Origin: an uncultured Actinomycetes bacterium
GTDB taxonomy: Bacteria; Actinomycetota; Acidimicrobiia; Acidimicrobiales; RAAP-2
Length of the DNA stretch: 36,660 bases
Assembly: GCA_903871335.1 (NCBI GenBank)
Contig: CAIQGE010000002.1
Location: forward strand, 1-36,660
Direction of reading: 5' to 3'
Position numbers and translations under genes: made by a program. Positions 1 through 36,660 of this stretch are shown here, one piece after another (the first letter of the stretch is position 1; every line of letters begins with the position of its first letter). The notes beneath the pieces were generated by a model, which worked only from the letters and a program-made list of their open reading frames with translations, was not told where the DNA came from and did not search any database.

Positions 1-1
1 A

Positions 2-376
2 GGACTCTCACTTAATTTCGCGGCGTTTCGCTCGGTGCTGGACGGCGAAAGGGGCGACGGCACCTTCACCCGCGTCGAGCGGTGGGCCCTCAAACGGCTC
101 TCGGGTGTGCTGCCCATCGAAACTCTGTGGAAGTTCAACGCGAAGTACGAGCCGGCCTGGCTCCCGCGCTACCTCTGCTACCCGGCGGCGGAGAGCTTCG
201 TGCCGGTCGTCGCCGCCATCTTGCGGGCCGAATCCTTGACGGAAATCCCCGTGATTGGTCGACTGCTCGCCAACGACCCGTCCAACCGCCCGGGCACCGT
301 GGTGCCTGACGAGATCCTCGAACAGGCGCGTGACGCTGATCGCGCGGTGGCGACGGAAGCCGACGTCACGACCTAG
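2..376 (+). CDS. DUF2156 / phosphatidylglycerol lysyltransferase-type protein, C-terminal fragment
   Basis: The open frame runs in from the left edge without a start, so only about the last 124 residues are present. The pattern SLNFAAFR, then a WxL(K/R)RL segment, then LWKFNAKYEPxWxPRYLCY resembles the end of the C-terminal acyltransferase-like domain of DUF2156 and MprF-type proteins. In that family this domain transfers an aminoacyl group from tRNA to phosphatidylglycerol at the inner membrane face. The catalytic part and any membrane segments lie outside the window, so the substrate cannot be judged. The stop codon overlaps the stop of the convergent SPFH gene by 4 nt, leaving no room for a terminator between them. 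The family call is from motif memory; the exact function is inference. Confidence 0.6.
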   Translation, partial: GLSLNFAAFRSVLDGERGDGTFTRVERWALKRLSGVLPIETLWKFNAKYEPAWLPRYLCYPAAESFVPVVAAILRAESLTEIPVIGRLLANDPSNRPGTVVPDEILEQARDADRAVATEADVTT

Positions 377-1419
377 GGCTTCGGTTGCGGATTCGCGGGC
401 GGCGACACGGGCGAACCGGTCTGGCTCGTGTTGTCGGCTTGCGTCTCTAAGTACTCCATCTCGGACTCGGGACCCTGAGCACCCGCGGTCGCACCACCGG
501 GCACATTGCTCGTGAGCATTCCCTGGAGGCGCCGCAGCGAGTTCTCCATCGTCGTGATGTTGCCATCCAAGAAGATGGTGTTCCCCTTGCCGTCTTTCAC
601 GACGTCGTGCAGCGTTTCGGTCCAGAGCGTGAAGGTCAGAATGTCCGGGCTTATCCCGCGGGTCTCCAAGATGTCGGCCGACTCCGAAATACCCTGCGCC
701 AACGCGCGACGAAATCCCGCGAGCCCCTCACCACGGAGTCGAGCGGCCGTCGCCTCGTTCTCCGCGGCGATGCGAATCGCGGCACCTTCGGCTTCCGCCT
801 GCTTGGTGCGGGTGATCAGGAGTGCCTGACCTTCGAATTCGGCGGCCCGTTGGGCGTTGGTAGCGGCCACGACGCGCGACATCGAATCCATCACCGCCTG
901 ATCGAAGGCGATGTCATTGATCGCGAGGTCCACCAAGCCGTAACCCCAGGTGGCCAACTGTTCATTGAGAGAGTCCTTGGCGTGGTGCGCAATATCGGTG
1001 CGTAGCCCCAACACCTCGACCTGCTTCTTGGTCGCTACGAATTCACGCACGCTGGCCTCCACGGCCGAGGTCATGGCGGTGGTGAAGGACTTGGCGTCAA
1101 TGAATTTGAAGGCCACCAATTGCACTGTTTCGGGGCTGTGGTCGTTGACGGCGAAGATGATCGTCGCGGTGAAGTGCACCGCCGCCTGGTCCCCCGTGAT
1201 CGCTGAAAAGCGCAACTGGGACGTTTGGTTCTGCACGGGCACTCGGGACTGCACGTGTTCGATAAAAGGAATCACGAAGTTCAAGCCGGGATTGATCACG
1301 CGGCGATACTTGCCGAACATGGTCACGACACCGACGTGCGCTTGGTCGATCGTCTTGAACGACGCCCACACCAGCAGGCCCAACAACACCACCACAATGA
1401 GCACAATGACCAGAGCCAT
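373..1419 (-). CDS. SPFH / band 7 (stomatin-prohibitin-like) membrane protein
   Basis: The 348-residue protein starts with one transmembrane helix (about residues 2-20), followed by a band 7 domain containing the hallmark IDQAHVGVVTMFGKYRR and PGLNFVIPFIEHV. An Ala/Glu/Arg-rich helical stretch (about 185-235, including AEAEGAAIRIAAENEATAA) is typical of the coiled coil that drives oligomerisation. The tail is Gly/Pro-rich and probably disordered. SPFH proteins form large membrane rings associated with membrane microdomains and protease control; nothing here shows a specific partner. The start is supported by AAAGGGG about nine bases upstream and a TANNNT box further up. The gene is divergent from the MFS gene and tail-to-tail with the DUF2156 gene. 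Confidence 0.88.
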   Translation of the reverse strand: MALVIVLIVVVLLGLLVWASFKTIDQAHVGVVTMFGKYRRVINPGLNFVIPFIEHVQSRVPVQNQTSQLRFSAITGDQAAVHFTATIIFAVNDHSPETVQLVAFKFIDAKSFTTAMTSAVEASVREFVATKKQVEVLGLRTDIAHHAKDSLNEQLATWGYGLVDLAINDIAFDQAVMDSMSRVVAATNAQRAAEFEGQALLITRTKQAEAEGAAIRIAAENEATAARLRGEGLAGFRRALAQGISESADILETRGISPDILTFTLWTETLHDVVKDGKGNTIFLDGNITTMENSLRRLQGMLTSNVPGGATAGAQGPESEMEYLETQADNTSQTGSPVSPPANPQPKP

Positions 1420-1428
1420 AGACCAGTA

Positions 1429-1435
1429 CCCCTTT
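1429..1435 (-). promoter_or_regulatory. Ribosome binding site of the SPFH gene
   Basis: On the minus strand AAAGGGG lies about nine bases before the ATG at 1419. It supports that start and shows this mRNA has a leader, unlike several other genes in the window. Confidence 0.5.
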
Positions 1436-1449
1436 CGTTCTCTGCGATC

Positions 1450-1455
1450 ACCCTA
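1450..1455 (-). promoter_or_regulatory. Candidate -10 box for the SPFH gene
   Basis: TAGGGT (TANNNT type) on the minus strand would place the transcript start near 1443, leaving a leader of about 24 nt that contains the AAAGGGG ribosome binding site. No convincing -35 element is seen. Confidence 0.35.
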
Positions 1456-1495
1456 GAGCCGCACACTCGCCCGCGACACGAACCACGGCTCCGAG

Positions 1496-1501
1496 TACGA
1501 T
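1496..1501 (+). promoter_or_regulatory. Candidate -10 box for the MFS transporter gene
   Basis: TACGAT fits the actinobacterial TANNNT -10 pattern. A start about seven bases downstream would give a short leader holding the strong ribosome binding site GGGGGAGG at 1514-1521. No clear -35 is visible. Confidence 0.4.
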
Positions 1502-1525
1502 TCCGAGGCCGAAGGGGGAGGCAGC

Positions 1526-2806
1526 ATGAAGAAGAGTTCTGCCTTTCTCGCTGTCTTCAGCCACCGTGACCCGGCTCTGCTGATCACGGGACAATCCATT
1601 TCCAACTTCGGTGACGGCGTTGCGAACGTCGCGCTCACGTTGCTGGTGCTCGAGACGACGCATCAGAACCCCGCTCAGCTCGGCCTCTTTGCCGCCGCCC
1701 GCATGGCCCCGACGGTGATCCTGTTGCTCTTCGGCGGCGCACTGGTGGACCGCGTCTCCCGTCGGCTCGTCCTGCTCACGTCCGACCTGGTGAGGATGGC
1801 CTTGACCGCGGGTCTCGTCGTCTTGATGTTGACGCACGTCCTCGCGTTTTGGCACCTTCTCGTCTTCGCGGCGCTCTTCGGCACCTTCGACGCCGCGTTC
1901 TTTCCCGCGTTCTCCGCCCTCATTCCTGAAGTCGTCGCCGAGGAGTTGCGGCCGGCGTTTAATGCGCTTCGACCCATCGCCAACAATGTCATCGGTGGCG
2001 TGCTCGGCTACACCGCGGGAGCGATTTTCGCCGCCTGGTCCACCTCACTGGCGATCACGATTGATTCGCTGACATTCCTGGCGTCCGCGGCCGCTCTCGT
2101 CAGCATGCGCCCGACGGCCGCCCCGTTTCGCGCCGAGGCCACGTCCATACTGTCGGACATTCACGAAGGAGTCCGCTTTACCTTCTCTCACCGCTGGATC
2201 TGGACCACTCTGCTCGGCGTCACGTTGTCCAACGCGTTCATCTTCACGCCCATGGGTGTGCTCGTCCCCTATTTTCTCGTCCACGACCTACACAGCCACA
2301 AGGTCAGCGTCGGGATCTTCGGCGCGATGTTCGGCGTTGGTGCCGTCGTGGGGGCGTACGTCGTGGGTTCGCGCCCGCTCCCCCGTCGACGCATACGCAC
2401 GATGTGGGGAATGTGGACGATCGGCTGCTTGGCCGCCCTCATCGTCAGTGCGGCCACCAACGTCTGGGAGGTCATGCTCTTCCCGTTGATCACCGGACCG
2501 TGCATTGTTTACGGTGGCACGATCTGGGACACAATGCTCCAGCAAGAGGTGCCTAAGGAAATTCTGGGGCGGGTGTCGTCGGTCGACTGGTTCGTCTCCC
2601 TCGGCATCAGTCCACTCGGACTCCTCCTCGCCGGTCAGCTCACCGGCATGTTCGGCACCGCGAACTATTTCTTGGTGGCGTCGCTGGTCTGCGCGATCCC
2701 AGGGCTGATCATCATGGCGTCCCGGCGCATCAACGCCGTCGACGCGCCTCGGCTCGAACCCGGATGGCGTCCGCCAGACGCGTCGCCATTGCCGGACGGT
2801 GCGTGA
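1526..2806 (+). CDS. MFS transporter (EntS / MFS_3-like exporter)
   Basis: The 426-residue, strongly hydrophobic protein has about 12 predicted membrane helices. The N-terminal FSHRDPALLITGQSISNFGDG and the loop 2-3 motif GGALVDRVSRRLVLLTSDLVRM (a motif A variant) are typical of MFS exporters in the enterobactin exporter/macrolide efflux group. Proton-coupled export of a small molecule is the likely role; the substrate cannot be read from sequence. The ATG is preceded by GGGGGAGG with a four-base spacer, which fixes the start. The 3' end overlaps the convergent ATP-grasp gene by 77 nt, so the C-terminal tail is encoded antisense to that gene. The gene seems monocistronic. Confidence 0.88.
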   Translation: MKKSSAFLAVFSHRDPALLITGQSISNFGDGVANVALTLLVLETTHQNPAQLGLFAAARMAPTVILLLFGGALVDRVSRRLVLLTSDLVRMALTAGLVVLMLTHVLAFWHLLVFAALFGTFDAAFFPAFSALIPEVVAEELRPAFNALRPIANNVIGGVLGYTAGAIFAAWSTSLAITIDSLTFLASAAALVSMRPTAAPFRAEATSILSDIHEGVRFTFSHRWIWTTLLGVTLSNAFIFTPMGVLVPYFLVHDLHSHKVSVGIFGAMFGVGAVVGAYVVGSRPLPRRRIRTMWGMWTIGCLAALIVSAATNVWEVMLFPLITGPCIVYGGTIWDTMLQQEVPKEILGRVSSVDWFVSLGISPLGLLLAGQLTGMFGTANYFLVASLVCAIPGLIIMASRRINAVDAPRLEPGWRPPDASPLPDGA

Positions 2807-3590
2807 GGAACAACGAGGGCTCCACGAGCTCAAGTTCCATCACGACCCACTGGGCGCCGGACCAGACGAGGTCCACCCGTGCGTACAGGAGATCGTCGGC
2901 GTCCGCCGCGCGCAACGCGGCGGACGCCGCGTCGACGAGACCCTCGCGCGGCTCGTCTGGCGTCATCGCTTCGATGAGATACAAGCGATTGCGGTCCATC
3001 TCGCGTCGCCCCAGCATTGCCGCTTTGTTCATGACGTGTGCGAAGGCGCCGCCAATGAAAATGACGGCGAATTCTCCTAGGGAGTCAACGGACTCCACGT
3101 AAGGCTGTAGGAGCGCGTGTCGACCCGCGGCCTGCAGGGCCGCCAGGTGCGCCGTCGCCGCTGCGAGATCGTGCGTTGAGAACCGCTCGGCACCTCGAGA
3201 GCCGGCCCCGATGGCCGGCTTGACGACAAAGTCGCTGGTCGGCCACACAGGTGACTCGTCGGGCGCCACGAACGTGGTCGGCACGACGGCGACGCCGGCG
3301 CGGGCCAGGTCGGCGAGATAGTGCTTGTCGGAAGAAAACCGGATGACAGCAAGAGGATTTTCGAGTCGTTCGATCGACGACGCCCACGCGAGAAATTCCT
3401 CGTAGGCGTCGGTGTAATCCCACGTGGAACGAATCACCGTCAGGTCGAAGCTCGTCCAATCGACGCCAGGGTCATTCCACACCGCCAACGTGGCGTCAAT
3501 ACCGACATCGGCGAGAGCGGACAGCAGCACCGGAGAATCCGGATCCACGTCGACGCCCGCACACGTGGCGACGGCGACGCGAAGCGTCAC
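2730..3590 (-). CDS. ATP-grasp domain protein, translationally coupled to nuoN
   Basis: This 286-residue protein has the layout of an ATP-grasp ligase: an N-terminal pre-ATP-grasp fold (about 1-95, with IRSTWDYTDAYEEFLAW), a lysine-containing strand FVVKPAIGAGSRG (about 140-150) that should bind ATP phosphates, and a distal VVMELELVEPSLFL carrying the acidic magnesium ligands. It resembles the family containing the cycloserine-pathway ligase DcsG and glutathione-synthetase-fold proteins. Members join a carboxylate to an amine or thiol using ATP; the substrate here is unknown. The GTG start at 3590 overlaps the nuoN stop as GTGA, so it is probably translated from the nuo mRNA. No link to complex I is known to me. 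Confidence 0.8.
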   Translation of the reverse strand: MTLRVAVATCAGVDVDPDSPVLLSALADVGIDATLAVWNDPGVDWTSFDLTVIRSTWDYTDAYEEFLAWASSIERLENPLAVIRFSSDKHYLADLARAGVAVVPTTFVAPDESPVWPTSDFVVKPAIGAGSRGAERFSTHDLAAATAHLAALQAAGRHALLQPYVESVDSLGEFAVIFIGGAFAHVMNKAAMLGRREMDRNRLYLIEAMTPDEPREGLVDAASAALRAADADDLLYARVDLVWSGAQWVVMELELVEPSLFLTHRPAMATRLADAIRVRAEARRRR

Positions 3591-5065
3591 GGCTTCTGGA
3601 GGAACAACAACGAAGCGTGGTGGGCGAGTGAGGCCAACGGGGACACCCAGATACCAAAGACAATCGCGGTCACCGCACCAAATCCAATCACCGTGCCACT
3701 CGCCACCGGTACCTGCGTGAGCGTCGGTTCCTCGGCGCCGTCGGCGTACAGAGAGAGGACGAGGCGGAGATAGAAGAAGGCGGCCACGGCGGCCCCAGCC
3801 ATCGCGAGTACGGCCAAGGGGACGCCCCCCGCGTCCACGGCTGCGGCGATGACCGAGTACTTCGCAAAGAATCCCGTGGTGAATGGCGCGCCCGATTGAG
3901 CGAGTAGCAACACCGTCAACGCGCCACCCAACCAGGGTTGACGTCGCGCGAGACCGCGATACTTCTCGAGCGAGTGACCCTCGTCACCGAGACCACCCAC
4001 CAGCGCGACCACCGCGAACGTGGCGATCACGACCGGCGTATAGGTCATCACGTAGTACAGGGTGCCCGCGACGCCACGTGCGGTGCCCGACCAGAGACCG
4101 AGCAACATGAAGCCGGCCTGATTGACCGAGGAGTAGGCCAACAGGCGCTTCACGTTGCGCTGCACCAACGCGACCGAGGCACCAACAAAAATCGACAACA
4201 CGACGAGAACCCAAATGATCGGGCGCCACGTGGCGGCCTGGGTTCCGAGACTCGATGCCACGACGCGTAGCAACGCGGCGAAGGCACCCACCTTGACCAC
4301 GGCGGCCATGAAGCCGGTCACCGGAGTCGGGGCACCTTCGTAGACGTCAGGTGACCAGAGGTGGAACGGCACCGCCGCCACTTTGAAGGCGAATCCCACG
4401 ATGAGGAGTCCGAGTCCGGCGAGGAGGATGCCGTTGGACGTGAGGACGTGCGTGCCCAAGAAATACGAGATTGACGTCAGGGTCGTCGATCCAGTGGCGC
4501 CGTAGATGAGCGCTGCGCCGTAGACGAAGATGGCCGACGCGAATCCGCCCAACAATAAGTACTTCAGCGCCGCCTCGGCGGAGTTCGCACGACGACGGTT
4601 GAAGGCCACCAGGACGTACAGACCAATCGACAGGATCTCGAGCCCGAGGAAGATGATGATCAAGTCATTGGCCTGGGCCATGATCATCGCGCCCGACGTG
4701 GCCGCCAGCGTCAAGATGTGATATTCGACGCCGGTCATCGACTCGCGTCCCAACCAGTCGTGGGCGACCAGAGCGCTCAGGAGAAGCCCGAGGGCGATGA
4801 CGACCGTGGCCACGACGGAGAAACCGTCCAGAACGACGGCGTTCGCCAAGGTCGTCGACGCACCGTGTTGGGCGATGTCGTGCCACTGGAAGAACGCGAC
4901 AACGAAGGTTGCGACGCTCGCCGACGCCACGACAACGGTGCCGACCATGCGGTCCAGGCGGCCCCGGCTCAGAGCGGCGGCGAACAACAAGACGACCGCG
5001 GCACCGATCGTGATGAGCTCCGGCAAAATGGCCAGATAGTGGACTGAGGGAAGTTGCAACGTCAC
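3587..5065 (-). CDS. nuoN: NADH-quinone oxidoreductase subunit N
   Basis: This is one of the three antiporter-like membrane subunits of complex I, about 492 residues with some 14 helices. The family core is visible: a conserved Glu in LGLEILSIGLYVLVAF, Lys in AALKYLLLGGFASAIFVYG, and the lysine region FKVAAVPFHLWSPDVYEGAPTPVTGFMA. The open frame extends upstream, but I choose the GTG at 5065 because it overlaps the nuoM stop as GTGA and gives a normal length starting VTLQLPSVHYLAILPEL; residues upstream of it are nuoM shadow. It pumps protons as part of the membrane arm. It is the last nuo gene, with the ATP-grasp gene coupled behind it. Confidence 0.96.
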   Translation of the reverse strand: MTLQLPSVHYLAILPELITIGAAVVLLFAAALSRGRLDRMVGTVVVASASVATFVVAFFQWHDIAQHGASTTLANAVVLDGFSVVATVVIALGLLLSALVAHDWLGRESMTGVEYHILTLAATSGAMIMAQANDLIIIFLGLEILSIGLYVLVAFNRRRANSAEAALKYLLLGGFASAIFVYGAALIYGATGSTTLTSISYFLGTHVLTSNGILLAGLGLLIVGFAFKVAAVPFHLWSPDVYEGAPTPVTGFMAAVVKVGAFAALLRVVASSLGTQAATWRPIIWVLVVLSIFVGASVALVQRNVKRLLAYSSVNQAGFMLLGLWSGTARGVAGTLYYVMTYTPVVIATFAVVALVGGLGDEGHSLEKYRGLARRQPWLGGALTVLLLAQSGAPFTTGFFAKYSVIAAAVDAGGVPLAVLAMAGAAVAAFFYLRLVLSLYADGAEEPTLTQVPVASGTVIGFGAVTAIVFGIWVSPLASLAHHASLLFLQKP

Positions 5066-6603
5066 TTCGTCACCGTGTTCTGCTGAAGGATGAGGACGTG
5101 ATGATTCACGGTCGGTGAGATCCGATCCAGCACGGGCTTCGGATACACGCCGATAAAGAGGATCAACACGATCAACGGGGCAATGATCCAACGTTCGCGG
5201 TGCGAGAGATCCGGCATCTCCGCGTTCTCTCCCTCGGCGCGACCGTGGAAGATTCTCTGGTAGGCCCAGAGCAGATAGAGCGCCGCGAGCACCACGCCGA
5301 GAGTGGCCACGACGGCCCACCACGTGTGGGTCGAGAAGGTACCGATCAAAACGAGGTACTCACTCACAAAACCCGACAGACCCGGAAGTCCAATGGAGGC
5401 CAACATCACCACGGTAAAGAGGGCCGCGAGCACCGGTGCGGGTCGCTGCAGTCCGGCCAAACTCGTGACCTCGGACGTCCCGCGACGCTTCTCGATGAAA
5501 CCAATCAACAAGAAGAAGCCCGCGGTGATGACGCCGTGGTTGAACATCAACAGAACCGCACCGGTAATCGCGATCGACGATCCCGACATCACACCGAGGA
5601 TGATGAAGCCCACCTGGGCCATGGACGAATACGCCACGAGACGCTTCATGTCCTTCGACATCGCCGCGAGGGCTGATCCGTAGAGAATGCCGATGACCGC
5701 CAGCGTCAGCAGGTACGGCTGCAAAGTGTGGACCGCTTGGGGCAACAAGAACACGCCGTAGCGCAACAGACCGTACGTACCCAACTTGGCGAGCAGCGCC
5801 GAGAGCACCATAGATCCGGCAATGGGCGCTTCCGCGTAGGCGAGTGGCGACCAGGTGTGCAACGGGAAGATCGGCGACTTCACACCGAAGGCAATGGCGA
5901 AGGCCACAAAGACCCACACAGCCGCGCTGTGCGAGATGGCGGCATGTTGCAGCACCAGGTACGAGAAGGTCAAGTCGCCACCGTGCGCGTGTTGGTAGCT
6001 GAAGGCCAAATAGATCAGGCCCACGAAGAGGAAACCCGAGCCGAAGAGGGTGTACACGAAGAATTTGAGCGCGGCCTTCGACCTCTCCTTGCCTCCCCAG
6101 TGGGCAATCAAGAAGTAACTCGGGATCAACGTGAGCTCGAAGAATAAGAAGAACTCGAGGAGGTCGGAGGAAACAAAACTCCCCATGGTCGCGGTCATCA
6201 AGACGAGGAGCCATCCAACGAACGCGGCTTCGTGCTTGCTCTCGCGAGCTCCGAGCAGCGCGAGGAGCACCACAATCGCCGTCAGAAGTACGAGAAACAG
6301 CGACAGCCCGTCGATCGCCACGTCATAGGCGAGTCCAAATGACGGCGCGAGAACCCACCGGTGGGCAAAGTCTTCCGTGGTCAGCAGAGAAAAGCCGGTA
6401 CAGACCTTCGCGCCACAGGACGCCGAGACGGTGTTGTGCCAGGAATACAGCAACGTAACCACGGCCGCGATCACGAGTTCCAGCGACGCCGTCGCCACGC
6501 CAATTCCGTACGCCGCTCGCGGAACCCGACGGGTTGCCACGACCGCCACCGCGCCCAACAAGGGCACGAGCAGTAAGGAATTAATCCACCAAACGTTATG
6601 CAT
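5062..6603 (-). CDS. nuoM: NADH-quinone oxidoreductase subunit M
   Basis: About 513 residues, with the usual 14 or so helices of the antiporter-like subunit. Diagnostic stretches are FFELTLIPSYFLIAHWGG (conserved Glu), KFFVYTLFGSGFLFVG (Lys), VKSPIFPLHTWSPLAYAEAP and MKRLVAYSSMAQVGF. I choose ATG 6603 (MHNVWWINSLLL) rather than upstream in-frame codons, because a small ORF ends two bases before it and everything upstream in frame is highly basic, non-membrane sequence. It ends in a GTGA overlap with nuoN. Role: proton translocation in the membrane arm of complex I. Confidence 0.96.
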   Translation of the reverse strand: MHNVWWINSLLLVPLLGAVAVVATRRVPRAAYGIGVATASLELVIAAVVTLLYSWHNTVSASCGAKVCTGFSLLTTEDFAHRWVLAPSFGLAYDVAIDGLSLFLVLLTAIVVLLALLGARESKHEAAFVGWLLVLMTATMGSFVSSDLLEFFLFFELTLIPSYFLIAHWGGKERSKAALKFFVYTLFGSGFLFVGLIYLAFSYQHAHGGDLTFSYLVLQHAAISHSAAVWVFVAFAIAFGVKSPIFPLHTWSPLAYAEAPIAGSMVLSALLAKLGTYGLLRYGVFLLPQAVHTLQPYLLTLAVIGILYGSALAAMSKDMKRLVAYSSMAQVGFIILGVMSGSSIAITGAVLLMFNHGVITAGFFLLIGFIEKRRGTSEVTSLAGLQRPAPVLAALFTVVMLASIGLPGLSGFVSEYLVLIGTFSTHTWWAVVATLGVVLAALYLLWAYQRIFHGRAEGENAEMPDLSHRERWIIAPLIVLILFIGVYPKPVLDRISPTVNHHVLILQQNTVTK

Positions 6604-6605
6604 AA

Positions 6606-6764
6606 CTACCCAACCCTCACGGCGACGTAGATCGCGGCGGCCGCGATGACGGCGATGTACAGACCCCACTTGACGGTACGCACGGCCATCTTGACGAAGA
6701 ATCGCAGCACCAGCAGCAACACGAGGGCCACGCCGAGGACGATGAAGACATCAATGTGCGACAC
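6606..6764 (-). CDS. Small two-helix membrane protein inserted between nuoL and nuoM
   Basis: A 52-residue ORF starts with GTG two bases after the nuoL stop and ends with TAG two bases before the nuoM ATG. That tight packing matches all other junctions of the operon and argues that it is a real gene. The product begins MSHIDVFIVLG and has two hydrophobic segments (about residues 5-24 and 33-49) separated by a basic loop with R21, K25, R29 and K32. The positive-inside rule suggests a hairpin with both ends outside. It matches none of the 14 standard Nuo subunits. A supernumerary or assembly subunit of complex I is possible but is inference; I know of no described family. Confidence 0.7.
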   Translation of the reverse strand: MSHIDVFIVLGVALVLLLVLRFFVKMAVRTVKWGLYIAVIAAAAIYVAVRVG

Positions 6765-6766
6765 GG

Positions 6767-8641
6767 CTACCACGACCTCGACGTCAAGAAGACGACCAAC
6801 ACGGCCATGCCCGCGACGAGCACGAGCGCGTACTGACGAACGAAGCCCGACTGCACCTTGCGCAGCCCCTCGCCCGAACGTCGGGTCGCGACCGCAACGC
6901 CCGTGACGGCGCCGTCAAGAATCTTGGGCTCCACCACGTCCGCTCCAAAGGCGGCGATCTCCTGCGCCGGGCGACCGATAGTGGTGTCGTAGAAGTCGTC
7001 CCAACGCCACACATGTTCGAGGAACGTCGATTCGTACTTGGTGGGCCACGGAGAGGTGGTCTTCCACAAGGTGAACGCGGTCAAGATACCAATGATGGCC
7101 GCCACGACGTCGACGGCCGCGAGGCCGAACTGAGCCGTGGCCGACGCGGACGTGAGTCCCTGGACCGGAGCCACCGAGTGGGAAATGAACTCCGCGATCG
7201 AGTCGTGGTGCACCCACGGCAAGTCGAGAACACCGCCGAGCACTGACGCGACGGCCAGAATGACGAGCGGGGTCGTCATGATCCACGGCGACTCGTGAGG
7301 ATCGTGTCCGTGGGTCACGTCGCGGAAACGCTCCTGACCGCGGAACGTGAGCACGAACAAGCGGCTCATGTAATACGCCGTGAGAACGGCCGTGATCAGT
7401 CCCAAAATCCACAACGGCTTGGAGTACTCGTACACGTTGGTGAGTACGTCACCCTTCGACCAGAAGCCCGCGAAGGGCGGGATGCCAGAGATCGCCAGCC
7501 ACCCGATCATGAACGTCGGGAAGGTCAGGGGCAGATATTTCTTCAGAGCCCCCATCTTGCGGAGGTCCTGCTCACCGTTCAGTGAGTGGATGACCGAACC
7601 CGAGCCGAGGAACAGGAGCGCCTTGAAGAAGGCATGACACACCATGAGGAAGATCGCGGCCGAGTACGCCCCCGCGCCCACGGCGAGGACCATGTAGCCA
7701 ATCTGTGACACGGTCGAAAAGGCCAGGACCTTCTTGATGTCCTTTTGTGAGGTGGCGATCGTCGCGGCGACGAAGGCCGTGACCCCGCCGACAATGCCGA
7801 TCGTCCAGCGACCGGAACTCGACAGCGCCAAAACGGGCGACATGCGCACGAGGAGGTACACACCGGCCGTCACCATCGTGGCGGCGTGGATGAGTGCCGA
7901 TACTGGGGTGGGGCCTTCCATGGCGTCAGGGAGCCAGTTGAAGAGCGGAATCTGGGCACTCTTACCCGTTGCCGCCAGCAGCAGAGCCAACACGGTGAGG
8001 GTGGCCGTGGTCGGCGTGAAGTCGTGGAGGTGCTGGAAGATCACGGTGTAGGTCAGCGAATGCGTGGCGTGGAAGATCAAGAACATGGCGAGCAAGAGCC
8101 CGACGTCACCGACGCGGTTGTAGATGAAGGCCTTCTTGCCGGCCGACGCCGCGGAGTCCTTTTCGAAGTAGTAGCTCACGAGCCAGTACGAGCAGACGCC
8201 CACACCTTCCCAGCCCACGAACGTCAACAACAGGTTGTTCGACAGCACCAGGACGAGCATCGAGAACACGAAGAGGTTCAAGTAGATAAAGAACTTGTTG
8301 AAATCCCGCTCGCCGTGCATGTACCCAATCGAATACAGGTGGATGAGCGCGGAAATGCCCGTAACGAACAGACACATCGTGATCGACAGCGGGTCCACCA
8401 ACAAGGCCGCGTGCACGTTCAACGACCCGGTCGAGACCCACGTGAACAAGTTCACCGTGATGGAACGGTTGGCGTCCGAGAGCAGCAAGAAGAAGGCCAC
8501 CACTGTCGCCACAAAGGACGAACCCACGGCCGCGGTCGCGATCCAGCCGTAGCTCGGTTCCTTGAGGGAACTACCGAAGCCGAGCATCACGAGGAAGCCG
8601 AGCAACGGCAACAGGGGAATCAGGAGTGCAACGTGTGACAT
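6767..8641 (-). CDS. nuoL: NADH-quinone oxidoreductase subunit L
   Basis: A 624-residue membrane subunit with the long antiporter-like core: DPLSITMCLFVTGISALIHLYSIGYM, WEGVGVCSYWLVSYYFEKDSA (conserved Glu), KKAFIYNRVGDVGLLL, KSAQIPLFNWLPDAMEGPTPVSALIHAATMV and KALLFLGSGSVIHSLNGEQDLRKMG. A C-terminal amphipathic segment and final helix (from about residue 500) correspond to the lateral helix that clamps the membrane arm. The ATG at 8641 lies one base after the nuoK stop. Length and order are normal. It is the most distal proton pump of complex I. Confidence 0.97.
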   Translation of the reverse strand: MSHVALLIPLLPLLGFLVMLGFGSSLKEPSYGWIATAAVGSSFVATVVAFFLLLSDANRSITVNLFTWVSTGSLNVHAALLVDPLSITMCLFVTGISALIHLYSIGYMHGERDFNKFFIYLNLFVFSMLVLVLSNNLLLTFVGWEGVGVCSYWLVSYYFEKDSAASAGKKAFIYNRVGDVGLLLAMFLIFHATHSLTYTVIFQHLHDFTPTTATLTVLALLLAATGKSAQIPLFNWLPDAMEGPTPVSALIHAATMVTAGVYLLVRMSPVLALSSSGRWTIGIVGGVTAFVAATIATSQKDIKKVLAFSTVSQIGYMVLAVGAGAYSAAIFLMVCHAFFKALLFLGSGSVIHSLNGEQDLRKMGALKKYLPLTFPTFMIGWLAISGIPPFAGFWSKGDVLTNVYEYSKPLWILGLITAVLTAYYMSRLFVLTFRGQERFRDVTHGHDPHESPWIMTTPLVILAVASVLGGVLDLPWVHHDSIAEFISHSVAPVQGLTSASATAQFGLAAVDVVAAIIGILTAFTLWKTTSPWPTKYESTFLEHVWRWDDFYDTTIGRPAQEIAAFGADVVEPKILDGAVTGVAVATRRSGEGLRKVQSGFVRQYALVLVAGMAVLVVFLTSRSW

Positions 8642-8642
8642 C

Positions 8643-8948
8643 TCAGCCCTTCAACTCCGAGAGCTCGTCGACCGTGGTCGAGGAGCGACGCCGGAACACA
8701 GCGACCACAATGCCGAGACCCACGGTGACCTCGGCTGCGGCCACGACGAGGATGAAAAACACCGCGGCCTGCCCACCAATGTCCTTGAGCGAATGCGCGA
8801 AGGTCACGAACGTGAGATTCACGGCGTTCAGCATCAGTTCGACGCACATGAACATGATGAGCGCGTTTCGTCGCGTCAGCAGACCGAAGGCGCCGATGCC
8901 GAAGAGCATCGCCGCCACGATCAAGTACCACGAAGCCGGGATGGTCAT
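8643..8948 (-). CDS. nuoK: NADH-quinone oxidoreductase subunit K
   Basis: The 101-residue protein has three helices. Two buried glutamates typical of NuoK are visible, in FMCVELMLNAVNLTF and VVAAAEVTVGLGIVVAVFRR. They belong to the proton path linking the quinone site to the antiporter subunits. It begins in an ATGA overlap with nuoJ and its length is normal. Confidence 0.96.
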   Translation of the reverse strand: MTIPASWYLIVAAMLFGIGAFGLLTRRNALIMFMCVELMLNAVNLTFVTFAHSLKDIGGQAAVFFILVVAAAEVTVGLGIVVAVFRRRSSTTVDELSELKG

Positions 8949-9523
8949 GCGTCCTCCGCCACCAGGTCGAGTGCTCGCTCTTTGCGTGCGAGAACCACGG
9001 CGCCCACCACGGCGATGATCAAGAGGGCGGCGGTGATTTCGAACGCGTAGAGATACGTCGTAAAGACGGCCGAGCCCAGGGCGTTGATGTTGTTATTTCC
9101 ACCCTCGGTGGGAACCCCATTCGTGGCCGCGGCAGTCGCGCCGGTGACCCAGTGGGAGTGAGCGAGCATCGTGATAATTCCGACGACGGTAATCACGACA
9201 CCAAGGGCCGCGAGCGGTCGTTGGGCAACGAGGGGCTCTGGGGTGTTCGCGTCGACGTCATCTCGGTCAACTCCCAAGAACATGATGACGAACAAGAAGA
9301 GCACCACAATGGCGCCCGCGTAGACAATCACTTCGACGGCCGCCAGAAAGTGAGCGTCCAGTTCGATAAAGGCAATCGCGACGCCGAAGAACGTCATAAT
9401 CAAACTGAGCGCGCTGTGCACGGGATTCTTCATGGTAATCACGAAGACGGCGCCCACCAGCATCAGTAGCGACGCGATCACGAACACGATGACGTCGGGA
9501 ATGGCGTACGTAGCGGCGATCAC
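8945..9523 (-). CDS. nuoJ: NADH-quinone oxidoreductase subunit J
   Basis: A 192-residue membrane subunit with about five helices. The segment NPVHSALSLIMTFFGVAIAFIELDAHFLAAVEVIVYAGAIVVLFLFVIMFLG, given here only to mark residues of the conserved helix-2/helix-3 region (around 30-85), is characteristic of NuoJ, whose third helix changes form during turnover. The GTG start overlaps the nuoI stop (GTGA). A tail of about 20 charged residues follows the last helix. Confidence 0.95.
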   Translation of the reverse strand: MIAATYAIPDVIVFVIASLLMLVGAVFVITMKNPVHSALSLIMTFFGVAIAFIELDAHFLAAVEVIVYAGAIVVLFLFVIMFLGVDRDDVDANTPEPLVAQRPLAALGVVITVVGIITMLAHSHWVTGATAAATNGVPTEGGNNNINALGSAVFTTYLYAFEITAALLIIAVVGAVVLARKERALDLVAEDA

Positions 9524-10293
9524 GACTTGTCCTTCGTCGGGAGTCGGTCGGCGACCGGTTCAGGAATCCGGTCTTTCCACTTACTGAGCTTGGACTTGAA
9601 GGACTCACGCGCGAGCGGTACGTCCTCGGGCAGCAGGTGGCGAGAGTAGGCCTCGCGAATCTGCTTCGATCCCGTTGCGCTGTCGTCGCGCAGTCCGCTC
9701 TGGCCTCCTTCGGCCGCTCGAACCCCGACACCCAAATCTCCCGACCATTGAATGACACCTTCGTAGGCGGCATTTCCGGCCGGAGCAGTCGCCCGCATCC
9801 AGCCGGACGTCATGTCGGACTCACCTTCGCGCCAGTCTTCCCACGGCAGTCGCTGGGGCTGACCATTGTCATCGACCACGAGTTCGGCCTTGGTGTAAAT
9901 CGCGTCCGCTCGATTCGTGAAGGAGAACTCGAACATCTTGGATTCCGTGATCGCTTCCGTCGGGCACGCCTCAACACACATGTCACAGTGGATACAGCGC
10001 AGGTAGTTGATCTCGTAGACGTACCCGTAACGCTCACCCGGGCTGACGGGGTGGTCCGGCGGATTGTCGAGTCCACGGACGTAAATGCAATCAGCCGGGC
10101 ACACGCCCGCACAGAGCTCACAGCCGATGCACTTTTCCATGCCGTCTTCGTAGCGATTGAGGACGTGACGGCCGTGCTGACGGGGCTGCTTGGGTCGCTT
10201 GACCTTGGGGTAACTGTCCGTCACGCGTGGTCGCGTGAGGTGCTGGAAGGTCAGCTTGAATCCGCCGAAGAAGCTAAAGATACTGTCAGCCAC
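9520..10293 (-). CDS. nuoI: NADH-quinone oxidoreductase subunit I
   Basis: This is the 8Fe ferredoxin-like subunit of 257 residues. Two [4Fe-4S] motifs are intact: C55/C58/C61/C65 (CIGCELCAGVCP) and C100/C103/C106/C110 (CIHCDMCVEACP), the ligands of clusters N6a and N6b that carry electrons towards NuoB. The C-terminal part (about 165-257) is longer than in E. coli (180 residues), is polar and looks disordered; such extensions are common in actinobacteria. The GTG start shares one base with the nuoH stop (TAGTG). Confidence 0.96.
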   Translation of the reverse strand: MADSIFSFFGGFKLTFQHLTRPRVTDSYPKVKRPKQPRQHGRHVLNRYEDGMEKCIGCELCAGVCPADCIYVRGLDNPPDHPVSPGERYGYVYEINYLRCIHCDMCVEACPTEAITESKMFEFSFTNRADAIYTKAELVVDDNGQPQRLPWEDWREGESDMTSGWMRATAPAGNAAYEGVIQWSGDLGVGVRAAEGGQSGLRDDSATGSKQIREAYSRHLLPEDVPLARESFKSKLSKWKDRIPEPVADRLPTKDKS

Positions 10294-11546
10294 TACTTCT
10301 CCTCTTCGTCGTCCGTCGCGTCGCTCATCGCGCGCAGGGCCTCCGCCGAGATGGGACGAGTGCCCACGGCCGGCAAGACGGATTCGGGTCCTTGTTCACG
10401 CGTCGCACCAATTTCGAACGAGCGAGCGAGGAGCAGCGACGAGAACAAGACCACCGCGGCCATCGCAAGTCCCCACGAGCGCGACACGAAAAAGCCCGCC
10501 ACGATCAACATCCATCCGAGGCTCAAGGGAATGAGTCGCTTCCAGCCAAAGGACATCAGCTGGTCGTAACGCATGCGAGGAAGAGCCGCGCGGAACCACA
10601 CGTAACAGAATGCGAAGGCCACGACCTTGAGCACGAACCACACAATCGGGAACACCCACCGCAGGTGCGGGATATTGGGCACCCACCCGGCGGGGCCACC
10701 GAAGAACAACGTGACCATGATCGCCGACATGGTGATGACGTTCATGAACTCGGCGAGGAAGAAGATGGCGAAGCGAATGGATGAGTACTCCGTGTGGAAT
10801 CCACCCACCAACTCGCTCTCGGCCTCCACTACGTCAAAGGGCGGTCGATTGAGTTCCGCAGTGATGGCGATCAAGAACACGGCGAAGGGAACGATGCCGA
10901 GGCGCAACACGTTCCAGTGCCACAAACCGTGAGCCTGTGCCGCCACGATGTCGTGCGTCGACAGCGAACCCGTGGCGATGACGATCGTGACGATCGTCAT
11001 GCCGAGCGCTGCTTCGTAACTAATCATCTGCGCGCTCGCGCGCACCGAGGACAGCAACGGATACTTAGAGCCCGACGACCAACCCGCCAGCATGACGCCA
11101 TAGACCGAAATGCCCGACATCGCCAGGAGCAACAAGATGCCGATCGGAGGATCCGCGGCCTGGAGCAAGAAGGTGTGGCCCGCGACAGTCACGGTGCCAC
11201 CAATGGGCACGATCGCGAATGTCAGCAGCGCTGGGATCAAGACGAGATACGGCGCGAGCTTAAAGACGAAGCGATCCGCCTGGTCGGGAACCAGATCTTC
11301 CTTGAACATCAACTTGATGCCGTCGGCCAACGTCTGCAGCAAACCGAAAGGTCCCCAACGTTGTGGGCCGATGCGACTCTGCATGTCCGAGATCAATTTG
11401 CGCTCGAACCAAATCATCAGGATCACCGAACCCATGAGCGCCGCGAACGCGACGAGCACCTTGATCACGACGATGATCAGGACGGCCCAGCCAACACCGT
11501 TGTTGTAGAGCGGATCTCCAGCGGCCAAGAGTTCAGACGGCGTCAT
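10293..11546 (-). CDS. nuoH: NADH-quinone oxidoreductase subunit H
   Basis: A 417-residue membrane subunit forming much of the quinone chamber. Characteristic stretches are ERKLISDMQSRIGPQRWGPFGLLQTLADGIKLMFKED, cited only by its key residues E-R-K and RIGP (around 50-85), and AELNRPPFDVVEAESELVGGFHTEYSS (around 230), whose Glu and Asp residues lie on the quinone-proton path. It is longer than E. coli NuoH because of a C-terminal extension beyond residue 350 that is charged and Ala-rich. The start overlaps nuoG by ATGA. Confidence 0.96.
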   Translation of the reverse strand: MTPSELLAAGDPLYNNGVGWAVLIIVVIKVLVAFAALMGSVILMIWFERKLISDMQSRIGPQRWGPFGLLQTLADGIKLMFKEDLVPDQADRFVFKLAPYLVLIPALLTFAIVPIGGTVTVAGHTFLLQAADPPIGILLLLAMSGISVYGVMLAGWSSGSKYPLLSSVRASAQMISYEAALGMTIVTIVIATGSLSTHDIVAAQAHGLWHWNVLRLGIVPFAVFLIAITAELNRPPFDVVEAESELVGGFHTEYSSIRFAIFFLAEFMNVITMSAIMVTLFFGGPAGWVPNIPHLRWVFPIVWFVLKVVAFAFCYVWFRAALPRMRYDQLMSFGWKRLIPLSLGWMLIVAGFFVSRSWGLAMAAVVLFSSLLLARSFEIGATREQGPESVLPAVGTRPISAEALRAMSDATDDEEEK

Positions 11547-14173
11547 CGCGACTCCAATCGAATTTCCGACACGATGGCGTCCGCGTCGATGACCAAGGTC
11601 CCCACCACGTCAACACCTTCATCATTGACCGTGTTGAGGTGCACTTCGGCAGTTCCTCGTACGACGTCGGCATCCACGCGTACCGCCACAGTGAAGGAGC
11701 CGCGAGCGGTGGTCGCACGAACGACGTCACCCGTCGTTACGCCCAGTCGGTCGAGATCGTAGGGATTCGCGCGCACCGTCGTCGCCGGAATCAGCGTGCG
11801 CAGCGCTGGTGTGCCGAGGACGCCTTCGCCGCGGTCGTACAAACGACGAGTTGCGACGACCCGCAACGCGTAGGCGTCCGCGAGAGCGAGCGACGGCACC
11901 GCCACTTCTGACACGTCGGACGATGTCACGCGCGCGACCGACACGCTAGATCCCGCCACCGACTCCTGGACGGCTCCCGCTCGGGGAGCCAGACCCACGA
12001 GGTCAGCGGAACGAATACCGGGAAAAGCAATGGGGTCGAGGGGGCGACGCGGCTTCGATTCGCCTTCGCGGCCGACCACGAAACCCTCGACGTCGCCCTC
12101 GGAAAGAACGGTCGACGCGGGGTATCCGGTGGTCGTCTCAATAGCGACGCTCGTGGCTTCCACGGAGTCAAGACCTAGGGTCTGGCCCAACTCTTCGGCG
12201 AGCTCGGCGGCGATGGCCACGTCACTCCACGTTGAACCAGGAGACACCAGCTTCGGGGCCACCGCGGTGACGCGGCCTTCCAGATTGGTGACGGTTCCCC
12301 AACGTTCGTGGGTCACCGAAACCGGCAACACGACCTCCGCCGCGTCGACGGTGGCGCCACCGTGACCCGTCACGGCGATCACGCGGGCCGCGGCCAAGGC
12401 GCCCTTCGCCAGAGCTTGATCGGGGACGTTACTGATCAGGTCGCCACCGAGGACGAGTACGGCCTTTTGTTCGCCACTCACGAGCGCGTGCAACTGTGCG
12501 ATCGTGCCGCGGCCGGTAGAACCAGCCGCCCGTCCGGGCCGCAGCCCGGGAGCCAGTCCCATGTCGAGTGCGCCGAAGATGTTGCCGCGGCGAAGGGTGG
12601 GTAGGAATCGTGCCTCAGGGTACTCACTCGCCAACGTGCGAATCGCGGACTCGATCACGAGGGCGGATTCGGCAGCGTTCGGACGACCCACGACGAACAC
12701 GACGCCTTCGCCGGTGTCGCCCAACAATCGACGAACTTCGTTCAATTCCGTCTCGCCGAAGGCCGCCCCCTGCGGATGCGTCGCGAGCTGCGCCATCGCT
12801 GCAGCGTCGTTGGCGATCGCGCGCGCCACCAGGTGTGCCTCACCCGGACGCGTCGGCAACGTAACTCGCGACAGCGACCGCAGGGCATTGGACGCCGTCG
12901 CGATCTCGACGATGTTCATCGTTCCCTTGACCGCACCGGCCCGCAGGCGCAGGAACAGGACGGGAAGTTCTTCTCGGAGGTCACCCGTGAGCAGGACGAC
13001 CGTGCACGCGGCGGCGGCTTCGTCGATCGTGGCCCTGGGAATAGCTGCGAGCAACACGGGGTCGAGGCCATCGCCGTACTGCGCGTCCACGTGTTCGGTG
13101 CCGATGACGCCGCGCAGTAGACGCTCGAAGGCGAAGGCACCCTCATTCGTGAGTGCGGCTCCACCAATGGCCCCAAAACCATCGGTCGACGTCGAGGTTG
13201 CTTCAGTGATCACCGCGGCGGCGGCGGCCAATGCTTCGCCCCACGTGGCGGGCTCGAGAGTTCCATTGCGTCGAACGAGAGGCTCGCGCAACCTCGTCGC
13301 GGGATCGCTGTAGGAACCGGAAGTTCCTTCGGCGTCGACGGCCTCAATGACGAAACGACCTTTATCGCACAGCCAGCCGTGGTTCACCGGATCCGAATCC
13401 ACGCCTAGAACACGCGTGAGGCGGTTGCCCGACGATTGCACGGCGACGCGGCAACCGACCGAGCAGGTCGTACACGTGCTTTCGACTTGTTCGAGGTCCC
13501 ACGGTCGCGCGGCGAACCGGTACGGCTTGGCGGTCAATGCACCGACCGGACAGATTTGTACCGTGTTCCCCGAGAAGACGGAGTCAAAGGGCTTGGTCGG
13601 GAAGGGAGCCACCTCAATGAGCTCGCCCCGGCCGGCAAAATTAATGGCGGCGTCACCGGCTACTTCGTCGGCAAATCGAGTGCAGCGCGAACACTGGATA
13701 CAACGTTCGCGGTCCAACAGCACGAGTTCGCCAATTTCGATGGGCTTCGCGAAGTGACGCTTCTCTTCGATAAAACGCGTCTCGCCCGAACCGTGCGCGA
13801 GGGTCTGATCCTGTAGCGGGCATTCGCCACCCTTGTCGCACACGGGACAGTCGAGTGGGTGGTTGGCGAGCAAGAACTCGAGCACGCCGTCCTGAGCCTT
13901 CTTGACCTTTTCGGATTCCGTGTTGACCACCATGCCGTCGGTACAGCCGACGTAGCAGGAGGGCTGCAACGTCGCTCCTCGAGGTCCGTCAACTTCGACG
14001 AGACACATGCGACACACGCCGACGGACTCCATCCGTGGGTGATAACAGAAACGGGGAATATAGGTTCCCGCTCGCTCGGCGACTTCAATCAAGAGTTCGC
14101 CGGGCTGAGCTTCGACAGCTCGACCATTGACCGTTACGGTCACGGTGGTACGGGTTTCGGTGGAATCAGCCAT
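11543..14173 (-). CDS. nuoG: NADH-quinone oxidoreductase subunit G
   Basis: The large iron-sulfur subunit, about 876 residues. In order: a [2Fe-2S] domain (CYHPRMESVGVCRMC, then PSC), the His/Cys cluster region (HPLDCPVCDKGGECPLQD), a second 4Fe set (CIQCSRC with a distal ICPVG), then a CTTCSVGC plus WLCDKGR set that should hold the extra cluster N7, followed by a molybdopterin-oxidoreductase-like domain without catalytic function. Electrons from NuoE/F pass through it. The frame also allows ATG 14188 or 14185 (MMDAPMADS); I prefer 14173 as it overlaps nuoF by only 8 nt, but no ribosome binding site is decisive. Confidence 0.93.
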   Translation of the reverse strand: MADSTETRTTVTVTVNGRAVEAQPGELLIEVAERAGTYIPRFCYHPRMESVGVCRMCLVEVDGPRGATLQPSCYVGCTDGMVVNTESEKVKKAQDGVLEFLLANHPLDCPVCDKGGECPLQDQTLAHGSGETRFIEEKRHFAKPIEIGELVLLDRERCIQCSRCTRFADEVAGDAAINFAGRGELIEVAPFPTKPFDSVFSGNTVQICPVGALTAKPYRFAARPWDLEQVESTCTTCSVGCRVAVQSSGNRLTRVLGVDSDPVNHGWLCDKGRFVIEAVDAEGTSGSYSDPATRLREPLVRRNGTLEPATWGEALAAAAAVITEATSTSTDGFGAIGGAALTNEGAFAFERLLRGVIGTEHVDAQYGDGLDPVLLAAIPRATIDEAAAACTVVLLTGDLREELPVLFLRLRAGAVKGTMNIVEIATASNALRSLSRVTLPTRPGEAHLVARAIANDAAAMAQLATHPQGAAFGETELNEVRRLLGDTGEGVVFVVGRPNAAESALVIESAIRTLASEYPEARFLPTLRRGNIFGALDMGLAPGLRPGRAAGSTGRGTIAQLHALVSGEQKAVLVLGGDLISNVPDQALAKGALAAARVIAVTGHGGATVDAAEVVLPVSVTHERWGTVTNLEGRVTAVAPKLVSPGSTWSDVAIAAELAEELGQTLGLDSVEATSVAIETTTGYPASTVLSEGDVEGFVVGREGESKPRRPLDPIAFPGIRSADLVGLAPRAGAVQESVAGSSVSVARVTSSDVSEVAVPSLALADAYALRVVATRRLYDRGEGVLGTPALRTLIPATTVRANPYDLDRLGVTTGDVVRATTARGSFTVAVRVDADVVRGTAEVHLNTVNDEGVDVVGTLVIDADAIVSEIRLESR

Positions 14174-15473
14174 GGGTGCATCCATCATTGGTCACGTGGG
14201 CGAGGAAGTCGTCGCGGAACATAGTGATCGCCGAGTGAATCGACGACGGAATTGACGAGCCGAGCACGCAGATCGTCGTCTGCTGCGGAGGCCAGCCGAG
14301 ACCAGGGGCGATGTTGTCGCAGAGATCGAGCAGAAGTTCGAGGTCCTCTCGCCGACCCCCGCCGTGCTCGAGTCGGAACATGATGCGCTCGAGCCACCCC
14401 GAACCTTCACGACACGGCGTGCACTGGCCACAGGATTCTCGTGAGAAGAACTTGGTAATACGCCACGCGGCACGCACGACGCAGGTGGTCTCGTCGAAGA
14501 CGACAATCGATCCAGAGCCGAGCATGGACGCCTTCGCGGCGACTTCGTCTTGACCAAGGGGCAGGTCCAGTTCATCGGGGCCAAACCAGGGCGCCGAGAC
14601 GCCACCAGGAATGAATGCCTTCAGCGCGTGTCCTCCGACAATGCCACCACCGAGGGCGGGGTCGAAGATGAGATCACGGAAGGTGTTCTTCACCATTTCG
14701 AGTTCGAACATCCCCGGATTGTTCACACGGCCGCTGAGTGCGAACAGCCGAGTGCCGGTCGATCGGCCCTCACCGAGGGCCGCGAACGCCGCACCACCAT
14801 GGGAGATGATCCACGGCAAATTCGACATGGTCTCGACGTTGTTGACGACCGTGGGCTGTCCGTACAGTCCAATCGCGGCCGGGAAGAACGGGGGCTTAAT
14901 GCGGGGAAAACCACGCTTGCCTTCGAGGGCCTCAATGAGCGAGGTCTCTTCGCCGCAGATGTACGCACCCGCGCCAGGGTGAACAACGATGTCCAGACTG
15001 AATCCAGAACCGAAAATGTTCGAGCCGAGGGCGCCCTGCTCGTACGCGTCGTTGAGTGCCTGCTGCACTCGTTCAAGTCCGAGGGCGAATTCTCCACGCA
15101 GATAGATGAACGCCTGATTCACTTGCAGTGCGTACGCTGCGATGGTGACGCCCTCCACCAACTGGTGGGGGTCGCGCTCAACGAGGTAGTGGTCCTTGAA
15201 GGTGGCGGGTTCGGATTCGTCACCGTTCACGACGAGGTAACTCGTCGGTGCCTTGCGCAGCATTGACCACTTTCGACCCGCCGGAAAACCGGCACCGCCT
15301 CGGCCGAGAAGCGAGGCCGCGTCCACTTCGGCGGCGACGGCCTCGGGCGGCATCGACAACGCCTTGCGAAGTCCTTCGTAGCCACCGGTCGCGAGAAAAC
15401 GCGACAACGTGTGAGAGTCGGCGTACTCCGCGCGAGCGGACACGATCTTCGGGGCACTCAGTACCGCCATCAC
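14166..15473 (-). CDS. nuoF: NADH-quinone oxidoreductase subunit F
   Basis: The 435-residue NADH-binding subunit. The glycine-rich LLGRGGAGFPAGRKW (about 55-70) and the NGDESEPATFKDHYL segment bind FMN and NADH. The [4Fe-4S] cluster N3 ligands are visible in SCGQCTPCREGSGW plus a distal Cys in TTICVLGSS. Hydride from NADH enters complex I here. The GTG at 15473 overlaps the nuoE stop as GTGA and is followed at once by an ATG, so the true start could be one codon later. Confidence 0.96.
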   Translation of the reverse strand: MMAVLSAPKIVSARAEYADSHTLSRFLATGGYEGLRKALSMPPEAVAAEVDAASLLGRGGAGFPAGRKWSMLRKAPTSYLVVNGDESEPATFKDHYLVERDPHQLVEGVTIAAYALQVNQAFIYLRGEFALGLERVQQALNDAYEQGALGSNIFGSGFSLDIVVHPGAGAYICGEETSLIEALEGKRGFPRIKPPFFPAAIGLYGQPTVVNNVETMSNLPWIISHGGAAFAALGEGRSTGTRLFALSGRVNNPGMFELEMVKNTFRDLIFDPALGGGIVGGHALKAFIPGGVSAPWFGPDELDLPLGQDEVAAKASMLGSGSIVVFDETTCVVRAAWRITKFFSRESCGQCTPCREGSGWLERIMFRLEHGGGRREDLELLLDLCDNIAPGLGWPPQQTTICVLGSSIPSSIHSAITMFRDDFLAHVTNDGCTHG

Positions 15474-16090
15474 TGCCCTTCCTTCGCGGTTCGTGCTTCA
15501 CGAGCGACACGCTCGTTGGCTCGTTCATCGGCGATCTGAGCGGCGGGAGATCGTAGGCCCCCCGAGCGCTTCACGCGAATGAGCGTGCCGTGCGGCGGAA
15601 TCTCGTCGCCGCGCTTGCCCGCGCGAAGATCCTCGACCAAAGCGTCGAGTGCTTCGGGCGTGGTCGTGCGCACGTAGCGGTGATTGACCTGAACGCAGGG
15701 CGCGATATTGCAATCCGCGAGGCACTCAGTTTCTTCGAGCGTGAACAAACCATCGGACGATGTTCCGCCCACCGCGCACCCGAGGGTCTCGCTCGCGTGA
15801 GCCAACAGTTCTTCGCCTCCGGCAATCAGACACGCGATGTTCGTGCACACACCAACGACGTATTTCCCAACGGGTTCGAGATGGAACATGTCATAGAAGG
15901 CAGCGGTACCGCGAACCTCGGCCGGGGTCGTCCCGGTGAGTTCGGCGACTTCTTCCATCGCCTCTTCGGTCAAGTAGCCGTCCTGCTCCTGTGACAGATG
16001 GAGCAGCGGCAGCATCGCCGAACGACGTTCGGGATACAGCGCCACGGTCTCTTCAGCTCGTTGACGTAACTCCGGACGGAAATGACTCAT
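15470..16090 (-). CDS. nuoE: NADH-quinone oxidoreductase subunit E
   Basis: The 206-residue thioredoxin-fold [2Fe-2S] subunit. Cluster N1a ligands are the pair in GVCTNIACLI (CxxxxC) and the pair in CLADCNIAP (CxxxC). The N-terminal helical part includes LPLLHLSQEQDGYLTEEAMEEVAELTG, cited by position about 28-52. The C-terminal 40 residues are charged and unlike the core. The start overlaps the nuoD stop as ATGA. Confidence 0.95.
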   Translation of the reverse strand: MSHFRPELRQRAEETVALYPERRSAMLPLLHLSQEQDGYLTEEAMEEVAELTGTTPAEVRGTAAFYDMFHLEPVGKYVVGVCTNIACLIAGGEELLAHASETLGCAVGGTSSDGLFTLEETECLADCNIAPCVQVNHRYVRTTTPEALDALVEDLRAGKRGDEIPPHGTLIRVKRSGGLRSPAAQIADERANERVAREARTAKEGQ

Positions 16091-17439
16091 CGGTCGACCT
16101 CACCCATGATGGGGTCCACGGTGGAAATCACCGTGATCGTGTCGGACATCAAGCCGCCGCGCATCAACAGCGGCACGGCCTGCAAATTCACGAAACTGGG
16201 AGCGCGCACGTGAATGCGGTACGGCTTCGGGCCGCCGTCGGCAACGATGTAGCAACCCAATTCTCCTCGGGGCGACTCGATGGCTGAGTAGACCTCGCCG
16301 ACGGGAACGTGGAAGCCCTCGGTGAAGAGCTTGAAGTGGTGGATGAGAGCTTCCATGGACTCGTCAATGCGCGCTCGCGGCGGCGGCGTCACTTTGGGGT
16401 CCTGGGTGCGGTAGTCGCCCTTCGGCATCATGTCCACGCACTGGCGCACGATCTTGATGGATTCACGAATCTCGTTCAGTCGAATCGCGAAGCGGTCGAA
16501 GTTGTCGCCGTAGGTGCCCACAATGACGTCAAAGTCCACTTGGTCGTAGGCGAGATACGGCATCGTGCGGCGCAGGTCCCACGGGACGCCCGTGGAGCGC
16601 AGCAGCGGTCCGGTCACACTGAGCGCGAGGGCTTCTTCGGCGGTCATCGGAGCGACGCCGATCATGCGGTCGCGGAAGATGGGCTGACCGGTCAATAGTT
16701 CGTCGTATTCGTACGTCCGGGCGTCGATGGTGTCACAAATCACCACGACATCGTCCTGCCAACCATCCGGCAGGTCGGCGGCGACACCGCCGGGACGGAC
16801 GTAGTTCAAATTGAGTCGGAGTCCCGCGGTCTTCTCAAAGAACGCCAGGATCAACTCGCGCTCTCGCAAGCCGTAAATCATCATCGACGTTGAACCGAGG
16901 TCCATACCGTTCGTCGCCATCCACACGAGGTGACTCGAAATCCGGTTGATCTCGCTCATCATCATGCGGATCCACACGGCTCGCTCGGGGACTTCAATAC
17001 CCAACAACTTCTCCACGGCCATGGAGTACGAGAGTTCATTGTTAATGGGGCTCAGGTAGTCCATACGGGTGACGTTGGTCGCGCCCTGGACGTAGCTGAG
17101 TTCCTCGCCGGTCTTTTCCATGCCGGTGTGTAGATAGCCAATGACCGGCTTCGTGCGGAGCACCACCTCGCCGTCAAGTTCCAACATGAGTCGCAGCACG
17201 CCGTGGGTCGACGGGTGCGACGGACCCATGTTGATGATCATCGTCTCGTCGTCGCGACGTTCGACGTCGATCGAAGTGGGATCAAGAGTGCGACCATCGA
17301 GGCGGAGAACGGCGCCGACCTCGCGAGCGAGTTCCGCCTGATCCGTGAGTGAACGAGGCTTGAGTTCCTGAGGCCCCTCGGAGGTCTCGGCCGTCAAGAG
17401 ATCGGCTCGTTCGATAGTGCGGAAAGAGGGATCGGTCAT
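16087..17439 (-). CDS. nuoD: NADH-quinone oxidoreductase subunit D
   Basis: The 49-kDa-type subunit, 450 residues, related to the large subunit of [NiFe] hydrogenases but without nickel ligands. Key stretches: MGPSHPSTHGVLRLMLELDGE (His and Thr at the quinone site), RMDYLSPINNE, ISSHLVWMATNGMDLG, and the C-terminal ESPRGELGCYIVADGGPKPYR. The N-terminal 60 residues precede the conserved core and are variable. It binds menaquinone together with NuoB and NuoH. The start overlaps nuoC as ATGA. NuoC and NuoD are separate here, not fused as in E. coli. Confidence 0.96.
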   Translation of the reverse strand: MTDPSFRTIERADLLTAETSEGPQELKPRSLTDQAELAREVGAVLRLDGRTLDPTSIDVERRDDETMIINMGPSHPSTHGVLRLMLELDGEVVLRTKPVIGYLHTGMEKTGEELSYVQGATNVTRMDYLSPINNELSYSMAVEKLLGIEVPERAVWIRMMMSEINRISSHLVWMATNGMDLGSTSMMIYGLRERELILAFFEKTAGLRLNLNYVRPGGVAADLPDGWQDDVVVICDTIDARTYEYDELLTGQPIFRDRMIGVAPMTAEEALALSVTGPLLRSTGVPWDLRRTMPYLAYDQVDFDVIVGTYGDNFDRFAIRLNEIRESIKIVRQCVDMMPKGDYRTQDPKVTPPPRARIDESMEALIHHFKLFTEGFHVPVGEVYSAIESPRGELGCYIVADGGPKPYRIHVRAPSFVNLQAVPLLMRGGLMSDTITVISTVDPIMGEVDR

Positions 17440-17930
17440 CGTGGCCCCGGTGCTTCTTTGAATTGCACGGGCACGCGACCCACGCCGTAGTCCTTACGCA
17501 GGGGGTGCCCCTCCCATTCCTCAGGCATGAGGATGCGGGTGAGGTCGGGGTGGCCGTCGAACAGCACGCCGACGAGGTCGTACGCCTCACGCTCCATGGC
17601 TTCGGAACCGGGATAGATATCAAAGAGTGAGTCGACTCGTGGATCCATCTCGGGCAACTGCACGCGAATACGAACTCGCTCCTTGCGCGACAGGCTGAGG
17701 AGGTTCACGACCACCTCGAAACGCTCCGGGGAAACGCCCTCGGGCAGTTCGCGCCCCGGGTGCGTGAGGTAGTCCACCGCGCACAGGTCAGCGCAGAGCT
17801 CGAATCCATCCTCACGAAACGACGCCACAAACGCGTGATAGGACGAGCGAGACGGGAAGCACGACACACCGGTGTTGAGACCTTCAGCGACGGCGACGCC
17901 CGACGGTGCGTTGGGGGGAAGTGCAATCAC
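17436..17930 (-). CDS. nuoC: NADH-quinone oxidoreductase subunit C
   Basis: The 30-kDa-type subunit of the peripheral arm. The family signature [61 protein letters not shown] is present at about residues 75-150 (quoted as landmarks). The frame is open to 17975, but the GTG at 17930 overlaps the nuoB stop as GTGA and gives 164 residues beginning [11 protein letters not shown], so I choose it. It is a structural subunit that docks on NuoD and has no redox centre. Confidence 0.94.
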
Positions 17931-18490
17931 TTGGGCGTCCCGAGTCGAACAGCGACGGACGATTCTGGCGTCCACGGGCTCTGCGGCGTCACGGTGGCAC
18001 CCGGGCGTCCTTCCGCGCGACGCTGAAGAATTTCACCGGTACGGATTTGTTCGTGCAAGGTCAAGATTGCGTGCATCAACGTTTCCGGGCTGGGCGGACA
18101 CCCGGGGGCGTACACGTCCACGGGCACGATCTGGTCGACGCCCTGCACGATGGCGTAATTGTTGAACATTCCGCCCGTCGACGCGCACACACCCATGGAG
18201 ATGACCCACTTGGGTTCCATCATTTGGTCGTACACCTGGCGGAGCACCGGGGCCATCTTCTGGCTCACTCGTCCCGCCACAATCATGAGGTCGGCCTGAC
18301 GAGGCGAGTTGCGGAAGACTTCCATTCCGAAACGCGCCAGGTCAAAGTCCGCGGCACCCGCCGCCATCATTTCAATGGCGCAACACGCGAGACCGAACGA
18401 CGCCGGCCACACCGACGCTCGACGGGCCCACCGCACGAGGTCCTCAAGTTGACCGGTTAGAAAATTGTGCTGGAGATCTTCGAGGGCCAC
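17927..18490 (-). CDS. nuoB: NADH-quinone oxidoreductase subunit B
   Basis: The 187-residue subunit holding the terminal cluster N2, which passes electrons to quinone. The four ligands are seen: the adjacent C36 and C37 in [12 protein letters not shown]102 in [10 protein letters not shown] and C131 in [10 protein letters not shown]. The GTG at 18490 lies two bases after the nuoA stop. The C-terminal 25 residues are not conserved. Length is normal for the family. Confidence 0.96.
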
Positions 18491-18492
18491 GT

Positions 18493-18945
18493 TCAGGCCG
18501 CCTGATCACGATCGATCGTGATGCGCGCAATCGTCGACGACGACGTCCGCGCCGGCATCCCGGGCACGAGGCGCTTGACGGGACCCCACGTCAGGGCCCC
18601 TTCGCTCACCAGATACAGCAGAGCGCCGAAAACGACGACCGAAAAGATGAGAACTTCAATGAGTCCAAAGGATCCGAGTTGCTTGAAGACCACGGCGAAG
18701 GGATACATGAAGACCACTTCAATGTCGAAAATAACGAAGATCATGGCCACTAGATAGAAGCGGACAGGAAATCGTTGGGGCGGCTCGATCTCGGGGACAA
18801 TCCCGCATTCGTACGGAGCAAGTTTCGCATCGCTGGGTCGCTTCCTCGGCGCCAGCAGAGCTGACGCGACGAACGATCCCGACGCAAAAATCGCCCCGAG
18901 AATCAGGAGTCCCAGTAGGGGGAGGTACTGGTCCACGGTCATCAT
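18493..18945 (-). CDS. nuoA: NADH-quinone oxidoreductase subunit A
   Basis: The first gene of the operon. The real product starts at one of two successive ATGs (18945 or 18942), giving about 150 residues ([19 protein letters not shown]); the frame stays open far upstream, but that part is antisense to the divergent flavoenzyme gene. It has three helices, the conserved loop [42 protein letters not shown] (cysteine in the switch loop near the quinone site), and a C-terminal extension. The 70-bp gap to the divergent gene must hold its promoter; I see no clear TANNNT box or classical Rex operator there. Confidence 0.94.
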
Positions 18946-19003
18946 TTCTACCAGACTCTCGACCGGGTCATTGCGACTCGGAAGGGCTCGTAGCCGCGAC
19001 CCG

Positions 19004-19009
19004 TAGTGT
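19004..19009 (+). promoter_or_regulatory. -10 box for a leaderless transcript of the geranylgeranyl-reductase-like gene
   Basis: TAGTGT is followed by exactly six bases and then the GTG start at 19016. In actinobacteria this spacing puts transcription start on the first base of the start codon. There is no ribosome binding site upstream, which agrees with a leaderless mRNA. Confidence 0.5.
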
Positions 19010-19015
19010 TGTCCC

Positions 19016-20344
19016 GTGACAGAACTCTCCTCCCTCGCTTCGCAACCACCCTTCGACGTCGTCATCGTGGGTGGAGGTCCGAGTGGCTCGTCGTGCGCGT
19101 ACTGGCTCGCGAACGCGGGATGGTCGGTCTGTTTGATCGAGAAGAAGTCTTTTCCCCGAGAGAAGACCTGCGGAGACGGACTCACCCCTCGCTCGGTCCG
19201 CCAGCTCGCCGACATGGGTCTCGAAACCGCGGTGGCGGCGCACGGGCATAAGTACCACGGGCTGCGCGCCTTTGGATTCGGCGCGTCACTCGAAATGCAG
19301 TGGCCCGAGCACAGCAATTTTCCCAATTACGGGTACACGATTACTCGATTCAATCTCGACGGGCTCGTCGCCGAGCACGCGCGCGCGGCGGGCGCCACGG
19401 TGCTCACGGGCACCGAAGCCTTAGAACTCCTCGAGCCCACCAACGAGACGGACGGGGCGCTCCGTGGCGCCGCCGGCGTCATCGTGAAAGACAAGACGAC
19501 GGGTGAAAGTTCACCCATTCGCGCTCGCTACGTCCTCGTCGGCGACGGCCAGAACTCGCGTATTGGTCGCACTCTCGGCGCCCAGCGAAATCGCGAGTGG
19601 CCCATGGGAATGGCGTTACGCGGCTACTACCGCAGTGAACGACACGACGAGCCCTGGATTGATTCTCACCTCGACATTCGTGATCCCAAGGGCGACGTGG
19701 TCCCCGGATACGGGTGGATCTTTCCCCTCGGCGACGGACGAGTCAACGTGGGCGTCGGACTTCTCTCGACCGATCGCGCGTGGAAGGGTGTCAACACGAC
19801 CAAGCTCCAGGACTACTTCGTCGCACAAGTCGGCGACGAGTGGGGACTCAATGAGGAGACCAGTTGCGGCGCCCCGACCGGCGGCCGCCTCCCGATGGGG
19901 CTCGCGATTGGACCTCGCCGCGGACCTAACACCTTGTTGATCGGCGATGCCGCCGGAACCGTCAACCCGTTTAACGGTGAAGGAATTTCCTACGGCTACG
20001 AAACCGGTCGCCTCGCGGCGGCGGCGGTCGGTGCCGCTCTCGCCGACAACGATCCGTCGCAACTGCGTCTCTACGACGAAACGATGGAGAGTGCGTACGG
20101 CGATTACTACAAGGTCGCCCGCGCCTTTGTGCGCATCATCTCAGAACCAGAGATCTTGGCGGTGTGCGTCGGCGCGGGACTTCGCGTGAAGCCCCTCATG
20201 CGAGAGTTGCTCTTGATCATGGCCAACTTGATGCACAACGATCGCCAAGGTCCCGCCGAACTCGGGTACCGCGCCCTCGTCAAGTTGGCGGACGCTCTGC
20301 CCGAGCGTGCCTTTGACATCCTGACGCGCGAAAGCGACAACTAG
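19016..20344 (+). CDS. Geranylgeranyl-reductase-family FAD enzyme (menaquinone reductase MenJ-like)
   Basis: A 442-residue flavoprotein. The N-terminal Rossmann motif FDVVIVGGGPSGSSCAYWLANAG (about 13-35) binds FAD; the EKTCGDGLTPRSV motif at about 50 and the GDAAGTVNPFNGEGISYGYETG region at about 310 are typical of the geranylgeranyl reductase family. Relatives reduce isoprenoid double bonds on chlorophyll precursors, archaeal lipids or, in mycobacteria (MenJ), the menaquinone tail. Divergence from nuoA favours a role in the menaquinone that complex I uses, but this is inference from context. The gene appears leaderless, with GTG as start. Its stop overlaps that of the convergent downstream gene by 4 nt. 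Confidence 0.87.
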   Translation: MTELSSLASQPPFDVVIVGGGPSGSSCAYWLANAGWSVCLIEKKSFPREKTCGDGLTPRSVRQLADMGLETAVAAHGHKYHGLRAFGFGASLEMQWPEHSNFPNYGYTITRFNLDGLVAEHARAAGATVLTGTEALELLEPTNETDGALRGAAGVIVKDKTTGESSPIRARYVLVGDGQNSRIGRTLGAQRNREWPMGMALRGYYRSERHDEPWIDSHLDIRDPKGDVVPGYGWIFPLGDGRVNVGVGLLSTDRAWKGVNTTKLQDYFVAQVGDEWGLNEETSCGAPTGGRLPMGLAIGPRRGPNTLLIGDAAGTVNPFNGEGISYGYETGRLAAAAVGAALADNDPSQLRLYDETMESAYGDYYKVARAFVRIISEPEILAVCVGAGLRVKPLMRELLLIMANLMHNDRQGPAELGYRALVKLADALPERAFDILTRESDN

Positions 20345-21471
20345 GCCCGACTGGGCGCGGTGGCGTCCGGCGCCATCCTCGCCAACACCGCATTCAGCCC
20401 CGCGTCAGCCGTCGCTTGCGCGTCGTGCCAATTTCCGGCCAGGGCGAAAAACGTCATTTCGTAGTGGCCTCTCGCCGCGAACGCCGACGCGAGTGCGTAG
20501 GAGTGCGACGAACCCGGCAGTGTGACCTCCGCGACCGCGGTGCGCACAAAACCGCGAGTGGTCGTCGTGAAATCCCACGCGGTCACCGGAACACTGCCTC
20601 GGGCGTAGGTTGGATCAAAGAAGAGATAGCCCTGGAGAATGAGGGCGTTGACGAGAGCCCAGCAGTGCGCGAAAGAAGCGCGTGAGTACTCGCGAAGATC
20701 GCGACCCACCATGTCCGTCGACGCGTAGTACTGGGTGAGCGACGCCATCTGCACCCCGCCGAAGGAATTCGCTCCGTACACCGCTCCGGACACCTGTAAG
20801 GCGGGCTGTTCCCCCGCCGCTCCGAACATGCGGTCTTTCGCGGCGGTGGTGCCCATGCAGGTCTGGAAGCGCGCGGTGGCGGTATCCCAAATGGTCTTGT
20901 TGACGCCAGTGGCGGCGGGCACCGTGGTCGAGGACGTCGTGACGTCGTTGGCCTTGCCCACCAAAATGGTGAGTGCGTTGTTCGCATCGGTGGTGCCCAG
21001 TTCCACCCAACCATCAGGCACGTCCTGAGCGCGCAGATTGATCGCTCCGACATCCGCGGACGTCACGACCGTCGTCGTCGTACGCGTCAACGCGTACGTG
21101 AGCAGTCCCCCAAGTGACGCGAGAATGAGGAGTAACGCGGCAGCGACCGTGAGACGACGTAGCCCCCGTCGCGGGCGTACGACGTCGGCGCCGTGGTCTC
21201 GCAGGATGTCGGTGAACTCGTCGCAGTCCATCGAGTGTGGCGCCGACCACCGTATCGACACCCCGTCCGCGTCGGCGATCATGCGCCAGGACCGAGTTCG
21301 CTCCACTCGCCAGTTGCGTAGATCGCGCAGTGGCCACGACCGGGGATCGTCGTGATCGTCGACCCACTCGTACAAAGTGTCGTCGTCAACGCCCAGGGAG
21401 ACCGTCCTTGATCGGTCCTCCCCGACCGGCGGATCAACGGAAAATCCGTGGAACCGGCGAACGATCGTCAT
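20341..21471 (-). CDS. Single-pass membrane protein of unknown function, last gene of the hem cluster
   Basis: A 376-residue protein I do not recognise. Residues 1-110 form a polar, Trp- and Asp-rich cytoplasmic part with a PH-like flavour (DDDTLYEWVDDH, LRNWRVERTRSWRMI). One helix follows at about 105-128 (LRRLTVAAALLLILASLGGLLTYAL), then an extracytoplasmic domain of about 245 residues rich in Thr, Ala and Ser, with two cysteines (FQTCMG, AHCWALV) that could pair. The outer part recalls extracytoplasmic sensor or lipoprotein-like domains such as PknH-type sensors (weak guess). The ATG overlaps the hemL stop as ATGA, so it is co-translated with the tetrapyrrole genes. Confidence 0.75.
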   Translation of the reverse strand: MTIVRRFHGFSVDPPVGEDRSRTVSLGVDDDTLYEWVDDHDDPRSWPLRDLRNWRVERTRSWRMIADADGVSIRWSAPHSMDCDEFTDILRDHGADVVRPRRGLRRLTVAAALLLILASLGGLLTYALTRTTTTVVTSADVGAINLRAQDVPDGWVELGTTDANNALTILVGKANDVTTSSTTVPAATGVNKTIWDTATARFQTCMGTTAAKDRMFGAAGEQPALQVSGAVYGANSFGGVQMASLTQYYASTDMVGRDLREYSRASFAHCWALVNALILQGYLFFDPTYARGSVPVTAWDFTTTTRGFVRTAVAEVTLPGSSHSYALASAFAARGHYEMTFFALAGNWHDAQATADAGLNAVLARMAPDATAPSRA

Positions 21472-22745
21472 CGGGCGGCCACCACCTCGCGGGTGGCCTC
21501 ACCCGCTGCGCTGAGCGCCCCGGCGAGATCGGCCGGACCGTGGGCGAACGAGACGAACATGATCTCGTAGGCACCCGGCGCCAACGCCACACCTCGACGC
21601 AACATGGCGTGGAAGAACTCTTGGTACAGGCCGTTGTCGCACAACACCTTGGCCTCGGTGAAATTCTGCGGTGCCGCAAAAGGTTCGTGGCTCAGGTACA
21701 GACCCGTCAATGTGCCGACGACTGGCACCTGGGCCGACAGACCATTCGCGTTGATGACGTCCTCGAGCGACGCGGCGAAACCCGCCACCGTCGAAGCCAG
21801 TGTGCGGTAATCCGACCCGTTGACCTGGGATAGGACGCTGAGTCCCGCGGCGGTCGCGAGCGGATTACCCGAGAGGGTGCCCGCTTGATAGACCGGACCA
21901 CTCGGCGCCAAGTGCGACAAGAGTGCACGAGAGCCACCGAAGGCGCCCACCGGGAGTCCTCCACCGATCACCTTGCCGAAGCACCAGAGATCGGGAGTGA
22001 CACCGAAATATTCCTCCGCGCCCCCGGAGGCGAGTCGAAAGCCCGTGATCACTTCGTCAAAAATAAGCAGCGCGCCGACGCGATCGCACTCGGCGCGCAG
22101 TCCCTCGAGGAATCCCGCCACCGGTGCGACGAGGTTCATGTTGGCGGCGACTGGTTCGACCAGCACGGCGGCGACTGAGTCATCAAGCGTGGGCACCACG
22201 TTGTACGGCGCGACCAGAGTGTCCGCGACGGACCCGTCAGTCACACCCGCCGAGCCCGGTAGGCCCAACTGGGCGACGCCACTACCACCGGCGACCAACA
22301 GGGCGTCGGAGTGTCCGTGGTAGCAGCCATCGAACTTCAGGATCTTGGATCGTCCGGTCGCCCCCCGCGCGAGACGCACGGCGCTCATGACGGCTTCGGT
22401 GCCCGAGGACACGAGACGCACCTGTTCCAGGCCGGCGACACGTTGGACCATTGCTTCGGCCAAGAGAACTTCACCCGGCGTCGGCGCACCAAACGTCGTG
22501 CCCAGGGCGGCGGACTTTTGAATCGTCTCGACGACGAGTGGTGACGCGTGCCCGAGCAGGGAGGCGCCGTAGGACTGCACAAAGTCGAGGTACCGCCGTC
22601 CCTCGACGTCCGTGACGTACGCGCCGCTCCCGCTGATGACCGTGTAGGGCACGCCGCCCACCGAGCGAAATGACCGCACCGGCGAGTCGACGCCGCCCGG
22701 GATGACGTGTTGAGCTCGATCGAACCACGCGGCGTTCGTTGTCAT
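21468..22745 (-). CDS. hemL: Glutamate-1-semialdehyde 2,1-aminomutase
   Basis: A 425-residue PLP enzyme of aminotransferase class III that moves the amino group of glutamate-1-semialdehyde to give 5-aminolevulinate, the second step of the C5 tetrapyrrole route. Motifs: PGGVDSPVRSFRSVGG at the N-terminus, SSGTEAVMSAVRLARG, the Asp in LLIFDEVITGFR, and the PLP lysine in WCFGKVIGGGLPVGAFGG (about residue 260). It is coupled to hemB by ATGA and works on the product of hemA in the same cluster. Confidence 0.96.
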   Translation of the reverse strand: MTTNAAWFDRAQHVIPGGVDSPVRSFRSVGGVPYTVISGSGAYVTDVEGRRYLDFVQSYGASLLGHASPLVVETIQKSAALGTTFGAPTPGEVLLAEAMVQRVAGLEQVRLVSSGTEAVMSAVRLARGATGRSKILKFDGCYHGHSDALLVAGGSGVAQLGLPGSAGVTDGSVADTLVAPYNVVPTLDDSVAAVLVEPVAANMNLVAPVAGFLEGLRAECDRVGALLIFDEVITGFRLASGGAEEYFGVTPDLWCFGKVIGGGLPVGAFGGSRALLSHLAPSGPVYQAGTLSGNPLATAAGLSVLSQVNGSDYRTLASTVAGFAASLEDVINANGLSAQVPVVGTLTGLYLSHEPFAAPQNFTEAKVLCDNGLYQEFFHAMLRRGVALAPGAYEIMFVSFAHGPADLAGALSAAGEATREVVAAR

Positions 22746-23722
22746 CCCTGTAGGACCTCAGCAATCTCGGTAGCGAAGTACGTGAGAACAAAATCCGCGC
22801 CCGCTCGGCGCACGGCGGTGAGTTGTTCGAGCGCCACGGCCTCGCCGTCAATCCATCCATTCGCCGCCGCCGCCTTCACCATGGCGTATTCGCCACTCAC
22901 GTGATACGCACACAGGGGCACGTCCAACTCGTGACGCAGGTCGCTGAGCACATCGAGGTAGGTCATCGCTGGTTTCACCATGATGATGTCGGCACCCTGT
23001 TCAACGTCCGCGCGCGCCTCGCGCCACGACTCACGACGATTGCGGTAGTCCTGCTGGTAGCCGCGTCGATCACCGCCGTCAGCGATCTCCACGCCCACGG
23101 CGTCACGGAAAGGTCCGTAGAGACCGCTCGCGTACTTCGCGGCGTAGGCCAGAATCACCGTGTCCTCGTGCCCCGCGGCATCCAGACCAGCGCGAATGGC
23201 TCCGACCTGACCGTCCATCATGCCGCTCGGGGCAACGACGGCCGCGCCGGCGTCCGCTTGAGCGACCGCGGCACGGGCGTAGAGCTCGATGGTGGCGTCG
23301 TTGTCAATCGATCCGTCGGAACGAAGAACCCCGCAGTGGCCGTGCGTCGTGTACTCATCCAGACATAGGTCGGCCATGATCACGAGGTCGTCGCCAAATC
23401 GGTCCCGCAAGGCTCGCAGTGCGACCTGTGCGATGCCGTCGGGATTGAATGCTCCCGAGCCGGTTTCGTCTTTGGCATCTGGAACACCGAAGAGCAAGAT
23501 GCCACCAACGCCCGCGCGGTGGGCGGCCGCGGCGGCGTCCACCAAGGACGCCACCGTGTGCTGGAAGTGGCCCGGGAGCGAGGTGATCGCGCGTGGTTCA
23601 CTCACGCCTTCGGCGACGAAGAAAGGTGCGATGAGATCGTCAGGTTGGAGGCACGTCTCCGCCACGAGGCGGCGAAGAGCCGCCGTTCGGCGAAGTCGGC
23701 GGGGTCGTTCGAGAGGGAACAC
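22742..23722 (-). CDS. hemB: Delta-aminolevulinic acid dehydratase (porphobilinogen synthase)
   Basis: Condenses two 5-aminolevulinates into porphobilinogen. The two active lysines lie in ILAYAAKYASGLYGPF and IIMVKPAMTYLDVL. The metal site reads DLCLDEYTTHGHCG, keeping two of the three zinc-type cysteines with Asp in the middle position, as I recall for other actinobacteria. The frame is open to 23878, but upstream residues are basic hemD shadow; I choose the GTG at 23722 (VFPLERPRRLRRTAALRR), which gives 326 residues, normal for the family. It lies 13 nt downstream of the hemD stop and overlaps hemL by ATGA. Confidence 0.94.
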   Translation of the reverse strand: MFPLERPRRLRRTAALRRLVAETCLQPDDLIAPFFVAEGVSEPRAITSLPGHFQHTVASLVDAAAAAHRAGVGGILLFGVPDAKDETGSGAFNPDGIAQVALRALRDRFGDDLVIMADLCLDEYTTHGHCGVLRSDGSIDNDATIELYARAAVAQADAGAAVVAPSGMMDGQVGAIRAGLDAAGHEDTVILAYAAKYASGLYGPFRDAVGVEIADGGDRRGYQQDYRNRRESWREARADVEQGADIIMVKPAMTYLDVLSDLRHELDVPLCAYHVSGEYAMVKAAAANGWIDGEAVALEQLTAVRRAGADFVLTYFATEIAEVLQG

Positions 23723-23735
23723 GACGGCCAGCCTA

Positions 23736-24464
23736 TTAGTCGGAACTTCCGTTCCCCGAGGTCGCGAGATCGTGAGCGACCCCGCGCACCACCTCGGCGA
23801 GATTTTCGGGCGACGCGACCACGATAGGGGTGTGCGAGCTCTCCACCTCGTGCGCGGTCGTTCCACCAATGGCGACAACCACCGCGTCGGCCCGCACCTC
23901 TCGCGACGCCACTCGCCACGCCGAGGGAGCCGCGATGACCACGATGTCCCCCGCGTGCAGATAATGCCGCTGACGTCGAGTCAGCTGTGCGGGACTCGTG
24001 CGATAACACGCCACGTGATGCGACACCAGAGATCTCTCCGTGAGGGTCGTCGCCAGTTCTTCGCGCATCTCGGCCGCTCCCAGAATCAGGACCGGCCCGC
24101 GGTCGAGCATCAGACCGAGGTCACGACCGGAAGGGTGTTCGGGCACCAGTATGCGACGTTCCCTCGCGACCCCCTCCGCCCGCAGCGCGGCCGCCGTCGT
24201 GGCACCAACGGCGCCGAGGTCGTAGTCCGCCACTGCGTATCGAGCGGCCGCTGACACGAACGTCGCCGCTCGCGCGGACGTCGCCACGATGGTGGCGAAT
24301 TCTCCACCGACGGCCGCGGACGCCATCGCGCGTTCAATGGCGTCGCCGGTCACGTACGTCGTGGTCGTCAGTGGCACTTCACGCACTCGCGCGATATCAA
24401 CAATGCGCTCACGCACGACGTCATTTCGTGGTGGTTCACGCGTGAGGACCACCGTGAGGCTCAC
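23736..24464 (-). CDS. hemD: Uroporphyrinogen-III synthase
   Basis: About 242 residues. Sequence identity is low in this family, but the two-lobed alpha/beta pattern, the central ATSARAATFVSAAA segment, the GAVGATTAAALRAEG stretch and the late VVVAIGGTTAHEVESS (a GxxTA-type motif) all fit, as does its position between hemC and hemB. It closes and inverts ring D of hydroxymethylbilane. I choose the GTG at 24464, which overlaps the hemC stop as GTGA; a TTG at 24476 is also open. Here hemD is a separate gene, not fused to a methyltransferase. Confidence 0.87.
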   Translation of the reverse strand: MSLTVVLTREPPRNDVVRERIVDIARVREVPLTTTTYVTGDAIERAMASAAVGGEFATIVATSARAATFVSAAARYAVADYDLGAVGATTAAALRAEGVARERRILVPEHPSGRDLGLMLDRGPVLILGAAEMREELATTLTERSLVSHHVACYRTSPAQLTRRQRHYLHAGDIVVIAAPSAWRVASREVRADAVVVAIGGTTAHEVESSHTPIVVASPENLAEVVRGVAHDLATSGNGSSD

Positions 24465-25372
24465 TCCCGACTCCAACCCTCTAGCGCGGCGCCACCGAGG
24501 TCGTCACGAAGGTGTCGGGCGACTCGCGCACCGAAGTCGTCGAGTGATTCATCCCCTCGCGTCAGTTCCACTCGTATCACTCGCCCACCATCGAACGAGG
24601 CCATCATGCCGCTCGCGTGCCAGAGACCCTGGTCGATCGTGACGTGCGCCGCCGCGGGAATGGAACAACCCGCTCCGAGCTCTCGCAAAAATGCCCGTTC
24701 CGCCGACACCGCGTCGTGAGCGAGTGCGTTGTCAATTGAGGCCAGTGCGCTTCGGGTGGCGTCATCGTCCATTCGACACTCGAGAGCGAGTGCGCCCTGG
24801 CCCACCTGTGGGATGAACCAGGTCGGATCGAGGAATTCCGCCGCTCGGTCCAACCACCCCAAACGTTCGAGTGCCGCCGCGGCGGCCACCACGGCGTCGA
24901 CGCCGTCGTGACCCGCGGCGGCGACGCGACGAGCCATGTTGCCCCGCAATTCCACGACGTGCAGATCCGGACGACGCTCCAGAAGTAGTGCTCGGCGACG
25001 AGGAGAACCGGTCGCCACCGTGGCCCCGGGCCCGAGTCCCGCCAGCGCGCGGCCCACGATGACGTCGCGAGGGTCGCGCCGCTCGGGAACCGCGGCGAGG
25101 ATGAGACCATCGGGCGTACGCGAGGGAAGATCTTTCGCGGAGTGGACCGCCACGTCAGCCTCGCCACGCAGAACGGCGTCTTGAATCTCCACGGCGAAGA
25201 CACCTTGCCCACCGACGCTGGCCAGCGACACGTCGGTGCGGCGGTCACCCGTTGTTTCGACTTCGATGATCTCGATGTCGACACCGGCGCTCTCGCGCAA
25301 GACGTCCGCGGTGAAGTGCGCTTGGGTGAGCGCGAGTGGCGAATTTCGCGTGGCGAGACGCAGAGTGCTCAC
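24461..25372 (-). CDS. hemC: Hydroxymethylbilane synthase (porphobilinogen deaminase)
   Basis: A 303-residue enzyme that links four porphobilinogens. Diagnostic stretches are LRLATRNSPLALTQA, FAVEIQDAVLRGEADVAVHSAKDLPSRTPDGL (conserved Asp in the substrate site) and ATGSPRRRALLLERRPDL. The cofactor-bearing cysteine is in ELGAGCSIPAAAH, where most relatives have GGCxxP. The start overlaps the hemA stop (ATG-type 4-nt overlap at 25369-25372). It is the third gene of the rex-hemA-hemC-hemD-hemB-hemL run. Confidence 0.95.
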   Translation of the reverse strand: MSTLRLATRNSPLALTQAHFTADVLRESAGVDIEIIEVETTGDRRTDVSLASVGGQGVFAVEIQDAVLRGEADVAVHSAKDLPSRTPDGLILAAVPERRDPRDVIVGRALAGLGPGATVATGSPRRRALLLERRPDLHVVELRGNMARRVAAAGHDGVDAVVAAAAALERLGWLDRAAEFLDPTWFIPQVGQGALALECRMDDDATRSALASIDNALAHDAVSAERAFLRELGAGCSIPAAAHVTIDQGLWHASGMMASFDGGRVIRVELTRGDESLDDFGARVARHLRDDLGGAALEGWSRE

Positions 25373-26631
25373 AGCTCGAACAGGTTGCGAGTCGCTTCCG
25401 TCAACCGTTGCCCCCGGTCGGAGCCCGCGGCTTCCTTCAACGCCACCGTCGGGGCGTGGGCGATCTTGGCGACGAGCGAGCGCGTGAGCGACTCCACCAA
25501 TTCCCGCTGCGCGTCAGTGAAGGACGAAAAGTCGTGACGTCGTCGTTCCATTTCCTGAGCACGCAGTTGTTCGAGTCGCTCGCGTAACTCCCCCACAATC
25601 GCCGCCGCGCCACGTGAGCGACGATCCTCGTGGAACTTCTCCACCTCTTCATCCACAATGGCCGCGGCCGCGTCGACCGCGACGTGTCGGTCGGCGAGAG
25701 TCTGTTGGACGACGTCACGCAAGTGCGAGATGTCCAAACGGCGAACGTGACGCAAGGAGTCAACGTCCGTGTCGATCACCCGCGGCATGCCCAAGTCGAT
25801 CACGAGGACCTCTCCCTGGGTGCTCGTGAACGACGACGCGTTAAGAAGTGGTGCGGGTGCTTCAATCGCCGCGACGACGAGTCGAGCCTCACCGAGTACC
25901 CCGGCGACATCGGCCAGAGCCACGACGTCGATGCGCTCATCGTTCGCGTCGTGTGCCAGAGCGTCCGCGTTCTCTCGCGTCCGGTTCGCAATGACGACCC
26001 GTCCCGGCGCAACTTTCGCGTCACGCAGGGACTTCACAACTCCCGTAGCGAGTTGACCCGCTCCGAGAACGACCACGGTGGCGCCCGCGAGGTTCGCGCC
26101 CAGTTCGTGTTCAGCCATCGAAACGGTCGCTTGCGCGAAGCTCGTCGTGCCGCGAGAGATCGCCGTCTCGTGCCGGGCGCGTCGTCCGGCGCTCAGGGAC
26201 CGTCGAAACAGTTCCGCGAGCTCCGGACCGACCGCGTGCTCCTCGTCGGCGCGCTCGAGAGCGCGGCGAATCTGTCCGAGAACTTCGTGCTCGCCGGGCA
26301 CGGCACTGCGGAGTCCAGCGGCGACCCGAAAGAGGTGCCCCGCGACACCCTTATCAAAGTGAATGGTGAGCACGGCGGCGAGTTCGTCGGCCGAGACGCC
26401 GGTCGCGTCGGACAAGGTGGCCGTGATTTCGTCCACGGCACCGTGGAACCGGTCGATCGTCGCGTAGACCTCGGTGCGTAGGCACGTGGAGACGAACACG
26501 GCTTCGTTGATATTGGCGTTGGCGAGCAGCGAACCTAGGACTTTGCCCCAGCCCTCTTCGGGAACCGTGGCGCGCTCGAGCAGATCCAACGAGGCGTGCT
26601 CGTGATCAATGCCTACTGAGATGAACGCCAT
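25369..26631 (-). CDS. hemA: Glutamyl-tRNA reductase
   Basis: A 420-residue enzyme that reduces Glu-tRNA to glutamate-1-semialdehyde with NADPH, the committed step of the C5 pathway. The catalytic cysteine is C50 in VFVSTCLRTEVYA; most relatives have Asn after this Cys, here it is Leu. Other landmarks: GLRSAVPGEHEVLGQIRRA, the NADPH fold VVVLGAGQLATGVVKSL, and a C-terminal helical dimerisation region (320-420). The ATG is preceded by GGGGAG with a four-base spacer, so this mRNA is leadered or coupled to rex, whose stop is 24 bases upstream. Confidence 0.95.
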   Translation of the reverse strand: MAFISVGIDHEHASLDLLERATVPEEGWGKVLGSLLANANINEAVFVSTCLRTEVYATIDRFHGAVDEITATLSDATGVSADELAAVLTIHFDKGVAGHLFRVAAGLRSAVPGEHEVLGQIRRALERADEEHAVGPELAELFRRSLSAGRRARHETAISRGTTSFAQATVSMAEHELGANLAGATVVVLGAGQLATGVVKSLRDAKVAPGRVVIANRTRENADALAHDANDERIDVVALADVAGVLGEARLVVAAIEAPAPLLNASSFTSTQGEVLVIDLGMPRVIDTDVDSLRHVRRLDISHLRDVVQQTLADRHVAVDAAAAIVDEEVEKFHEDRRSRGAAAIVGELRERLEQLRAQEMERRRHDFSSFTDAQRELVESLTRSLVAKIAHAPTVALKEAAGSDRGQRLTEATRNLFEL

Positions 26632-26633
26632 AG

Positions 26634-26640
26634 TCTCCCC
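26634..26640 (-). promoter_or_regulatory. Ribosome binding site of hemA
   Basis: GGGGAG on the minus strand lies close before the hemA ATG. It fixes the start and lets hemA be translated efficiently from an upstream rex or proC transcript. Confidence 0.5.
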
Positions 26641-26655
26641 GGAGTTCTTGAAATG

Positions 26656-27351
26656 CTACGCGGTGCGCGGCGGGGCCGGCGGCGTGATACCCAGTGAATG
26701 CAACAGTCCGCCGCCCAAGGGACCCGTCCCGTTGGTGAGGTGGTAGGCGAGGATTTGCAACTCGATGGAGAAATCGACGTAGCGCACGGCGGTGCCGATG
26801 GGCACGCTGAGGACCTGCGGGGCAAAGTTCAAAATGGCGTGGATGTCGTGTTCGACGAGTCGGTCCGCGGCCTCCTGAGCGACGTCCGGCGGAACGCACA
26901 GAACGGCCATCGTGGCCGGCGCCAACTCGCCGGCGAAATCCTGCACCGTGAGACCGGCAACCTCCGTACCGATCACGTCGGGATTCACGTCGTAGAGACC
27001 GACCAACTGCGCGCCGGAAATAAGGAAATTGGTGGAGTTGAGCAACGCGTGGCCGAGGTTACCGACGCCAATGAGAATGACGTCGTATCGCTGGTGGTGC
27101 CCGAGGGCTTCCTCAATACGTTCCACGAGAAGAGAGACGTCGTATCCCGCACCTCGCGTCCCGAGCGATCCGAGACCCGCCAGGTCCCGACGCACCGTGG
27201 CGGGAGCAACTCCGGCTAAACGACCCAAGGTTTCTGAATCCGCGCGTTCACGACCGCGACGGACCATTTCGCGCGCAATGCGTTGGTAGACCGGCAGTCG
27301 GGCCACCGTGGGTTCGGGCAACATCGAGGGACGGCTGAACGGCACGGGCAT
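26656..27351 (-). CDS. rex: Redox-sensing transcriptional repressor Rex
   Basis: About 231 residues. An N-terminal winged helix (ARLPVYQRIAREMV, VAPATVRRDLAGLGSLGTRGAGYDV) binds DNA; the C-terminal Rossmann domain with LIGVGNLGHALLNSTNF senses NADH/NAD+. Rex releases DNA when NADH is high and typically controls respiratory genes; in Streptomyces rex lies in a rex-hemACD operon and regulates nuo. The same neighbourhood here suggests that it coordinates haem synthesis and complex I, although I found no textbook operator. The ATG at 27351 follows a TTG; a later ATG at 27324 is possible. Confidence 0.94.
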   Translation of the reverse strand: MPVPFSRPSMLPEPTVARLPVYQRIAREMVRRGRERADSETLGRLAGVAPATVRRDLAGLGSLGTRGAGYDVSLLVERIEEALGHHQRYDVILIGVGNLGHALLNSTNFLISGAQLVGLYDVNPDVIGTEVAGLTVQDFAGELAPATMAVLCVPPDVAQEAADRLVEHDIHAILNFAPQVLSVPIGTAVRYVDFSIELQILAYHLTNGTGPLGGGLLHSLGITPPAPPRTA

Positions 27352-27359
27352 CAACCCTG

Positions 27360-27365
27360 ACGATA
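27360..27365 (-). promoter_or_regulatory. Possible -10 box for rex
   Basis: TATCGT on the minus strand ends eight bases before the rex ATG and five before the preceding in-frame TTG. The spacing is less regular than at the other leaderless-type genes, and rex may simply be read through from proC, 24 bases upstream. Confidence 0.25.
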
Positions 27366-27375
27366 TCGGACGGGG

Positions 27376-28182
27376 CTAACGGCCCAGTTGACGACTTCGC
27401 TCAGCGGCTGACGCCACCGCCTCCAAGAACGCGGCCCGCACCGCGCGGCCCTCCAGCATGCGCAGTCCCGCGGCGGTGGTGCCACCCGGAGACGTGACCT
27501 GGGAACGCAGTTCCTCCGGCGTTTCACCGGATTGGGCCAGAAGTGCTCCGGCCCCTTCGAAGGTGGCCACCACGAGTTGGCGTGACACTTCACGAGTGAG
27601 TCCTTGATGGACGCCCGCCTCGACGAGAGCTTCGACCACGAGATAGAGGTAGGCGGGCATGGAGCCCGACAAACCCGTCACCGCATCAAGGTGACGTTCG
27701 GCGAGACGCACGACCGTGCCCAAGGAACCAAGGACGTCGGCCGCCCAGTCGAGATCGTCCTTGGTGACGTGGGAACCCCCCGAGATCGCGCTCGCTCCCT
27801 TACCCACGACCACCGGTGTATTGGGCATGGCGCGCACCACGGCGACGGCACCGGGCATCACTGCTTCGAGCCGGGCACACGACAGGCCCGCGACCACCGA
27901 CAGGACTCGGCGTGCGCCACAGGCGCCGATGAGACGAGCGGCCCCCTCCGCCTGATCGGGCTTCACGCAGAGGACCACTCCCGAGTGGTCATCGACGTTG
28001 TCGAGTTCGAGGGTCGGCAGCACGCTCACGCCCGGTAGTTCGTCGACGAGTTCAGCGCGCCGCTCGGCGCCGCTCTCCACCACCGCCAGGTCCGAGGTCG
28101 GAACAAAGTGTGCGCGCAGCAGTCCCTGGGCCAAGGCGCCGCCAATGCGACCGCCACCAACGATGATCAAGCGATATGCCAT
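27376..28182 (-). CDS. proC: Pyrroline-5-carboxylate reductase
   Basis: A 268-residue enzyme for the last step of proline synthesis, reducing pyrroline-5-carboxylate with NAD(P)H. The N-terminal LIIVGGGRIGGALAQGLL binds the cofactor; VVRAMPNTPVVVGKGASAI and the signature AVTGLSGSMPAYLYLVVEALVEAGVHQGL through SPGGTTAAGLRMLE (residues about 165-255, landmarks only) are clear. A TANNNT box lies exactly six bases before the ATG. The gene sits between the mshA pair and rex, an order partly shared with mycobacteria. Confidence 0.95.
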   Translation of the reverse strand: MAYRLIIVGGGRIGGALAQGLLRAHFVPTSDLAVVESGAERRAELVDELPGVSVLPTLELDNVDDHSGVVLCVKPDQAEGAARLIGACGARRVLSVVAGLSCARLEAVMPGAVAVVRAMPNTPVVVGKGASAISGGSHVTKDDLDWAADVLGSLGTVVRLAERHLDAVTGLSGSMPAYLYLVVEALVEAGVHQGLTREVSRQLVVATFEGAGALLAQSGETPEELRSQVTSPGGTTAAGLRMLEGRAVRAAFLEAVASAAERSRQLGR

Positions 28183-28188
28183 GTCGCA

Positions 28189-28194
28189 ACGCTA
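28189..28194 (-). promoter_or_regulatory. -10 box for a leaderless proC transcript
   Basis: TAGCGT on the minus strand, six bases (TGCGAC), then the proC ATG. There is no ribosome binding site in between. Confidence 0.5.
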
Positions 28195-28211
28195 CTCAGC
28201 GGCCTTGGCGC

Positions 28212-28700
28212 CTAGCGATTCCGCCGACGGCGATAGAGGGAACCGAAGCCCAGGCTCATGGCCGTCGGAAAGATTTCGTCCACGTAGTGCAAAGCGGCGC
28301 CGCAGATCTCGTCCAACCGGTCAGCGTCCACGTCGGCCACCGGGACCCGACCGACGAGATAGATCGCGGACTCGGGACCGAGAGCCAGATGAAGTTCGTG
28401 GAGGTCGGCGTTCTTCGCGAGGAGGAAACGGTAGACGTCCTCGATGCGCTCATCGGGTGCGGGCATGACTTGGGCTTCGACATGCACCGTTCGCTGGCGC
28501 AACGTGAGCCACAGCGTTACGAATTCCTTTTCGTCACCGCGCAGCCGGAGGAGCCACCGGTACTGTCCGCGATCGTCGGCAACACCCGTGGTCTCCAGTG
28601 CCGCGAGAACTCCGGTGTCGAACCACGTCGCCGACCACGACCGCAACAGGCCATCCAGTCGTTCCGCCGCACCCTCATCCGCGATGGGTGTCGAGGTCAC
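28212..28700 (-). CDS. YbjN domain protein downstream of mshA
   Basis: About 162 residues with the YbjN/type III secretion chaperone-like fold: a helix (AERLDGLLRSWSATWF), a strand pair with YRWLLRLRGDEKEFVTLWLTLRQRTVHVEAQVMP (about 42-75) and a helical tail. The frame is open far upstream, but the GTG at 28700 overlaps the mshA stop as GTGA and begins the recognisable domain. A YbjN protein also follows mshA in mycobacteria (Rv0487). Its role is unknown; the conserved pairing suggests a link to mycothiol or to MshA stability, which is inference. Confidence 0.85.
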   Translation of the reverse strand: MTSTPIADEGAAERLDGLLRSWSATWFDTGVLAALETTGVADDRGQYRWLLRLRGDEKEFVTLWLTLRQRTVHVEAQVMPAPDERIEDVYRFLLAKNADLHELHLALGPESAIYLVGRVPVADVDADRLDEICGAALHYVDEIFPTAMSLGFGSLYRRRRNR

Positions 28701-29917
28701 GGACAGGTGACCAGAGCGGACGACCGGAGTTGGGCGCTGAGATCTCGGACTCGCTCGGCCGCGGCGCGCCACGTGTAATTCTGCGCGAGGATCACGGCGT
28801 TCGTGGATAATGACGTCGCTCGCTCTTCGTCGAGAACCCAGGCCACGGCGTCCGCCCAGACTTCCGGGGATCTCTCCTCGACGAGAAGGCCCGTCGCCCC
28901 GGAGTCCACCAACGTGACGAGTCCGCCCACACGCGAGGCCACCACTGGTGTGCCACACGCGGCGGACTCGAGAGCCACCAGTCCGAAACTTTCCGCGCGC
29001 GACGGCACCAAAGTCACGTCTGCGGCGCGGAACCACGTCGACAAGAGTTCGTGGGGTTGAGGTGCAACAAAAGACACGTGATCAATAACTCCAGCGTTCG
29101 CCACGCGACGACGAAGACCCTCGAGCGTGCTGCGTCCTCCCGGTCCGCTCGGTCCACCCACAATCGCGAGGTGAATCGGCGTGCCTCGACGATGCAGTTC
29201 AATCACCGTGTCGAGAGCGAGGTCGACACCCTTCAGCGATTGCAATCGGCCAACAAAGAGCGCGAGGGGCACTTCGGCCGCAAAACCCAGCGCACGGCGC
29301 GCCTGCGGACGATAGCCCGGTGCGAAGAAGGCGTGCTCCACACCGTGGGGCACCACGTGCACACGCGAGGGATCCGCGTGGTAGTGGTGGACAATCTGTT
29401 CGACTTCGACGTCGCAACTCGCGAGCACCGCGTCCGAACAATCAATGATTCGGTGTTCTTGCTCGGCTCGCTCGGGTGATTCCGGCTCAAAAGTTTCCGC
29501 CTTGACGTGTTCCAGCGTGTGGAAGGTGGTGATCAAGGGAATAGAGAAATCGTGCTTGAGACGATGGCCTGCCACACCACTCAGCCAATAATTCGCGTGG
29601 AGCGCCTCGGGGAGTCCCGAACAACGAAACGCCGCGGCGATGCCGTCGGCGTAGTCGTCGACGTAGAGAGGAAGTTCGTGACGTTCCAAGACGCGCGGCG
29701 GTCCGGCCGTGATGTGACGAACACGAAATCCGGGTTCGACGACGATGGTGTCATTGACCGCGGCCGACTCCCGTCGGGTGTAGACGTCGACCTCGTGTCC
29801 GAGTCGGGCGAGCGCCGAGGAGAGTTCTCGCACGCACACGTTCATGCCCCCACCGTCACCCGTCCCGGGCTGGGCCAAGGGTGAGGTGTGGTACGAGAGA
29901 ACCGCGAGACGAGCCAC
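28697..29917 (-). CDS. mshA: D-inositol-3-phosphate glycosyltransferase (mycothiol synthesis)
   Basis: A 406-residue GT4 glycosyltransferase that puts N-acetylglucosamine on inositol-3-phosphate, the first step of mycothiol. The N-terminal SYHTSPLAQPGTGDGGGMNVCVREL loop (residues 8-32) is typical of MshA; the C-terminal donor site has VPSRAESFGLVALESAACGTPVVAS, and the middle LALFVGRLQSLKGVDLAL. The GTG at 29917 lies nine bases after the XRE stop and six after a TANNNT box, and has no ribosome binding site, so it may be leaderless. Mycothiol is restricted to actinobacteria, which makes this gene a strong taxonomic marker. Confidence 0.93.
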   Translation of the reverse strand: MARLAVLSYHTSPLAQPGTGDGGGMNVCVRELSSALARLGHEVDVYTRRESAAVNDTIVVEPGFRVRHITAGPPRVLERHELPLYVDDYADGIAAAFRCSGLPEALHANYWLSGVAGHRLKHDFSIPLITTFHTLEHVKAETFEPESPERAEQEHRIIDCSDAVLASCDVEVEQIVHHYHADPSRVHVVPHGVEHAFFAPGYRPQARRALGFAAEVPLALFVGRLQSLKGVDLALDTVIELHRRGTPIHLAIVGGPSGPGGRSTLEGLRRRVANAGVIDHVSFVAPQPHELLSTWFRAADVTLVPSRAESFGLVALESAACGTPVVASRVGGLVTLVDSGATGLLVEERSPEVWADAVAWVLDEERATSLSTNAVILAQNYTWRAAAERVRDLSAQLRSSALVTCP

Positions 29918-29923
29918 GCGAGG

Positions 29924-29929
29924 AGCCTA
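29924..29929 (-). promoter_or_regulatory. -10 box for a leaderless mshA transcript
   Basis: TAGGCT on the minus strand is followed by six bases (CCTCGC) and the mshA GTG. Its first three bases are also the TAG stop of the XRE gene, so promoter and stop codon share bases. Confidence 0.4.
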
Positions 29930-30301
29930 ATTGTCCGGAGTCGTGGAACTTCCGGAAGCGTTATCGGCGAGGAAGGAACGAAGAATGGTCACGAGCGCCT
30001 GTCGCTGCGCGTCGGTGAGACGTTCGTCAGCCAAGATGGCGCCCTCGGACGAGCCGTAGCGATTCTCGTCCAGAATGCCCGCCTGCACGTACAACGTCTC
30101 CGCCGAAATCGACAACGCTTTGGCAATTTTCTGGAGGATGTCCGCACTGGGTCGCTTGAGACCACCTTCGATTTGCGACAGGTAGACATTGGAGACGCCG
30201 GCCATTTCGCCGAGGCGACGGAGCGACATTTGCGCGTTCGCTCGTTGTTCCTTGATGAAGCCACCGAGGTCCCGGACGCCGCTCGGGCGTTCCTCTGTCA
30301 T
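29927..30301 (-). CDS. XRE-family helix-turn-helix regulator
   Basis: A 124-residue protein beginning MTEERPSGVRDLGGFIKEQR. The HTH_3 domain spans about residues 12-70, with MSLRRLGEMAGVSNVYLSQIEGGLKRPSADILQKIAKAL as landmark (residues about 25-62); the tail has a short helix before a polar C-terminus. The frame is open 75 codons further up, but that part is antisense-like basic sequence, and the ATG at 30301 sits six bases after a TACGAT box. It is packed between sodX (15 bases upstream) and mshA. A role in the oxidative stress or nickel response of its neighbours is plausible, not shown. Confidence 0.87.
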   Translation of the reverse strand: MTEERPSGVRDLGGFIKEQRANAQMSLRRLGEMAGVSNVYLSQIEGGLKRPSADILQKIAKALSISAETLYVQAGILDENRYGSSEGAILADERLTDAQRQALVTILRSFLADNASGSSTTPDN

Positions 30302-30307
30302 GTGGTC

Positions 30308-30313
30308 ATCGTA
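30308..30313 (-). promoter_or_regulatory. -10 box for a leaderless XRE regulator transcript
   Basis: TACGAT on the minus strand, six bases (GACCAC), then the ATG at 30301. It lies directly behind the sodX stop, so the regulator can be expressed apart from sodX. Confidence 0.5.
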
Positions 30314-30315
30314 TT

Positions 30316-30630
30316 TCACCGACGCAGGGCCGACGGCGGGACGCGCCACACGACGTCTCGAACCGAAACGGGACCAAAAAGACGCGAATCTTCGGAGAAT
30401 TCTGCGTTGTCGCCCTGCACTTCGACAGTCGACGCGGCGACCTTCGTGACCCGCTTGACCAGTATTCGCGCCGGATCCCGTGGATCGCGTACACCAACGA
30501 CGTCGCCCACCCGCGGTCGCCGCCACCGACGAAACGCCGGCACCACCTCACCGGGCAGCAGCGTGGGGAGCATGGAGGGACCTTCAATCACGAGCTGACG
30601 GGCCCACCACGACTGACCGGGAAGTCTCAT
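30316..30630 (-). CDS. sodX: Nickel superoxide dismutase maturation protease
   Basis: A 104-residue S26-family (signal-peptidase-like) protease. The catalytic serine is S19 in IEGPSMLPTL and the general base is K59 in RILVKRV, followed by the family motif VQGDNAEFSEDSR. SodX removes the leader of NiSOD so that the new N-terminal His can bind nickel. It is divergent from sodN, the usual pairing. It lacks the transmembrane anchor of general signal peptidases, as expected for a cytoplasmic processing enzyme. Confidence 0.92.
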   Translation of the reverse strand: MRLPGQSWWARQLVIEGPSMLPTLLPGEVVPAFRRWRRPRVGDVVGVRDPRDPARILVKRVTKVAASTVEVQGDNAEFSEDSRLFGPVSVRDVVWRVPPSALRR

Positions 30631-30637
30631 CAGAGGA

Positions 30638-30643
30638 ACGCTA
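30638..30643 (-). promoter_or_regulatory. -10 box for sodX
   Basis: TAGCGT on the minus strand, seven bases before the sodX ATG, one base longer than the usual spacing in this window. The transcript would be leaderless or begin one base before the ATG. Confidence 0.4.
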
Positions 30644-30658
30644 CTGACAAAGGATCGC

Positions 30659-30664
30659 TAACCT
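30659..30664 (+). promoter_or_regulatory. Candidate -10 box for sodN
   Basis: TAACCT points towards sodN and would give a leader of about 56 nt with a ribosome binding site (AAAGGTG) shortly before the ATG at 30727. It lies only 15 bp from the sodX -10 box, so one bound regulator could block both promoters. Confidence 0.35.
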
Positions 30665-30726
30665 GCCTTCGGAGTCATCCCGCCCTCGCGTGTGTCGGGG
30701 GCGTACCCATTTCGAAAGGTGAACCA

Positions 30727-31143
30727 ATGAGTTTCCGTTTCCGAGTTGCGTCGCTCCTGGCGACGAACGCCCCGGCCCTGACTGTCCACGCGCACTGCGA
30801 CCTCCCGTGTGGTGTCTACGACCCGGCTCAGGCGAAGATTGAAGCCCAGTCGGTCAAGGCGTGCATGGAAAAGTACGCGGCGTCGACTGACCCCGATTTC
30901 AAAGTTCGTGCGACCGTCATCAAGGAAGAGCGCGCCGATCTCGTCAAGCACCACCTGTGGGTTCTGTGGACGGACTACTTCAAGCCCGAGCACCTCGCCG
31001 CTCACCCCGACCTGCACGACCTCTTCTGGAAGGCCACCAAGTCGGCTGGCGAAGCGAAGAAGACGAACGACGTCGCCGTCGCTGACCGTTTGGTGAGCGA
31101 AATTGACGCCATCGCCGAAATCTTCTGGGCCACCAAGAAGTAA
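30727..31143 (+). CDS. sodN: Nickel superoxide dismutase
   Basis: A 138-residue precursor. The nickel hook HCDLPCGVYDP starts at residue 23, so cleavage after A22 leaves H1, C2 and C6 as nickel ligands and a mature protein of 116 residues, close to the usual 117. The 22-residue leader is not a classical secretion signal, which fits processing by the adjacent SodX. The enzyme dismutes superoxide in the cytoplasm as a hexamer and needs nickel. AAAGGTG precedes the ATG. A strong terminator follows. Confidence 0.97.
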   Translation: MSFRFRVASLLATNAPALTVHAHCDLPCGVYDPAQAKIEAQSVKACMEKYAASTDPDFKVRATVIKEERADLVKHHLWVLWTDYFKPEHLAAHPDLHDLFWKATKSAGEAKKTNDVAVADRLVSEIDAIAEIFWATKK

Positions 31144-31154
31144 CTACTCGCACC

Positions 31155-31196
31155 AATGACCAATGCCCGGTGCCAACGCACCGGGCATTCGTCATT
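31155..31196. terminator. Strong bidirectional terminator hairpin after sodN
   Basis: A perfect 12-bp stem (arms 31162-31173 and 31178-31189, loop CAAC) is extended by a further 6 bp (31155-31160 with 31191-31196) across a single C-C mismatch. It begins 11 bases after the sodN stop and lies before the end of the convergent zinc-finger gene at 31208, so it can serve both. The downstream T-tract is short (three Ts). Confidence 0.85.
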
Positions 31197-31207
31197 TGCA
31201 GCGACCT

Positions 31208-31411
31208 TTAGGAAATCTCGACTTCGTTCAAACGTGGGTGGGCGGCACAACTGGTGCGCACGGGGTCCGACGTCAGTAGTGCCGCGTCGATTTCCGTGCC
31301 ACATGTCTCGCATGAACGATACGCACCCTCGCGCAAACGCTCCAGTGCGTGATCCACGTCCGAGAGTGTGCGCTCAATGGACGCAACGGTTTCGTTCGAA
31401 ATTTCACTCAC
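31208..31411 (-). CDS. DksA/TraR-like zinc-finger miniprotein
   Basis: A 67-residue protein: a short N-terminal helix (about 5-30), then GAYRSCETCGTEIDAALLTSDPVRTSCAAH, a close match to the DksA/TraR zinc finger in which the fourth ligand appears to be His rather than Cys. It lacks the long coiled coil with the acidic tip that DksA inserts into RNA polymerase, so it is closer to TraR-type short forms. Function unknown; an effect on transcription is possible. The GTG start lies exactly six bases after TAACCT, indicating a leaderless mRNA. It is convergent with sodN. Confidence 0.78.
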   Translation of the reverse strand: MSEISNETVASIERTLSDVDHALERLREGAYRSCETCGTEIDAALLTSDPVRTSCAAHPRLNEVEIS

Positions 31412-31417
31412 GACAGC

Positions 31418-31423
31418 AGGTTA
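31418..31423 (-). promoter_or_regulatory. -10 box for the zinc-finger miniprotein (leaderless)
   Basis: TAACCT on the minus strand, then six bases (GCTGTC), then the GTG at 31411. No ribosome binding site is present. Confidence 0.5.
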
Positions 31424-31487
31424 GCGAAGTCCGAACTCCCTTTTTCTCGGCGCCTCATGGTTCCCGGCACCACACTCCTCAACGGCA

Positions 31488-31493
31488 TATCCT
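31488..31493 (+). promoter_or_regulatory. -10 box for the zinc-ribbon gene (leaderless)
   Basis: TATCCT, six bases (CACATC), then the ATG at 31500. It is divergent from the promoter of the zinc-finger miniprotein 65 bp away. Confidence 0.5.
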
Positions 31494-31499
31494 CACATC

Positions 31500-31889
31500 A
31501 TGAAGGACATTCGCCTCGACTCCCTCAACCGCACGCGGTGTTGGAAGTGCGGAGGAAAGTCTTTCGAGCCTCTCTCGTCGCATTTGTCACGAGGTCACGA
31601 GAACAACGGCTCCATTCTCCATCAGCCAAATCTTGAATGCACTCGCTGTGGTGCTCATAACAAGGTGGGTAACGCCGTGCGGTACCAGGGACCCGACGAC
31701 GCGGCGTACGCCGACGAGTGGGAAGAGGAACAGAAGGATCCCAACGAGCGAGGAGCCCTCGAGAAGGATCTCCGTCCCGACAACAACACGAACAATTCGA
31801 CTGACGGTACTCCCCCTTCATTTGTATCGACAATGCTCTCCAACACCGTCGTCGAAAGGCTTGGCAGCATCGGTCCGCTCGATCGCTGA
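31500..31889 (+). CDS. Small zinc-ribbon protein of unknown function
   Basis: A 129-residue protein with two CxxC pairs, CWKCGG (about residue 14) and CTRCGA (about 48), which could bind one zinc ion in a ribbon. Between them lies LSSHLSRGHENNGSILHQPNLE. The C-terminal half is acidic and Asn/Asp-rich and probably disordered. I do not recognise a family. The start is supported by the TATCCT-N6-ATG arrangement. It is the last gene before tRNA-Lys on the same strand. Confidence 0.6.
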   Translation: MKDIRLDSLNRTRCWKCGGKSFEPLSSHLSRGHENNGSILHQPNLECTRCGAHNKVGNAVRYQGPDDAAYADEWEEEQKDPNERGALEKDLRPDNNTNNSTDGTPPSFVSTMLSNTVVERLGSIGPLDR

Positions 31890-32025
31890 GAGCGTCAATT
31901 TTTCTTGTAGCCGGTCCGAGGACAACGTCTCGACAACTTCGATGCAGATGGGAAACCCCGAATCTCATGGGCTAACCTGTGCCACTCGGAGACTGAGCGT
32001 TCCGCAACGAACATCTCCACGCACC
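31890..32025 (+). other. Intergenic region before tRNA-Lys
   Basis: These 136 bases hold a candidate tRNA promoter (see separate entry) and an early T-rich stretch (ATTTTTCTTG) that could end transcription of the zinc-ribbon gene, though without an obvious hairpin. I see no further gene. Confidence 0.4.
31973..31978 (+). promoter_or_regulatory. Candidate -10 box for tRNA-Lys
   Basis: TAACCT is located 47 bases before the mature tRNA 5' end, giving a precursor leader of about 40 nt to be removed by RNase P. No clear -35 is visible. Confidence 0.35.
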
Positions 32026-32098
32026 GGGCCGCTAGCTCATCGGGAAGAGCAGGGGACTTTTAATCCCAAGGTGCCGGGATCGAGACCCGGGCGGCCCA
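32026..32098 (+). tRNA. tRNA-Lys (anticodon UUU)
   Basis: A 73-nt cloverleaf. Acceptor arm GGGCCGC (32026-32032) pairs fully with GCGGCCC (32091-32097); D-stem GCTC/GAGC; anticodon loop CTTTTAA at 32057-32063 with TTT at 32059-32061; T-stem CCGGG/CCCGG with loop ATCGAGA; discriminator A at 32098. The outermost anticodon-stem pair (32052 with 32068) is G-A, the only mismatch. CCA is not fully encoded. The 3' two-thirds overlap the antisense end of the integrase gene, showing that this tRNA is the integration target of the element to its right. Confidence 0.95.
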
Positions 32099-33341
32099 CA
32101 AAACCCCTGGTCACAGGCTTGGGGGTTATGAAATCGGCGTCAAATGTAGCCAATTGTGTAGCCAATGGGTCAGTTTGCTGTGGACGCGAGTGGACGTTTT
32201 CGTCGAAAAGTGCGGCCTGCATGGCCGCTGCGGCGCGAGCTCGTGAGCGCGGCATGAGGTGCCCGTAGACGTCCTTCGTGACCCTGATCGAGGCGTGTCC
32301 GAGTTGCTCCGCGATGACCTCGAGCGGCACATCCATGGCGATCATGATCGAGGCGCAGGAGTGACGTAGCTCGTGGATCGACCAGTGCCCGAGTCCGGCT
32401 TCAATCGCGATCTTGGGCACGGTCTTGCCGAACTGCTCCGGGTCGAGCGGTGTGCCGATGGTGGAGGTGAAGATCAGGTCGTGGTCGTTGTGCCATTGAC
32501 GGCCCTTCACCAGCTCTTCCGCTTCTTGGAAGGCGCGGTGTTGGTCCAGCATCTCGATCATCGACCTCGAGAGATGGAGGGTGCGACGACTCCCCTTGGT
32601 CTTCAGGTCGTCGAGGTGGACGCCATTGGAATCTCGGATGAGCTGGCGGCGAATGTGGAGGACGACGGTGCCTTCGGCCGCTTCGATGTCTTCCCACTTG
32701 AGACCGAGGATTTCGCCACGACGGAGCCCGAGCGACAAGGTGAGGACGTACGCCGCCGACAAACGGTGCTCGCTCGCTGCGAGGAGGAACATCCGGGCTT
32801 GCTCGGGAGTAAGCGATCGACCCTCACGGTGGTTCATCTTCGGACCTTCGGCGATGGCTGCCACGTTGCGAGAGAGCAAGCCGTCTTGTTCGGCCATCCG
32901 GAGCGCTCGACGAAGCGTCGCCCGGGCCATTCTCCTCGTCGAGGCCGAATAGCCACGTGCTTCGAGGTCCTGGAGCATCTCGGCCACGTCTGTTGGCGTT
33001 AGCTTCGTGAGACGGATCTTGCCGAGGGTCGGGTTGATGTAGTCGTGCACGGCCCGGGCATACAGAGCTTCGGTGCGCGTCGAGATCGTCCCGGGGATGC
33101 GCTTGGTCAACCATCCCTCGAGGTAGGCCTCCACCGTGAGGCGATCAGGCGCCAGCGTGACCCCTTGCTCGACGGCCAACTTCACCTCGCGCATCTTTGC
33201 GACAACTTCGTTGCGCGTCCTGCCGTTGAGGACCTTGCGGACGCGCTTGCCGTTCTTCCAGCCGAGGTCGACAGCCCCGATCCAGAGACCATCGTCGCGC
33301 CGGTAGATCGCCCCTTCTCCCTTTGTGCGACGTGTCGCCAT
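32037..33341 (-). CDS. Tyrosine-type site-specific recombinase (integrase)
   Basis: A 434-residue phage-type integrase. N-terminal AP2-like arm-binding region (about 1-55, GAIYRRDDGLWIGAVDLG), core-binding SAM-like domain (about 65-150), and catalytic domain with the Arg of LSLGLRRGEILGLKWEDI, the HELRHSCAS box, the GH pair in EQLGHASIRVT and the Tyr of KDVYGHLMP. Strand exchange should thus be active. I choose ATG 33341 (MATRRTKGEG), preceded by GGAGGGG; the stop of an 18-residue ORF overlaps it as TAATG. The last 20 codons are antisense to tRNA-Lys, so the C-terminus depends on the integration junction. Confidence 0.95.
   Translation of the reverse strand: MATRRTKGEGAIYRRDDGLWIGAVDLGWKNGKRVRKVLNGRTRNEVVAKMREVKLAVEQGVTLAPDRLTVEAYLEGWLTKRIPGTISTRTEALYARAVHDYINPTLGKIRLTKLTPTDVAEMLQDLEARGYSASTRRMARATLRRALRMAEQDGLLSRNVAAIAEGPKMNHREGRSLTPEQARMFLLAASEHRLSAAYVLTLSLGLRRGEILGLKWEDIEAAEGTVVLHIRRQLIRDSNGVHLDDLKTKGSRRTLHLSRSMIEMLDQHRAFQEAEELVKGRQWHNDHDLIFTSTIGTPLDPEQFGKTVPKIAIEAGLGHWSIHELRHSCASIMIAMDVPLEVIAEQLGHASIRVTKDVYGHLMPRSRARAAAAMQAALFDENVHSRPQQTDPLATQLATFDADFITPKPVTRGFVGRPGLDPGTLGLKVPCSSR
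32056..32098 (+). other. Putative attL core inside the tRNA-Lys 3' part
   Basis: Integrases that lie head-to-tRNA and end inside it normally recombine within the anticodon-to-3' segment of the tRNA, rebuilding an intact tRNA on integration. That predicts a core repeat in this interval, with a second copy (attR) at the far end of the element. I found no second copy in the remaining 4.5 kb, so attR lies outside the window or is lost. The exact core borders cannot be set from one end. Confidence 0.5.
32102..32127 (+). terminator. Possible hairpin behind tRNA-Lys
   Basis: AACCCC (32102-32107) pairs with GGGGTT (32122-32127) directly after the tRNA, and CCTG/CAGG inside it gives an alternative small stem. 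This could end tRNA transcription or form part of the attachment region. There is no T-tract, and it lies within integrase coding sequence on the other strand. Confidence 0.3.
32145..32166 (+). repeat. Tandem direct repeat TGTAGCCAAT near the attachment site
   Basis: Two perfect copies of TGTAGCCAAT (32145-32154 and 32157-32166) separated by TG, so they recur every 12 bp. They lie 47 bases inside the element from the tRNA end. They are also part of the integrase gene (encoding LATQLAT), but identical codon choice and closeness to att suggest an arm-type binding site for integrase or excisionase. That role is inference. Confidence 0.55.
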
Positions 33342-33397
33342 TACCCCTCCTCGCTTCTGCAACGGTAGACCTCGGATCTGACAATTTCATTCGTCAT
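33341..33397 (-). CDS. 18-residue coupling ORF between excisionase and integrase
   Basis: ATG at 33397 overlaps the excisionase stop (ATGA), and the TAA stop overlaps the integrase ATG (TAATG), with the integrase ribosome binding site GGAGGGG inside its last codons. The peptide, MTNEIVRSEVYRCRSEEG, has no recognisable domain. It probably works by translation itself, carrying ribosomes from xis to int, if it is used at all. It is too short for gene finders; the evidence is only its two exact junctions. Confidence 0.4.
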   Translation of the reverse strand: MTNEIVRSEVYRCRSEEG

Positions 33398-33573
33398 GAC
33401 GCCTCCTCCAATTGGTTGACGAACCACTCGAGGTCTGCTCGTCGAACCCGTCGAGAGCTACCGATCTTCACCGACGGCAAGACTCCCGAATACAGCAACT
33501 CGTAGACCCGCGACCGGCTCAGTCGAAGGATCTGACTGGTCTCGGCCACCGTCAAGAGGAGTTGATCTGACAC
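33394..33573 (-). CDS. Excisionase-like small helix-turn-helix protein
   Basis: A 59-residue MerR-like HTH_17 protein: LLTVAETSQILRLSRSRVYELLYSGVLPSVKIGSSRRVRRADLEWFVNQL covers residues 5-55 (landmark only), with the recognition helix at SRSRVYELL and the wing at KIGSSRRV. Such proteins steer integrase towards excision. The frame is open to a GTG at 33660, which would add 29 residues and overlap the divergent gene; I prefer the GTG at 33573. It is transcribed with the integrase. Confidence 0.82.
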   Translation of the reverse strand: MSDQLLLTVAETSQILRLSRSRVYELLYSGVLPSVKIGSSRRVRRADLEWFVNQLEEAS

Positions 33574-33629
33574 CCCCAACGGTCGACCATCCCGGCAGCC
33601 CTGCACTGATTTTTCACCTACTTGGGCGT

Positions 33630-33635
33630 TAGCGT
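33630..33635 (+). promoter_or_regulatory. Candidate -10 box for the membrane-anchored SARP-like gene
   Basis: TAGCGT is nine bases before the GTG at 33645, so transcription would begin at most about three bases before the start codon. It lies in the 71-bp gap shared with the divergent xis-int unit. Confidence 0.35.
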
Positions 33636-33644
33636 TTTCCCACT

Positions 33645-35774
33645 GTGCTTCGATTTCCACGTTCTGCTTCCCTTCTCATTGGTCTCTTTGCCACGTTCCT
33701 TGCCGTGGTCAGTTCGTTCACTGCGTCACTGCCTGCCGGTGCCACGTCTTGGCATCTCTTTCCGAACGGTCAGGTCATCGTCTTGTCGAGTTCTCTCGGA
33801 TCTCTGACCACACCCGTCGACGGACGACTACGGGGGCCGGACTTCCAAGTGACGGTGACTGGCGTGTCCTGGCCCGCCAGTGCGAATGGCTACGTGCCGA
33901 ACTCGGGACACCGCCTTGTGAGCTTCGATGTTGCGCTCACCGAGGGCACGAACGCGAGCACGACCACAGGGACCGCCACAAACTTGTCGCTCGTAGTGAA
34001 CGGCGACGCCACCGCACTCGACACCACCAACATCGAGTCCTCCGTGAGCCAGAGCCAGGGCTCGACAGGGACCGGATCCTCGGCCTACCTGGCGTCGGTG
34101 CCCAACGACACGACGAACGTCCAGCTGGTCGCCAGCGACTCCTCGTTCAGTCAGAGCTTCTCGCTGTGGTCGCTGAAGCGCACCTCCTCTGCCCCAAGCG
34201 TCCTCTACGCCGATCCGGTCAGCTCGTCGCTCACCGACTCGGTGAATCGCACGTTCAACGTGCCGATCACCAACCCGGCCGACGGCGTGACGTTGAACTC
34301 GGTGCTGGATGTCGCCTCGGCCCACCTCAGCGCATTCAACAACGACGGCGTCAACACCCCAGCACCCACGGGCAAGGCCTTTCTGACCATGACGATGTCC
34401 TCCGGTCCACCACAGCTGAACTACCCCGCACCCAACTGGGGTCACTTCTTCTCGGGGATGCAACCCTTTCCCGGCTCGGCCGTGACCTTCACGCCAAAGG
34501 GGGGCGTTCCGGTCTCGGCCGTCATGACCAATCCGGTCGATCAGACCAACAACGTCAATGCCACGTCCGATGATGGCTTGGTCGACGCGACCTACAGCCT
34601 GCTCGTCCCCGACACCACGACGACCGGCATGTTGACCTTCCACCCCTTCGTCACCAACGGTGTCGAGTACACCGGGTTCGGCGGGAGTCCGGGCACGACG
34701 CCACTGCGGGTCGGTGGCCCCACGTCGCTGGCGCTTACCTTCCCCGTTGCGACCGCGCTGCCAAGGCAGCCCACCCCTTCGTGGGTCAACGAGCCCATCC
34801 CCGCAACCGGCATCCCCGGTTCTGGAGGCATCGGTGGCGGATCTGGCATCTCGGTGTGGGTGGCCGTCATTGCTCTCGCGGTCATTGGCGGTGGAGTCGC
34901 GTACTGGCGCAGAAGGAATGCCACACCAGCAGCAGTGGTCTCCGCGCCACAGGTCATGGCCGATCCCCCAACCGGTCAACCCGATGACCCCGAACCACGA
35001 CCACAAGCCGAAGCCGGAGCCGGAGCGACGATTCCCGACAGCGTCCTGCTCGTCGATGAAGGCAGCGATGAACTCCTGCACGTCGACTTCTTCGGTCCGC
35101 TGACCATTGCGCCACTGGCTGGCAATGCACCTGACCCGGTGCGAGCGATTTACAGCTACCTGTCCTTCCAGGAGGGTCGTCAACGAAGTGGCGACACCAT
35201 TCAGACCACGCTCTGGCCACTCAACGCGAGCGATCGCGACGTGTCGAAGAAGACCTTGACCAACTACATGTCGAACGCTCGAGCGTTGGTTGGCGTCGAG
35301 CACCTGCCCGAAGCCAAGGGGCAACGTGGTTACGAGCTCCTTCGCTACACGACCGACTGGATTGAGTTCCAACGTCACGTCGCCGAAGCGGCCGACAGTC
35401 CCGACGACGTTGCGTACAAGCTGCACCACGACGCGTTGGCGCTCATCCGAGGAGCGCTGTTTGAGGGCGAGGAGAGTTCCTACTTCGACTTCGTGCGCGA
35501 CGAGGGCTACGAACGGGTGATCCAGAACGCTGTCTCGAAGGTTGCCCACGAGCACTTCCGAGAAGCCCTGTTGAATGGCGACCTCGACGAGGCCGAATGG
35601 GCGACGCGCCAGGGCCTCAAGATCGATTCTCGGGACACGGTGCTCTGGGCTGACCTCACCGACGTGATTGCCCGGAGGGGCAACGACCCCGAACTCGAGC
35701 GACACTTCGCCCACGCCGAAGGAGCCCTCGGACCAGACGCCGCCCAGCAACTCCGGGACCGACTGAACGCGTAA
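33645..35774 (+). CDS. Transmembrane protein with extracellular sensor-like half and cytoplasmic SARP/BTAD-like half
   Basis: A 709-residue protein. Residues 1-33 are a signal peptide or anchor (basic start, LLIGLFATFLAVVSSF, then LPAGA). Residues 35-385 are Ser/Thr/Asn-rich, predicted beta-strand, exported. A Gly/Pro linker (PATGIPGSGGIGGGSG) leads to one helix at about 403-424, then WRRRN, which marks the inside. From about 477 the sequence follows the SARP pattern: HVDFFGPLTIAPLAG, an alpha-rich part with TLWPLNASDRDVSKKTLTNYMSNARALVG like the winged helix, then GYELL and a helical BTAD-like region (580-709) ending in TPR-like repeats. It may sense something outside and bind DNA inside. 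GTG is the start; it is divergent from xis. Confidence 0.75.
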   Translation: MLRFPRSASLLIGLFATFLAVVSSFTASLPAGATSWHLFPNGQVIVLSSSLGSLTTPVDGRLRGPDFQVTVTGVSWPASANGYVPNSGHRLVSFDVALTEGTNASTTTGTATNLSLVVNGDATALDTTNIESSVSQSQGSTGTGSSAYLASVPNDTTNVQLVASDSSFSQSFSLWSLKRTSSAPSVLYADPVSSSLTDSVNRTFNVPITNPADGVTLNSVLDVASAHLSAFNNDGVNTPAPTGKAFLTMTMSSGPPQLNYPAPNWGHFFSGMQPFPGSAVTFTPKGGVPVSAVMTNPVDQTNNVNATSDDGLVDATYSLLVPDTTTTGMLTFHPFVTNGVEYTGFGGSPGTTPLRVGGPTSLALTFPVATALPRQPTPSWVNEPIPATGIPGSGGIGGGSGISVWVAVIALAVIGGGVAYWRRRNATPAAVVSAPQVMADPPTGQPDDPEPRPQAEAGAGATIPDSVLLVDEGSDELLHVDFFGPLTIAPLAGNAPDPVRAIYSYLSFQEGRQRSGDTIQTTLWPLNASDRDVSKKTLTNYMSNARALVGVEHLPEAKGQRGYELLRYTTDWIEFQRHVAEAADSPDDVAYKLHHDALALIRGALFEGEESSYFDFVRDEGYERVIQNAVSKVAHEHFREALLNGDLDEAEWATRQGLKIDSRDTVLWADLTDVIARRGNDPELERHFAHAEGALGPDAAQQLRDRLNA

Positions 35775-35779
35775 GGGAC

Positions 35780-36502
35780 TCACGCTGCTTCCTTTCGGGC
35801 GAGCGCTTCGCGGAGGGCGGCTTCAATGCGAGGTCGACGGTGTTTGAGGGCGACATGTGTGGTCCCGATCATCTCGGCGAAGTGATCAAGTGGAAGGCCG
35901 TCGATTCGGGTGCGACGGAGCATCTCCGCGTCGGCCGCCGTGATCACACCCTGACTCACCCAGTCGCTGAGATCACCAATGGCGCGAGCCAATGAGTCGC
36001 CCTCGTCCAGGGGCTCCGGGAGCTCTGCACCCATCTCAAGGGCGGACCGAAGTCGGTGCTCTCGACGGGTGGCGGAGCGGGCCTTCGTCCAGGTCTTCGA
36101 GACGAGAAGGGGAACTCGATTGCCGAGTGGAAGATCGGCGACCTCCACAATGGCGGCCCACGCTCCGGCGAGCACCTCTTCACTGACATCGAGGGCGGTC
36201 GGTCCCGCTCGGTGGACCAACTTCGCGACGCGGATGAAGACCGCCTCGAAGGCCACGAACGTGACGAGAGCCGCGTCGTGGTCTGTCGCCGACAGCCCGA
36301 TGAGGACCTCGAGATTGGAGCGAGTCACGGGGCTCGGGCTCTCAGGATTGCTCATGATCGCAAGTTCGAAGGGGCTCGTTGCCTCGCTGAGATCGACGCC
36401 GGCGGCTGTGAAGCGGAGCAGCGCCTCACAGCTGGCTCGGCCACGAGATCGCTGACGCAGTTCTTCTCGGAGGTATCTGTAGGGACTGGTGTGTGTGTTC
36501 AT
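35780..36502 (-). CDS. Sigma-70-like / helix-turn-helix protein
   Basis: About 240 residues from the ATG at 36502 (MNTHTSPYRYLREELRQR). A middle region (LDVSEEVLAGAWAAIVEVADLPLGNRVPLLVSKTWTKARSATRREHR, about 122-168, landmark) resembles sigma region 2, and the C-terminal WVSQGVITAADAEMLRRTRIDGLPLDHFAEMIGTTHVALKHRRPRIEAALREAL (about 180-232) resembles region 4 with its HTH. The N-terminal 60 residues are unassigned. The frame allows earlier starts (ATG 36541); no ribosome binding site decides. It ends five bases from the convergent SARP-like gene, without space for a terminator. Sigma-like identity is moderately sure; promoter choice is unknown. Confidence 0.65.
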   Translation of the reverse strand: MNTHTSPYRYLREELRQRSRGRASCEALLRFTAAGVDLSEATSPFELAIMSNPESPSPVTRSNLEVLIGLSATDHDAALVTFVAFEAVFIRVAKLVHRAGPTALDVSEEVLAGAWAAIVEVADLPLGNRVPLLVSKTWTKARSATRREHRLRSALEMGAELPEPLDEGDSLARAIGDLSDWVSQGVITAADAEMLRRTRIDGLPLDHFAEMIGTTHVALKHRRPRIEAALREALARKEAA

Positions 36503-36519
36503 GACACCAGTAAGGGGTA

Positions 36520-36529
36520 GGGATATCCC
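36520..36529. repeat. Palindrome GGGATATCCC
   Basis: A perfect 10-bp palindrome 18 bases upstream of the chosen start of the sigma-like gene. Both halves read GGGATAT, the same heptamer as the tandem repeats about 90 bp further on. Confidence 0.6.
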
Positions 36530-36608
36530 GGCGAACCTCATGGAAAATGTCCCGACGCCAAGAAATTTCTTCAAGATCTTCACGACGTTTTCCCTGCTCA
36601 GAGGCCTT

Positions 36609-36639
36609 GGGATATCTCGTGGGACATCACTCGGGACAT
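36609..36639 (+). repeat. Three tandem GGGAYAT heptamers at 12-bp spacing
   Basis: GGGATAT at 36609-36615, GGGACAT at 36621-36627 and GGGACAT at 36633-36639 recur every 12 bp exactly, with unrelated 5-base spacers. A further copy, GGGACAT, is on the minus strand at 36553-36547. Short direct heptamers at about one helical turn are what SARP and OmpR-type regulators bind. Confidence 0.65.
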
Positions 36640-36656
36640 GCGAAGGTCCCGAGTGA
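36627..36656. repeat. 11-bp inverted repeat at the right edge
   Basis: Arms TCACTCGGGAC (36627-36637) and GTCCCGAGTGA (36646-36656) are perfectly complementary with an 8-base spacer; the left arm overlaps the third GGGAYAT heptamer. It could be an operator, the stem of a terminator for a gene beyond the edge, or part of an origin. No T-tract is visible before the window ends. Confidence 0.6.
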
Positions 36657-36660
36657 GTTC

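Follow-up and report, generated by a model that had tools for sequence, protein, structure and literature searches.

A putative membrane-anchored SARP-like regulator and its ECF-sigma-like neighbor in actinobacterial integrative elements

Transmembrane regulators, SARPs, LysM-BTAD proteins, and integrative elements of the pSAM2 type are all known already, and to our knowledge little is understood of what sets off conjugation in the integrative elements of actinobacteria. At promoters, SARPs bind direct repeats with a spacing of 11 or 22 bp. According to the accessible part of a study of AfsR (PMC10936776), the SARP unit is N-terminal, and this domain contacts sigma region 4 as well as its DNA box. 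In AfsR as in EmbR (PDB 2fez), a winged helix is followed by BTAD helices.

ToxR and CadC carry the winged helix at the N terminus and the sensor at the C terminus, which is the reverse of the protein that we describe here, and they have no BTAD unit. Like our protein, they combine a sensor, a transmembrane helix, and a winged helix in one piece, as described in the accessible part of a survey of transmembrane regulators (PMC10269533); its main text contains none of the words BTAD, SARP, or Actinobacteria. LysM-BTAD proteins are annotated on plasmids of Streptomyces, Brachybacterium, and others, and the available portion of a table of Tad loci enters PAGK_2369 as "LysM, BTAD" (PMC3666418). For elements of the pSAM2 type, the accessible parts of two descriptions (PMC3218068, PMC3364876) name as regulators Pra, GntR (KorSA), XRE, NsdA-like, and WhiB-like proteins, and neither a membrane SARP nor a sigma-like partner is among those named there. 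The initial analysis of the 2011 survey, as far as its available text goes, detected elements of this kind in Actinomycetales alone; the other groups of actinobacteria that it checked had none (PMC3218068). In the open-access literature, we found no description of an outer half, transmembrane helix, and SARP unit in this order, of its pairing with a sigma-like gene, or of the two behaving as a cassette.

The stretch of DNA that we analyzed (the window; 36,660 bases) makes up the whole of contig C2 in a draft genome of 2.23 Mb, and the element therefore lacks its far end here. The genes of interest run from a tRNA-Lys through an integrase, an excisionase, the regulator, and a sigma-like gene to the end of the contig:

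32026-32099, + strand: tRNA-Lys(TTT), the likely integration target (ARAGORN); overlaps the integrase ORF
32037-33362, - strand: tyrosine integrase, its 3' end antisense to the tRNA-Lys (PF00589, E = 3.9e-25)
33394-33660, - strand: excisionase-type HTH protein, divergent from the regulator (PF12728, E = 4.1e-13; TIGR01764, E = 4.9e-11)
33645-35774, + strand: putative membrane-anchored SARP-like regulator, 709 amino acids (ORF with a GTG start; relatives are 28-40% identical)
33645-33743, + strand: predicted signal peptide, residues 1-33 (hydropathy peak; cleavage near PAGA/TS, by eye)
33750-34190, + strand: outer domain A, residues 36-182 (poorly modeled, pLDDT <50; beta-rich in that model)
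34212-34754, + strand: outer domain B, residues 190-370 (predicted beta sandwich common to the family; alignment and model)
34845-34904, + strand: predicted transmembrane helix, residues 401-420, followed by WRRR (hydropathy, sequence)
34905-35075, + strand: cytoplasmic linker rich in proline, alanine, and acidic residues, residues 421-477 (sequence)
35076-35357, + strand: winged-helix segment of the OmpR/SARP type, residues 478-571 (profile matches to EmbR and AfsR; AlphaFold not confident)
35358-35771, + strand: BTAD/TPR-like helices, residues 572-709 (profiles; AlphaFold for the TPR end)
35780-36502, - strand: divergent ECF-sigma-like protein, 240 amino acids from the ATG at 36502, with a longer GTG start at 36583 (eight-member profile against the PDB)
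36609-36639, + strand: three direct copies of GGGAYAT at 12-bp spacing, upstream of the sigma-like gene (pattern match)

The regulator contains no cysteine and has two hydropathy peaks. The peak at residues 8-26 (mean 1.98) fits a signal peptide or anchor, and the peak at residues 401-419 (mean 2.22) fits a transmembrane helix, which is followed by YWRRRN. About 365 residues would be exported, and residues 35-395 are 13% serine and 13% threonine. An earlier reading of this DNA from its letters alone (the sequence-only reading) had proposed an N-terminal signal or anchor, a Ser/Thr-rich exported stretch of about 350 residues, and a single transmembrane helix at 403-424 with basic residues after it. 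All of these features were borne out, with the helix now at about 401-420. Judged from hydropathy and by eye, the N-terminal half is predicted to lie outside and the C-terminal half inside; signals for the reverse topology, which would have counted against that reading, did not turn up. The same layout exists in relatives, including the transmembrane helix with its basic cytoplasmic flank. A DNA-binding-type domain and a transmembrane helix within one chain, both recognized from sequence alone, are features of this protein.

The inner half was difficult to classify from one sequence. Pfam returned nothing for the regulator at E ≤ 1 and so missed both inner domains, NCBIfam gave one irrelevant match (E = 0.1), and phmmer gave weak TPR matches only. 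(The lack of any Pfam match agrees with the earlier statement that there is no LysM motif, and we rejected LysM-type binding of the cell wall by this protein for that reason.) We therefore relied on profiles. A profile of ten aligned cytoplasmic parts from the family (A3) matched EmbR in the PDB (2fez) over positions 4-230, which run from the winged helix through the BTAD helices, with E = 1.6e-11, and matched AfsR (8hvr) over positions 2-141 with E = 5.9e-8. Designed TPR proteins also score with this profile. When its ten members were scanned individually against Pfam (E ≤ 1), Trans_reg_C was found in 7 and BTAD in 2. In relatives with a matching outer half, BTAD exceeds the Pfam cut-off of 22.1 bits (L009, 36.4 bits; L072, 25.7 bits). 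A profile from four integrative-element members alone matched EmbR over the winged-helix part (E = 0.0056). The winged-helix segment alone (profile A9; seven members, all of the integrative-element type) had just three PDB matches at E ≤ 5, all of them OmpR/SARP-type: EmbR (0.0016), 1kgs (0.46), and AfsR (0.51). The alignment of these seven members has 12 invariant columns, including N68, R74, G78, P83, and Y91.

Structure prediction told us less about this half. The AlphaFold model, from four sequences, has a mean pLDDT of 55.5; the blocks within model residues 1-100 (the winged helix) are at 25-40, and values of 72-93 are reached only in the last eight ten-residue blocks, which are the TPR helices. 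A structural search with this model returned lists filled with TPR-type chains, with no winged-helix chain in the lead, which says little either way because the winged-helix part was modeled poorly. The winged helix in the regulator thus rests on sequence profiles. The sequence-only reading had proposed a winged helix followed by BTAD helices and had suggested comparing residues 470-709 to EmbR and AfsR: the profiles match both proteins and uphold that order, so the inner half does not reduce to BTAD/TPR helices, while the AlphaFold part of the comparison did not recover the winged helix. The profile match to SARPs and EmbR covers the whole unit, but where SARPs have this unit at the N terminus of a soluble protein, here it comes last (residues 478-709), after a signal peptide, an outer half, and a transmembrane helix. 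Because of this C-terminal, membrane-tethered position, we call the protein SARP-like and do not class it as a SARP.

The outer half appears to consist of two domains. In the model of this half, domain B came out as a beta sandwich: within residues 200-369, pLDDT is 69-88 in 13 of 17 ten-residue blocks and 42-62 in the other four. Domain A was not modeled with confidence (pLDDT below 50). It is missing from four aligned relatives, and similar sequence is present in L009 (by phmmer) and L071 (by eye); this patchy presence suggests that the outer half is modular. Foldseek with the outer-half model gave no match at E ≤ 0.001, and the best VIA-align Z scores for domain B (8.5 for 4les and 8.3 for 3fbq) are borderline, so we assign no function from structural matches. 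Two loci from the same genus (L036:6389-7261 and L038:9668-10450) encode domain B and a transmembrane helix without the SARP half, and local profiles found no marker gene of the element at either.

The most regular feature of the regulator's locus is its sigma-like partner, which the sequence-only reading overlooked, as it did the exchangeable outer half. The two genes lie tail to tail: exactly 5 bp separate the two stop codons in 11 of 14 pairs (the window included) and 8 bp in two, and in L071 the genes overlap by 16 bp. We built a profile (A10) from the window's sigma-like protein and those of seven of 13 relatives' loci. Its top five matches in the PDB are all ECF sigma factors (SigL, three chains of SigE, and CnrH; E = 7.6e-4 to 1.5e-3), and the next matches, from E = 0.36, are unrelated proteins (ferritin, von Willebrand factor). 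Pfam sigma domains were found in single members only (best E = 6.1e-5) and not in the window's copy. These matches suggest that the regulator's neighbor is ECF-sigma-like.

Sigma-like genes also occur in a different kind of element. When we scanned 30 further loci, two elements with coupling proteins had a relative of the sigma-like gene just before the relaxase gene (L077:15012-16271, E = 5.5e-22; L075:4824-5636, E = 3.2e-18). Neither protein has a Pfam match. The membrane BTAD protein of both elements has another kind of sensor half, and the regulator is at the opposite end of the relaxase/coupling operon from the sigma-like gene. No sigma-like gene was detected for five members of the wider family (L073, L074, L072, L078, and L106), so the sigma-like protein is not always needed.

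That the regulator belongs to an integrative element had also been proposed, and we agree: an integrase whose gene reads into a tRNA-Lys gene and an excisionase adjoin it (the longest excisionase frame overlaps the regulator by 16 bp), and all 13 relatives of the integrative-element type that we examined lie beside RepSA. The window resembles pSAM2-type elements in its tRNA site, int, and xis, and the relatives resemble them in RepSA and FtsK-type genes (available parts of PMC3218068 and PMC3364876). In the window, the contig stops 158 bp past the ATG of the sigma-like gene, and the only RepSA that we found in this genome is on contig C32; the missing part of the element presumably held the same operon.

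We searched 99 genomes of the genus with a profile of the family (A5, E ≤ 1e-30), and 12 matched, although G035 and G028 have nothing but the outer half. The genus also yields weaker matches, which are BTAD proteins of a different, long-form kind. RepSA is present in 29 of the 99 genomes, with 44 matches, and we scanned the surroundings of 32 of these, which comprise 12 loci with a BTAD-bearing regulator and 20 others. (L086 and L162 are one contig and count as one locus.) Together with L071, from another family, this gives 13 regulator loci of the integrative-element type besides the window. All 13 have both a pSAM2-type RepSA and a sigma-like gene, although the sigma-like profile was built on seven of these loci, so that only six (L163-L168) are independent matches. 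FtsK is present in 11 of the 13, and the other two (L037 and L165) are cut by the end of the contig inside or just before Rep. Within the genus, the sigma-like gene accompanies RepSA at 12 of 12 loci with the regulator versus 2 of 20 without it (Fisher p = 4e-7, which ignores relatedness). As for those two, the gene at L176 adjoins Rep, and an ECF-like gene lies about 3 kb off at L181.

On a tree of Rep with 35 rows (34 of them different, with L071 on a long branch), the distribution of the regulator and sigma-like cassette requires five changes, of which at least three are forced by well-supported branches. This implies that the cassette was gained or lost more than once and, apart from L176, as a pair. 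The regulator copy of genome G014 (L037:2146-3954) is split into separate frames with a few undetermined residues, due to decay or an assembly error. At L178, L180, L182, and L185, the integrase directly follows RepSA, and local profiles did not find FtsK-type or SCO3933-like genes.

We also looked for shared sequence near the genes that the pair might control. The first gene of the operon has the hexamer TGTTCG 70-75 bp ahead of its start codon in 6 of 9 elements with the cassette and in 0 of 9 without it, while 2,000 shuffles gave an average of 0.07 of 9 and at most 2; these figures are optimistic because the k-mer was picked after we viewed the regions and because some of the controls depend on one another. 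L186 and L187 are nearly the same sequence. The first operon gene encodes a small conserved protein, which we call SCO3933-like. Of the three cassette elements without the box, L035 has the related sequence TTTCGAAA, and L071 and L168 lack it. The test left out four of the 13 cassette relatives (L037, L165, L166, and L167), which have no first operon gene on the contig. It also omitted 11 of the 20 cassette-free loci, as 10 have no SCO3933-like gene and L169 has that gene at the end of a contig. For L175, the start codon is uncertain, and its sole nearby TGTTCG is about 160 bp before the conserved part. The association of the box with the cassette could reflect common descent instead of function.

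The GGGAYAT repeats occur in one place in the window's genome, with inverted copies nearby. The spaced pattern has two matches versus 0.04 expected, although it was chosen after we had seen the repeats. For comparison with the 11- or 22-bp spacing of SARP repeats, only this triple with its 12-bp spacing was seen near the sigma-like gene; the repeats might be an operator or an origin sequence. We rejected them as a family-wide operator because, among 86 loci, only two copies of the window match. In the other intergenic regions, only L073 and L074 exceed the 95% shuffle level for spaced heptamers. Common 8-mers in the region between xis and the regulator are weak (5 of 12 regions, versus 3-4 in shuffles).

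The inner unit is more widespread than the cassette. Across the order, 109 of 298 genomes match a regulator profile (A1) at E ≤ 1e-15, mostly via the inner part, and 396 genomes drawn from the phylum gave four matches at 1e-28, including two from the genus. Seven regulator loci have a coupling-protein gene (L039, L072, L075, and L077 by Pfam; L076, L078, and L106 by a local profile), and five of the seven also match a relaxase profile. In each of the seven, regulator and coupling gene point toward each other, and in five they are 58 bp or less apart. At L079, the neighbors include VirB4/TraG-type and coupling-type ATPase genes above the Pfam cut-off and a TrbL-like gene below it.

Other relatives of the unit are near Tad pilus genes. 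By sequence, LysM-BTAD proteins are relatives of the regulator through the cytoplasmic part (25-30% identity in the 20 records listed out of 55), and LysM replaces the regulator's beta-sandwich outer half. The regulator's own genome encodes a relative with LysM on contig C37 (L080, E = 2e-6). The plasmid relatives are annotated as LysM proteins and follow TadE/TadG-type genes in 2 of the 3 plasmids that we inspected. Using local profiles from two plasmid loci, we found Tad genes near 14 of 20 further loci (L088-L107), including 13 of the 14 putative LysM-BTAD loci of the long form, L088-L101. Of the rest, L106 has a coupling protein and a relaxase, and five have neither Tad nor coupling genes: L092, on a short contig, and L102-L105, which are long forms from the same genus. 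Overall, the BTAD proteins of L081, L083, L088-L091, L093-L101, and L107, some on plasmids and some in genomes, have Tad pilus genes nearby, with LysM annotated on the plasmids. We found no open-access paper that ties LysM proteins to the regulation of Tad pili.

With modest confidence, we favor the view that the protein is a single-pass, one-piece SARP-type transcription regulator of its integrative element and that it acts with the ECF-sigma-like protein. In its closest relatives it stands with a second regulator next to the genes that copy the element, which makes it a likely on/off switch for the element. The sequence-only reading likewise proposed a transcription regulator, through which the element might read the cell surface. 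In our proposed mechanism, a cue from the envelope would act on the outer beta-sandwich domains; the outer half, together with the pilus and transfer genes that neighbor the relatives, leads us to infer a cue of envelope or contact type. The inner half, on its flexible linker of about 55 residues, would then bind promoter DNA of the element and contact sigma region 4, as AfsR does. Since the SARP domain of AfsR carries sigma region 4 when on its DNA box, a sigma protein makes sense as the close partner of a SARP unit. Binding would raise or release transcription of the replication and transfer operon, and perhaps of the xis-int genes too, which are a second candidate target because they start divergently right at the start of the regulator.

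An outer sensor joined to a transmembrane helix is also the usual layout of an anti-sigma factor. The inner half might instead hold the sigma-like protein at the membrane and free it upon a signal from outside, with DNA binding secondary or lost. The tight pairing of the two genes fits this explanation, as does the ability of SARP units to contact sigma region 4 (accessible part of PMC10936776). However, the winged-helix segment stays conserved, with its invariant columns, and some members of the wider family have no detected sigma-like gene. Furthermore, anti-sigma genes usually follow the sigma gene in one operon, whereas here the two genes converge. We consider a membrane anti-sigma factor unlikely. 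The presence of the inner unit beside coupling proteins, beside the VirB4/TraG-type ATPase genes of L079, and beside Tad genes would suit a part of the transfer apparatus, whose inner half binds element DNA or coupling proteins while its outer half makes contact with the wall or a partner cell, so that the SARP-like unit is a scaffold. But the regulator is present at 12 of the 44 RepSA matches in the genus and at none of the others, it is on the opposite strand from the transfer operon, and its partner is a sigma-like protein, which makes this role quite improbable. Finally, the single transmembrane helix, the long linker, and the complete SARP-type unit would allow a signal to trigger cleavage of the protein within the membrane or close to it, so that the free inner half acts as an ordinary soluble SARP; nothing speaks directly against such release, but we view it as very unlikely.

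If the membrane-bound transcription regulator is the right reading, then the membrane sensor, the SARP unit, and the sigma-like protein would form a direct wire from the envelope to replication and transfer, and the recurrence of wHTH-BTAD units beside pilus and transfer genes would be explained. More speculatively, and with considerable doubt, the pair might be a portable two-gene switch: a membrane SARP with an exchangeable outer sensor that serves its own ECF-like sigma factor and adapts it to a TGTTCG promoter, so that replication and transfer wait for a cue from the envelope or from contact. With the same inner unit, this logic might then apply to the relaxase/coupling-protein elements and, with LysM, to Tad pili.

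A few observations concern the ends and the origin of the element. We dropped a phage origin, as viral contigs (searched with P0001 and A6) and phage records gave no relatives and PHROGs has no match for the regulator. We also considered an orphan 40-bp copy of the 3' end of tRNA-Lys on contig C28 (93% identical) as the right end or attR, and dropped it due to its mismatches and because local profiles found no element genes beside it. This copy (G000:C28:30043-30082; L109, L112) is outside any tRNA called by ARAGORN and is adjoined by transposase-like and toxin-antitoxin-like ORFs, according to our reading of the ORFs; it is perhaps the scar of another island. To the left of the element in the window, a small S26-peptidase-like ORF (30316-30630, - strand) and an XRE-type HTH ORF (29927-30526, - strand), both recognized by eye, overlap in different frames.
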